Assembly: GCA_006503535.1 (NCBI GenBank)
Contig: QYRS01000001.1
Location: 5,022,001-5,086,000 of the forward strand
Direction: 5' to 3'
From: Arthrinium phaeospermum
Lineage: Eukaryota; Ascomycota; Sordariomycetes; Amphisphaeriales; Apiosporaceae
Length of the DNA stretch: 64,000 nt
Part shown: in pieces, positions 1-64,000 of the stretch
How the letters are laid out: each line of letters begins with the position of its first letter
How positions within the stretch are numbered: the first letter of the stretch is position 1
Made by a program: the position numbers and the translations under genes
Notes under the pieces: generated by a model
The model's database searches: none
Seen by the model: only the letters and a program-made list of their open reading frames with translations
What the model was told of the DNA's origin: nothing

Positions 1-142
1 GGTCGAGCGTGCGCCGCTTCCAGCCGGCCATGGCGCCGCAGCCCTTTTCCTCGTGCTGGAGGCGGGCCCCGCCGTCTGCCTCGGCCAAGTCGTTGGTCAC
101 GACGCTGACCTGGTACCACAGCGGGAACCCGACGCCGTTGTA
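1..142 (-). CDS. Partial coding exon at left window edge
   Basis: On the minus strand this stretch is open and protein-like (reading ...GFPLWYQVSVVTNDL...), and it runs off the window at base 1. TAA and TGA stops lie directly upstream in the same frame, so it must be entered through a 3' splice site. A TACCAG acceptor near base 98 lies about 45 nt after a CTGAC branch-like site. It would join in phase with a possible GTAGAC donor near base 205 in the neighbouring gene, so this may be a further exon of that gene rather than a separate one. No family recognised. Confidence 0.4.
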
Positions 143-180
143 GCATCATTAGGGTCAGCTAAAATACGTTGAGATGGTGG

Positions 181-1410
181 CTATTGATGTGTGAGCTGCC
201 TGGAAGTATCGTCTACTCTCGCCTCCTCCAGCACCCGCCAGATTCTGCGGCGGTTCCGCAAACCCAGGGGAATTTGCAGGGTCTTGTAACTGGGCTCGTA
301 AATCTCAGCCTGGGCGAGCCTGCGCACGAGATTTTCCCAGTCCCAATCACCCTCCTGTGCCTTCTTGTGCAGCACTTCACCATCCAAGTCCCATAGCCAA
401 GGAAGTGATTGGTTCATGGCGAGGACATCATACCAGCCTGCTTGACTGTGCGCATAGTCACACGCTGGGCCCAGGTGCCGTAGATCACCGGGTGTCTTGA
501 GCGATTTCTCTTCTGCTGAGGTGCTCTGGCGAGAGCCTTGCTGCTTTGCGCTCTGTGCCGGCATCGGCCCGAGGTTTTGCAGGATAGAATCGGTGATGTC
601 GGCTATTTCCAGCGGGTTCTCTTCCAGAAGCTAGTTTGGGGGGTGTTAGTAATCGCGTGGTTGATTGAAATAGAATAAACAAAAAGAGAAAGAAAACGTA
701 CCTGTCCATATTCCAGATCATCGTCGCGCTCCCAGTAGACGTTCCTGCAGAACCTGCCCCCGAAATAATGGTGAGGTTCTTCGACGAGGTACTCGCTGAC
801 GAGGGGCAGAGTCCCTCGGATGCGGCGATGAAGCACCTGCCACAGCTGCTTGACGGAGCGTATCTCATCGTCGGGACCCATGTTAAAGCTGTCCTGCTGC
901 TGTTGTTGCTGCTGCTGCTCACCGCCCCGACTCTCAATAAAGCGCCGGGCAAGCGTGATGCAGGCGGCGTGGACGGCCATGTAGAGAGGTCCACCCGCAT
1001 TGGGGCCGGGAGTCAATACGTCTGGTCTGACATAAAATGCTTCGACGGTCTCTCCAGACTCCAGCATCTGGAAGCGGTTATTGTCGTCGCATTGGGCGTC
1101 GAGCTCTAGCACGCGCCGCGCGGAGTCTTTTGGGGGGTCAGGACCGAGATCCAGAACCCGCCCGTGAGCAAGCCAGTACACGTCCAATTGGACATTGTTA
1201 TCATCGTCGTCGATAGAATGAGCGGTGGTGAGGAGAACGGCGCGGGTCAGCCATTCACTGGGCTCGTCGTCGCTACCATGGGCGTCAGTACAGCATTCGG
1301 TCTCACATAACGGCAATGAGATCTGAGAAAAGAAGAAAGGGGGGTGACCGTTGCCCAGCCTCTACCATCGGAGCTCCGCAGATGCAGCAGTAAGGTTGAT
1401 TGCGACCCAT
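181..1410 (-). CDS. Fungal-specific hypothetical protein with N-terminal CxxC motif
   Basis: Three exons (1410-1366, 1322-702, 630-181) give about 277 residues in a continuous frame. I chose the start at 1410 because it gives a short first exon with a CCICGAP motif that splices cleanly (43-nt intron) into the main exon. A Gln run of eight codes in the middle. The C-terminal part contains an acidic-aromatic segment, then LRNRRRIWR, a motif I associate with a large group of uncharacterised fungal proteins that often carry F-box-like N-termini. No F-box is obvious here. The end is uncertain: an in-frame TAG closes the last exon, but a possible donor just before it could extend the gene into the partial exon at the window edge. 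Function unknown. Confidence 0.7.
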
Positions 1411-2144
1411 GGTGATCGACTGCGAAATGCTCAAAGTGTGTTATAAGTCGACGACTAGGTGAAACCATCTTTTGCTAAGACGAGATTATCTCAGCCTTAA
1501 ATGTAATGCAGCTCAGCTAAGATAGCTTTGTTGTAATCGAATACATCAAACCAGCGAGACTACTAACCTTTTATGGTGTAGTATTACCGGATCAGGAAAA
1601 AGGCTAAGCTCGGTACGATACCAACATTTCGATTACACATACACACACACACATCCACGCGGTAGTTGGAGATGATCGCCGCCAGGAACAACCGGCCGGG
1701 TCAATTGGTGAGAAATAACTGAAATCAACAGCAGTAGATGCCAGGCTAGCCAGGTAAGACAGTCACTGCGACTCACCCAAGGAAGTCAGTCGGTGTCTGT
1801 GGCTGAGAATCCAGCCCTTTCGTGATGCTGAGTCCAAGCTCTCTGTCCTGCCCAAGGTGACTGTCCCTTAAAACGCTCTGGCATACGCTTCCGATTTGGT
1901 GATGCGAAGTCTACCAGGGGTGGTTGGCCACATTGGCTGGGGGCGGGGGCGGGGGCGGGGGCGCCTGGAAATTACGAGCCAGTGCAGACCCTCCCCAAAG
2001 GCAGTGGCCGTAAAGTTCAAATTGCATTATACGGTACATTGATATATGTACCTCATTTGATGTACGTGAGGTACCTACCTAAGTACATGGTAGGTACCTA
2101 CCCAAACGTGTGTCTTGACGTGAGGTAGGCGTGCACCTCACCAA
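1411..2144. other. Intergenic, no gene seen
   Basis: Contains a short CA microsatellite near 1637-1655, a G-rich tandem repeat and several near-palindromic TAGGTACCTA-like motifs at 2064-2104. No open frame with coding character. Confidence 0.6.
1939..1963 (+). repeat. GGGGGC tandem repeat (G-quadruplex-prone)
   Basis: Four consecutive copies of a GGGGGC unit. Four G-runs with one-base spacers fit the G-quadruplex pattern on the plus strand. Confidence 0.8.
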
Positions 2145-3039
2145 TTGATCGATGAGAACGTCTGCAATAAAGCAAACCCTTACAAACTACCTCAGACTTT
2201 TTCAACATTTGGTAGGCCAGGTCACGCCAAACCTCCCCTGGGACCCATGATTGTTCACTATCGAGCAATCCTTCGTCCCTCTTCCTACAGCGCAGCCATG
2301 TCTTTCGATCCGCGAAGGCAAGGATGCCTGCCCTCTGGCATCTTGGAAGTGCTGGGACCCCAGTACCAAGAGGAGGCCGAAGAAGCTTTTGCTGCCATTC
2401 CTGCCGATGCCAATAGCGACACCAGCCCCAACGAGACGATTACCAGTACAGCCATGTGTACCCAATCCAGAGCCCTCTTCTACCTTGCACCACTGGATGA
2501 TTTAACGAGTGCGGAACGTCTTCATCTACGCCATCGCCATCAAGATCAGCAACAACACCCGCAACAAGGACAATAGCAACAACAACAACAATGACTTGGT
2601 AAGTGTATGATATGCATTCGTTGGTATTGATGTACAGGTGCTGACGGCAGATTTACAGGGTTGGTCTGGTTCCTTTCCTACCTACCCTCGAGAATCCCGC
2701 CACCCTGCTTTGAGTCTCGACAGTTAATATGAGGCCAATGCGAAAGCCAAGTATTGCGAGAAGGCCAAGCACTTTCACCTGCTCGCATCGATTCATGCGT
2801 CCACATTCGATCATGGTTGGCGTGCCCGACTCTTTACTTCGATTCGTCGCTTGAGATAGCTAGCTTTACTGACACACCATCGAATATAGAACGACAGGCT
2901 CTACGGTTGAGTTCAGTTTTACCGCCCGTCGCCCTTCTCAGTTTGTCGCGGGTCCCGCCGACGTGACCGCCTCAGACTCCACCACAAGACCTGGTTACAG
3001 CCTGCGCGCCCCTACGAGCCTCCCATAACCTTCCCGAGT

Positions 3040-3790
3040 CTCCCAACCATGGAGCTATGACGATCCGGCGAGGGGGAGAAGAAAGCCGAGGAGCTCGAAG
3101 TGATCCGTGCTGTCCGGGACCACCGCTTTTCTTCGGCCCGCGCCCGGGTGCGGCCCCTCTTGGCCTGTCGCGTGAGTCGCCGTCGCCGCCGCCGTCGCAG
3201 CAACGACAGCAGCAGCAACGACAGCAGCAGCAACGACAGCAGCAACGACGGCAGCGGCAGCAGCAGCCCACCGCCTCTCCTCTTCCGTCGCCTTCCCTCT
3301 TGTGGTCTCTACTTCGTACAACGGAGGGGGAGTAGCCCGAGGTGGGCTCTACGGAGCAGAACGCCTTGGGTGTTCTGGGAATTGTCCAGAATTTGGGCAC
3401 CGTGGCTTTTTGGGGAGTGGTGGCCCCCTGAATCCTCGGCGGCTTGGGCCTGTGGCTGTTTCGGCTGGTGTGGGTGCCAGTCCGGGACTGGGCCCTCCAG
3501 TCTCGTTACGTCCGGCGTTTCGCCACCGTGATGAAAGTCCTCAGTGAAGTATATTAACCCCCCGGCTTGATGGCCTTGCGCCCTTTTCTCGAGAGGAGGA
3601 AGAGGCCGACAAGCGGGCCGCCAAGGTCCATAAGAAACAGGCTGCGGCTATCGTTTAGGGGGGAAGAACAATAGCAAGGGGAAGAAGAAGCACAAGGGCA
3701 TCATTTTGGAAGGGGTGTCGTTGAAGGGGGGTTGGTTTAGGAGGGAGGGGGGTTCGGTTTGGCGTTTCTTAGTTTTTTGGAAGAAAAGAA
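3040..3790 (+). pseudogene. Disrupted gene for a basic-tailed membrane protein
   Basis: Protein-like segments follow one another on the plus strand but in different frames. A Lys/Glu-rich helical piece lies at about 3065-3170, ending at a GTGAGT donor. A CAG/AAC-type trinucleotide repeat follows (3195-3265). A hydrophobic stretch beginning NALGVLGIVQNLGTVAFW is interrupted by one TGA at 3429 and continues in the same frame through GLWLFRLVWVPVRDW to 3557. An acidic-basic tail (EEEEADKRAAKVHKKQ) is in another frame (3590-3658), and a Lys-rich end is in the third frame from 3661. The order and composition suggest one small membrane protein with a charged C-terminus that has picked up a stop and at least two frameshifts. 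The 143-codon frame at 2145-2576 may or may not be an upstream exon. No family name can be given. Confidence 0.35.
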
Positions 3791-3913
3791 AAGTTCGTAT
3801 CCAGTCCATTCGATATTTAGGGTTTTAATTATATTCAGCTCTCGGAAGTCTTCAACTTTGTATTTAATCCGCAATGCCGGAATTCGATAACATTCATGAC
3901 ACTACTAGCCGTC

Positions 3914-4472
3914 CTATTCAAGGTGATGCATCCGTTGGTTGACGCAAATACTACCCCTAAAAGGAGTGTGAGCTTGGACGACATCGTTGGTCGATAGTTG
4001 CCCATTCAGTTCGTCCCAGTCGATATATCGGCGGTAAGCATTAGCACAATATAAGCAGAGCAGGCTCGAACAGCGTGCAACTTACACCCGCCGAACCGAA
4101 GATGTCGCGGTGCGCGGCGAAGATCTCGAAATCCTCGTGACGCTTGTTGGCCTCCATGATGACGGTTTTAATTGCATAACACTTGATCCTGCGCCATATC
4201 GGGTCTCTGGCATAGCTTTCAGCCATCTCCTGATTCCATCCGGGATCTATTTGAATGTCCGAATGGACCAGGTAGCCAAAGGCCTCCGTGATGTCATCGA
4301 CTACAGAGGACTTCTCGTCCTCGGATGTGGCCTGATCGTTTCCGAAGTCCCTAGTGGGCACTAACGACGAGGCATCCAGTATTAGATTCGTTCGTATTAG
4401 AGGGCGATGTTTAAGAATTGGAAGTGAAGCGAATGGAAACTGAATGTTCATTTTTGAACGAATTGATTGCAA
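3914..4472 (-). CDS. Hypothetical protein, probably incomplete model
   Basis: A 143-codon minus-strand frame (4472-4041) has protein-like composition from about residue 30 on (acidic linker, then WRRIKCYAIKTVIMEANKRH helix). It is followed by a good GTAAGT donor at about 4076. A second protein-like stretch ending at a TAG (3914-3916) lies just downstream, but the phase of joining is unclear and one obvious joining stops at once. The N-terminal 30 codons look non-coding, so the true start or an upstream intron is unresolved. No family recognised. It sits downstream of, and on the same strand as, the NLR gene. Confidence 0.35.
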
Positions 4473-4751
4473 CTATAACAAGAATGGTTCGTGTTTATGC
4501 AGGAGGGTGGAAGAGTTAGTAGCATTGGGAACACATCAACTCCCTCCCGGTGACATTCCTGACGGTGATGCCACCAAAGTGTACGAGGTGACATTTTCAA
4601 GACGTCAAATACATGTAGGAGTGCTACCATTATGGTGCCCAATGGTAATGCCTGCCCGGTTTTCCAGCTATCTTGTACTTTCCCATTTACCTGTACCAAT
4701 TAACCCCAACGCCTGCCCGGCTGCTATTGTATACAACCCCTACTAGTACCA

Positions 4752-7700
4752 TTACCTCCGTAAGAACTCATTACTCATAATCCTCGCCCGATCCAACATC
4801 GAAGCCCGCTGCGGGGGCCTTTGCTGCTGTTGCTGCTGCGGTTGCTGTTGTGCCCCGTCCCATCCCCCATAAGGGTTCTGGCCAACTGGGTAGTAAGCCG
4901 GTTGCTGTTGCTGCTGTGGTTGCTGCTGCGCTGGCGAGCCATGACGACCGGGATAACCGTTGTTCCCACTGCCAGTACCGGAATTATTTCTGTAGTAACC
5001 GCCACCGCTCTGGGCTTGAGTGGTGTACTCCGCCGGTTTGGGCGCGACGGGAGGTGGCGTCTGTTGACTGGGGAAGTACGACGCCGACGAAGGCGGGGGC
5101 GGCGAGGCGTTAGGATTGTACGCCATGAACGGTTGAGACAATGATGGTGGTGATTGCTGTAGCTGCTGCTGCACGTATTGCTTAGGCGGCCGCCCGGGCG
5201 CGAGAGACGGCGGTGGCGATGGCGTGTTCGGGTTCGACGAAGCCGAGGGTATCAATCCATCGTACGACGGCCTCGTAACCGGGGCAGGTTTCCGTCGGAT
5301 GGGCGGTGACGGGATGGAAAGCCCCGCAGGCACATCGCCTGCCTGTGGCCCTTGGTTGCCGTTACTGCTGGGCAGTGGCGGCGGCGCTTGCAGCCCAGGA
5401 GACCCGGGCCATTGCTGCCATCCGGGCCCGGCTTGCGAGCTAAACCTAGGCGGCTGCGTAGCGCTTGGAGGCGTCGTCGCCTTGTTGTCGTCTGGGGTGT
5501 CGGGGTGGCCCGGCGAGAACTGCTGGTACAGGGAGATTTGCGTCCCCAGTGCCGACTTGAGCTCCTCGGATACCTGTTCAATCATGCCAGGCCTTCTGCT
5601 CTGGTTATCGTAGGCACCGACACCTGGAACCTGCGCATTGGAGTCATACGCTTCGAGACCATCACGTTGCTTGCGCTCGTCGTTGGAAACCCCACCATCC
5701 CCATAATCCAGCCCCTGCTTGCTCGCCTGCACCCCCCTCACCACGCCCGCAACCGCCATATTCCCCCCCTCCACCGCCGCCCGCAGCGCCGCGAACAGCG
5801 CCGCCGTCCGCTCCACGAGAATCTCCAAACAGTCCGACGCCCCCTTCTCGAGCGCGATCTGCAGCGCCGTGTCCCCGTTCCCGTTGGCGTGCAGCATGTC
5901 GGCCCCGTGGTCGAGCAGCACCCGCACCGTCTCGTCGTCGTCGGCCAAGCACGCCACCGTCAGCGCTGTGTCCCCGTCCACGTCCGTCAGGTTGATGTCG
6001 GCCCCCGCGTGCAGCAGCACTTCGATCTCGGCCTTGTACATGCACCCGGCCGCGTTGGTCAGCGGCGTCGACTCGTCCCAGCCGCCGCGGATGTTGAGCT
6101 CGGCCCCCTTCTCGACCAGCAGCCGCATGATCTCGGCCTCGGCGTGCTTGGTCGCCGCGATGATGGGCGGGCCCTCGTCGCCGCCGCCCAGGTCCGGGTC
6201 GGCGCCGTACTGGAACAGCAGTTCCACAATGTCCAGCCGGCCCGCCTCGCATGCGCCCTGCAGGGCCGTGCCCGCTTCGAAGTTGGGGTTCTCGGTACAC
6301 GCGTTGACGTCGGCACCGCGCTCGAGGAACTCGAGGACGAGGTCCTTGTGGCCCTGGGCAGCAGCGGTTTGCAGCGGCCAGCCGGCGGGGTCGTGGATGT
6401 CGGCACCGGCCTCGAGCAGCAACCTGACAATGTCCGCCGTACCGTCATAGGCAGCAGCCGTTAGAGCATTGCCATAGCTATAGATATGTCAGCCAGAGCT
6501 TCTCTCTGTCAGCGCCGGATAGGGCAATGGTACTTACTCTTCGCCCGTAGCATTTGGGCTTCCCTTGTATGGCTCGCCCAGAAGCAGTTCCACCGTCGAC
6601 TTCTTCTCGCAGTCCGTCGCATCATACAGAGCCCGGTCCACCGTCTCCTGCGATATGGCCCCGTTGGAGTAGACCCACGCCACCCCGAGCAGATCGTCTT
6701 GGTTCTCAGTGACGGTGGCCGCCTTGTGGAAGAGGTTATTGCAGTCGAGGCCCGGCTGCTTGTCGAGCAGGATCTTGGCGACATCCCAATTCCACTCGCC
6801 CACAGCTGCATCCAGGGCCTCTTGGAAGTAGCGGTGCTCGTGCTGGAACTCGTTGAGGAGCTTATTGAAGACGTCGACGCGGCCAGCCTCGGCGGACTTG
6901 ACCAGGGCTTTGCTGTACTCTTCGGTGGGGAGCCGGTCGGCGTACTGCTCTACGAGGTACTCAAACATGGAAAGGTCCGAAAGCAGGGCCGCCAGCGCCA
7001 GAGGTGGGTCGAGATTGCGGTCGGGGTCGACGGTCAGAGACACACCTTCGGCGACGAGCAGCTTGACCGCATCACGGTTGCCCGACGAGATGGCCGCATT
7101 CACCACGGGGCCAATATCATTCGAAGTCGCATTGGGATTGGCACCACGAAGTATGAGGATCTTCATGACATCAACATGGCCACCGAAGGCAGCCATGTGC
7201 AGTGGGGTTTGCTCGTTGATCTCGATGCCGTCGTCGATCGGGGCGCCTTTGTTCAGGAGTTCCTGGGCGATCTTGGTCCGACCAAAACAGGCGGCCAAAT
7301 GTAGCTAGATCCAGTGTCAGAAATTGATTAGGAACATGTTTGGATATATGTAGTATTCTCTCAATGCGTGACTTACCGGTATGTTGTTCAACCCATCCCG
7401 CTGCGAGATCTCGCCCTCGTGCCCGTTACGGATCAGCGCCGCCACCAAGTCCTGGAACCCGACCGCCGACACGATATGCAGCGCCGTCCAATTCTTGACG
7501 TGCGCTGTGTCGAACTCGTCCTCCAGGCTGTTGGTCAGGCGGTGGTACTCAATCAGCCAGCGACGACGGATGCGCGAGTCCGGATTCCAGAAGTCGTCCT
7601 CGATGCTGAGGTCCTCGGCGATTTCGTAGGTGGCCTTGGAGGCGTGGCGCAGCCAGTGCTTGACCGTGTACGGCATGGCGAGATCTTTGACCTTGTCCAC

Positions 7701-10487
7701 TTCCGGGTCGTACTCCTCTTCCGAGCTGGCGTCGCTGTCGGTGTCTTCCGTGCCATCGTCCGAGCCATCATTGTCCTCATCACCAGGACGTTGGCTCTCG
7801 TTGTCGCTCTCTTCGCCACCGCTGTGCTCGGAGCCATTCTCGCCGTCATCCCCTCCTTCATCTTGGTCCGGATCGGTCTCGAGGTCAATATCCACATCGA
7901 AAGCTTCGTTAACATGGTCGAAACACCGTAGCGCAAGAACACCGTGCTGCCACTTGATCTCCTCGGGCGACATGCCCAACAGGTCCTTGGCGTTCTCGAG
8001 AAGATGCGACTTAACCACAACGTTCATAAACGAAACCGTTCCATCATGGCCCGTGAAGATCAGCGGCTTGCACATCTCAATCAAGTGATGCAGCTCCTCC
8101 TTCTCCTCGTCAGTAGAGCAAAGCCCCGCCAGCACGCCGAGCTCCTGCTCCGTCGGATCGTCGTACGTCAGCACCAGCGCCCGCAGCATCTCCTTGATCG
8201 TGTCGCTCTCGCCGCCGCTGTTGGCGCTGAAGACCTGACGCCACGCGTTGTTGAGCAGGGCCCGCAGGTCCTGCGGCATCGTCTCGAGCACGCGGCGCAC
8301 CTTGAGGTCGCTCTCGGCCGGCCCGAGCTCGTAGAGCTGCACGCACGAGATCTCGATCCACTGCGTGTTCTGCGCCCGCTTCCCGATCAGGCTGCTGACG
8401 AAGTAGGCGAGCGCCTTGTTGTACTTCTTCTCCAGCACGAGCGACTCGACCTTGCTCTTGGCGATGCGCTTCAGCGCGATCTGCACCTGGTTCCCGTACT
8501 TCTCGTCTTCGAGGTCGACGAGCCGGACACCGTCGACGCCCAGGGCCTGGCCGACGTTGTGGGCTTCCCGGCTGGTGATGAACCACCTTGTCGCAACACG
8601 CCGCGATCCCATCTCCGTCACTGTCGTTCCGAGTCAGTAAGCTCCCGTCCACTTGTTTTTCGTTTCCCTCCCCATGTCAGGGGCATACTTACTGTCCGAA
8701 AGCTCCGTCTTGAGGAAGTTCATTAGCTTGGTAGTCGATGCCGAGTTTTCCGGAAGCACATGGAGGTTATTAAGCACGAAAATGACCTTGCTTCCGATAA
8801 AGTTATCGGTCAGCATGTCCTGCAGGACCTGCCAGAGGTTCTCGATGGTGATCTGTGCCTGCGACTTGTCGCCCTTCGCCTTCTTGATGAAGGACTTGGC
8901 GTACGGCGCCAGCGTCTTTTGCTGCTTGATAAGCTGCCGGATGATGCTCTTGAGCACGTCCTCGGCGGTGCAGAAGTACTGCGACTGGTCGCAGAAGAAG
9001 TACGCCATCAGCACCGGGTCCTGGCCTTGGTTGCCAGGCGCCACGCTCTGCTCGTAGTCGTTTATCACGGCCATGGATGCGCTCGTCTTGCCTCGGCCTT
9101 CGGGTCCCCGAACCCACAGGCAATCGCCGGGCTTCATAGTACCCTCATGGTCCTCGGCTGCGCTGATGTTGTTGTTGTTGCTCTCGGCTAACCACGCGAT
9201 GTACTCCGGTTCCTTGGTGATCCACGAGGACGGGGAGAACGTCTCAGCCAGTGCCTTACGCTTGCCCGCCATGAAGGGCCCCTCGAGCGCATCGTCAATC
9301 TTATTAATCATGTCCTGGTCGATATCGCGCACGGCGTTCATCCGGTTCTTCACCATAGATGGCGCGGCATTGACGCGGTCTTTTATCTCATGACGCACCA
9401 GGAGGAAATGTGACTCCTGTGCCGACGCGAACTTGACCAGGTCGCGATGGTTGGCCGCCAGCCCGATCTTGAAGGAAACCTCGAGGGTGGCCGATTCGCG
9501 AGTGACGAACTTGGCGAACTTGGCGGGCAGGGGAATGTTGCCGAAGACGGTGGGCAGCTTGGCCAGGCTCGAGAGGTCGGTGTTGCGCTCCTCGTAGAAG
9601 CAAGTCACCGCAATGGCGGGGCTGACTTTGCCGACCATGTGTGAACTCGTCCACCAGTTCCCGCAGTTGCGGATTGCCTGGTTTCACTGCCAATGATGTC
9701 AGTACGGTACCCCACAGTCAAACTGACGAGAAGTCGGGGAGATCACTTACTGAAGTCTAGCAACTCGGAAGACGTTGCCTGGCTAAGCTTCTCCGCGGCC
9801 GAGGCGTACATGGAAGCCGCCGAGGCGGCAGCAGCGCCCCGGAAAGGGGTACCGAAGAAGATGGTGGCGGCAATCGCCTCAAACAGGATCGGGAACTTCT
9901 TCCGGTAGGAATCCGCCATGGTGACGGCCTTGGCGATGACGAGACCTCCCATGCTGTGGCCGATGAACACGATTGGCCGTCTCTCATGTTTCTGATCGCG
10001 CGCCAGACGGTTAGCCCTCCTGGTGCGTTTGCGGAGAGAGGAGGGACAGAACACCCTGACGACATACCTTTTCTCTGGAGGCGGCTACGCCCACCAGGAG
10101 CCCCATGGCAATATTGTCCATGAACTGCTCGACTTGCAAGGCGCCTTGCCATACTGACTCGTACATATACAGCAGAATCCGCGACTTGGGGAAGTCCTTG
10201 GCAAGACTATCTGTGGGCCACTTGAAGTCTTTGGTCTCCCAGCACTCTTCCGGGTGTGCCCCCAGACCCGGCACGAACACGATGCTGGTTCAAATGTCAG
10301 AAACGGTATCCAAGGGCGAAGCGGTGGCCGAAGAAAAAGCCCAGACTTACTCGATTTCCGGCACGAAGGCATCAGTTTCGGGATACAGCTGCTTGATGCC
10401 CTGTTTGACGATGCTGATGTCCTTCTTGGGCTTGCTGCCGCCCGCGTTGGGCCTCCTCACGGTCCCCTTGCGTTTGATGTCGGCCAT
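4752..10487 (-). CDS. NLR-type protein: alpha/beta-hydrolase, NACHT, ankyrin repeats
   Basis: Exons 10487-10351, 10284-10068, 9991-9751, 9686-8693, 8620-7377, 7304-6538 and 6477-4752 give about 1,775 residues. The N-terminus has the lipase-like VFVPGLGAHPEECW oxyanion region and the nucleophile elbow GHSMGGL (Ser about 131), as in fungal SesB-like hydrolase effector domains. A NACHT NTPase follows with Walker A GPEGRGKTS (about residue 398) and a Walker B-like VIFVLNNL. Next come an acidic Asp/Glu/Ser tract of about 70 residues and roughly ten ankyrin repeats. A 250-residue Pro/Gln-rich disordered tail ends the protein. Such STAND proteins act in fungal non-self recognition and programmed cell death; the ligand is unknown. 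All joins are in phase except near 9640, where one base too many (or two too few) lies in a CACACA tract. It is otherwise intact. Confidence 0.88.
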
Positions 10488-11268
10488 GGCGGAAGTGGCA
10501 TGGGCACACAGGCGAGGAATCTGACGAAAGTCCTAGTTGGCTCGGTCGCCCTCGAAAAGCAGTCGCGAGCAGATGCATTCATTAATAAAGAAGGGAGAGA
10601 TCATGGAAAAGTCCCCGTTGGGCTCATGCTCATGCCGTCTTGCACCACCAACCCACATGGATCATGAGATTAGTTCCGGACCCGGTGGCTGCAGGCCGCT
10701 GCATGGCTCGTAAAACTAACCCCGATTGACAGCTAGACAGCTAGGGATAGCACACAGCCCCTCGGGTCCGCTGCTTTGCCGCAGCAGAGTGAGTGCTGAC
10801 AGGACCAACGTCGACTGCGGCTGAAGCGCCTCTCTGGCCGATCTCATTTCGCAGCACATGGGTCTGAGACTCCACATGGTGAGACGACCGTCAGCACTTG
10901 CGCCGATGGGGTTAGAGACTCGTAGCTAGCCATTCAGCTGGATCCAATTTCGCAGCCAGACTCTCTGCTTAGGCGCAATTGATGGAGGGCAAGACAGTAA
11001 AGAGACAAGCTCGGGAGGAGTAATAAGCAATGGGGTTGCCAGACCTTCGTTCCGAGTGGTTCTCGCCGGGTCTTTATGGCTAGCAAACCTGTTATAAGAC
11101 TCATTGTGGATTGGACCCGACTCGGTGCGACCCGTCGCCAGTATTTGATGCTATTTTGGTCTTTCGGGTCTCCGTCGCACTCAGCCTTATATTCGGAGGG
11201 ATAGCCAGCGCATCCGCCAAGCTCCATCTCCAACCGATCCTTCTACCACGCCGCAGAAGCACAGCAGC
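10488..11268. promoter_or_regulatory. Divergent intergenic promoter region
   Basis: Separates the minus-strand NLR gene (start 10487) from the plus-strand DUF6601 gene (start 11269), so both promoters must lie here. No TATA box or recognised operator stands out, and no coding frame is supported. Confidence 0.4.
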
Positions 11269-12405
11269 ATGACCCAACGAGATCAACCAGTCATGGATAC
11301 CAAGCCTTCGCTTCCCTTCACGACGCGAGTGCTCAAACCAAGCGCTTCGTCGTCGTCGTCGTCGCAAGAAGTCGCCGACCTCAGCAGCTTGCTCCCTGCG
11401 TCATGTCGCACCAAGAAAGACCACATCGTTCCGCCTAGTATTGACGATGCCGACGGTCTCTTCGCGCGCGAACTGCGCGTCGACCGGCTGGATGGAGTAC
11501 GCGATTGGCTGTGGGTGTGCGGGCGTCCGATGCCACCACGGCCGTTGCACCACCAGATCCTCATCGGTCGCGACGTCACCATCACCGAGAACCCGGAGCT
11601 GCACCTCGTTTGGCACAAAACCCGCATCTTCCTTAAACCGCTCCCGGCATGGCTGCTGGATCCCGACGTCTGGGCCCGCCATCTACTACCAGCATCCTTG
11701 TCGTCTTCTCCTGCCTCGTCCCGGCATCCTAACAGCAGCAGTAACAATGACGGTGAACTTGCTGCGTGCGCCCGCGGCTTTCTCTTCTCCTACACGGCGC
11801 TCATCGCGTACGAGAGCGACTTCCGCCTCGCCCAGGAAAAGGGCCTCCTCCCGGCCTCGGTGACCTGGGACGCCTGGCGGCAGCTGGCGCGCGAGTACCT
11901 AGGGGGCCACTGCTACGCCGCCGTCAACCCGCGGTACTGGTACGGCGAGCTGCGGCTGAGCCGGCTCAACAAGGTGTACCGGTTCGCGCGCGGCTTCGTG
12001 CTGCGCGGCTACTCCAAGGTGGACGCCCACACCGTCTACGTCGACCTGCTGCGCGACAACTTCGGCGTCCTGGCCACGATCCTGGGGTACGTCGTCATCG
12101 TGCTGTCGGCGATGCAGGTCGGGCTGGGCGTCGACCGGCTGCAGACCGACAGCGCCTTTCAGAGCGTCAGCTACGGGTTCACCGTCTTCTCCATCCTCGC
12201 GCCCCTCGTCGCGGGCGCGGGCATCGTGGGCGGGGTGCTGGCGATGGTGGTGAGCAATTGGCTGGTGACCAAGGACTACGAGCGCAAGCGGTTCGGGGAG
12301 ATGGGGGTCGAGCCGTATTGGCGGAACAAGCCGGCCAAAGGGCCTGCAAACTCGTCGCTCAAGGGGTACGATACTGTTGCCTCGGAGTCTAGGACGGGAG
12401 TATAA
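11269..12405 (+). CDS. DUF6601-family membrane protein
   Basis: Single-exon frame of 378 residues. After a Ser-rich start comes the signature region of the fungal DUF6601 family: an LDGVRDWLWVCGRPMPPRPLH core, then a HLVW motif and an IFLKPLPAWLLDP stretch. A low-complexity Ser/Asn insert lies at about residues 145-165. The family's second half follows (FLFSYTALIAYESDF, then NPRYWYGELRLSRLN). Two hydrophobic segments at about 265-290 and 305-335 predict a membrane anchor with a short cytosolic tail. The biochemical role of the family is unknown. A second ATG eight codons downstream is an alternative start. The neighbouring NLR gene is divergent. Confidence 0.9.
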   Translation: MTQRDQPVMDTKPSLPFTTRVLKPSASSSSSSQEVADLSSLLPASCRTKKDHIVPPSIDDADGLFARELRVDRLDGVRDWLWVCGRPMPPRPLHHQILIGRDVTITENPELHLVWHKTRIFLKPLPAWLLDPDVWARHLLPASLSSSPASSRHPNSSSNNDGELAACARGFLFSYTALIAYESDFRLAQEKGLLPASVTWDAWRQLAREYLGGHCYAAVNPRYWYGELRLSRLNKVYRFARGFVLRGYSKVDAHTVYVDLLRDNFGVLATILGYVVIVLSAMQVGLGVDRLQTDSAFQSVSYGFTVFSILAPLVAGAGIVGGVLAMVVSNWLVTKDYERKRFGEMGVEPYWRNKPAKGPANSSLKGYDTVASESRTGV

Positions 12406-13270
12406 CGCCGGATGGATAGAAAAAAAGAGCTATATATGGGGTGTAATATTGATCCAATATATTTTATTGATTGACCTACTTGAAGTCTTGAAGCCTCTGA
12501 TATTGGTACCTGACCAGATTTAGAGTGTTGATCTGTGCTGACGAGACGGGGCCAATGGAACAGTCCAGTGGATTAGGCCCTGTAAGGCCGCACGTGGTGC
12601 TAGAAAACGCCAGGTCCAAGCACGCCCCCTGGGGAAGCTTGATCGGCATAATAAATAGCCTTTGGTCTCGAACGTCTCGCTTTACATGTAACTCTTCCCC
12701 GTGTTAGACCATGTCAGTTAGGCAAAGTTACCTATGCAGTTCAACTTCACGGTTTCTTATCTTTCTATTGTTAATATGCGAGGCGCTTCGTATTCATGAA
12801 TGCCCACGGAAGATAAAGTACGTTGTTCGGATCACAGGGTGCCGCATCAGGGTCCCCCATTCCACTACAAGTAGCCTAGCTTGCTTACGCCCTTCTTTCC
12901 TCCCCCGCATCAAGCTTATCTCCACCACCACCACGGCAGATGCAGCCCAGCATGCTCTACCTAATCGTGTGGGTGTTGCTTACAAACCGGAAAGGCGTAG
13001 ATAGCCGGTTTGTTGGTGTGGAATATCCCTTGATGGGCGCATTTGAAGCGCACTAACCACCGGCATGAATGATTTGGCGATGGTTAGCTCCCCTTCCCGG
13101 GGCAGTGTCGCCCGGCGCTACGGCGGTATAACCCGGGTCACCACATATATTTCTCAGTATACCTGATGTAAATATCCCTATCTTGGCTTGGAGCTCAATA
13201 TTCCAGAATATGGTTAATACAGAATGGATGAGTGCCAAATGAACGCACAGCTATAGCATACAAGCCCATC
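12406..13270. other. Intergenic, no gene seen
   Basis: No frame with coding character. It holds the 3' flank of the DUF6601 gene and the 5' flank of the sugar transporter. Confidence 0.5.
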
Positions 13271-14907
13271 ATGAACCTATCCAGCCTACCCCTCCGCAAG
13301 CCGGCCGGCTACATGGTCGCCAGCATGGTCTGCTCCTTCGGCGGCTTCCTCTTCGGCATCGACACCGGCATCATCGGCCCCGTCACCGTCATGGACGACT
13401 TCAAGACCTACGTCGGCGACCCCTCCCCCACCATCCACGGCCTCATCGTCTCCTCCATCCTGATCCCCGCCGCCCTCTCCTCCTTCTTCGCCGGCAAAGT
13501 GGCCGACCGCCTGGGCCGCTCGAGGGGCATCGCCATCGGCTCCCTCGTCTTCGGCCTCGGCGCCGCCCTCGAGGCCGCCTCGGTCCACATCGCCATGTTC
13601 GTCGCGGGCCGCATCGTCGAGGGGATCGGCGAGGGCCTGTACTTGGGCACGCTGGTCGTCTACATCTGCGAAGTCTCGCCCCCGCGGCACCGGGGCGCGC
13701 TGACCACGGCGCCGCAGCTGCTGACGACCCTGGGCCTCGTCACGGGCTTCTTCACCTGCTACGGCAGCGCCGACATCCCGACTTCCTTCTCGTGGCGCCT
13801 GCCCTTCCTCCTGCTCGCGGGCTACTCGCTCGTCTTCTCCGTCGCGGCGCTGCTCTGGCTCCCCGCCTCGCCGCGCTGGCTGACCTTGCGCGGTCGCAAA
13901 GACGAGGCGGCTGCGGCCTGGGAGAAGCTCGGCGTGGGCGCGGCCGACCGCGAGAAGATCCTCGAGCAGCTGCCGGCCTCGGTAGTAGAAGCTAGCAACG
14001 CCAACGCCGCCACCGTGCCTGCCAGCGGATCCATCCTGATGACGGACACCATCACCTCCCCTACAGCAACACCAGCAAGCGCACCAAACCAGGAGCCGAT
14101 CCCGAGCACCCCAAAGCCCCAGTCCAAAATGCCCGACGTCCTCGCCCCCGAAGCCCGCCCCCGCCTCCTCCTCGCCGTCTTCCTCATGGGCATGCAGCAG
14201 CTCAGCGGCATCGACGGCGTCCTCTACTACGCCCCCCTGCTCTTCCAGCAAGCCGGCCTCGACAGCACCGCGGCCGCCTTCCTCGCCTCGGGCGTCTCCG
14301 CCCTCGTCATCTTCGTCGCCACCGTCCCCGCCACCCTCTTTGCCGACCGCTGGTCCCGCCGCGCCAACACCATCCTCGGCGGCCTCGGCATGGCCGCCAC
14401 CATGTTCCTCATGGGCGCCCTCTACGCCGGCGACGCCGTCCGTCCCTCCGAAGGGGCCGGGCGCTGGGTCGTCATCGTCTGCATCTACCTCTTCGCCGTC
14501 CTGTACTGCGTCTCCTGGGCCGTCGGCATCAAGGTCTACGCCGCCGAGATCCAGCGGCCCGCCACCCGCGCCAGCGCCACCAGCATCGCCCACGGCAGCA
14601 ACTGGCTGAGCAATTTCTTGGTGGCCCTCGTCACGCCCACCCTGCTCGCCAGGACGAGCTACGGCGCCTACTTCCTCTTCGGGGGCTGCACGCTGCTGAC
14701 GGCCCTCGTCTGCTGGGCCTTCATGCCCGAGACCGCGGCCGGAGCCTCGACGACATCGACCGGGCGTTTCGGGAAAGGAATAAGATGGCGAATAACAACA
14801 ACAAGCAGCGCAGCGGTCACGCAAGTGGGTTCAGGCAGTTCATCACAAGGGCGGTGTCGCGGCGGGTGACGGGGACGATGCCTACGGCTGCCGCCATAGG
14901 CGCATAA
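13271..14907 (+). CDS. MFS sugar transporter, frameshifted near the C-terminus
   Basis: About 545 residues, 12 membrane segments, uninterrupted to residue about 487. Sugar-porter marks are present: GFLFGIDTGIIGP in TM1, DRLGRSRG after TM2, GRIVEGIGEGL in TM4, an ISEVSP-like ICEVSPPRHRG, LPASPRWL before the central loop, and QQLSGIDGVLYYAP in TM7. The start at 13271 is the ATG just before TM1; the 39 bases before it are open but lack an ATG. At 14731-14735 the PET motif that should lead into PETRGRSL loses one base. The correct continuation (RGRSLDDIDRAF..., Asn/Lys-rich tail) is found in the next frame and ends at 14907, whereas the literal frame ends at 14869. Likely imports hexoses or related sugars; substrate not predictable. 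The long central loop is less conserved. Confidence 0.88.
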
Positions 14908-15096
14908 GAGAGAGTCACGAATGCGATCGAGAAGACTCCTGCAGGCGATTGTACTGTATTGTATTGTGCCCACAGGATGAACTGATCTGTCGGCCCTGGG
15001 ATATCTGATAGAGACGAGTGTACAGGCTAGTAACCATGGAATAATCATGGAATGACTGTAAACGACCCATGGTGATAATCGATTCACTATTATCCC

Positions 15097-15964
15097 CTAT
15101 CCACCTGCTGTCCAGGGATCAACAGTCCCATCGTCATCGGGCAACGTCCCATCGTCATCGGGCAACGTCCCATCGTCATCGGGCAACGTCCCATCGTCAT
15201 CGGGCGACGTCCCATCGCCATCGGGCGACGGCCCGAAGCTGATGATATCGTTGTCGTCGTTGATGTACTTCAGTTGGAGCATCTTCTTGACATTGGGGTC
15301 AGCCAGCACGGGGCAGAGCTGTTGGTGAACGTAGCCCTTCGAGCCATTTGCCTGGCAATCCTAGATAGACCCCCAAAAGAGAGGGAAAAGTCAGCACGAC
15401 GTTATTATGCATTGAGATGTGAAGAAGGGGACATACCGGGATGCAATAGGCGAAAGTCAAGCAATCACCACACTTTTTCATTTTGGACATCTCCCTCACA
15501 ACGCCGCACCCACAACACGTGAGCGGCATGCACTTGGCTGCTGCGGAGTCGGCGAATTCTACGCTCATCCGCAACAAAAACCCCATGTCCAGATTGAAGA
15601 ACAGGACCTGTCTGGAATCGAGAAGCCAGGGTCTCTTCTCATACGCCGGCGGGTAGAAAATCGCGACGGTCATGCCTATTTGGCAGTGCTGCATCACCCG
15701 GCGCGAGATGTCGTGGTTGTTGTGGACCTTGATCTGCATTGGGCAGGGCAACCCCCAGCGGTCTTGGGCGACGATGGTCGGGTTGGGGATCCCATCGGTG
15801 ACGACGTAGCCGATTCGTTCTACCGTGGCGAGGACGCACCAGTGCCAACGAGGACCAGTTCCCTTGTTGGCCTTAGACATGGCTGTCCAGCGTATGTCGC
15901 TGATGGGATCATTGAAGGAAGGGAAGAACTTGGTGTCATGGAATGTGGTATAAAGCGAAGCCAT
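15097..15964 (-). CDS. MYND-type zinc finger protein with heptapeptide repeat tail
   Basis: Two exons (15964-15437 and 15360-15097) give 263 residues. The intron has a GTATGT donor and a CTAG acceptor, and the joined frame is continuous. The middle of the protein carries the MYND cysteine/histidine ladder: CCGC, then CGDC, then YCIPDC across the splice, ending with HQQLC. MYND fingers usually bind proline-rich peptides in partner proteins. The N-terminal 150 residues (KFFPSFNDPISDIRW..., FYPPAYEKRPWLLD) resemble other fungal MYND-only proteins of unknown role. The last 35 residues are copies of a seven-residue unit (TLPDDDG) encoded by a 21-bp minisatellite. An upstream open extension to 16093 lacks support as a start. 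Confidence 0.85.
15120..15235 (-). repeat. 21-bp in-frame minisatellite
   Basis: About five near-identical 21-bp units (minus strand, encoding TLPDDDG-type heptapeptides) in the last exon of the MYND gene. Copies 2-4 are identical, which suggests recent expansion. Confidence 0.9.
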
Positions 15965-16557
15965 ATTGGAGTATTGGATGATGTTGTCTTGCTGATGAAA
16001 AGAAGTCGTAGTGATGAAGTTCAAAGGCTTGGAGGTTGAAGACCACCTGGCTTGCCTGAGTACAAGTACGAGCGAGCACCTGGCGACTTCCAATTGCCTA
16101 CCTACATTCCATGGATGTCAAGCACGGCTGTTGCATGTTCAGTGGACGTACCTGCTCAACGCTCTCCCCGCGGCGTCGAGTGACGTGTGAGTAACGGGTG
16201 GGGGGAAAGAGACGGGCTCCTTCCCGAGTTCAATGAACCGGAAACTCGACACTTGACGACGTGGTCTCTGCCTGTACCTCGGTGGGATAACCAGCATGCC
16301 AATGGGGAAGAGAGATCCCTCAACGATATGTAGATATGTAGCCAAATGACAAAATCCGGTGGGTGCAGCGCTTTCGCCATAAAGGGGATTCAGTGAACGA
16401 TTAGGCTGGGTCATGTATGCAGGATGGAACATTTCATCAAGTTGAATTCGTCGACCAAATAGTACGCAAGCGAATAAAGGAACGCATCATGATAGAGGAA
16501 CGGGTATTAGTGGTTAGGCGATAGGCAAAAACCGCCGACCTGTCGCATTGAAAGTGA

Positions 16558-17827
16558 TTATACGTTGCGGAAATGCGACGACTCCTCCGACATCTCCATC
16601 TGCTCGGCACTGGGCAGGATGTCGTACCCCTTGGCGGGCTTGCTCCGGCTGCGCACCCTCCGCACGCACCACATGCAGCTCCAGACGGCGGCGCCGACGA
16701 GCGCGAGCACGCCGAAGATGATGAGCAGGATGTGGTCGCCGATGAAGCTGAACATGGCGCTGTCCCAGTTGGTCCAGGTGCCGCCGTGGACCTGCGTGAA
16801 GAAGACCCAGGGGTCGGCGCCGGGGCGCATGTCCATGAGGACGTGGTGCAGCGGCGCGAAGTCGTTGCCGTCAAACGGCATGATGGAGCCGTTCTCGGGG
16901 TTCAGGAGGCGGTGGTACTTCTCCCACATGGCCGTGACGAACCACTGGCCGCTGCTGTAGCTGATGATGACGTAGGGCAGCAGCCAGTTCCAGTTCCAGG
17001 GGACGAGCTGCTCCGTGAGCATGCGGAAGTAGGGGTGCTCCGGCGCCCCGCCCATGATGTTGTTGCTCAGCGCCCCGTGCCCGCCGTCGGTGGTGAAGGC
17101 CGGGTAGTAAGTCAGGGGCGTCAAATCGGCAGCGCATCCCTGGGATCAAAGATGGGTTAGCGACCGGGGAAATGTCTCAGCCAGCTAGTAGTAGCGGCTT
17201 CCAGTCTTGGCGATCGCCGGTGGGGGGAAACAACGACAGCAGAAACGTACATTATCCAAGTCGAGGTAGATGCCGCCATAATGCCGGATGAGGAAGTACC
17301 GCAAAACGTCCACCCGTTGGATGGGGAACTTGTAGCCGTCGTAAGTCGGGAGGTACCATGCGAAATGCTCCTGCAGAAAAGCGCGAGAGTTCTCATTTGT
17401 CCAAAGCTAGCGCGCCCACCCACCGTGTCAGCCAAATCGAAGATCATCATTCATTCACGGTCAAAGCTGCCAGTTGCGCCCAGGCCAAACATCGCACTCA
17501 CCTTGTGCTCCCACGTCGGGTTCAGGTCCATGCAGGTCTGGCGCGCCTTCTCCCAGTGGTCCGGCAAGGTGTTGTTGTTGGGGTCCTTCCAGTTGTGGAA
17601 GATCTGGTGCAACATCTTGGTCACGACGGGTTCCCGCGTCTCGGGTGTCGCGTTGGCGTGTGCTTGGGCAATCTCCCCTGTGAAATGCGGACACCAGCAT
17701 GCGGCTTGAAGAGCCCGAACAAATTGGCGAAGTTGTACAGGTGTTTCCCGATCGCGACACAGCACATGAATAACACAAGTGCCGCGAGCGCAATGACGAT
17801 GCGCTTGGCGCGCAGTTGAGGCAACAT
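16558..17827 (-). CDS. Inositolphosphoceramide mannosyltransferase-like (SUR1/OCH1 family) glycosyltransferase
   Basis: Exons: 17827 to about 17702, a second part ending 17502, 17406-17251 and 17139-16558; about 365 residues. A type II signal anchor lies at residues 9-26, followed by the luminal glycosyltransferase 'DXD' domain. Diagnostic motifs are KMLHQIFHNWKD, then LWTNENSRAF, IQRVDVLRYFLIRHYGG and the metal-binding YLDLDNGCAAD. A second membrane span near the C-terminus (ILLIIFGVLALVGAAVW) precedes a cytosolic Arg-rich tail; two spans are typical of the SUR1/CSH1 group that mannosylates inositolphosphoceramide in the Golgi. Oddity: the frame of the signal-anchor part and that of the catalytic part differ. 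A 17-nt GT...AG segment at about 17685-17701 would fix the frame if removed, but is far below normal intron size. Confidence 0.85.
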
Positions 17828-18668
17828 TGCGGCAAGACCCGAGCTGCGGTGCTACGCGCTATCACTATTGTCTACCTATCGCAGGAAGAATATTAGAAGC
17901 TGTTGAAGATCGACGGATTGTCATACATAGCACGAGCACGATGCAGAATAAGACTGGAGCCTACGTTGCTTCCAGGTCGGTCGGCTCCATGACGCTGTTG
18001 ACTTACTGCAAAAATAGGAAATGGACAATAGAATGTCGCGTTGGGCAGACGACAACGACGGGCGGATTCACATGTCGATGATGCAGAAGAAAATTAATCA
18101 AATTGGAGTTGGGGGCTGCTGGCTTGAAATCATGGGCCTCTGAGGCTGGAAACTGCCCAGACAACGCATGTTCGAGCTTATGACGCTAACACCTTGCCCA
18201 CCCGGCTGACGGGGAGCGCTAAGAAATAATAGTTCTCGAATCGAAGCGAAGCTGCCGGCGGTCTGCCAGGCTACGACTTCAACCTCTCAGCCCTCCAGCT
18301 GTACATAAAAAATAGAATGTACAAATTACGGTCCACAGCTGCGTTATACTCTAGCCCTATCGGTATGCAACCCCCGTGCTCTCTTGTACTCGAAGGTTCT
18401 CGTAATCAAGGTTGCGTTTTTGGCTTGCTGGATCCGCAAATTGCTGAGTCGGAGCGGCGGCAAGCGGTTTTGATCTCAAATGCTTGCAAGGCTTGATAGA
18501 AACGGTGGGGCGTCTAATTTTACATCCCGGGGCTTGCATGGAACCGCTATCAAAGTTGTTCTAGCGCTCTTGGACCCCTGAGTATTAGCGATTAGGGGTG
18601 TTGGGTGTCCTCTGGCACTGCATGAAGAATGAATTGCCAGCAAAGAGTCGCCAACAGTTACATTAGGT

Positions 18669-18861
18669 AAACCGAGGACTGGAATGGAGATGGCAGTTTT
18701 TGCCCATGATCCCAAATTACCATTACCAATTACCAATTTACTTGACCCCCCATCATCTTGATCTCGCTGCCCACGTTTGCCCACGCCGCACCGCCGAAAG
18801 ACGAGACGATGACAGCCCCAACAAACAAAGACACCGACATGCCGAGGGTCAGTCTTGGCAT
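18669..18861 (-). CDS. Possible tiny single-span membrane protein
   Basis: A short frame begins MPRLTLGMSVSLFVGAVIVS and is followed by GGAAWANVGSEIK, which looks like a membrane or import segment. After 40 codons a GTAAAT donor-like site occurs; splicing to an AG near 18669 would end the protein after six more residues. It is divergent to the small membrane protein at 19152, with under 300 bp between them. Evidence is composition only. Confidence 0.25.
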
Positions 18862-19151
18862 TGAACATAAATGATTATGTTTTTTCGTCACGCCCAAGCA
18901 TGCGCCAAGTTTGGCACACGACCACGGCATGGCGCTGATTCCCGGAGTTGTCCAGGTGCCTGAGCAACTGTCAGACTGATTGATTACTTGAATCTCACCA
19001 AGTCATCTTCTTCACCTCCTGTTCCCTGCCCTGTTTCCCAACCCCCCGGGACTTGTTTGCTTGCCGACTCCAGTGTTTTGACTTTCGTGTCTGCCACCCG
19101 AACAACGCATCCACGCTTCCCATTGCCGATCGTCCCAGGCGCCCGGCGGGA

Positions 19152-19428
19152 ATGATTTTCCCTCGCTCGGCAAGATGTTTGAGGCTCCTCCTCTTGCTGA
19201 TCATTCTTGGCCTAATCATTACGACCTTGCTACTCATGTAAGTCTCCGTCTACTCCAGCAGCACACCAGGTGTTCTCCGAGTCTTTCTAACCTCCCCTCT
19301 TCGTATCCAGACTTCACCGCCCAGCCACCACCTACGACCTTCTCTACGAGATCGCCGCTGAAGCTGAAAAGGCGCGTCGCCTGCAGGAGAACGACAACCT
19401 CGCCCAACGAACCGACATGAAGCAATAA
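19152..19428 (+). CDS. Small single-pass membrane protein, 67 residues
   Basis: Two exons (19152-19237, 19311-19428) join in frame through a canonical intron (GTAAGT donor, TTCTAAC branch region, TATCCAG acceptor). The N-terminus is a basic residue cluster followed by a strong hydrophobic helix (LRLLLLLIILGLIITTLLL). The second exon encodes a soluble amphipathic helix rich in Ala, Glu and Arg (DLLYEIAAEAEKARRLQEN). Too short and generic to assign to a family. The clean intron and helix after it argue for a genuine gene. The ATG used is the one nearest the hydrophobic helix. Confidence 0.55.
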
Positions 19429-19809
19429 AGAAAGTCCAACGGTGCCCGCCAGCTACGAACGATGGCCCGCTTGTCTTTCTCTCTTCGTCGCATATACCTG
19501 CAAGCGCCCTCTAGCGGCCGACAGCGAGCGAAGCTACGATCTACGATGTCTCGATAGCCACCACGCGAGCCGAAACGTGGAATCCTGTCTCACCATACTC
19601 AGGTTGGCATTAGCTCCTGCGCCTCGCGACTTGGCCCGCCACGAGTCAGGCCAAATACGAGATCGGATCAAAATGGCATATGTACAATTGAATCTACCTA
19701 TGCAGCGCCACACGCACGCATTCATGGGTAATGGCTTGTTATTGCCAATGCCGAGAAACACATGCGCCGGACATGCAAATGGTGGTTTGGCTTTGTCTAC
19801 ATACTTGGC

Positions 19810-20942
19810 TTACGAGCACTGGCTGTAGTAGTCGTTCTGCGCCTTGCAGGTTCCCGACTATCATCAGGGGTCAGCTTTGTTTCTGAGGGTCTGCTTGAAG
19901 TAGGGGGACTTACTGCGCAATTGGTGCAGCCGGTGTAGCCGTTGCCGCCACATTGCCCATACATCTGAACACTGCATCCACTGCCGCCGCCGCCGCCGCC
20001 GCCGTTTCCACCACCATTGCCACCGCCGTTGCCTGGCGATGTTGTCTGGGAGGGTTGAGGGGAGGCCGTCAAAGTACCCGCAGGTCCGCCGCCCGGCTTG
20101 CAGGTGGATTCACAACCAACACAGGCACCTCCGGCCTTGCGAGTCGAGCCGCCCGAGTAGACAGCTGGGCCAGGTGCCGTGTAGCCGGACATGGCCGCGT
20201 GGATGTTGACGAGGATGCCGGGGTCACTAGCCTTGTAGGCGCCGGGGAAGCTGACGGTGGCGGGCGTGGCCGAACCGCCGCCGCTGACGGTCAGCTGGAA
20301 GCAGGTCATGTAGAACTGGGCCTGGCCGGAGGAGCCGGCCGTGTGGAGGGCGAGCGCCTCGGCGCGCAGCAGGTAGTCGCCGTTGGCGATGTCCTTGGGG
20401 ATCGGCACGTCCATGCGCCCGCAGCAGGTGTTGATGTCCTTGGTTCCCCAGTAATCGTCGTCGCCCGACCCGCCGCTGCCCTTGGCCCATGTGTCGGCGA
20501 AGATCTTGAACCAGCCCGCGGACCCATCCGCCGACGACGCGTCGCTGACCTTGCTCATGTACACCTGGACCGGCCCGTAATGGGCGCCGCCGATCGCTTC
20601 CGCGTTGCAGTTCCGGTCGCCGGGTTGCTGTCATGGATCGACATGAGTTAGCATGGGATTTGGACTCGAGTCGGAGAGGAGTTCGGAGAAGTGCGGCTTA
20701 CCTGATGGATTTCCACTGTGACGGTGTCGCCGGCCTTGACGGGGCACTTCTTTCCCACGGCACCGCTGTTGGCATTGCAGCGAATGTTGTTGGACGAGAC
20801 GTCGGTGACGGGGCTGTTGGATAGCGGGAGACGGGCGCATTGGGCGCCATAGTCGACTCCGTTGACCCAGAGGTCCTGGAAGGTGGCGGGAGGCGACTTC
20901 GCGAGCCGCCAAGGCCGCCAGGAGAGCGAAGGTGGAACGCAT
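19810..20942 (-). CDS. AA9 lytic polysaccharide monooxygenase with CBM1
   Basis: Exons 20942-20702, 20627-19914 and 19857-19810, about 334 residues. A secretion signal (MRSTFALLAALAA...) leads into the AA9 start ATFQDLWVNGVDYG. The second copper-ligand region GGAHYGPVQVYM, the disulphide-rich core (DINTCCGRMDVPIPKDI) and the axial tyrosine region QAQFYMTCFQL are present. A Gly/Asn-rich linker and a fungal cellulose-binding CBM1 (YGQCGGNGYTGC... ending YYSQCS) follow, with an intron inside the CBM1. These copper enzymes cut crystalline cellulose oxidatively outside the cell. Striking fault: where the signal meets the mature protein (about 20887-20891) two bases are missing, exactly removing the codon for His1, the first ligand of the copper-binding histidine brace, and shifting the frame. 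Otherwise the gene is complete. Confidence 0.93.
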
Positions 20943-21077
20943 GGTGCTGGTTCGCAGTGAAAGCCGGGGATGTCTTCGCTGATGACTTGTTCTGGCCTCG
21001 ATACTCTTGGATGCAAGTCACTGAGGCGTATCATGCAGGATGGTCAAGGCCTATTGGTATATATATACTTCATACTG

Positions 21078-21085
21078 TTTATATA
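21078..21085 (-). promoter_or_regulatory. TATA box of the AA9 gene
   Basis: TATATAAA on the minus strand about 140 bases before the AA9 start codon. Confidence 0.55.
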
Positions 21086-21089
21086 ATCA

Positions 21090-22178
21090 CGATTCACTGT
21101 TGCAATCTTCTTATCCCTTGCCGTGCCATGCAACCTACCATCAGCCCGCCTCTGTCACTTACACAGCATCCATCCATGTCCAGTACCGGATTAGAGCACA
21201 GGCTGGTAAGGGTTTGGCTGCACTGCATAAGGCAACTTCGGCCCTTGTAGTCCGTTGTATGGAGCGGCCCCTGCGACCTAGGGCTCTGTGGCCCGACGAC
21301 CCAGGCGCTCGTGCCAAGCATCTCGACTTTCGGTTCGTGGGATTCAGATTAGTGATTGATCCCTCTTGTACCCCTCGACCACCTACTCTCCCAGTTGACA
21401 CCAAAAGCTCTGAACATCATCAAGTATTAGGGCCGAAGAAAAGCCTACGACTAGTGCTGGATCTCCCGATGATAGCTAGCTGCTGCTGAATTCGTGCTCA
21501 CCACATTTAGCTACCACCCAGCAAGGCTGGCAATTGGTGGGAATGCGTGACTTTCCCTTCTACTGGCTTAACTTGCATGTGGTCGTGCGACTGCGCAGAG
21601 TGTGGGGAAATGACACGACACGGTTAATATGTAGCGGTCCGGCAGCCTCCATTAGGAAATAGGGGGGCCTGGCTTGCAAAAACCAATCAATCGGGTCGCA
21701 AATGGCGGATCGCCCTTTTGGCAATGGTCCATCTTGGGTGCTACATGTACATACATTTTCTTCGACCCAAAAAATCGACTTGATAACCCAGCTCCGGATG
21801 TCGCTTTCGAGAGTCTCTCTTTGGTGGGATGGGAGGGGGTGGTCATGCATGGCACATACATGTACATGCATCCCAAACTCATCTGAATACGTACGGTATT
21901 GCATTTTCTTGCATGCTGCGCCCTTTCTGCGTCCCGAACCCCCGGGCGCCGTGCCTTGTTCGCCTGGTTACTACGATTTGGTCGCGCTGCTCTTCAAGCT
22001 GATATCTTGTCCACTTGGGTGCAATCCGATTCGTTCCCGTTCATACTCTCCGTGAGGTTCGTAGCTTGCATCTGCGACTTTACATGGCATCTCTTTTCAA
22101 CTCACACGGCCTTTCATGCACGCTCTACGTTACAAGTAGTACTGTCTCGATCATGCATTATTGTGTTGACTTATCCAT
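21090..22178. other. Intergenic, no gene seen
   Basis: Lies between the 5' end of the AA9 gene and the 3' end of the esterase gene. Several frames of 70-190 codons occur, but none has domains, plausible splice structure or coherent composition. Confidence 0.5.
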
Positions 22179-24112
22179 TTACCTCCTCTTCGCCGTCCCC
22201 GTCCCCGTAACCGTAACCGTCCCACTCTCCCTCGTCTCGTCCTCGTACCCCCGCTCGACCCCCTCACCCGCAAGCTCACCACCTCCTGCGCGCTGCCGCC
22301 GCTTGCGCCGACAGCTAACTGGACAACTTCGCCCTGCTGCACCGCGTCCGAGTAGATCTCCTCGCCGTTCACGACCCACTGCGCCTCGAGCCGCACGCCC
22401 GGGTCCCAGCGCCCGACCGTCCCTGGACAATCGTGAGGGGCTCGGACCCGCCGCCGCCTATCGTCTCGACCCGCACGACCGGGTCCGCCTGTCGCGCCAG
22501 GGCCGCGGCGCGCCCGCCGATCCGGACGATATCCTCGAAGCGGTTCCCCCGGTTCGCGGGGGATGTCGCCTGCGCGGATAACGGGGTCGCCCCGTCCGGC
22601 CCGTGGTCCGCGATCCAGTCGGCAACGAGCTCGAGGTAGTTCCAGAGCTCGCGGCGCTGGTAGTTGCCGCCGTGCGTGGCGCCGGGGATGACGGTGATGT
22701 TGGCCCACCCCTCGCCGCCGAGCCCCGGGGCGTTGACGCGGCGCGCGAAGGCGGCGACGCCTTCGTTGAGGTAGTAGTCGTCGTGGGTGCCGACGTAGAC
22801 GTAGATGCGGCCGCGGAGGGCGTCGCCCAGATTCTTTGGGCCACCCGTGCTGTTGCCGGCAGATGAGTAGGAGGTCGAGTTAGAGGGGCCCCAGTTGTCC
22901 GCAATGTACTCGGCCATGTCCATGCCCAGCGCCTTCCAGTACGCGACGGCCTCCAGGTAGATCTCGCCCGTGACCTTGTCCCACGGCTCGAGCGGGTAGC
23001 CGTTCAACCCCTGCGCGCCAAAGACGGCGTTCCAGCCGTCCCACTGCAGCGCCGAGCGCGACCCGGTGCCGAAGACGAGCTCCCAGTGGTTCTCCTGTTC
23101 CACCGTCGCGAGGACCGTCTCGGTATCGTTGGTGGGACTAGCAAACTCGCGGATGGACCCGATCCGGGACCCGTCGGTGGCGTTGCGGTACGCGTTGGGG
23201 CTGCTGTACAGCGAGATGTCCTGGTGTTTCGCGAAGGTGAGCGAGTCCGGGTACGACGAGAAGCAGGCCCCGAACAGGTCGGGCCGGAAGACGAGGCTCG
23301 CGGCCGAGATCCAGCCGCCCGTCGAGCCGCCCTCCTGGATGCGCGCGTACGGCGCCGCGATGGTGCGGAACTGGGCGTCGAGGTGCGGGATCAGCTCGTC
23401 GTTGAGGGCGTCGCCGTAGGGGCCCAGGTTCGCCGTGTTGACGCCGTACGAGTCGTCGTAGAAGGGCGCCTCGTGCCGGAACCGGACCAGGATGAGCTTC
23501 GGTGCCGTACGTGCCGACGTACTGTCGCCCGGGCGGCCCGGAAGCGCTCGACGGCCGTGACGTTGTCGAAGGCCAAGATGATGGTCAGCGTGTTGCTGCT
23601 GTTGCCGCCCATCAACTCGACATCGACGGCAGGCGTCACGAGGCTGCCGACGCCGTTGACTTGGGGCGTGCCGTCGCCGCAGGGGAACTTGACATACACT
23701 ACCGACCCATCGCTGCGCTCGGCCCGCTCGTACGGGGTAAGGAAGGCTGCATGCGGTATGTGCCGGTGGGCAGCTGGTCCAGGCTCGCGAGCGGGAAGCC
23801 GTAGACGCCGCTGCCCGTTGCGGTGGTGGTGTTCGTCATCCCACCGCTTCCCCCGGAGAACGTGACGGTGTCCGTGGGGCCGAAGTCGAAGACGTTCTTG
23901 CCGAACATGTGGTTCGGCGTCGATGTGACGTCGATGTCGTCCAAGGGGTCAGTGCCGTTGGGTGCGAACATGAGCACGACTCGCCCGTCGATCTTTCCGT
24001 TCAGGAGGCCATGCCCGTCTTGGACAGCGAGCTGTACCTCCAGGCTGTTGGCTGCTGCGGCCAGGCTGGCCAGTAGGACTGAGGCCCAATTTAGCCGCTT
24101 CCGGAATCCCAT
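22179..24112 (-). pseudogene. Secreted esterase, alpha/beta-hydrolase, with several frameshifts
   Basis: Read across its breaks, this is a protein of about 640 residues. A secretion signal (WASVLLASLAAAANS) is followed by a beta-sandwich-like N-terminal part. The hydrolase core has nucleophile elbow EGGSTGGWISA, a THDDYYLNEGV acid region and VIPGATHGG for the catalytic His. The layout suits an extracellular carbohydrate or feruloyl-type esterase; the substrate is not predictable. No introns are needed. Frame changes occur near 23752, around 23500-23545 (two), near 22430 in a GGG run and near 22270 in a GGGGG run. Between them the protein is well conserved in character and free of stops. This points to sequence errors or very recent decay. 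Its AA9 neighbour fits a lignocellulose-degrading context. Confidence 0.7.
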
Positions 24113-24936
24113 TTCGTTTCGTCTGTTGAACTGAGGGGCCAGCAGAGCAAGATGCAGCTTGCGGAGAAGGGGGGATGCTAGAGAGACGGGACTATGGGAG
24201 GTTATCTATAGGTAGGTATCAATGCAAGATGGCACTAGCCCACACTTATGCGGCTTCTCCCGCTTACTCGGTAGCCGGGAAAGGCTTATCATCATGCAAG
24301 CATGCACGTCGAGAAACATTTTGGTGCTGCCACGATGAGCTGGGGGGAGTACGAGCATCGAATGCCGAAAGAGATAGCGGAGATTGCGGCATCTGATGCA
24401 GGGGTCCGTGGTTTCGCCAAGACATTGTTGGGACCACGACCTTTCCGACCTGCCGCTTTCGGTGTAACGGCTCTGTGATCGGCTCCAGGATTACCGTCCG
24501 GTCTTTCTTGGGGGCATGACTCAGTGCCCACTACGACGAGATGTAACACAAACGTTCATGTGCGATAATTTGCCGATCTTCGCTTGTTAAACCTCTCATG
24601 AACTCCAGTTCAACGACGAGTCGAATTGATAGAATGAACTATGTGATTCGCCTTTTAGACTGCTTATGGCTCATCTGTTTGCTACTCGCACCCTGGCTGC
24701 TTATTGATTATCACTTCTTTCGACCGACCCCTTTTCGGCGACTTCTTTAGCGATTGGGAAGTTAGCGCTCATTGTTGCATGCTGGACATTTGACTACCTC
24801 TACAAGCTGAAAAGGCCAGATCCTATCCACACATGTGCTATGTAACAATCATCCTTTCCGTCCTATTGTGTGCATCTATCGCAGCAGTGATTGTGAAGAA
24901 ATGCCCCGGGAATCGGTCGAGTCGTTCTCAGATCGA

Positions 24937-25479
24937 TTAATGCTTGGCCTTCTTGGCCGCGCGCGTCTCGGGCTCGGGGAGTCTTGCATGATTCCCAGTG
25001 CAACTCAAAAGAGGGAGAGCAAATACTTACAGTAAGCGAGCTGGGGGTAGTCCCCAAAGATCTCCATCTCCGTGGCCTTGAAGCCATGCTTCGGCTTGTC
25101 GGCACGATAGTGCTGGATGAGGGTGGGGATTGGTCAGCTTCGAGCCGGGACAGTGCTTGCACTCGACGTCGATCTTGGCAGACTTGATCTGAAAACGAGT
25201 GAGACCTGGCTGCGCAGTGCCGCCGGCCTCCAGATCCTGCTGAGGATGCATCTTGTGCTTGTGGTGTGTTTGTGAGTGTGCCTTGTTCAGAATGCTCTTG
25301 CTGTGGCAGGTCATTCCGGGGTGCTTTTGGCTGGGCTCCAAGCACCGGAACACCTCGATACCCTTCTCATTGACGTAGGCGAAGCCGAGGAGCCAGTTGC
25401 AGGCCGGCTGCACTTCACCAACACCAACGACGTCGACGTCGTCCTCAGTGTTCTTCTTTCTCTTCCTGGAGACAGGCAT
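24937..25479 (-). CDS. Tandem zinc-finger paralog 1
   Basis: First of three related genes. A basic start (MPVSRKRKKNTEDD) is followed by a Cys/His-rich block (RCLEPSQKHPGMTCHSKS..., then HHKHKMH). A C2H2-like finger follows: CKHC, 12-13 residues, LIQHYR, seven residues, then a second His. It continues with KATEMEIFGDYPQLAY and a GTAAGT donor at about 25030. The last exon probably encodes a Lys-rich end with TAA at 24937. Two breaks: the frame changes between CKHC and IQHYR (about 25123) in a C-rich tract, and the last exon joins out of phase with its best reading. Probably a nucleic-acid- or protein-binding nuclear factor. The family appears lineage-specific; no named match. Confidence 0.6.
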
Positions 25480-25595
25480 TTCGGGACGAAGATGAGACGA
25501 GGTAGGGCTGTGGGATGGGGAGTTGTATCCCAATTGGATGGTGTTGGGATGGTTGTGGTTGGTTGGTGGGAGAGGAAGAGGGTAAGAAGTTCGAA

Positions 25596-25630
25596 GAGCT
25601 AAGCTGAGAAATTTCTGTTCCTTTATAGAG
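25596..25630 (-). promoter_or_regulatory. Shared TATA/CAGCT promoter block, paralog 1
   Basis: On the minus strand TATAAAGGAAC is followed about 20 bases later by TCAGCT. The same order and spacing occurs before the other two paralogs. The TATA is 146 bases from the start codon. Confidence 0.55.
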
Positions 25631-25639
25631 CTCATAACA

Positions 25640-26454
25640 CGACGATCAGCCCAGCTGTGCAGCTTGTATTCACTTATATCGGCGATGTGTCTCTAGTTAA
25701 CTGCCCCGTTTACATACTACCTGGCCCTACCTGCTGCGTACCACCGAGCTACAGTGGCATAATGCTTACAATTATTTGACTAGGTGCCCCTTTTCGGCGA
25801 TATGTCTCTGGTGGGAAAGCTGTTCACACCCTACCCAGGCCCCATTCACACTTGACCACTGAAGGACAACGACCTTATTTTCCAGAGAATGCCCTTCAGG
25901 CCTTTAGCGGGTCTACACATCATGGCTGATACCAATCTGCACCGAGCAAGCCTCCGTACCTGCTCAACTGTTTTGTTCAGTACCGAACCAGCTTGACAGA
26001 ATCATACACCTCTTGCTCGTTCTGTACAGATTTTCTGGTACTACAGAAGAGGTAAATTTCAATTGTACCAGAGCAGAATACTAGAACAACTTTTGCATAA
26101 TCACTGCATACTGTCATCAATAGTCACTTTCCCGGTTTCACTTTAGCAGACTAGCAACGCTACATAGCTCGGTGACATCGGATGGAATTGTTTTAAGAAG
26201 CTATGAGTTACCCACCCACTCAGGATTACTGTGCCGAATCTGTACCATGCATGGTAGGTCCATCCCCAATGACAATCCTCCCAAGCCTGACTATGCACAG
26301 AACAACATTCTCCAGTGGTCATATCACCATACAAAAGACCCAATAGCCTCTCGTACACTTTCTGCGCTCTCTGGCTACCTCTCCATCATTGCAACGGCAG
26401 CTTCGGCGCCTAGCTCGTGCTTTCAACGTTGGCAACTGTAGAAAAATACTGCTG
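25640..26454. other. Intergenic, no gene seen
   Basis: Contains two copies of a TCGGCGATRTGTCTCT motif (about 25677 and 25796), marking local duplication. No supported gene. Confidence 0.5.
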
Positions 26455-27053
26455 CTAGCTATCCGCGCTCTCCTCCTTCACCTTCACCTCTTCCTTGGGC
26501 ATCACTAAAACACGGGGTTAGAACGAATAGCTACAAGCCATATTTACGTGTAGCAAAGCTAAGACCGAGTCGCAAAAACTTACAGTGAGCAAGCTCAGGG
26601 TACTGCCCTAAAATAGCAGCCTCCTCGACCAAGGATTCGTGGAGGGCTGGCTCGCTGCGGTAGTGCTGGAGGAGCCTGGCCTGGACCCCGACCATGACGG
26701 AAAAGCAGTGCACGCACTTGATATCCGGCCCCATCTCCTCTTCTTTCTTCACCACGGACCTCTGCTGATATCGTTGTCGGCTACTACTGGGACCGCCGGC
26801 CGGTACGCCAGGGTTGCGGGTACTCATCTTCTTGCACTTGTGACTGAGAAGCCTGTTGGCGGACTTGTTGGCGGCGAGTCCTTGCCGCAGTCGAACTTGG
26901 GAACCCTACCGCCGGGGCGTGGACGCACGTGAGCCGGCAGCAGACGGTGGTCTCGCCGTCGTGGACGGCCTGGCAGATCACCCACTTGCTCTCGGCGCTG
27001 AGGCGGCCCAGCTTCCGGAGGGCGTGGAGGTCGGAGTCGGAGGTAGTAGGCAT
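26455..27053 (-). CDS. Tandem zinc-finger paralog 2
   Basis: Second member of the array. It starts MPTTSDSDLHALRKLGRL and carries a Cys-rich block (WVICQAVHDGETTVCC). The C2H2-like finger here is in one open frame: KCVHC, 13 residues, QHYRSEPALH, followed by EEAAILGQYPELAH. A GTAAGT donor at about 26581 joins in phase to a short last exon with an acidic-basic end (PKEEVKVKEESADS, stop at 26455). Between the Cys-rich block and the finger the best protein-like reading changes frame twice (about 26905-26945), so either small indels or an unrecognised splice lie there. Same promoter block as its neighbours. Confidence 0.6.
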
Positions 27054-27174
27054 TGCGGCCGAGCTGGAGCGCGAGACAGGGTGGTTTGGTGGTGTTCGGT
27101 GATTTTATGGTTCGTTGGTGACTTGAGAGGCGGATTCTTTGTCGTGGCAGAGATGAAGCACAAGTTTTTTGGCC

Positions 27175-27207
27175 TTGAGCTGGGGGATTCTCGCTCCTAT
27201 ATACGAC
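27175..27207 (-). promoter_or_regulatory. Shared TATA/CAGCT promoter block, paralog 2
   Basis: Minus strand TATATAGGAGC followed about 20 bases later by CAGCTC; about 147 bases from the start codon of paralog 2, matching paralog 1. Confidence 0.55.
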
Positions 27208-27626
27208 TATCAGCGATGACTCGGTGGTATGACTGCGTTGAGTCCTCAGGTGAAATGAATTACCTCAGTCATTTGCAGTCACCTAGGCGGTGAAACTATC
27301 CTGCTTCATTTTTTTGAGGGTCGCCTGGCCTTTGTGAGCCTTTTGTTTCTGCCCAGGAAGCTTGGTGTGAGTTGAAAAACAAAGAGAGACAGCAAGGTAC
27401 GTTTGTTTAGCTGTTTTGTAGCTACACTGTGGAGGCTGTGTGCAATTGTGGACGTCAACCACTCACTGGTGAGTAAATAGAGACTGAAAAGACGTAGAGA
27501 CTAATAATACATCACTTATGACACATATAGAGTACCCCCGTATCTCATCTGCAACTTAACACTTCAGCAGCTACTGTTTCCATCTTCAGGCGTCTAGTCG
27601 TTTTCCATTGTTTGCTACTCTGTCGG

Positions 27627-27648
27627 CGATTTTCTTCGAAGAAAATCG
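27627..27648. repeat. Perfect 22-bp palindrome
   Basis: Centred on TTCGAA, with arms CGATTTTCTTC and its exact complement. Located 60-80 bases downstream of the stop of zinc-finger paralog 3, so it may form a hairpin in the 3' UTR. Confidence 0.85.
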
Positions 27649-27706
27649 GCGACTATGTAACGTTCACGACCTAGTAACTACTGCTCTTATGTCTTGCGAG
27701 TGCCCT

Positions 27707-28339
27707 CTAGTCAGACTCCTCATCAGAATCCTCCTTGTACTCCTCCTCGGGATCCTCCTTCTTGCCCTTCATGCCCAACTTGGAGCGCTCGGACTGGACC
27801 TCTATAGCCATCGTATTAGCTCACCATGTTCGTAACCTATGAAATATCACGGTGGAACTTACCAAGCTGCAGGCTGGGGGGATAGCGGGCGAAGATCTCC
27901 GCCTCGGTGCGCAGGCCCTGGTGAGTCTCGGGATTGGCACGGTAGTGCTGGATCAAGGCATGGGGGTGGACACCGTCAGGCCACACTCCACGCACTGAAT
28001 GGCCCGTAGGTCCGAAAGCTTGCCGTACTTGCACAGTTCGTAGGGCATGTTGCGGGTCTCGGGCATGAAGCCCTTGTGGCTCTTGTGCTTGTGGTTGCGG
28101 ATGGAACCGCCCTTGTTCACGATGCGCTCACCGCAGAGCTCGCCGTTGGCCCGGCGAACCTCGCAGACGAACTTGCCGTCTACTCGGCTTACATGACCGG
28201 GCAGGACGTTCGAGGCTTGCGGCTCCGGGGAAGGGGGCGGGTCGGACGAAGAGCCAGCCGGGGTCTCCATTTGCGGCTCGGTTGTTGCTGGGGGCCTTCT
28301 TGTCGCCCTTCTTGTTGTCCTCAGTCTTCTTGGGAGGCA
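27707..28339 (-). CDS. Tandem zinc-finger paralog 3
   Basis: Third member. Exons 28339 (or 28270) to 27863 and 27801-27707. The second exon joins in phase and gives a strongly acidic tail (EDPEEEYKEDSDEESD). The Cys/His block reads FVCEVRRANGELCGERI followed by NHKHKSH, and the finger reads QCVECGLTV ... LIQHYRANPETH. As in paralog 1, the frame slips between the CxxC and the QHYR parts (about 27968). A second slip separates a basic start (MPPKKTEDNKKGDKK, 28339) from the METPAGSSSD segment (28270). Either ATG could be the real start. A still longer in-frame extension to 28559 is built from repeats and is probably leader sequence. Confidence 0.62.
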
Positions 28340-28408
28340 TGGTGTCGGTGTTGGGACGGGACGAAAGGGGCTTTGGACGGAACAGTAGTTGGCTTGAGAC
28401 GAAAGGGG

Positions 28409-28535
28409 TTCGACGAAAGGGGGCGTCGGACGCTGGATGAATTGGGACGGAAGCCGAGTTGGGACGGAAGTGGTTTGGGACGGTAGATGAGTTTAGACGA
28501 AAGGGGGCGTCAGACGCTAGATGATTTGGGACGGA
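28409..28535 (-). repeat. 84-bp tandem duplication in the leader of paralog 3
   Basis: A roughly 44-bp core (GACGAAAGGGGGCGTC and following bases) occurs at 28409-28452 and 28493-28535, an 84-bp offset. Shorter GACGAAAGGGG echoes lie upstream. The offset is a multiple of three, so a minus-strand frame stays open through it. Confidence 0.8.
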
Positions 28536-28597
28536 GCCGGAGCCGGGACGGAACACCAACTTGGATAGATGTTGTGGTGTGGAAAGGAAAAAATCTC

Positions 28598-28633
28598 GGA
28601 GCTGAGGGGAGGAAACCTCCGTCCCTTTATACG
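28598..28633 (-). promoter_or_regulatory. Shared TATA/CAGCT promoter block, paralog 3
   Basis: Minus strand TATAAAGGGAC with CAGCTC about 25 bases later. Its distance to the 28339 start is about 290 bases, twice that in paralogs 1 and 2; the added length is accounted for by the tandem duplication in between. Confidence 0.55.
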
Positions 28634-28649
28634 CTTCAGGTGGGGGGAC

Positions 28650-29640
28650 GGCCTGGCTGATCTGAATTCACACCATCAGTGAGCTACAGTATTTGCGGAG
28701 CCACCATTGAATGCAATGCGCAGGTACCGGTCACACCCTCCCACCGAGTCACGATAGTAGGGCGTTATAGTGAGCACCCCACCGGAAGCTCTGCGTGTTA
28801 GTGCAAAGCCGTACCCCGGGCACAAGCCCCGGCTACTGAAACAGGTAGGTCTGGTTTGTATTCACAGAATCAGCAATTCCATATGGCGGGGCCAGCATTG
28901 AATTCACAATGCAGGCCCCTAGCATACTCTCCTATTGAGTCGCGATAGTAGGGCGTTTTAGTGAAAACCCCTCGGAAGCCCTGCGTACTATGCGGGGCCA
29001 CCCTTGTACGTACTGCCCGGACTTAGCACACTTTCCTACCGATCACGATAGCAGGGCTCTTCAGTGAATACCACCCGGAAGCACAATCTGAAGCTATTGA
29101 AACGACCAGGGCAAACAATGATCCCTTGTATTCACCGAACCAGGCCCAGACATGATCTTCCACTGGATCACAATAATAGGGCTCTTTAGTGAATACACAT
29201 CCGGGTTCAGTCACCGGACAACCCAGAAGTCTAGTGTGCTAGTCAACGGCCTTGGCCGCGATACCCACAAGCAAAAGATAAGGCTACTGAAACGACGACT
29301 AGGCAAACATTGAATGCAATCCACAGACTGATCAACGACTATTCAACGAAGGCGGGTAGGTCTTGCTATGGCTCCGTGTATCCGAGTGAATACAGGCACG
29401 ATATTGAACGTAACAGAAGATTGTATAGGCTGCCCATGTTTAAAGTAACATCAAATAGAGTTTACCAGTCAGAGAGAGTGATTCCGAGTGAATGGAGGCA
29501 CAGCATTGAACGTAACAGGACAGCCCACAGCCTCATCATACTGCTGGTAACAGCAAGTGAATACTAACCAGTCACGGAGAGTGGTTCTCAGTTGAATGCA
29601 GGCATAACAATGAATGTAGCCGAAGAAGGGTCTTGCTCGG
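28650..29640. repeat. Degenerate repeat array
   Basis: At least four diverged copies of a roughly 100-190 bp unit share a core resembling TCACGATAGTAGGGCGTTTT then AGTGAA and CGGAAGC. Cores lie at about 28746, 28936, 29038 and 29164. Flanking pieces also repeat (TTGTATTCACNGAA, CTACTGAAACGAC). A second motif (GAGTGAATACAGGCAC with ATTGAACGTAACAG) repeats at about 29389, 29481 and, weaker, 29587. No coding capacity. Confidence 0.75.
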
Positions 29641-30073
29641 CGGACCTGAACGGCCACCCCTGTTACCGCGTCTTGGAGTGGGCTACGTGGGAGCGAAGGA
29701 AGCTCGAAGCTCGAAGCTCTTCGGCAGCCGCGAGCTGATCAGATGAGGAAAGGCAACATTGGGCACATCGACCAGTGACAGTCAGGTTGTGCGTATCAGA
29801 GTACCGTAAATGCAAGCTGCAAAGATGCGTTTGAGGCGGGAACCTTGGGCCCATTCCATGTCACAGGGTCTGCTGCAAACAATGTCACCCCTCGGTCTGA
29901 TCAGACACAAATGAATTATCCATAGACCAGTAGACGGAGAGGAAAATCACTGATTCTTCAGATGGTCGGCGATGTTCTTCGGCAAATCAAGTCTGGGTGT
30001 AGTAAAATAAATCACTTATGGGAATGTAGGCTAATGAAACACAGTTGTGTAACGTCGTGGCTCATGAACCCAT

Positions 30074-30418
30074 TTACAACTGCTTGTGGCAAACGTCGGG
30101 CATTGCGCCACAAACAAAGGCATCCTTAACATCCCCGTCCAAGTAAGGTCGCTTATGCCGATCCAGGTCCGGGTCCGGGTACGTTAGACTCACCCAGAAA
30201 CCCGGTTCGCTATCAAGTACATGTATCCATCTCACTGAGCCTCCAGGGTCGTAGTCCTCAGTGGAGCCCCGGCAGCCAGTGATTGCAGGAGAGACAAAGG
30301 TTCGCAGGACAAGGTTTGCGGTTTCATTCAACGGCACCCGCACAGCATCAGGCACTTGCATGCATCTTACCGCCAACTCCATTTTTTTTTTCTTCTGTTT
30401 TTTGCCGCAGGATGACAT
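30074..30418 (-). CDS. Hypothetical small protein
   Basis: A 114-codon single frame with protein-like composition (VPLNETANLVLRTFVSPA, then GGSVRWIHVLDSEPGFWVSL). The true start may be the second ATG after a poly-Lys stretch encoded by an A-run. No signal peptide, domain or intron. Isolated between two non-coding stretches. Confidence 0.4.
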   Translation of the reverse strand: MSSCGKKQKKKKMELAVRCMQVPDAVRVPLNETANLVLRTFVSPAITGCRGSTEDYDPGGSVRWIHVLDSEPGFWVSLTYPDPDLDRHKRPYLDGDVKDAFVCGAMPDVCHKQL

Positions 30419-31512
30419 CTTTTACGGGTTTGGGTTTTAGCTAGAAGGTGCCAGTTGAGTGGTTTGCAGGCGGTAGCATTTCTATTTCGGGGCCATTGGT
30501 TTGAGACAAAAGAAAACCATGCATGTTTCCTGCATGGCGGACCAACGTTGGGGAAGCATTACGACTGCCAGTGACTGCTCAAAGCTGTGGGGATGGTGGT
30601 GAGTAAGCACAAACTCTCCATGACGACGACGATCGCCCAGATGGTTGGGTTTTCACTATCGGGTCTAGAAGCTGAAGGTTGACCAACCTAACCTGCCAAC
30701 CTCACAATACGCCGTTGGTGGTCGAAAAGCGCAGGTTGGTACTGGAGACATGCTGATCAATATTACTCGTAGGGCTGGATATATCTCTCAATTGTTCATT
30801 AGCAGTATCTGGTTGAGAGTATCCCACTAATAATGACCCCCATCCGTGCCCAAGACACCCGTGCCTCCCAACACAATAAACCTGCGTTAGCGCCTACTTA
30901 ACGCTTTAGCGTCTACTCAAATCCCACGACAATTCCCCCTTTCGGCCAAGGTCTTGAACCCTATTCGCGGCATTGCGATCCCGTTTCAGATCTGCCATCC
31001 TTCTCCTCAGCCACCACAATTGGGGCCGCGTCAATACAAAGCCGCTTCCCTGCCCATCGTGCCTGTTTCGATCTTCGTGGTTGGTGGAGTGCGTCAGCAA
31101 CAGGTTGTCTTAGAAATTCTGGCCGGCCCCTGTGTCCCGTCTTCTGCCACTGCGCCACAATTGACATAACCCCTGTAACCCAACCTGTCCTTCCTGCCTT
31201 GCCTGTGATAGCCTCTCTTCCTCTAGGATGACTGAGGCATGCTGCAAAGCCTTTCGAAGCTTGCGATGGCTGGGTTGCCCGCAAGCTTCCAAGACAAAGT
31301 CAATCGTCCCGTTGCCGCCATCCTGATGCGATTATAATAGTAATCGGACTGCACCTTGCATAATCATGTGTTCTGCCGAATGGCCTTTCTCTTGTTTCTG
31401 ATTGTTTTTTCATTTCAAACCACCTAACCATATAGCCAAGCCAAATTGTGGCATATCACTATCAAGCTATAGGAAGACATCTCAAATTCTTTTCAGGCCC
31501 GAAAATACGAGA
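30419..31512. other. Intergenic, no gene seen
   Basis: Short frames only. A TTAGCGCCTACT / TTAGCGTCTACT pair near 30890-30915 is a small direct repeat. Confidence 0.5.
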
Positions 31513-32723
31513 ATGAAGACGACGACGACATCACCCCTGCGGCTTCTGCCGTACCTGGGGCTGACACTACTACTCAAGGAAACTACAGCGCAGGACCTAT
31601 CGTCCTCCTCCAGCCTATATCAAGCCAGCACAACGACGGTGGCTTCCTACGTCTACGTGACAACCTCCTCCGATCTAGCAGCAGCAGCCGCTACCTCTAG
31701 CACATCACCACCACCGCCGCCGCCGCCGCCTCCAGCGACCACCATCACTACATCAACAGATCCCGATGTAGCGACGAGCGTCGTCTACACGACCGTCACC
31801 AGCTACATCGTGGCCGGCGGCGCCGCCGACTCCTCGACGACCAGCTCCGTCTACGACGACGTCTCCGCGGCCGCGGCGTCCGTCAGCCCCACCACGACGG
31901 TGACGGTGGACAGCTACCTGCCCACGAGCAGCAGCAGCACGACCTTGGTCACGCAGTACATCAACGGCACGACGACGAGCTCCACCAGCACCATCTGGTA
32001 CACGCCCCCCACCTCCACCAGCACCACCGTCTGGTACACCCCCGACACCTCCTCGCCCACAACCTGGCAATCGACCTGGACATCTACCTGGGATGGCGAG
32101 CACTCCAGCCACGATCACGGCCCCCCGCCCTCGACCACGACCGTCTTCGCCCTCCCCTCCTCGACCGACGCGTCGGCGTACCTGCACCACGTCTTCCCCA
32201 CCTCCGCCGCCCAACCCACCTGGGCGACGGGCGCCTTCTACACGCAGCTGGCCTCGGCCCTCTACGCCGTCGACCGGTCGTTCGCGGGCCGCCCCGACTA
32301 CGCCACCATCGTGGCCGCCATCTCGCACGCGGGCGACGCCGACTCGCCCCAGGTGTCGGCGTCCATCGCCGCCTCGGCCTGGGGCTGGGCCGCGGTGACG
32401 ACCAACGGGTGGTACCAGAGCGACGTGCCGGGGGCGGTGCAGACGGATGTGGCGCGGTACGTGGATGCGTGGCATGATGCGGAGTTTAGCGTGCTCTCGG
32501 ATGCGCAGGAGGCGGAGGCTACGGAGACGGGGAAGGCGGGGGGTGGTGGTGGTCCGGGTCTGGGTCTGGGTCTGGGTCTGGGGGAGGGAAGGGGGGACAC
32601 GGTGGTGACGGTGGTTTCAGCCCCGCCTCTTCTGGCGGTGTTCCGACATCGGGCAAGGTTGGGCTGAGGGTGATGGTAGGCGTGGTGGCGGGCTTGTTGG
32701 TGGGGGTGATAGGGCTGTTGTAA
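31513..32723 (+). CDS. Ser/Thr-rich cell-surface protein, likely GPI-anchored
   Basis: About 403 residues. Start at 31513 gives a secretion signal (LRLLPYLGLTLLLKETTAQ); 111 upstream in-frame bases are not signal-like. The middle is Ser/Thr/Pro-rich with a poly-Pro run, TTVTVDSYLPT and STSTTVWYTP-type repeats, expected to be heavily O-glycosylated. A more ordered part follows (AYLHHVFPTSAAQPTWATG..., SIAASAWGWAAVTTNGWYQS). A Gly-rich hexanucleotide repeat (GGGTCT) lies at 32555-32582. The literal frame ends at 32667 with a polar end. The adjacent frame instead gives a Ser/Gly linker and a textbook hydrophobic GPI-signal end (VGVVAGLLVGVIGLL, stop 32721-32723). A one-base loss in the G-run near 32540 explains this. 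Confidence 0.75.
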
Positions 32724-33280
32724 TGATGGTGTCATGATGCCTTGGTTTTGCACGCGGTTACGATTACATGTTTCCTTCTCCTTTGTTGTCCCCCTTTTTG
32801 TAAGGCTGATGAGATCCCCGAGCGCTGCTTTATCCTATACAATACTACTAATAGATATTATATGTATATCAGACATTTAACTCAACACATGAGTAGTTGC
32901 AGCTTGTCTTGGACTTGGTGGCCTTGGAGCTGTGAAACGATGCTTTGTGGCATAGTTGATGACATCAACTTCGATGCAAGGGGTCGGAGATGAGCTCCAA
33001 TCGATGACCAAGACGCTTACTTGGCAATGCAGTCCTTTTGCCCGGTCGGAGTCGAGATGGGTCAATTGGCCAGACTACTGAGACAGGTGCCGTGGCATTG
33101 GACAATGGAAGCTGCTGGGAGAGGACGCGGTACGTGTTAGGAAGCAACGACTGCAGCATTAATTGAGACCGCAACAAGCTGATCGAGTCGAATGATACAT
33201 AGCCAAAGCCTCGACCCTGAGGCCCTCGCCGGTGGTGCTGCATCACTTGAGAAAATGGGCCATTATGGGAAATTGTGAAA

Positions 33281-33310
33281 GTGAGGTGTGGTGAGGTGTG
33301 GTGAGGTGAG
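33281..33310 (+). repeat. Three 10-bp GTGAGGTGTG-type tandem copies
   Basis: Direct tandem repeat in the 5' flank of the rhodopsin-like gene; the third copy ends GTGAGGTGAG. Confidence 0.8.
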
Positions 33311-33728
33311 CGTGAGTAGGGCGTATAAACCTCATGTCATCTTGGCTTGCACCTGGCGGCAGTCACATTCCAAATCAATGAATTGACCTACGCCTCACCT
33401 TTGATCAAGGTGACTTGCATCCCAAGTATGGCAGCTCCAGAAGCTCTTGCCAAACTCATGCTCAGTCAGTAGATGAGATGGTGCACGGTTTTTCATTTTC
33501 TCATGTGAAGCCATTCACATCGTCACACCTTTAACAACACCAACCGAATTGCATAACCACACCAACACAACCCTCGTCCCAACGTCCTTGCGCACACGAA
33601 CTAACGGCATTGTAAGCCTCAAATACGATCTGTGATCATCATTTGAAGGCCTTGCAAGGCGCACCTCCCACCACGACAATATTGACAACCGCTAACTTCG
33701 CAGCAAGACTAGCAGGGATTCTTTGACG

Positions 33729-35124
33729 ATGTCTTCCTTCAACGAGAGCTGGGTTCTACTCGGAATAGGCCTCTCCGTCATCGCCATGCGACTGAGCATG
33801 CGCATTGCAACCATGGGCCTTCGTAGGCTGGCCGCCGACGACTTCCTGATGCTGGTAGCTGCGGTGAGTGAACAATACTAATCGCAATACGAAGCACAGA
33901 TCCTATCCAGGTACCTTGAGTCTTTACTGATCAAATGTGTTGGTGCAATAGTTAATTTTCGTCGCGGAGACGGTGCTGGCCTACAGTGTCACTGCTTGGT
34001 GGTTAGGGTTTGCCAACAACGGCCTGGACGATCAAACGAGAGAGGAATACGCCAAAAGTCCTTTGATGACAAGGCTGATGTACGTTCCAACATCATTGCT
34101 TTCTGCATATCTTGAGCTGACAAGAATCCTCGCGCAGCATCGGAGGGTCCAAGACGCAGATCGCGGGCCAGAACAGCTACACGGCCATGCTCTGGACCTT
34201 GAAGACGGCCGTCTGCTCATTTTACTACAGGTTGACGGTGAGAAGCTCATACACCCTTCCATCAAAACATTATGAACTGTCTCATTAGGTAATTACTAAC
34301 TCGTTCGGTAAATGTCAGCATGATCTCGCTGGCTACAAGTTTCGCATCCGAGTCGCCTTCGGATTCATCTTCGTCAGTTGGTTCACGGTGCACATGACGC
34401 TCTTGGCCGGGTGTTTCCCCTTCTACAAGTACTGGCAATTCTACCCGGACCCGGGAAGTAAGTTTTTGGTGTTCACGGTGTGTGGCGGCGAGCGATGGAT
34501 GGTCGCGTTGATGTTGTTGGTTGGGTCATTTGCGCTAACGAGCCTCTCTTTCCCCTAGACTTCTGCCAGGCCGCAGTGTCGAGGGTGTTCATCTTGACAT
34601 GCTTCATCCTCGACTTACTCACGGACGCGTATCTGCTGTCGATCCCGTTGCCGATGCTGTGGCGGACCGACCTCCCCAGGCCGAGGAAGGTCGGCCTCTC
34701 GGTGGTGTTCTCGGGCGCCATCTTCGTCATGGTCGCGGCGCTGCTACGGTGCTATTTCATCTTGACGGTAAGAGTTCAGCCAATCGTTCAGTTGCATCAT
34801 CAGTCTATCTAGTGGAGGGGAGGAGTAAAAGCATTGCTGACTTGTATTGGGGGATGGCAGGATTCGAAGGATGGCGCGTCACAGTCTGGGGAGTGGGCGT
34901 GTCGGGAAACCTTCGTCGCCGTGGTCACATCGAATGTGCCGGTCATTTGGTCCTGTTGCCGGATCCTGCTGGGACCTCGGGGTCACGTTGTATGGAGTTT
35001 CCCGTCGTCACGTTCTCGAGGCACGGACAACACGAATATTAACAGCAAGGTATCGAAGAACAGCAGCAATGGTAGCACCTCGACCAGTGCCGACTCGCAG
35101 GGATCGCCGACGGTACGAAGATGA
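33729..35124 (+). CDS. Fungal rhodopsin-domain (PTH11-like) integral membrane protein
   Basis: Six exons (33729-33863, 33952-34079, 34138-34237, 34319-34457, 34559-34767, 34861-35124) splice in phase into 324 residues; all sites are GT-AG. Seven hydrophobic segments are visible: LLGIGLSVIAMR, FLMLVAALIFVAETVLAY, MLWTLKTAVCSFYYRL, IRVAFGFIFVSWFTVHM, CFILDLLTDAYLLSIPLPML, LSVVFSGAIFVMVAALLRC and VAVVTSNVPVIWSC. Family marks are the ADDFLML stretch after TM1 and LPMLWR before TM6. The C-terminal tail is Ser/Asn-rich and cytosolic. This superfamily includes PTH11, a cell-surface receptor-like protein needed for host sensing in Magnaporthe; most members have no known ligand. Confidence 0.88.
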
Positions 35125-37093
35125 AGAAAGGCCCGGGTTGAACGGGATGGGCGGGTGATTGCTTGGCGAATTGGATGACGATTCCGAGAGATTGGAGGCT
35201 CAGCAATTGAACCAATTGCAACGCGTCTATTATGGTTTGCTCATAAAAAGAAAGAAAGAAGAGGGAGAAGAGAAGATAAGCAAAAGCAGGGCGAATGGGT
35301 ATCATGAAGTTTGGCGTTGTTGTTGGCTTCTCAATGCTTAGAAGCGCAGCGAGGCGGGAAGAGCAATCGAGGTCTGGATGCGCGGACGGGCGATTGGCAT
35401 GGCATCAATGGCGGCGAAATTCCGCGGGTGTTCGGCGTCGAGCAGCCATTTGGAGCTGCAGCGTTGCTCTGCACGGATCATGTTCTCGTCTCTGATCAGG
35501 ATGATGAGTCCTCTGGCGAACGTGCTCAGGCGATGCAGCGATTCCATTGCGTGGGCGGTGACTGGCGACGGCTCGAGTCTCGAAGTCGTATTAAGTCGCG
35601 TGAGGGAAGCCCCAGGGGAAAGGAAAGAAGAAAGCAACCTAGCTGATGAGAGCTTGGATCACAAACTGCTTGCGTCAATGGAAGTCGGCAAAAGCGATGC
35701 GGGAAAAGTGCAAGTGAAGCTAGCAACACACGTAGTAATCAGCCAGAATGGAACGCTTTGCAAGATCAATTGAAGTGGTAGTGGTCGTCGTCGTAATGGT
35801 TCGAGAGTGACATCAGCAAAAAAACGGTTGCAGTGGGAGCAAGCCCCTAATTGACGACGTTGTCAACGACTGAGCCGCATTGGGCCTTGGCGACGGCGGC
35901 GGTCAGGCGGCTTTTTAGTGCTGGGGCAGGAGGCAGCCCCCCAAAAGAGAGCGATCGGCGCCCCGTTTCACCATGCACCACCTCCGCCCCAACGCAACCT
36001 GTGACAGGTCCTGTGACAGCTTCCGACGACAACGGTTTCTTCCACTTCTTTCTAGCATCTACCGTACTTGGCTGTCTTCGTCAATTCAAGCAGATACGGT
36101 ATTGTTTCTATTGATAGTTGCTGTTTAGCGATGAGATATGACTGATTCACTGCTACGGTGATGCAGCACGCGTCAGCGTTTCTCAATTCCCGCCACCGTC
36201 AACTGCCAGTTTTAGTGACCTCCGTCGCAGCATCCCAATGCTCCGTCACTCCAAAACAATGCATCCTCAATACTACCATCTGAGCTTCATCCCTTAATCC
36301 TCATCCGAACACCTTCCGCCCCGGACTTTGCAGCTTCGGTCCACGTAGGGCGTCAGCCCAGCTCTTACACATAGCGACTACGCACGCTGATTCGGCCGTG
36401 ACATTGGCGACTGTAACCGGATGTTTCCTGTCCAGATGTTCCGTTTGGTTTGGTAGAATGTTTGGAAGAAGATGGATGCAGGCGAAGCTACGCCATTGTG
36501 GGCGGTGCCTGTGCCTGTGCCTGTGCCACCATTTTGGCCGGAAACGTGTGTGCATGCCTCATCCCGGGTCTCCAGGATGACTTTGAATGCCTTGTCGTGA
36601 TGAATTCCAACGAGCAAGATTAGGCTGGGTGCTAAGATCAGCCGGCACAATAAGCTTAATTGTATGCGTGATCGTCTCGTTGAACCGGCAATCCTTCACG
36701 GATTTGCTGCATTTGCATAGTCGAACTGTGTAGCAAGAGCGATCTCTGCAACTCGAACCCAAAGCCTCTCCAGGATGCCGTCGTTTCTTGCCTCCCTCGT
36801 CCCAGTCCTCCCTCGCCAAGGAAGTGATATCAAATCCCGCGTGCTATGATCACTTTGACGGACAGGCATACTCCACGGCGATGGCAGCTCGAGAGCACCC
36901 AGGACGCGCATGTCAAACATTGGCCTGACGGGGTCCCGGCTAGAATCCGACATGCTAAGCCTCCCGGAGACGATCGGTTCCACCCCAAGCGGCGATCCGG
37001 GTTTGGAAACATACCTGGAGATCCCAAGACATGATCCCAGGTATCAGGACTTGGCCATGAATGCGACGGGCAGCGAGGAGTCTCGGGATTGTG
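35125..37093. other. Intergenic, no gene seen
   Basis: About 2 kb with only short frames of incoherent composition. Contains a GTGCCT hexanucleotide repeat at about 36505-36528. Confidence 0.5.
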
Positions 37094-37101
37094 TATTTAA
37101 A
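37094..37101 (+). promoter_or_regulatory. TATA-like element of the BAS2-like gene
   Basis: TATTTAAA about 165 bases before the start codon. Confidence 0.4.
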
Positions 37102-37262
37102 TGCAAATGATATTCGTCCATTTCGAAACTGTTTGCTGCATTGCCAGAAACATCAGATCAACAAATCTTCATCATCCCTCACCTACTCTTACCCGTCAAC
37201 CCTCGACTCAAATCATACATCCCTTACATCAGTCCCCAGCAAGTCACCGAAAATCATTCACC

Positions 37263-38015
37263 ATGGTCCGCATTTCCATCGCAGCAACAATGGCTTGTAG
37301 GTGTTGATCCGTCCGTTTCTTCTCACTTGAGACCATTACTAACCACACGGGAAAAACAGTTGCCATCACCGCCTTCGCCATGCCTAACCACCCCCTGAGC
37401 GGCCTCGCCGCCCGCCAGGCCGCCGGCAGCGAGAACGTGGGCAAGGGCGACGGCTCCCAGTTCATCACCGGCCAGTGCGCCAGCGACGCCGACTGCGCCT
37501 CCAAGTGCTGCGCCGGCCCCAAGGGCGCCTGCGCCGCCGAGGCCGTCGCCAACGAGAACGGCAAGGACGGCTGCGGCTTCACCAGCGCCGCCGGTGCCGG
37601 AGGTGCCAGCAGCAAGTCTCCTACCTCCTCGGCCGCCGCCAGCGCCAGCTCCGCCGCGGCCGGAACCAAGAACAAGGTCGGCGGTGCTGCCTCCAGTGCC
37701 GCCGCTTCCGGTGCTGCTGCTTCCAGTGCCGCCGCCGTCAGCAGTCAGGCCGCGACCCCTGCCTCCTCAGCTGCAGCCAGCGCCAGCTCCGCGGCGGCAG
37801 GTGGCGCTGCCGGCGCCGCGGCCGTCGACGCCTCCAAGCCGGGCTCGCAGAACGTGGGCAAGGCCGACGGGTCGCAGTTCATCACGGGCCAGTGCACGAG
37901 CGACGCCGACTGTGCCTCGGGGTGCTGCGCGAAGCCCAAGGGCGTCTGCTCGGCCGAGGCGGTGTCCAACGTGGACGGCAAGCAAGGGTGCGGTTTCACG
38001 AGCGCAGCAGCATAA
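37263..38015 (+). CDS. BAS2-like small secreted protein with duplicated cysteine module
   Basis: Two exons (37263-37296, 37360-38015) give 229 residues. The signal peptide (MVRISIAATMAFAITAFA) crosses the intron. Two copies of a six-cysteine module of about 45 residues follow: SQFITGQCASDADCASKCC... and SQFITGQCTSDADCASGCC..., each ending in a GCGFTS motif. They are separated by an Ala/Ser-rich linker of about 95 residues. The single module matches what I know of the biotrophy-associated secreted protein 2 (BAS2) type from Magnaporthe, a secreted protein expressed during plant invasion; saprotrophs also carry relatives. The two modules differ at only a few positions, so the duplication is fairly recent. 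Function in this organism is unknown. Confidence 0.85.
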
Positions 38016-40340
38016 TCGGGAATCGGGGATCGGTTAGACACGGTCGCGGTTAGCCGGCTTTCGTTCGAGCCGTTCTCAAAGAAGAAGGCCAAAACCGGAA
38101 AACTTGGAAGTGTTCGGATTTAGGGATACTTTTGCTTCTTGTCCTTTTAATGTACTTAATACTGCAGGTGGTTTTCGTGGTGGATATACACGGATGGGGT
38201 GGTTGGGCCCTTTTATGCCGGCGTTTCTTGGTTTGGCTGGGCCTATGCGGGACCATGCTGCATGCAGAACTGGACTTCTGCCAGGGCAACGGGAATGGGG
38301 ACACAAAACAGGACACATCATCATCACCGTCTCCTCGCAGACGTACGACTTAATGCTATTCACTTGATTACTCACCTTTTTCACATGATTTCCTTGAATT
38401 GTGCTTGATGCTCGTATCTCGATTCTCGTGGAGTGTGGACTCCACCGTACCCCTCGATGGCTGTGTGGTGTTGAGAAGTGAGCCCAATCAAGCACCAAGC
38501 ACCAAGCTTGCTAAGCTGCCCAAGTCGCCAAGGTCGCGTGCCACAGTGAGGTAGTACCAAGCAGGATCCTGAGTTATGCCGTGCAACTCAGTGCGTGGAG
38601 CACGGCCGTGGCAGAGTATGCACGCCATCGCTTGATGCAAAGCTGAGCAATGCATCGTGGGCTTCTCACTCGTCCAGCCACCCAACGATTATGAATTTGT
38701 TATTGCTGACAAGGAAACTTGTTGAGTCATGGTGCGCTGCGATTCGATGTGATATCATGCGAGGCGCGAACGAAAGAAACCGACGGGGCGGCTACATAAG
38801 TGTGCATTTTTATGGCTCCTGACGCGCGCGACACAAAAGCGGGCTCTTCTCGCGTCCACTTTGGCTCGAAAAAACAATCCGACGAGCCGACGCTGGGAAA
38901 GGTAACCTAACAGTTTGGAGAGAGAACTGTCAAAACCCTCGGAGTCCGGGGTATCCCAGAGCCCATTGGCAATAATCCGTAGATCTAGGCGCTGCGGGAA
39001 CACAGAACACCAGAACTAAGAAAACCCAGGTGGCAGGTGCAACCCCAAATGAGAAATGTGCGACGAAATCTAGCGCCGGCTTGACTCGAACAGCTGTCCC
39101 GATTGGGACGAGATGAGATATCGAGGGCGAACAAGCTCTCAAGCTCTCAGCTACATACCTAGCTGACTGACAATGAGGCCACCTGGAATAGAGTTATGAC
39201 GCGATACTTGTTGCTTGATGCCTTTGAGATCAGAGCCCACGCGGCCGGGCAAATAAATTCTGGAGTTCTAGCCCTTCGCCATGCGGCCATTGATCGCATC
39301 GCCCCCCATCTCATTTCCAAATCCGGAGGAGTAGTGAAATTACAGGCCGAGTATCGTGAAGCTATGTGGTGTAGAATGGATATGCTCTCCGACTTTTTCG
39401 ACCGGCGCAGCCTACCAGACGATCGTACCAGTGTCGGTCAGTCTTTGGGCTGCAAGACACAACGCACACCTGCAGGAGGGCGAGACAAATCCTGCCGGAA
39501 GGGGACAAGATAGGAAAAAACAAAACAAAAACATGCAAGGGAAAAACCACTCATAGCGGATCACGGATGAGATCAACGATTCGCAAACCAAACTCCAAGT
39601 GCTATTTTTTCCTGTTGGTTGCAGTTGCAAGTGGCTTCAAGGTTTGCACCAATGGTCAAATAGCAGCTGCGGTAGAAGTGGCTCACCGACACGTTGACGA
39701 CTCTAGATCGCGAATCGCTCTGAATTTTTCCAGATCCAAGGTGACGCTACCGGACACGGCGCTCCACCTCGGATGCTCAATCAGGATGGACTAGGGGGTG
39801 CTAGGGAATTGGCTAGGGGGGCTAGACAAGCATGCCAGGTGTACGGTGGGGCTCGGATAGGGACGAAAGGGATGAGCAAGAAGGATTGAGGATACTGAGG
39901 AGGGGTCCTGGATTGAATAATCAATTGAAGCTGGAGCAGTAGCTGGAGTTCTGGCTGGAGCTCTCGTCTGCTCGTCTGTCAAGCTGGCCTCTGCGCTACG
40001 AGGCTAGCGAGGGAGGGGCGGGGACTGGTACTGCCGCCATACAATTTGTACTGCCACAGTACCTCCGCAACCCTGCAGAGAGCTTTAATGACAGCTCCCT
40101 GCGGCCAATCACATGTCGGGCCCCGGCAGGATTTTACTGGGGGCTCGAACTTCTTACTGGGCTCGCGTTGGGAGCTCATTTGGGGCAACACACGGCAACA
40201 CAACGTTCGTTCCCGAGCTTACGAGACCGCTTCTTTTTCATAATTTTTGCTCAATCTAATCGGCTTGCATTGCATTGATTGCGCTTTCATCTGATCCCGT
40301 TGCTGCGTCCGACCCGACCGCCAGTCCAGTTTGTCCGATG
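38016..40340. other. Intergenic, no gene seen
   Basis: About 2.3 kb. Frames of up to 140 codons exist but look like chance openings. A CCAAT box (about 40106) lies upstream of the coiled-coil gene. Confidence 0.45.
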
Positions 40341-40359
40341 CCAGAATAAAACTAATCCA

Positions 40360-40450
40360 TCTCCCATCTCCCCCCTCCACCTTCTCCTTTTCCCTCCTTT
40401 TTGGTTCTCGATCTAAATCTTTCTGTCCTTTGCTGGAATATGGAAGAGAG
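40360..40450 (+). promoter_or_regulatory. CT-rich leader tract of the coiled-coil protein gene
   Basis: Long pyrimidine-rich stretch 135-225 bases before the ATG at 40585, a common feature near transcription starts of well-expressed filamentous fungal genes. Confidence 0.4.
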
Positions 40451-40584
40451 CTTACTGATCCTAACCTTTTCTTTGTGAACTTTTTTACCCGTGTGTTAGC
40501 TTGCATCATCACCACTACTCCTTTGGGATATTCTTTTTCTCCGAAGGTGTGTGGTTATCATCAACCTAATACCCAACCACAACC

Positions 40585-42087
40585 ATGCCGGCTGTTATCG
40601 ATTGGAGCAGCCTGCTATGGCCTGGCTCGGCTCCCAAGACACAGTCTTACAAGGCCGGCCAACACGCATCGAGCTCGGCCGCGGCGGGGTCGATGCTGCA
40701 AGAGCCTGAAGTATCCAATGTGATGCCTCAGCAGCTGGCGTTTCTGACTGGCGGCGCCCCCGTCAGCCCGTTGGTCCTTGCCGCCACGCTTGTCGCCTTG
40801 GTCCTGGCTTCCTATTGGACCGTGCTTGTCTACCGCAAACTATTCGGGCGCAAAACTGAATCATCATCATCGCTGAAGCTCTTAACTGGGACGACTGCTG
40901 GGAATGAGGAAGTTGTGAGACAGGCCATCGAGTTCGACGCGAGTTCGCTGCAGTCTGAGATGAGTCGACGCTTGGACGAGATTGAGACCCACAACAAAAA
41001 GGCCCTTGCTGAGCAAATCGAAGCCATCCAGAAGCGTTTCCAGCAGGACCTCGACGACAAGGTCAAGGCCATCGAGAGCCACGTTCAAAAGTCTCTGGGT
41101 CAGCGTCTCGAGGATATCGATGATGATGTGCGCCGCCGCCTCAAGCAGAGCGTCGAGGTGTTCGAGGACGGCCTCCGCACCAAGCTCAACAAGGAATCGT
41201 TCGACGGCATCTACCGCGAGGTCAGCCTACGCGTCGAGGCTCTCGAGGAGGGCGTGCGCATCATGGACGGCAAGCAGCTCGATGTCGAGGCTGCTACCAT
41301 CGTTCAGCGTGCCCTGGGCCAGCGTCTCAACACCGTCGAGGAGACTTTGACTGCCGTCGAGGGCAAGACCCGCACTTCGGGCCAGCGCGCCGACGCGTTC
41401 GACGACAGCCTGCGCGTCATCGACAGCCGCACCAAGGCCATGAGCCAGCGCCTGGAGGCCGTCGAGGACAACATCGGATCCATCGACGCCCAGACGACGC
41501 TGCTGTCTCACGACGTCAACCGCGGCGAGAAGGCCATCGAGGGCGTCTCGCGCCAGGTCAAGGCCCTGCCCGACAACGACAGGCTGAAGGAGTTCTCCGA
41601 CATGATGGAGTCCAAGTTCAGCGACATGGAGGCCAAGTTGGAGGAATTGGAAGGCGAACGTATGAAGCTGCTCGAGGATGCCGAACGGAAGGCCACGCTG
41701 ACCTGGTCACGCATGGACTCCCAGGAGATTGAGCCAGCGGGCCCTCTCTACACACGTACCGCCGAGGAACCTGAAACCGAGGATGAAGATGAACGCGACA
41801 ATGTCAGTGCCCTGGGGCAAACCCCCGAGCACCCGGGCCATACCGACAACTTCTTCGCCTACACCCCGGCCCACGGACACTTCATGCCCCCGACGCCATC
41901 GCCAAGCGACCGGTCCAAGTCGTCGCGTAGCAGCCGCTCCTCTGATTCCTTCTACATGAAGCGATCGACGCCAACGCCGACATCGGCTTGGTCCAAGAGG
42001 AAGCGCCTGGAAGCGGCGGGCTTCACCGACACGACCTTCGCGTCGAGGCAGCGACTGTTCCACAGCCGCACCACCTCTACCTTCTGA
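40585..42087 (+). CDS. Coiled-coil membrane protein, function unknown
   Basis: Uninterrupted 500-residue frame. Residues 1-50 are polar. A single membrane segment follows at about 58-82 (SPLVLAATLVALVLASYWTVLVY). From about 105 to 375 the protein is a near-continuous coiled coil of Glu/Lys/Arg/Leu heptads with a repeating pattern of about 50 residues (RRLDEIETHNKKAL, QRLEDIDDDVRRRL, QRLNTVEETLTAVEG, QRLEAVEDNIGSID), suggesting internal duplication. The last 110 residues are Ser/Thr/Pro-rich and disordered (PPTPSPSDRSKSSRSSRSS). The topology fits an organelle-anchored tether with a long cytosolic rod. No named family recognised. Upstream CT-rich tract marks its promoter. Confidence 0.82.
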   Translation: MPAVIDWSSLLWPGSAPKTQSYKAGQHASSSAAAGSMLQEPEVSNVMPQQLAFLTGGAPVSPLVLAATLVALVLASYWTVLVYRKLFGRKTESSSSLKLLTGTTAGNEEVVRQAIEFDASSLQSEMSRRLDEIETHNKKALAEQIEAIQKRFQQDLDDKVKAIESHVQKSLGQRLEDIDDDVRRRLKQSVEVFEDGLRTKLNKESFDGIYREVSLRVEALEEGVRIMDGKQLDVEAATIVQRALGQRLNTVEETLTAVEGKTRTSGQRADAFDDSLRVIDSRTKAMSQRLEAVEDNIGSIDAQTTLLSHDVNRGEKAIEGVSRQVKALPDNDRLKEFSDMMESKFSDMEAKLEELEGERMKLLEDAERKATLTWSRMDSQEIEPAGPLYTRTAEEPETEDEDERDNVSALGQTPEHPGHTDNFFAYTPAHGHFMPPTPSPSDRSKSSRSSRSSDSFYMKRSTPTPTSAWSKRKRLEAAGFTDTTFASRQRLFHSRTTSTF

Positions 42088-44308
42088 CTTCCGGGAGACG
42101 ATAATTTGGCCGACGATAGCCCCTCCAAAGAGGCATTCTGGGTGCAATCTCCTTGAGAGAGCGGACGAAAACAACTCCCCTCGCCAGTGAGCTGGCGATA
42201 CGGACACGACTTTTACAACTATGTAAAAACTTTACGACTGGTATATAACGGGGCATGCGGTGGTATTTTGGTTTATTTTCAAGACTGCATGCAAGGGACT
42301 TTTACGGGTGATACGGGCGGAAAGCGGTGTGGATTGACTTACTTTATTATACCAACAACACACACAACAAGAAATTCTGGGAGTTACGGTCTACACAAAC
42401 ACACACATCGAAGTGGAATACCGGTGGTTTTTTTCTTTTCACACATTTCTGTTGCCCTTTTTCAAAATGATACTCCCCCATACGCGCATGCATAGATCGC
42501 ATCCAACTGATATCCAAATAAATTTCCTTTCTTTTTATGATACCACTTACTCATTCTCGATCATCAATTCGACTTGCTGCCATTGACTGTCTGAACCCCG
42601 CATTTCAATTGAAGTCTTTTCTCATGACGGCGTCTTGACCCAACGACATGACATGGCTCGCTTCTAATGACTTTTGGTGACGATTCCTAGAATTTCCCCA
42701 TGATTTCGAGTTCAGGTGACGAGGAAAAGAAATTTTCGTTCCAGGATACTTAGCCGTCTTTTCGTCAAGTTGCGTTGCATAAGTGCGTGATTTCTGTGCG
42801 CCCCGCATTTGTATTGGATGAAAGCATGCTCACGAAGCCTGTTTTTCATTCGACGACAATCTGCTTGCTTGGCTTGCCTGTCACATCTTGTTTCGTGATA
42901 CATATCTCCTGAAGTCTTCTTCCACGAGATATAGCTTCCCCAGATGAAGCTTTTCCCCCATGCCCGCCTGTCCCACAACACGCTGGATCCCAAAACTCCA
43001 GAATTCCCCATCTCACCTCGCTCACCGACATTCAATCTCGCTTACCCCACGATCACTGACAGGAGATCGATCACCCACCAGCTCATGCGCGACAGAAGCG
43101 CATAGGGCAGGCAGTGGAGGATGGGGAGCGCACAAATGACATGGGAAAAATCCACTGCCACATGTTCTGCCTGCTCTCTCGGAGACTTTTGGCCCAGGAA
43201 GATGGGGCAGGTCGCATGAACTGACGGCGTGAGCTGGAGGCTGGTGCTCCGCTCGTAGCGCTCGGGGAGGGCGGCGAGAGGGCAGGTGGCAGGCGAGCGG
43301 TGGGCGGTGAAGGGAGTGAGAAGTGAGGAGGCGGAGTCAAGGTGAGGGGAAGAGAGAAGGCGCCGGTCCGTGCTTCGATCGTCGGCGCCAACCGAGCGAG
43401 CCTCGCTCCCCTCTCCTTGCTGGCGGTGACGGGGCATTTGCTCACCTTGGCGGCTGACGACTTGGGGGGAATGGTACTACGTGTATGACGTACGTCCTGC
43501 TGTGAGTGAGTCCCAAAAACTGGTTTACTAATTAACTACCTATTGCGATGACTCGAATCACGCGAAACGATGTTCAAGCGAAATAGGAGAGCCGATTCGC
43601 AGCAGCAGCAGCAGCTGGCAGCCTTGTGCCATCACGGACCACGTCGGTCGTTGATGCTCAGAGAGGAGTTTTACCCCTCACTACGAAAAAGCATGGACCA
43701 GCTCTGGTCGCTCGCCAGTCTCGAAGCGTCCCCTAGAGCCAGAGGTCCGTCCGACAAAGAAAAGAGGCGCGACTGCTTGCAACTTGCCCCTGGACTGTTC
43801 AAGTGGCCGGCCGGGCCTGATTGATTGGGTTACTTTCAATCAATTGAAGGACCGGCCAGGTACGGTGGACATGACTGTGACCCCTCGGTTTGGATCTTGT
43901 CCACGCAGCACTCGATACCCGCCTCCCCGTGTACATCGCCGTCTTTCTCTGTGCGCCCCAGCGAAGCAGAAAAGGGGTCATACCCAGTCACTCCCTTTGT
44001 CGGATTCTTTCTGTCGTCGCTGCTGGTTGCTGCTGCGGCCTATCGTCCTCGTAGCGCTCTGGCCGCGTCCCGGGTAAAGCTTCGTGCTTCCGACCGAAGT
44101 GAAGATCCTAACCAGCAATGAGTGAATGATGCCACTTCTCAATTGCCCCGAGTTCTTATTAGATAACACGCAGACACTCAATATGCAGCAACGCGATAGC
44201 AGTGAAAAAAGGGGGTAGAATGTACGTCTCAGTTATCTGGTCCCAGCTGTGTTTCCGAGTCTGATTGGTCGACAGCGTGTGCGCGTCCCGGACGAGCATG
44301 GAGCGGAC
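42088..44308. other. Intergenic, no gene supported
   Basis: Two overlapping minus-strand frames (43445-43042) read as low-complexity Pro/Ser/Arg in competing frames and are not convincing. A CAG run lies at 43598-43612. Confidence 0.4.
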
Positions 44309-44600
44309 TCAGGGGTCGGCACGGCTGATGATGAGGGTGATGCATTTGGCCCGCTCGAGCGGCTTCGGGGATTCACCGTTGGCGGTACAGAAGCTGCTGG
44401 CCGTGGTGTCCATCTGCTGGAGCTCGAAGGATAGGTCGAACTGGTCCTTGCCGCCGCCGCCGCCGCTCCCGTTGTAGTAGATGAAGTCCTCGACCAGCCC
44501 GCCGCGGTCGGCGCTTCATCTAAGCCCTCCCAACAATTCGACTTGTTCGATAATTGGGGGCGTCCTTGTCTCAACCTCGGCTTGCGTGATGAAGGAATGT
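44309..44600 (-). CDS. Fragment of an unidentified protein gene
   Basis: A clear coding stretch on the minus strand, LVEDFIYYNGSGGGGG then KDQFDLSFELQQMDTTASS and LERAKCITLIISRADP, ends at a TGA (44309-44311). Just upstream in the same frame another coherent piece (AEVETRTPPIIEQVELLGG) is separated from it by a TGA and a few bases, which may be a small intron remnant, indels or decay. A possible first exon with a GTAAGT donor lies near 44675-44692. The gene is therefore broken or mis-modelled. No family. Confidence 0.4.
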
Positions 44601-44824
44601 TGCCATGCCCCCTTGCTTGTCCGTTAGATGCGGGGTGTAGAAATGTGCCGCCCAACCAACAACCAACTTACCTCCCAGCGTCGCTTGCATGTTTTACCAA
44701 GTCAAATTGCCAACAGTAAACTCACTCTCAAACCCATCCCACACTCAATTCCCTAACACCGCAACGTCCCATCATTAGATCAGGTAAAACCTGCCTTACA
44801 GACCCCTTTCAACCGGCAGCGTAC

Positions 44825-45670
44825 ATGATGCTTCCCACCAGGCCTCTCAACGTGGCAGTGACCGGAAACCCTGTAAGCCCAACATCCCAAGGACGAGTGG
44901 ACATGAGACTCATCCACCTCCCCAGCCTTTCAGGGAGTACAATTTCAACACGTCCCAGCTGGTCCGAGACGCGCTTCCGGATAAGATTACAAGTGAAGGA
45001 CATCGGGACATTAGAGTCCTCAAGTATGCCCGCGACACCAGGGATATGTACGAGGATGTACGACGCGTGTCCCGAGAGATACGGGGTGGTGCTCGCTCTC
45101 TCTTTCTGCCCGAGCCACAGCCTGGCGAGGAAGACGAATCTCACGTGGAGATCGACTTCATCCTTCATTTGGGCATGATCTCCCTGGGTGGGGATCCGAC
45201 TCAGTTCCGGTTCGAGACCGTCGCGAGAAGGGACGGCTACGAAATGGCAGGAGATGACGGGAAGCTGGTCGACTCGGACGAATTGAAGAACATGGGGCTG
45301 CCTGAGACCCTTACAACTTCATTCGATGTCGAGACTGCGTGGCGTAAGGTGCAGCAGCAGCATCCAGTAAGTATAAACCCACGCACTGTACGTCTTCTGC
45401 TGAGCTCTGTGTGCTTACAGCTTTTAGGAAGTGACCTGCTGCCTGTCCGACGATGCTGGTCTCTATTTCTGCGAATTTCGCCTGTATTCGTCACTGGCGG
45501 AACCGCTCTTGACCGATTCCTTCAGCGAGAAGGAGGGTCGAGTTCTGTTCCTGCACTTGCCTCAAGCCCATAGCCCGGAGGCAATTCGATTAGCTCGGGA
45601 TGTCACCGTCAGTTACATTGCCGCCCTGTCTCATGATCCTATCATGAGCGGTACATCCCGTTTCGTGTGA
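44825..45670 (+). CDS. Pyroglutamyl-peptidase I (family C15)
   Basis: Three exons (44825-44872, 44926-45366, 45428-45670) give 243 residues, a usual size for fungal members. The first intron splits the conserved start motif: VAVTGNP joins PFREYNFNTSQLVRDAL, equivalent to the VTGFGPF start of the family. The catalytic triad regions are visible: Glu in QFRFETVARRDGY, Cys in SDDAGLYFCEFRLYSSL, and His in VLFLHLP. The enzyme removes N-terminal pyroglutamate from peptides in the cytosol. Glycine at the usual second position of the start motif is replaced by Asn (TGNP for TGFG), a mild oddity. Introns have clean GTAAG donors. I am confident of the family. Confidence 0.88.
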
Positions 45671-46548
45671 TCGCTTTACCTGTTGTAACTAAAAGCAAGA
45701 TGTTTTCATTTCCAAGATAGCATGCGCTGACCCCTTTCCTAATTCGGAATTCTCGTGCGCGCGTGATGATGGTAAGTAAGATTTTTGATGTCGCAACAAG
45801 TAACTCAGAAAGTGTGGTAGGCCTAGGATGGCGCAGGCAAATTGACAAAGAGTGAAGTTAGTAATTATTGGGGGGCATTTGTCTGCTGGCAGTGCCTTCG
45901 GTTACCTATGGTGTTGGAAGCCCCAGGGGAGTTGCTTAGAGTGAAGTAGTGGGTGTGCATAGCTTGACCAACCTTCCCGTGTTCTCGACCTAAGGCAAAC
46001 AGCCGCACTTGTATTACTCCTAAGTGGCGCCAAAATTTGGATTGGAATGATTTGCTGAAATCATTTCGAGACGAGGGGTGACGCGTATCCGGCCGCCCGT
46101 CTTACTAATAATTCTGCTTGGGCCTGATTCATTGGTTGAAGTCTGGGGAAAAGAAAAGAAAAAAGAAAAAGAAAGATGCGTGTGCAGGTGGAGCTGATTC
46201 GATGACAAGCCACCGGCCAAGTTCAGCCAAGGCTGAATTTACGTTAGCATGCATACATGTATTGCAGCTGAAGTTGCCAGATCATTGCTTGGGAGTCAGC
46301 GAGCGTAAGGCGTATTGGGAGGCGAATGTCAGACTGTGTACCACAGACTTTCCTATTGGTCAAGTTAGATGGCATTCTCCAAGAAAATCCTTACGGTTAC
46401 ATCGTCTCCCGCCGAACAAATCAAGGTAGACTCTGCAGGTCGAAGCCTAGGAGCCTGGTGGCTCTTTCCTTCTTTTCTAACACCTCTCAATCAATGCGTG
46501 GCTCCTAGCATATATCATCATCAAGTAATATCATCAGATAGCCGATCT
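45671..46548. other. Intergenic, no gene seen
   Basis: An open frame from 46369 runs into the NACHT gene and could contribute an upstream start, but its first 60 codons look non-coding. Confidence 0.4.
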
Positions 46549-49500
46549 ATGGACAAATTACTTGCTCTTGAAGGCAATCTGAAGCCTGAAGTCAAATTGG
46601 GTTTCGCTCTTTCGGAATTCTCTCAAGCTCTCGACCCCAAATACCGTAAACGATTTGCTACCTTGCGTCGAAGCCAACCGGATCTCCTCAACCCAACTGA
46701 AGTTATCCGGGTAACAGAAGAGCTCAATCGAGAAGGAGCGAACACACACCGTACTTGGCGCCCTTACTCGACAAGGTTACATTCATTCCTGCATCGCATT
46801 CAAGTATTCGCCAGTATCGGAGATGTTGTCATCGGAGGAGCTCAGAGCCTCATCGCGTCGGGAGTATGGTGCGCTGTCCGAGTGTGCCTCGAGGTATGTC
46901 AACATATGCCAAACCGCCGTCACCTTACGCGCTGTTACTCACTACGATACAGTCGTCCATCGGGTTCTTGACCTATTTCGACAAGCTGTCCGCGATGCTC
47001 ATGAACTTGGGAACCTCATGGGGATTACACCAAGACTTTGCGTCATTGTTTCCTCGTTCCAGAGACCTGCAGGAATACACCTCCAGTTACGTGACTAGCG
47101 TCGTCCAACTTTGCAAGAAAGTTGTCACATTCGCCGCGGGATCGATATTCAAACAATTTACTGCGAGCTTGACAAATTCCTTCGACCTCGAGTTTGGCCC
47201 GTTGATCTCAGAGTTGAACCAATGGGGTAAACTGATAGAGAACCGATGCCACATGCTTGCCACTGAGCGGTTGATTCGTGCCGACCAGGGTGCCGTAGAG
47301 CGCACCAAAGCTCTTTCTAGTCTGGTATCGTCGACGTCGAAAGAGCATCACCGCTTTCTTCTCAAGCAGGCTGTACTCCGCTCCTTGCTTCCTGATCAGA
47401 ACCATTTTGAGACGCAGTGGCGACGTCAGCGCCGCAAAGGCACTTGTCCATGGCTATTGGAACAGATCAAGTACGGCGAGTGGAAAAGAAAAAAGCAATC
47501 TTGTCTACTATGGATTGAAGGCACGATTGGTAGCGGCAAGACAGTAGCTCTGGCCAATGTGGTTGCTGATGTCTCTCTTACTCAATCATGCGCATATATC
47601 TTTTGCACTGCCAAGGAACCACGAAGAGCGCGAGATATGATCAGCTGCATCGCATATCACTTTGTCAGGAAATTGCCCCCTGAACATCCACTATGGGATC
47701 AGGTGATTTCAAAACAAGACGCAGGCCTGATGAGCATAGAAGACATCAGGGAGTTGATACTCCAAACATCTCGGGTAGGAGATCAGATCTTCATCATCAT
47801 CGATGCACTGGAAGAATGTGATCCAGAAGAGGTCGATGATATTTTCTATTTCCTCAAGGGGCTGATGGAAGACCGGACAGTCCTTATGTGTTTCTCATGC
47901 AGACCCCAGTCGGATTGCCAGAAACGTTTTCTTCGCCAGACGCATTCAACTGAACAGTTGCATGTATTCCTACACGAGGCGTCAAGAGAGGCTGAAATTG
48001 GGCATTTCATTGCTTCGGAGATAGAAAGGAAGACGGCCGGGACGAATCTTGACAAGGATCTCAAGAGCTTCATGACAAACCAGCTTACTACTGGAGCTCA
48101 AGGAATGTAGGTGACGCGTGCAAAAGAGAATTTCAATCTTGATGGCTAACTAGATCACAAGGTATCTTTGGGTATCGCTACAGTTGGATGCATTACTTCC
48201 GGAGAGGTCAGACACCACCATGAACGTCGAGGATATCCGAGAAATCCTCTGTCATCTACCCGCAAGCCTGCCTGAAGCATTTGATCAGGCGCTTTCGCGC
48301 ATCAAGAATAAGAGATATGGCAGCGCCCCTTTCAAGCTGGTGACAGCTGCCGAACGGCCGTTGGATCTTGACGAGTTTCAAGTTGCCTTGACAGTTGAAC
48401 CAGGCATTACCAAGTGGGACGGATCCAAGCTACCTGGAAACGCCAAGGCGATGGTGTACGAATGCGGTGGCAACCTTCTCGAGGTCGACGAAGAATATCA
48501 GACGGTTCATTTTGTCCACCACAGTGCGATGGTACATCTCTTATCAGACCCTTACTTCCGGGATGATAAGAGAACCTTGCATTTCTCCTTGCAAGAGGCC
48601 GAACTATACATTGGTTCGTTGTGTGTCACTCTTCTTCACTATGGCGTTTTTGACCGGAGAGTCTCTCGCAAAACTCAGAACATATCCAGCGCCGAGACGA
48701 CTCGCAGGTTACTTGATCATCAATCGGGAAACTTCCGTCTATTATCACACATTACTCGGCATATACAGTTACGCTCGAAAGCAAAGCCGACTGCTGACCT
48801 GGATATCGGCAAAGTGCTCTATAGCATGACCACTCCATCTCGAAACGATAGTATCGTTCATTGCCTTTTTGCCTATGCCCACACGAACTGGCTGAAACAT
48901 ACCTCCTTGTTGAACCCGGATAATTCGATTATCTGGAACCTGTGGGGAAGCATATTGGACGGAGAACTGGGACATGTCCAATTGCCGTGGAACTCAACAG
49001 CCTTGTCCGATTTATTGGAATGGGGATCAGTGCACACGCATAATGCTATCATTCTATATTCCCTGCGAACAATTGCACTAAGGCGAAGCGATTTCGTTAA
49101 CATCGGCCTGATTGCATCCCGCGACAAGTGGCAACTAAAGGCCAAGCCAGCGTGGCTCCACGATATTCTAGTACGTTCAATCTACGAGTGCCAAGCCATG
49201 GTATTAGATGCACCGGTACAGATTCTCCTCGACATTGGTGCTGATCCAACTGTTCCGCATCCTACCATGAAGAAGATACCACTAGAGGTGCTAGTGGATC
49301 TACTTCCAAACCATTACGACTCAAGATATTCCGATCTCTTGAGTAATTTCTTAAATCATCGAACCGTCTCTCGCATCCATGGCACCATTCCATCTGACCT
49401 AGTTTCCACGGCGCTGAAGAAAGGCTATACCGACATCGGCCTGCTCATGGCGAGACAATTCAGTATCCCGGATGTCGGCCGGCTGATACTAATGGACCAA

Positions 49501-49830
49501 CTCAATGCCGTGGACTCAAAAGATCTTGGTCAAGAGTGCTCATTGGCGCTGGCGGTGAGAGATGAACAGCATGGCTTCGTCAAGAAGCTGCTCGACCAAG
49601 GACTCTCCCCTACTGCATCAAAGCTCCAAGATTACAACGCTCTTCAGCTGGCGCTGAAGCTTGGGCATATCTCTATCTTTAAGACCCTTCTGCACTGGAC
49701 GAAGCTGAATGACCCGGAAGAATTCAGAGCTATGAGGAAGGATGGCCGATACGGTTTGATGGAAGAGGCTATTGAGTCCAATCAGTCGGCAATAATGGGA
49801 ATGTTAGTAGATGAGGGCTTTTGGTACTAA
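46549..49830 (+). CDS. NACHT-domain STAND protein with C-terminal repeat region
   Basis: Exons 46549-46893, 46953-48106 and 48162-49830 splice in phase to 1,055 residues. The N-terminal 250 residues (FSQALDPKYRKRF..., FASIGDVVIGGAQSLIASGVW, LTYFDKLSAMLMNLG) are the helical domain commonly placed before NACHT in fungal proteins (I believe DUF7708-like). The NACHT core has Walker A EGTIGSGKTVAL, Walker B IFIIIDALEECD and the SCRPQ sensor. The winged-helix part contains LPASLPEAFDQAL and the VHHSAMVHLL stretch typical after fungal NACHT. The final 350 residues hold diverged ankyrin-like helices (ILLDIGADPTVPHPTMKKIPLEVL). No effector enzyme is visible. Start 46549 precedes the first conserved helix. 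Codon use is AT-richer than in the 11-42 kb genes. Confidence 0.88.
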
Positions 49831-50837
49831 TTATTGAAGTTTATAGTATTGGGTAACACGTTTTAATGGTGCTGGGGCATTGAAACTGTTTCTACGCTTT
49901 GAATGCGATTTAAATGAACTATTATATCGATCCGTAACGATAAGTTCTCGAGTAAGAGAACCCGTAAGCTATATATTGCTGGATATAGCCTATAAGGCTG
50001 GGAACTAAGCCGCTAAGAAATTCATTTTAAATCGTGGTGCTCGGGACGCATGAATCGAACCACCGGAAAGGGGGTTGCATGGGGCATTCTTCTAGTGACA
50101 AAGCTCTTGGTTACAATAGAACAGAGAACATGTCACTCGTGCTTTTTAGTCCAACATGTCGGGGTCTGTCAAAGCGAATTCAACAGATCTTGGTGATCGG
50201 GTTCTGCCTGGCGTCGAGCTGCAACCCCTTGACCAACACCAGTCGCCCGAAGGGCAGAAATAAAGCAATGCAGCGTCGAGATAGAAGAGAGTGACCCGTA
50301 AGCAAAAAGGCAAAAAACATACAACACCGAGGATTCCCAGGTCGTCACCGACCCTAGTACTAATTCGGCTCTCTGCTGCTTATATATGGGAGAGCGGACG
50401 GGATCCCTAGTATTCAGCAGGATATGGTCGTATGTGTCGGAGTTAAGCTTTGTGATGACATATAGTGTGTATGTCTGAGTGTGATGAGTGTGTATGTCTT
50501 ATTGACCATTTCTTGCATCCAATGCGCCTGTGGGTTTGCAGATTCATCGTCAACTAGCACTTTCGCATCGAGGTCCCGATTCTCGACACTATGTCTGCAA
50601 GCATTGGACAGCTAAAACGGCACGCTGGCGAAACTGGCGAGGGCATAGTATCACGGGGCGCATGGTCAACGGTGTAGGTGTATATGACGTGTAGTCCTCA
50701 CAATAGTTGATCTATTAAGTGTGTAGCGAGGCATCACGACCTAGTATAATGTTTTGATAGCTATCTAGGATGCTCCAGTCGTACGTAACGACCACTAGAC
50801 ATGAAGGGCCAGTAGGCATCTAAGGAATTCCAAGTAG
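49831..50837. other. Intergenic, no gene seen
   Basis: A GTGTGTATGTCT direct repeat lies at about 50465-50497. A GGTTCGATTC match on the minus strand near 50050 resembles a tRNA B box, but no arm pairing supports a tRNA. Confidence 0.5.
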
Positions 50838-51641
50838 CTACACCACAACCGTCACTTGTTCCACTACGGTTACTTCCTCCACTGCCGGTATTTCACATTG
50901 ACAGACCCAGCGGGTGAGATTAGGGTCCCAAAAGAGCCTGGCTTTGGCGGGTTTGCCAGTTTGAACACTGTCGCACTCACAGGTCTCCGTAAGAGGCAGC
51001 CAGGGCACCGGGCGGTCCGGCTTCGCGAAAACGGCCATCAACACGAGGCCTCGCAGAACGACGTCGATCATCTCCTGCGCGTGTAGGGGGATCTGGCTGC
51101 TGCCCAACTTCCCGATGCTGCCATTCTCGTCTACCATTGTGCATACGTCGTTGAAGATGGCGTCGAGAGCGTTCAGCACGCGCGGGTCGGTACCTGTCAG
51201 GGACCCTTCCTCTCCGATGAAGCTGTGCACACCGCGAATCAAGTCCAGAGTGATGCATTTATCCACAGAGGGAAGCCCTTGGTGGGTGTTCGACTGCACG
51301 GTGTCGTAGATGACGTGGTACTCGACGAGGCGGGCTAGAATGTCCTTCGTAATGTTGCTGTCGGGGTTTGTGTGGAGGTATTCGGGCTTGTAGTTGTGGC
51401 CGAGGAACGCCAGGGTCTTGTTGACTACGATGCCTTGTTCGATGTGCTCGCACTCCTTGGCCAGGTTGTTCGATTGGACTGTGTTCAGGGCGTTGGGAAT
51501 CAGAGTCCTCGCATATTCATCTCGCTCCAGAAACCATGAGATATTGGCAAGGTTCGAATCCATAGCGTCGGCAGGAGGAGAGACCTTCTGCCACAGACTG
51601 ATGGCAATCGACAGCAGCAGCGGAAATATGTCAAACAACAT
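50838..51641 (-). CDS. Hypothetical protein with N-terminal signal or anchor
   Basis: Single-exon 267-residue frame. The start (LFDIFPLLLSIAISLWQ) is a plausible signal peptide or membrane anchor. The body is alpha-helical in character (SWFLERDEYARTLIPNALN, then DILARLVEYHVIYDTVQSN), with an NGS glycosylation sequon, a Cys pair at TCECDS and another at VCQCE near the end. The last residues (VEEVTVVEQVTVVV) are Val-rich. No domain recognised. Frame length, single start and amino-acid balance support a real gene. Confidence 0.65.
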   Translation of the reverse strand: MLFDIFPLLLSIAISLWQKVSPPADAMDSNLANISWFLERDEYARTLIPNALNTVQSNNLAKECEHIEQGIVVNKTLAFLGHNYKPEYLHTNPDSNITKDILARLVEYHVIYDTVQSNTHQGLPSVDKCITLDLIRGVHSFIGEEGSLTGTDPRVLNALDAIFNDVCTMVDENGSIGKLGSSQIPLHAQEMIDVVLRGLVLMAVFAKPDRPVPWLPLTETCECDSVQTGKPAKARLFWDPNLTRWVCQCEIPAVEEVTVVEQVTVVV

Positions 51642-53898
51642 GTTGCGACGGGGGTAACTGGGGAGATGAGATGATGAGATCTGCAGGTGGTCTCTGTTGT
51701 CGTGGTAGTTGGTGGTGCCGTGAGTGCAGGTTGAGGGCGGTTGTTGTGGATTGCATTCCGCGATCGCACACCAGTGACCACTGCAAGACTTCAGTGTCGA
51801 GCGATGTTTAGATAATGTTGGGAAGCGTCAACGTCAAGCAAGCAAGTGCAACCACGGGTTTGAGTGGGACCAGCTATTCCACCAAGTTGCTATCGAACCT
51901 TATCTCGGGGTGCGTACTAAAACAGCCGAGTTGCAGACAGGTAGTCGCGTATTGTGCCTGGAGTACGCTTTGCGATAGGATATTCGGGCTGGACGGACTT
52001 CATCACTTGTCGAGATATCGACAAATTGCATGCATTCAGTGAGTCCTGAGATATCTAGCATGGCAGGCATCTTGGGGACTGTTGGAGCTATTGGTTTGCA
52101 AAGTACGGTGTAATCCAGCCGGGCTTGCCAGAAATAGCGTAGTCGGATGCTGCTATGGCCTTTTCATTCTTCTTTATGGCATACTCGTTGAGACAGCGTG
52201 CCAGCATTCGCCTGAGATTAGAGACTGTTAGGCTCCACAATGCTTGGTCCGACAAGTACAGTAACAAAGAACAAGCATTGAACCACCAGATCCGCCCTCC
52301 ATTTGTATATTCCATCCCCGGTGTCTTGCCGTAACCCTGCTCCATGGACGTCTGCCGGATCCAAATCAGACAACATCGCCCTCCAAGTAGAAAGCTTGAG
52401 CTTTTAAAACGCCACCGTTGGCTGTTGAAGTATCACCAGTATTACCAATCGAACTCCGAAGAAGATGATATCCATGGTCAAGGCGTAGAAGAAAGCAAAG
52501 GCACATTCGTAGTCAACATACCCGAGTTCAGCCGGTACTTGCCATATCTAGGTTCATAATCAACAAACCAGTTCATGAGTGACATCAAAAGCATCTACGG
52601 TCAGAAGCACCGTGGGGCCATTGGAGCCAAGGGACGGTGGAGCTCCGCGGGAAAGAACCTGCCAACTAGAGATATCACGTCGCTGTCTCTACCGACTGGG
52701 ATTCGAATCTGTTCCGGTGATAAACTTGATTCTCTAAACCAGCTTTCGAAGCGCGAGGAGGCTGCGCTCTGTAGGTCAGCCTGTCCTCGTGCAGTAACTT
52801 GGAGGAGTGATGAACAGTCGGTCCATCGTGCCCCTGAATATCGCGAAGGTTTTCCAGGAAGTCATATGCTAATTAATATTCGTGCGGCTTAGAGGATGTG
52901 TATTTCGATATTATCATACGAGGCTGGCTGAACTCATCGTAACTCCTCCTTTGCGCATGTCTCAGTTTTGATACATACTTCCATACCAATAGGATCCGTC
53001 ACGCGGGCAGGAAGGCATGGCAAGGCGTTCTGGCGGTGAAGCGTATCAGCATCCAGCCCTTTGCAATGGCCAGATGGCTGCAGGAGCACTTTCGATGCCG
53101 ACGCTGACTTCGCATAGGATATGAGCGGCTACCGAAACGCCACACAGAATCTAGAACCAACTCCGCTTGGAGGTGATGCGCTTGTCTAGCGCCACCAAGG
53201 AGCTGGGTGTCTGCGGGACGGGATGGACCGCGGGGTGCTATTGGTCGTAGTATCGGAAGGGGAAAGGGCTGAGATGGCAGAGGCTGACTGAATCGCCAAT
53301 CATAATGCATACCCAAGCAGAGGCTGAAAGAGGTCGGAAGTCGTCCGGACATATTGATCCGAATCGTTATCGCAAACTTCGAAAATGCGCGACAACTGTC
53401 GACTCACTGCGCCGCCCCTTGACAGGAGAAAGAAACTAAATGCTGTCACCAAAGATTATGGAGGCAAGGATCCGACGAAACGCCATCTCTGCCCTCAATC
53501 CCTTCCCATCGAAACTCTGCTGCAAATGCACCTGGACTAAAAGTGCGTCCGACCTGTCACTTGCCACGTATTTCGACCGCTCGAAGCCCGAGGTGGCCTT
53601 CCATTTTGGCATCGATAGTCTTCAGACAGTAATCAGAGACATGTAGCACCATGTATTTCTGTTAACTGACGGCTCAGGAATAATTTGCCGGTGGAATAAA
53701 ATACTAGCGGGATAATAACATGAATGGCGGCGATATTCTGCTTAGAAGGCGGCTTTCCCTACCCCCTCAATCCACGTTGATTATCACCGGCATAAAAATC
53801 TCCGATGTTTAGCAAGCCATGACATATATTATATTTTTATATATTATACGGGACGTTGGACTCCGAAATAAGACAAAGATATAGAATTAGTTATATAA
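51642..53898. other. Intergenic, no gene supported
   Basis: Several frames of 60-117 codons on both strands (for example 52088-52345 minus and 52344-52892 plus) lack motifs or plausible splicing. An AT-rich tract lies at 53826-53850. Confidence 0.4.
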
Positions 53899-54726
53899 TC
53901 AAAGCTTAGATACCAGCGGGCCGTGATCTTCGTCCAAGAGCGAAAGGGTGTTGTCGCCATCATGAACGATCGTGACATGAGGTGGAGCCGATGAGAAGTC
54001 GATTTTGAGGGCGCGAGAGAGGTCCATCTCACCGGTTTTGTACTCCTGCTTCACATCTGTCGTCGACACGGGCAGGATATAGTAGACTCTACCGGGCCGG
54101 ATTTGGTACTTTGTGCTGGGGGCTGGGGTAAAGGCAGCGTGGAGGCCGACATGGTCGTTGGGAGCGATACCCAACCCAAGGGCAACCATCAAATGGCCTG
54201 TAATATTTTGGTTAGCTTAGCTTTACCTGCTTGGTCTATAGTCCCTGGAGGGGTTTATGTGGGATCTTGGTCACATTGCAAACATACCGTCCCTGGCCTC
54301 TTTGAGAGTGAATCCGTCCCCCGTCTTGAGGCAGAAAGCACCGAGCCCACCCCAGTCAGCGCCACTTCCTTCCCAGAGGCCGAAGCAGGGGCTCTTCCCA
54401 GAGGCGGCCGTCTTGAGCACGACAGTCGTCCCACGGGCGTCGTGAGGCGGGCCTGTTCCGAGCCTCACCGGCTGCCGGTCTAGCACAGACATGCGCGCCG
54501 CCTCGTGTTGGTAGACTGTCCCGCAGACGGCGAAGAAGCTGTCGCGCTGGATCACGAAGGTGGCGGTGCCAGTCGAGCTGGGAACGTCTCTAGCATGTAG
54601 CAGCGGGTGTGACACCAGGCCTTCGGGCGTTGGCTCGATGGATGGAGGCTGGCTGAGCAGAGAATAGTTCTGTACGCCGCCCGATCTGTTGTATACCGTG
54701 AAGGAATAGGTCGTGTTTGGGTCCAT
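53899..54726 (-). CDS. Hypothetical protein, divergent paralog A
   Basis: Two exons (54726-54288, 54197-53899) join in phase 1 to 245 residues. It starts SYSFTVYNRSGGVQNYSL-like (NTTYSFTVYNRSGG), with CGTVYQHEAARMSV in the middle, and ends with HVTIVHDGDNTLSLL. It aligns along its length with the plus-strand gene at 55167 (NKTGGPQDYAFF; CGSFQG; HVTLVHDGDMNFYF), and the single intron interrupts both at the same place and phase (after an ARD/AKD motif). Beta-rich composition, no signal peptide, no membrane span. Function unknown. Shares a 440-bp intergenic promoter with its paralog. Confidence 0.8.
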
Positions 54727-55013
54727 GGTCGGAGGAAACCGATGGGATGGAGTGCAGGGGAAGTTGTGAATGTGTCTACTTTGCCGCCATCGGAATCAAT
54801 AAGTATGCAATGCAATGCTCGGAAAAGAAAAGTGGCCACATCTAGATCAGCTCCTCAGCTGGGTCAGATTAGCCACAATCGCCAATCCCTGTGTTGGATT
54901 TCACCGCCAGGCGCCAGGTCTGGAATCGGCCACAGTCCAGCTGAGACGACTTACATGTTGAAACATACGGTTCATGCAACAAGCTATTATCGAATATGTA
55001 AGCTGGTTTTGTT

Positions 55014-55023
55014 TATATAAAAG
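55014..55023 (+). promoter_or_regulatory. TATA box of paralog B
   Basis: TATATAAAAG about 145-150 bases before the start at 55167. Confidence 0.6.
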
Positions 55024-55166
55024 AGATTCCCCTTCTCTCCGTTCCATGCTCATTCCCTTCTTAATCACCAAACTCCCAGAGCAACTCCAATCTTGCCACA
55101 TTCCTCAGTTCATAACCCGCAGCTACTTCTTCATCCCGAAATCCAAGCCCATCTCGTGTCTTCACA

Positions 55167-55955
55167 ATGCCTAACTCCTACAAAATCACTGTCCTCAACA
55201 AGACCGGCGGTCCACAGGACTATGCCTTCTTCAACGCCGCGCCCATCGTTTCCGGGGGCGTCAGCGGCCCCATCTGGAGCAACGTCATGAAGGCGGCGGA
55301 CCACACCTCCAACGGCGGCCAGGCCAGCTTCGAGGTCTCGACTACGTACTATGCCACGTGCGGCAGCTTCCAGGGCACCCCCGACCAGGGCGGCAAGGTC
55401 ACCATCAGCAAGTCTGTCCCCGTCGACCTGGGCTCCCGCATCGGAAACAACATCACCCAGGGGTCCAGCGTCAACCTGACCGTCTACAACCAGTCGGCGT
55501 GCGACCTGGATCCCCCTACCACGCCGGGCCAGGGCAAGCTCGGAAACTTCCAGCTGGACACGGCCTGCAAGCCGGAGAACCGATTCACCATGCAAGACGC
55601 CAAGGATAGTGAGTTCAACCGCTCCCCCTCCACCATATTATGTGATTGTTACTTGACTCTTGATTGTGCATCTTTCTGACGACCCAATGACACAGACAAC
55701 TTGCTGGTCGGCATCGCCACGACGGGGGATGGCGAAATCACCAAGGCCATGGCCTCCTTCGCCCCCTACCCCAACGTCAAGTACCAGATCATGCCGCAGG
55801 CCATCTTTCACGTGGGGGTCGGCAGCCGCTTCAAGGTCGGGGATATTGTCAAGGCCGAAATGATGGGGAACACCATGGCCGTGGATTTCAACATGCGGGG
55901 CACGAACCATGTCACTTTAGTCCACGACGGCGACATGAACTTCTACTTCCAGTAA
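55167..55955 (+). CDS. Hypothetical protein, divergent paralog B
   Basis: Two exons (55167-55608, 55696-55955) in phase 1 give 233 residues. Motifs: YKITVLNKTGGPQDYAFF, YYATCGSFQGTP, VNLTVYNQSACDLD, GIATTGDGEITKAMASF and THVTLVHDGDM-like end (NHVTLVHDGDMNFYF). It is the partner of the minus-strand gene at 53899-54726, with the same intron position. The predicted fold is a beta-sandwich-like cytosolic protein; there is no signal peptide. GC-rich codon use contrasts with the AT-richer NACHT and kinase genes on either side, hinting at higher expression or a different history. Confidence 0.82.
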
Positions 55956-56196
55956 TCAAAGGAAGGCTGCTTCACTTGCGCCCTGAGCCTGAGGGCTGAA
56001 CCAAGGGGTACTCCACATCGGAGGGTTTGCCAAACGTCAGACATTGCAGTCTTGGGGGATTAAATTCAACATTTAATACAATGTATCGCGATGTCTTTTC
56101 AAGTAGTAATAGAAATACTCTTATAAGGGTCTACCTAAGTACGTGCATGTATCTACCGACCAGAGTATACGTAGGTACACACCTGCTTACATGTCA

Positions 56197-57914
56197 TCAC
56201 ACAGCAATGTCATTGAGTTTTGCGATGATCTTCTCAATGAATCGCACGCCGACTATGATCCCATCCTCATCGGTCATCTCCGACTCCTCGCCAAAGTCAT
56301 CGTTGTCAACATCGAGACACGTAAGACAAGTCGCGACTACAGCTGAGTACCTGGGCCCCATACGACGTGAGAGCCGCATCTTGGCGAGATAGAGCAATGA
56401 GTCCTTGATTCGGCATGCGTTTTGCATGTCTTGCGGAAGCATTGGATGATCGCCTTCTTTGTCAGGCGTCGAGTCGGTGTTTACTTCTCCTTCGTCTATC
56501 TCTGCAAGCAATGGCCCTCTCTTGGGTTTCCCGTCCAAAGCATCGTATGTGACGAGAGGCGTGGAAAGGCCTAACTCGAGTAAGCACACCCCGAGGCTGT
56601 AGATATCGTGTTGCATGATATACGATGCCTCGGGGTTGAGCCCCTGCCGGGTGGGGTGGCGGTACAAGTTCTTGTGCCAGTCTGCATCCCCTTTTCGCAG
56701 TGTCCCCGCATCTGCTGAGCGAAAACACCCAAACCCGACGAGAAAGGTCGACATTGAGTCCCCTTCGGGGGTTTCAAACATGATGATTGCCTCTGGATGG
56801 ATGTTCTTGTGAACAAAGTTGAAGTTGTGCACGAAGCCGACCGACGTGGCCAAGTCTCTGGCAATCTGTATCTGCTGGCTCAGGTGCAGGCGATCATGAT
56901 TCTGCATTAGTACCTGACGCAGGCTAGTCGGTGCTGTGAGTCCTTCCGGTACATGGTAAATAAAATTGTACTGTTCGACTTCTTGGCTGTTCTGTCTCTG
57001 AGCAGTGATGGCACCTTTTGCCTTTAAAAGGCCGAAGGTGTTTGGGTCGGCATTGGCCAGCTTTCTCGCCAGATCGCGGACGTCCTTTCTTACAGCAATC
57101 TGATCGCTTTGAGGCGGGACGACGAACCTGTCGACGATGAAGTGCCTGGGGGGCTTGCCCTTGCTGTGACGCAGAGCCAGTCTGGCAGGGGAGAGCGCGA
57201 TGGGAGAAACCTCCAGTGACGGGTCGAGAGGCAAGAAGACGGAAACCGAACGTTGGGGAGTTTCACGCAGCGAGTCCCGGATCCCATCCGCTAGCGACAC
57301 AGGGGCTCTGGCGGTTGAAGCAGTCGACGGCACTGTCAGACCGTCTTGGCGCTTGGTCTTATCGGTGGCGGCGTCTTTCTCATTTAGCTCGCGAAGCTCC
57401 TGGTCGATGAGAGGATTCGCAATTCTCATCATGAGGAACCAACAGGGGTCGAATCGCTTCTGCCACTGTTCCAGGTCTTCCATGATCGCATCGAGCGTGT
57501 TCTTCGTGAGCGCATACCGCCCACGGTTGACCTTCCATTTAAAGGCGAGTGCGTTCGTGGCGCCCGGTGACTCCAGCAACTTGTCCAGCTTGGCGGACGC
57601 CAAAGTCAGCTTCATTACCAGTAGGGCAAGGACTTTGTCGATGGTATCAAGGAGATCAGCGTCAATCGTACTGGCGATCTTCTGGATGAATTCTATCTGG
57701 ACTTTGGTCTGGGCCCAGTGGAGGTCTAGTCTGGTGACCCTCTCTCTGACTTCGATGTCCGCATTCTTCCAGTCTTCGCACGCTTTGGCGATGCGTATAC
57801 CAAGCCTGTTGATAGCCCATTAACAACTCGTATGATCCCAAAGTAACAGAGTGGCCAGCATACTTACTTAAAGCAGAGTTCCACCGCTGTCAGGATTGTA
57901 CCCGGTTCTGCCAT
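56197..57914 (-). CDS. HeLo-like domain fused to a pseudokinase
   Basis: Two exons (57914-57868, 57805-56197) give 551 residues. The N-terminal 200 residues are helical and follow the HeLo (prion-inhibition and propagation) pattern: EPGTILTAVELCFKLGIRIA, WKNADIEVRERVTRLDLHW, then long amphipathic helices. HeLo domains of HET-S-type proteins insert into membranes and kill the cell. Residues about 230-520 have a kinase-like fold: VHKNIHPEAI at 347-356 in place of HRDxxxxN, VGFG at 372-375 in place of DFG, LYRHPT as the APE-like element, and DIYSLGVCLLELG as helix F. There is no recognisable glycine loop or VAIK lysine, and the catalytic Asp is Asn, so it should be inactive. It is divergent to the active kinase gene at 58553 across 638 bp. 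Confidence 0.82.
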
Positions 57915-58552
57915 ATCAGTGGAATCAATGTTTTGTGTATTGGGAGAGTCGATGACAGGTGGGGAGGAGGGGGATGTGGCTGGGCAGCTGACAGAGTGAG
58001 CCACCAAGCCCCTTGGAGAATTAATAAGTCAGGTCTAATAGACCACAAGGCTGCTATCTCAGTCTAATGATCAGCATAATAGAGGAATGAGCCTTTGAGA
58101 GATATTGAATAGTTATACTGGAATCTAGTATACAGAGTATTTACTTCCCTATCTTAATCGGGGGCAAGTGGAATGAACAAGGTAGATATATATCGGTACT
58201 GCCAGTGGGCAAAGTACGCCTGGTTCCAGCGGTCGCTTGCCGCCGGACCACCCAGATTGGGGGCTAGATGAAGCCCCCGCTCATGCACTGCCTGCAGCTT
58301 TGCTGTGCCTCTCTTCCTGCGATCAGGTTTGTTCAGCTTTCTCGCTGTTTTCCTCCTGCTCAATCATTTCGTACAACGGGCGATGGGCGTTCATCAATCA
58401 AACCGCACTATTATCACAGAATGTTGGAGATCTAATTACAGTCCTATCATTATTGATTGCTAGTCACTCTACTGAGAATCGATTCCGATAATCTCCCCCG
58501 CAAAGGGCCCACCTCTCCCGATAATGTCGCGGCGCGAGCGACGGGACCGACC
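57915..58552. promoter_or_regulatory. Shared divergent promoter of the pseudokinase and kinase genes
   Basis: 638 bp between two start codons facing outward. No gene inside; no TATA consensus at the expected spacing for either gene. Co-regulation is plausible from geometry alone. Confidence 0.45.
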
Positions 58553-61500
58553 ATGTCATCTCCTTCGTTTGCCACCTCAGTCTTGGTACAGCAGCTTTCC
58601 GACCTCGTGCAGGACTCGAAGCTAGAAACGAAGGCTCTCGAGTCTTGCATTCAGCATGTCTTCTACGAGACCGGTCGCACGGCCCACGAACGGCGTGTCC
58701 GTCGCTCCGAGCAGTGGGTCCGCCAGCGCTTTCTTGGTCGCGGTGCTTATGGGACTGTCCATCTCGAGCGGTGTATAACAGGCGAGAATCAAGGGGAAAG
58801 GCTCCGCGCGGTTAAGGAGATCAAGAAATGCGTCGTTTCTGGGGAGAAGCTGGACTACGGCCGGGAGCTAGAAGCCATTGCCAAATTCTCTAATCATAAC
58901 GTAAAGTTGCAGCCATTTCATGCGGTTTCCTTTTAATTCGATTGCCAGTTTTACTAATATTCTCTTGGCTTCGTAGTACGCGCATTGCTTTGTGACATCA
59001 CAGGGATGGTTCGAGACGAACGAATCTATATTCATCGCCATGGAATACTTGGAAGACGGCGACTTACAGCGGTACCTGACGAGACCGTTACCCGAGGCCG
59101 AAGCAAAAATTATTATAAGCCAAGTGCTCGAGGGTTTGCAATACATGCATGAGAATGGCTTTGCCCACAGGGACCTAAAGCCCAGCGTATGCGCCCCCTC
59201 CCACCGCCCACTAATTGCCCGTAGCAATACAAGCTGCAACATATACTAAAGACAATTACTAACACGAGTTGATCAGAATATCATGGTGGTGACCTCGGGC
59301 CCGGATTGGTTCGTCAAGATCGCGGATTTTGGCATCAGCAAGCGGCGTCAACAGGATGTCACGACTTTGCATACCCCTAGGCGCGGCACCTTTGGTTATG
59401 CGGCCCCCGAAGTCTTCGGTTTTACACCTGATAGTACCTACACCTTTGCGGTCGACATGTGGTCGCTCGGTGCTGTAGCTTATCGCATCCTCACGAACTG
59501 CATCCCGTTCCCGACACTAGCTGATCTATCAGCGTATATGATGGGCCAATCGACATTTCCCTCTACTTCGTTCGGGCTGCACAACGTACCAATGATAGCG
59601 CAAGACTTCATCATGAAGCTCATGGCAACGGATCCGAAGGAGCGCTTGACGGCTACCACCGCTAGTATGCATGAGTGGCCAACAGAGAAACCATCTAGTT
59701 TGGGACAACCTCTGAGCAACGAGTATGTCGTCATATGCACATTTCAAGTTGATAGCTAATAAATAGACACAGACATCCATCGCTCGTGACTACTCCAGTG
59801 GCTGTTGAAGCTGGCATGCTTTCTGGCTCCGCTTCGAATGCTTGGAGCACAGACGACTTTTTGCCTTCATCAGAAAGTACAACTCTTCGACCTGGTAACG
59901 CAAAACACCATAATTATCAGCCACCATCCGTACCGGATAACCAAGAAGACAACATTGTCCAGAGGCAAAGTCTTCCTTCTGACTCGACGATACTCCTGGA
60001 AGAAGCGGGCCCGCATTCTCTGACATTCGGTCTAAACCCATCCAAGAAGCCATGCCCGAGTCATCAAGAAGGGGAAATGAATAGCAGCACTCCACAGACA
60101 CTTGAGGGTAATGAATATGAGGAACCGATCATTCTCATGGCTAACGAAACATCCGTTTTCGATGGACGAGCCTCAACTTCAATCGCTGCCAACACACGGT
60201 CATCCTGTAGCAGCACCGGTACTTTCGAGCGCACATATTGTCAGTTCGATGACGACTCATCTGACCCACCCTTTGTTCGTACACCAAAATGTCATTGGTG
60301 TGACAGTCACCACTGGGTAACTCTCGAGCAACTACCATGCGGTCATTTAGTTTGCCACCCTTGCTTGTTGGAGTCATTTGCCAAAGCAATGTCTTCGACA
60401 TCACATACTCCTAAATGCTGCGATGTGATCGATTTCCGCTATGCAAAGAAACTCGTTCATACGTCTGATTTCAGAGCAGCGTTGGATGTCATGCGCGACA
60501 TCACGAGCAATTGGACTTTGGAGCCATGGCATTGTGGCAACGACCATTGCTGTGACGGGAAACCGGCATGGGAAGGAAGAGTGCCATTGAAACAACTACG
60601 GGTGACTTGTGAGCGTTGTGGCATTACAACGCGCAATTCTGGGTCTCCAACTGCCTTCCCTCAACGACGCGGCATGTGCCTCTTCTGTAAGAGTCGTGGG
60701 TCTTGCGAAATTAATTGTCGGGTCCGTTATACCGGTTCATCCGACTTGCTCCTGAGCAGAATGGTCTTTTTGTACCATGGCAATGGTAACATGTCCTCAA
60801 TTGCGCGCCGGGGAATCGAAGCTATGACCTCTGGTAAATACCTGGAGTTGACTTCATGGGCCAAAGCGAGGGAGTCTATCGGTCCGATATGCTTTCCAGC
60901 AACGAGGGCGCTCAATGGCAAGGGGTCGGATGTCGAGTTTGATGCCGATGAACCATATGTTTATGCGTGCGAAGCCGACAGCGACATCAGTGGCTTATCT
61001 TCAACTCTCAGTGACGCATACCGTGGAGTTGTTGATGGGAGGGACCTTGACTTCGACAACTATGCCCGGTCCTCATCACCACATTTGCCTGCAAGAAGGG
61101 TTGGTCATGGGCCAAGCTCTCTGACAGCTGGATCACTCGTCGGGAAGAGGACAAAGCCATTCATTGAGGACAACGTCAGTACGGTGTCATCAAAGACAGA
61201 GTACCTATACCCACCCCCAATCCCACATGCGGAGCGTGGCATTTCTGCATCACGAACAAATAACGTTCGGTACGCTCGTCGGTACGCTCCGCCTGGAATG
61301 ATGTTCCCTTACCGACAGCCTCAACAACGACATAGTACACAGTACGGTCATCAACACTGGGAAAGGGACACCGCAGAGTCCCGATCATTGTGGGCGGGTC
61401 CACCATATAATGTCGAAGTGCCTAAAGATGTCAGGGAACCAGGTAAGTAATTACCTCGATAAGCACGTACCTTTTTGGGCCTTGATTTGACAACCTAGCA

Positions 61501-62348
61501 GGAGAGAAGAAGCATACAGGGCCGTGATCAAATGTCACTGGTGTTTCGGAACCTTCGAGGACTCAAATTCTAGTCCTATCGAACAGCTTTCATGCCAACA
61601 TGTCGTCTGTCATGCGTGTATGCTCAAGTCCATTGCTTTATCCCTCATCTCGCCGTTGTACATGGGCCCAAGATGCTGTGGGGAGGAAATTGACATCTGG
61701 TCCTTCAAAAGACTTGTAGTCGCCCCGGAAGTTCATAAGGCATGGAACTTCATGTTTGAATTCACGAAAACGATGAGAGCCAGCCCATGGCTTTGCCCCA
61801 ACTACCACGTTGGCTGTCCTATGGTCTCGAACAATGAGATCCCGATTTGGAACCCAAGAGCTCGGTGCGACGACTGTTTGGCATCGAACCAGAAATGGAA
61901 TAGGTTCTGTCTGTTCTGCAAGGGAATGGACTGTTGGAGCGATTGCATTAAGCAGCACAGTGATGCCATCGCCTCCTTCCTAGGCAAGATATACTTCGTG
62001 AAGGCGAGAGCCCAAAGCCTGGTAACAGACGCCTGTCAACTTATGGATATCGCTAAAAGGGACAACTGCATTAAGTGGCTGGATTTGGCAAGTCACGAAG
62101 TCACGGCTGATATACCTGGAACATGGCAATTCCCCCCAATGAGCCACCGCATCCGAGCTCCCGCAAATCGGTTGGAAAGAGGCTATCACGTTCAGCCAAC
62201 AATACCAAATTTGAAACTGAGGAGTCGCGTCGTAAAAGAGAAGACAGGGAAAAAGGAATTGCATTTTGAAATACTTACACGCATCGAGAGGAAAAGGCTT
62301 ACAGAATTACTTAGAGAGGGAACGGGAAAGCAACCGCAGGAAAAGTAA
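58553..62348 (+). CDS. Active Ser/Thr protein kinase fused to two RING-like zinc modules
   Basis: Exons 58553-58900, 58977-59186, 59277-59722, 59773-61442 and about 61509-62348; about 1,170 residues. The kinase is complete: glycine loop LGRGAYGTVHLE (about 61-72), Lys88 in RAVKEI, Glu105 in the C-helix, HRDLKPSN (180-187), ADFG (Asp203), YAAPEVFG and VDMWSLGAVAYRIL. A disordered linker follows. A RING-like module comes next: C508, C511, C524, H526, C529, C532 and CC 550-551, then HCGNDHCC, CERC and CLFCKSRGSC, reminiscent of RBR-type RING1-IBR E3 ligases. A second linker leads to a diverged copy of the same module (IKCHWC, CQHVVCHAC, PRCC, CLFCKGMDC). The last splice has no perfect acceptor; several in-frame AG sites near 61508-61514 work. 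It may be read as two genes, but the 3' part has no ATG. Confidence 0.82.
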
Positions 62349-63258
62349 GGATGCGCATCTTGACTTTGCCGCTCAATACCTGCAATCCGATCATAACAAG
62401 GGAGCGAGAAAATCATGAACTATGGCAAAAGATCTATGATAGTCAATATTACTGTTATAATCAAGTCGGAATAAGACCCGAACTTTGCAACCATCAATAT
62501 CACCGGTATACCTATCCCATCTATGGGCCATCGGGGCCTCAGAATGCTTATACTAAATCACTAGAATGCTCTTCAAATTGATTAGGAGATACACCTTACC
62601 GTATCGCCAGCTGCGGATGTTAACTGGCTATAAGAAGTTGAAGCCACCTGGAGAACCTCGACGATATATGCAAGCCAAGCAGGCTGCAACTGCAACACCG
62701 CCAGTCGAGCCACGGTTTGCAACTCATGGATTCGCAATTTCTATTAAGCTAAGGCCGTAAGCGACCCGAAAAGGCATACAATCCATTCCTTCCCGCAAGG
62801 CTTATGCTCATTCCGGGGAGAGAACGAGAACGAGCCTTGGCAGCTTACTTTTGGGGGGCATTGGGGGACGCACACGTCAGCTCTGCGCCATGCTTTACAG
62901 CGCGCACTAATGGCCTAGCGCTGTAGCCTGTAGCACCAAGGCGCTCCCACTGGAACCACCCAGCACCAGCAACGCAACGAGCGAGGCGCAGCCAAAAATA
63001 ACACAACCCCTTGGAGCTCTCGCATTCGCATTCACTGTACCGCGCACGCATGTTTTCAACCCCGGCTTAGTACAGCCGGAATCTTACTCTTGCATGCAAA
63101 GAGAATGCTGGAAGTGTCTTGGAATAAATATAAGACCAGGTGCTAAGTGAGGATCATTGAGAATGGCCATTCTTTCTAATTTGTGTTCTGGGTTGGGAGT
63201 TGGACATACACACGCACAGCACCGTAACTGAATTTGCTCCTAAAGCGACACAACCCAA
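62349..63258. other. Intergenic, no gene supported
   Basis: Two short plus-strand frames (62351-62581, 62566-62760) follow the kinase gene directly; their aromatic/basic composition is unusual but no splice joins them to it convincingly. Confidence 0.4.
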
Positions 63259-64000
63259 ATGGCAGCCATGGCGACCCTAAACAGGAACGAGTTCACAATT
63301 GACGTTTTTCCATCGTATGCTTCTGAAGCAACATCCTCAATCGCTTCGCCGTCAGATTTTGACCGTCGGCAACGGTGGTCCTCGCATTCTGAGGTGTCTT
63401 CCTTGCATTCATCACACTCGTCGCATCCCGAGCAAGACCGTCCCGCCTCCCCGCCCAGTTGCCACTCCGGGTCCCCACCCTCGTACACGCCGCCCAATGG
63501 CTCAGGCATACCGAAAGCGGTAGCAGATGCAGCTGTAGGCCATGTCGCCGAGCGGCCCGTCGCCATCCCGCAGCAGCGACCCACGGCGACGGCGCCCTTC
63601 TTCCCGGCCTACGCTCCCTCGCTGCGGAGCCATGGTATCACGCCCGCGGCCTGGCGCCAGTTCGTCGCCAGCATGAACGAGGCGATCCTGACGTCGGCCC
63701 CCGTCTCTGACCAGGCCCGATCCATCAGTCGTCGGATACGAGCCGCCTCGGGTGGTATGTGGAGTGCCATCGTGACCTCATCGGCGTCACTTGTCCCTAG
63801 TAACAACGCCAACACAAACAACAACAACAACAATCTTGTAGTAAGCGGCGGCAACGAAGATAACAACTCAACTGCGAGGACTGGAACCGGGACCGGAAGA
63901 ATATCCCCACCCGTCTCCCCAATGAGCGGGCCTTGTCGCACCCTGCGCGAAGAGCGCATCATCGCCGCCATCGCTGCCGCCAACATTGCCTGGTTCCATC
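63259..64000 (+). CDS. Hypothetical protein, 5' part, runs off the right edge
   Basis: Open from the ATG at 63259 to the end of the window without a stop, 247 codons. A Ser/Pro/His-rich disordered start (SSHSEVSSLHSSHSSHPEQ) is followed by a folded-looking stretch SLRSHGITPAAWRQFVASMN and SDQARSISRRIRAA, then an Asn run encoded by an AAC repeat (63805-63836). It ends in a basic helix (LREERIIAAIAAANIAW). The helical pattern resembles other uncharacterised fungal proteins with a disordered start; no family can be named. The opposite strand is also partly open but lacks coherence. Confidence 0.7.
   Translation, partial: MAAMATLNRNEFTIDVFPSYASEATSSIASPSDFDRRQRWSSHSEVSSLHSSHSSHPEQDRPASPPSCHSGSPPSYTPPNGSGIPKAVADAAVGHVAERPVAIPQQRPTATAPFFPAYAPSLRSHGITPAAWRQFVASMNEAILTSAPVSDQARSISRRIRAASGGMWSAIVTSSASLVPSNNANTNNNNNNLVVSGGNEDNNSTARTGTGTGRISPPVSPMSGPCRTLREERIIAAIAAANIAWFH

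What the first reader, a model, noticed from the sequence alone, without database searches (positions are those of the whole stretch)
56197..62348. Necroptosis-like gene pair: helical-bundle pseudokinase next to an active kinase
The minus-strand gene couples a HeLo-like helical domain to a kinase fold lacking the catalytic Asp (HKN for HRD) and the DFG Asp (VGFG). Animal MLKL has the same order: a four-helix killer domain, then a pseudokinase switched on by the kinase RIPK3. Here an active kinase gene starts 638 bp away in the opposite direction. HeLo domains have been compared with the MLKL bundle in published work on fungal cell death. My inference: the active kinase controls the pseudokinase, releasing the HeLo domain to attack membranes in a self/non-self or stress response. 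I do not know this particular two-gene unit as a described system.
Basis: partly seen in the sequence, partly recalled or inferred. Interest (0 to 1): 0.88.

Follow-up and report, generated by a model that had tools for sequence, protein, structure and literature searches.

The report
Fungal kinase and pseudokinase gene pairs
A fungus related to Apiospora carries an MLKL-shaped protein (helical bundle plus dead kinase) head-to-head with a live kinase, and the same arrangement recurs at four other places in its genome, hinting at a kinase-switched cell-death system like animal necroptosis that has not been tested.

Summary
The minus gene (57914-56197, one intron, 551 aa) is a predicted helical bundle followed by a full kinase fold lacking the catalytic Asp (HKN) and DFG Asp (VGFG). 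Exactly 638 bp away, divergently, starts a kinase with intact motifs and RING-like segments.

New result: the host genome holds six clear members of this pseudokinase family, and five of six lie head-to-head with an intact protein kinase. Partner kinases carry different extra parts (RING-like, ankyrin, Hsp70, or none recognised). Controls: 0 of 16 other DUF7580 genes and 0 of 8 HeLo genes without pseudokinase had such a neighbour in the flanks examined. One Apiospora arundinis assembly has the focal pair on consecutive locus tags.

MLKL-like signs: GFE for DFG in 45 of 82 relatives, and an activation-loop Thr/Ser in 82 of 82.

Weak point: 'HeLo' is not shown for the focal N-terminus by sequence or fold search; two head-to-head paralogues do carry Pfam HeLo there. 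Linkage outside Apiospora, phosphorylation and killing are not shown. HeLo-like/pseudokinase fusions are already in print; my searches found no description of recurrent kinase pairing.

The parts
56197..57914 (-). Helical-bundle pseudokinase gene, 551 aa; exons 57914-57868 and 57805-56197, intron 57806-57867
   Evidence: Gene model; orthologues up to 84% identical; the second in-genome pair has an intron at the same place
57360..57914 (-). N-terminal helical bundle, residues 1-165: four long helices in the model of orthologue P0003, then brace-like helices
   Evidence: AlphaFold; no HeLo match by sequence; fold search inconclusive
56197..57240 (-). Pseudokinase domain, about residues 205-551
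   Evidence: Pfam; fold matches about residues 199-547 of P0003; motif census
56791..56814 (-). VHKNIHPE: HKN in place of HRD
   Evidence: N/S/G/H in 80 of 82 relatives, D in 2
56728..56742 (-). LVGFG: GFG in place of DFG; GFE in 45 of 82 relatives
56701..56703 (-). Thr384, candidate phospho-acceptor in the activation loop; Thr or Ser in 82 of 82 relatives
   Evidence: Thr381 of P0003; window position worked out by hand from the gene model; role inferred
57915..58552 (.). 638-bp stretch between the two start codons, possible shared promoter
   Evidence: promoter role inferred, not scanned
58553..62348 (+). Divergent intact protein kinase gene, about 1,150-1,175 aa; introns 58901-58976, 59187-59276, 59723-59772 and a fourth near 61443-61506 (splice sites unresolved)
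   Evidence: relatives
58721..59678 (+). Catalytically intact protein kinase domain (residues 57-320)
   Evidence: Pfam PF00069 1.6e-50; motifs
60300..60870 (+). First RING-like Cys-rich segment (limits approximate)
   Evidence: 31% to A. marii P0121 and 27% to the second segment; Pfam RING far below cut-off
61491..62348 (+). Second RING-like Cys-rich segment and C-terminus
   Evidence: 49% to A. marii kinase P0121 over 188 columns; Pfam RING below cut-off

Best explanation
The pair is one of a family of divergent two-gene units that work like RIPK3-MLKL. The kinase, through its variable extra part or upstream signals, senses a trigger and phosphorylates the activation loop of the neighbouring pseudokinase. 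This changes the pseudokinase shape and releases the N-terminal helical bundle, which oligomerises at a membrane and kills or isolates the hyphal compartment in a non-self or stress response. Shown: both proteins, motif states, domain order, recurrent pairing. Inferred: every functional step (phosphorylation, release, membrane attack, trigger).
For: Five of six clear in-genome family members are head-to-head with an intact kinase. 0 of 24 control genes are, in the flanks examined (Fisher 4.2e-05). From kinase matches in the genome the chance of 5 of 6 is about 1e-10 or less, or 3e-06 to 7e-06 for 3 of 6 if only three kinase types count as independent (rough, since one search counts exon matches and scored 120 of 193 candidates). 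The focal and C1:4759 pairs have introns at the same places in both genes (by eye) at 37% and 40% identity, and the C9 and C4 pairs match each other at about 30% in both genes, so pairs look inherited as units. Two head-to-head paralogues have Pfam HeLo N-termini (3.8e-26, 5.8e-20). The kinases' extra parts vary (RING-like below cut-off, ankyrin, Hsp70), and by my count of the precomputed Pfam column 15 of the 65 best focal-kinase relatives (P0121-P0185) carry WD40, TPR, ankyrin or a NACHT-type domain. MLKL has GFE for DFG and is phosphorylated at T357/S358 just after it (PMC6013482 and PMC5104457, passages); here GFE is in 45 of 82 and a loop Thr/Ser in 82 of 82. Consecutive tags PG987_009884/009885 in A. 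arundinis.
Against: No HeLo match for the focal N-terminus by Pfam or by hhalign against 11 in-genome HeLo sequences (probability 0.4 and 1.5 per cent), and neither MLKL nor HeLo among the fold rows shown (inconclusive; helix 1 was truncated). One of six family members (C5) has no kinase neighbour. Outside Apiospora, of five species with a listed member of both families, four have them on contigs of different length. The conserved loop Thr is shown only for the focal subfamily; the C9, C4, C3 and C5 loops were not aligned. Strand 230-241 shows no conserved lysine, whereas MLKL keeps VAIK Lys230. No functional data.
Confidence: 0.42

Rival explanations
1. The pseudokinase is an allosteric partner or scaffold that activates or places the kinase (as STRAD does for LKB1, recalled), in non-lethal stress signalling; the helical bundle is a dimerisation part.
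For: Pseudokinases commonly do this (recalled). The fold search of the focal N-terminus listed generic helical bundles.
Against: Two paralogues in the same arrangement have Pfam HeLo domains, a family with tested cell-death members (PMC12881547, passages). Partner kinases come in different types.
Confidence: 0.2
2. The kinase restrains the pseudokinase: a killer-and-restraint or allorecognition pair in which mismatched alleles cause death.
For: Close linkage, and uneven divergence: focal pseudokinase 70% and focal kinase 45% overall (69% in the kinase domain) to A. marii best hits, against 93% for the second-pair kinase (the A. marii hits may come from different strains or be paralogues). HET-V is a two-gene locus of a modifying enzyme and a HeLo reader in allorecognition (PMC9262711, passages).
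Against: No population data; divergence could reflect paralogy or gene loss.
Confidence: 0.15
3. Linkage is a by-product of old duplications of one pair and the two proteins do not act together.
For: Pair members seem to duplicate together; synteny within a genus is expected by default.
Against: Adjacency has outlasted divergence to 30-40% identity and exchange of the kinases' extra parts; control genes lack it.
Confidence: 0.13
4. The kinase acts on other substrates, and the pseudokinase is switched by something else, such as an unlinked NLR.
For: Fungal HeLo effectors are classically switched by NLR amyloid motifs (PMC7889193, passages); the C5 member has no kinase neighbour.
Against: A simple RHIM-core pattern was found in none of the focal-pair proteins; other amyloid motifs were not scanned for. 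The C-terminus here is a kinase fold.
Confidence: 0.1

Closest known systems
Animal RIPK3-MLKL necroptosis module
   Same: Helical bundle then pseudokinase; DFG replaced by GFx; Ser/Thr in the activation loop; a separate active kinase
   Different: Partner is an adjacent divergent gene whose kinase carries variable extra parts; no RHIM-core pattern found; HKN rather than HGK; no conserved lysine in the strand examined; function untested
Fungal HeLo/HELL proteins (HET-S, HELLP, HELLF) paired with NLR genes (PMC7889193, passages)
   Same: Two-gene clusters in filamentous ascomycetes; in two paralogous pairs the same Pfam HeLo domain
   Different: C-terminus is a pseudokinase and the partner is a kinase; focal N-terminus not recognisably HeLo by sequence
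HELL domains fused to kinase/pseudokinase, noted in PMC12881547 (passages and section 18 seen)
   Same: Same general architecture, described there as reminiscent of MLKL
   Different: The passages seen mention no adjacent active kinase gene
Podospora het-V locus (PMC9262711, passages)
   Different: Methyltransferase plus TUDOR reader instead of kinase plus pseudokinase
Plant MLKL-type proteins (PMC10951266, search listing; PMC12881547, passages)
   Same: N-terminal HeLo-related bundle with a kinase-like domain
   Different: Kingdom; sequences and gene order not compared here

Membership tests
MLKL-type executioner | Kinase fold lacking catalytic residues | tested here: met
MLKL-type executioner | N-terminal four-helix bundle joined by brace helices | tested here: inconclusive
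   Helices of the right number and place, but no MLKL row in the fold lists shown and helix 1 truncated in the second model
MLKL-type executioner | Ser/Thr in the activation loop as kinase target | tested here: inconclusive
   Residue present in 82 of 82 of the focal subfamily; phosphorylation not testable here
MLKL-type executioner | Membrane permeabilisation and cell death | not testable with these tools
   needs bench work
HeLo domain (PF14479) | Profile match over cut-off in the focal protein | tested here: not met
   (E up to 1): no match in the focal protein or the other 62 members at E 0.1
HeLo domain (PF14479) | Profile match over cut-off in head-to-head paralogues | tested here: met
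   Met in C9 and C4 genes, and in the unpaired C5 gene; not in C1:4759, and no match at the C3 gene
Amyloid-switched HeLo effector | C-terminal amyloid motif and adjacent NLR gene | tested here: inconclusive
   C-terminus is a kinase fold and the divergent neighbour a kinase; only a RHIM-core pattern was scanned for
RIPK-type activating kinase | Catalytically intact kinase | tested here: met
   Motifs intact by sequence; activity not testable here
RIPK-type activating kinase | RHIM motif | tested here: inconclusive
   No [VI]Q[VILC]G in the focal proteins; simple pattern only
RIPK-type activating kinase | Phosphorylates the MLKL-type pseudokinase | not testable with these tools
   needs a kinase assay

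The most novel reading that the evidence does not exclude
Filamentous fungi run a phosphorylation-switched necroptosis that is independent of amyloid NLRs. It is built from divergent gene pairs in which a helical-bundle pseudokinase executioner is matched to receptor-like kinases with exchangeable modules (RING-like, ankyrin, Hsp70-like and, in relatives, WD40/TPR/NACHT-type), giving one genome several parallel kinase-to-MLKL-like circuits.
Probability: 0.35. Interest if true: 0.9.

Novelty: new variant of a known kind. Interest (0 to 1): 0.7.

Why it matters
In the papers seen, fungal links to necroptosis rest on the killer domain and the amyloid motif. A kinase-to-pseudokinase step is the missing part of the animal pathway; recurrent adjacent pairs make it directly testable with two genes, and would bear on whether the RIPK3-MLKL logic is old or invented more than once.

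Tried and rejected

Cross-genus linkage: no fungal contig collection could be opened here, so I compared contig lengths and locus tags. Of five species outside Apiospora with both families listed (matched by species name), only Massariosphaeria phaeospora has them on a contig of the same length (2,144,533); Pestalotiopsis sp. NC0098, P. fici W106-1, Halenospora varia and Aspergillus egyptiacus (short contigs) do not. Species whose two hits came from visibly different assemblies were left out (for example Fusarium falciforme, Neoarthrinium moseri, Endocarpon pusillum). The lists show the best 120 hits each.

Rows dropped or judged: the six family members are those found by the focal query and confirmed at 69.9 bits or more. 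C8:2858361 (18-bit pseudokinase match, no kinase in 4.8 kb upstream) was left out of both groups; counting it gives 5 of 7. C9:1469050 (18-bit match) was kept among the DUF7580 controls. C3:500723 was counted as a control without a pair although a kinase lies 5.9 kb upstream with another frame between. Three of the 19 DUF7580 matches were not counted as controls: two are family members (C5, C3:1322) and one is a second piece of the C7:2904 gene. The 8 HeLo controls had only 1.5 kb of flank, which would have missed the C4 type, where the kinase domain lies about 3.4 kb away behind the Hsp70 part. The DUF7580 controls had 3.8 kb or more upstream of the match.

RHIM-like core: none in the focal proteins; one match in the C4 pseudokinase, taken as chance.

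Full report
The window lies in a 48.4-Mb genome of 19 contigs. The closest named relatives of both focal genes are from Apiospora, so the host is probably an Apiospora or close kin; it is not named.

The N-terminal 165 residues are predicted as four long helices and further helices (fragment without residues 1-16), in the place of MLKL's bundle and brace. Sequence methods do not link them to HeLo and the fold lists are inconclusive. One relative is named by its depositors as a HET-s/LopB domain protein (P0109), which I do not weigh.

The plus gene starts 638 bp away in the opposite direction and codes for an intact kinase (Pfam 1.6e-50; motifs). Of its 65 best relatives (P0121-P0185) 65 match a loose DFG pattern and 60 a simple catalytic-loop pattern. 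It ends in two RING-like segments, both below the Pfam cut-offs; the second is 49% identical to the A. marii kinase P0121 and the first is a diverged copy. By my count 15 of those 65 relatives carry WD40, TPR, ankyrin or a NACHT-type domain in the precomputed Pfam column (domain names recalled from accessions).

The decisive finding came from searching the host genome. The focal pseudokinase as query finds six genes, itself included. Five of six lie head-to-head with a protein kinase: C1:5078 (focal); C1:4759, partner of 389 aa with HRDLKPGN and DFG, with introns at the same two places as the focal kinase by eye; C3:1322, partner with VAVK, HGD and DFG; C9:2881, partner with HKD and DFG plus ankyrin repeats; C4:766, partner with an Hsp70 part, HRD and DFS. 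The sixth, C5:2656, has no kinase in the 10 kb fetched, about 5 kb of it upstream. The C9 and C4 genes carry Pfam HeLo domains (3.8e-26 and 5.8e-20), and so does C5. The C3 gene begins with a HeLo-like first exon by eye without a Pfam match, and the C1:4759 gene has no HeLo match.

Controls: of 16 DUF7580 genes outside the family none has a kinase within the 3.8 kb or more examined upstream of the match (one has a kinase 5.9 kb away beyond another frame); of 8 Pfam-HeLo genes without pseudokinase none has one within 1.5 kb. Fisher's test for 5 of 6 against 0 of 24 gives 4.2e-05, and from the kinase matches in the genome a divergent kinase within 3.5 kb is expected for 0.5-0.7% of genes (rough, because one search counts exon matches and scored 120 of 193 candidates). 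The six genes are related, so these are not independent draws; with three kinase types as the units the chance figure is 3e-06 to 7e-06. The focal and C1:4759 pairs match each other in both genes (37% and 40%), and so do the C9 and C4 pairs (about 30% each), which suggests that whole pairs were duplicated and kept together.

In relatives, A. arundinis has the pseudokinase as PG987_009885 and the kinase as PG987_009884 on contigs of the same length. In A. aurea both are on a contig of the same length. In A. marii the focal pseudokinase orthologue (PG985_013097) and the kinase of the second pair (PG985_013216) are on a contig of the same length, 119 tags apart, fitting the roughly 0.32 Mb between the two pairs here. 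The nearest A. marii relative of the focal kinase (P0121) is on a contig of another length, perhaps another strain. Outside Apiospora linkage is not shown. The pseudokinase family itself is wide: 1,357 proteins at E 1e-3 among the 8,000 candidates scored; the named ones among the 120 listed that I recognise are filamentous ascomycetes (taxonomy recalled).

Mechanism. I take a kinase-to-pseudokinase switch releasing a membrane-active bundle as most likely (0.42). The pairing and motif states are shown; phosphorylation, release and killing are inferred. Scaffold, restraint and by-product readings remain open.

Literature. Ten full-text searches in the open PMC library. [quoted passage not shown] Kinase domains are also known among the effector domains of fungal NLRs (PMC10197012, passages). 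I saw no description of a recurrent adjacent active kinase; most subscription papers and preprints are not held, and the 2016 PNAS paper on HELL domains was not held. The other papers named were seen as passages (PMC7889193, PMC9815663, PMC9262711, PMC12258605, PMC10890737).

Noticed in passing
L039:4736-8688 (C4:768235-772187): A gene joining an Hsp70 ATPase (Pfam 3.9e-62) to a protein kinase, head-to-head with a HeLo-pseudokinase gene; a possible chaperone-type sensor.
   Followed up: partly
window 54271-54795 (-) and 55116-55955 (+): Two divergent genes coding for similar small proteins (MDPNTTYSFTVYNRSGG..., MPNSYKITVLNKTGG...); no Pfam match for the pieces scanned.
   Followed up: no
window 60300-60870 and 61491-62348: The RING-like segment of the kinase is present twice here, while both copies match one segment of A. 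marii P0121.
   Followed up: partly
L036:5414-5585 (minus strand): The open frame upstream of the second-pair kinase start continues in frame and holds a VQIG tetrad like a RHIM core; probably chance, start codon unproven.
   Followed up: no
C3:493909-501448 (L046, L041): A kinase and a DUF7580 gene in divergent orientation with a third frame between them; may be a looser version of the pair.
   Followed up: partly
focal pair versus A. marii: Focal pseudokinase 70% and focal kinase 45% overall (69% in the kinase domain) to best A. marii hits, while the second-pair kinase is 93%; uneven divergence as in allorecognition genes, or mixed strains and paralogues.
   Followed up: no
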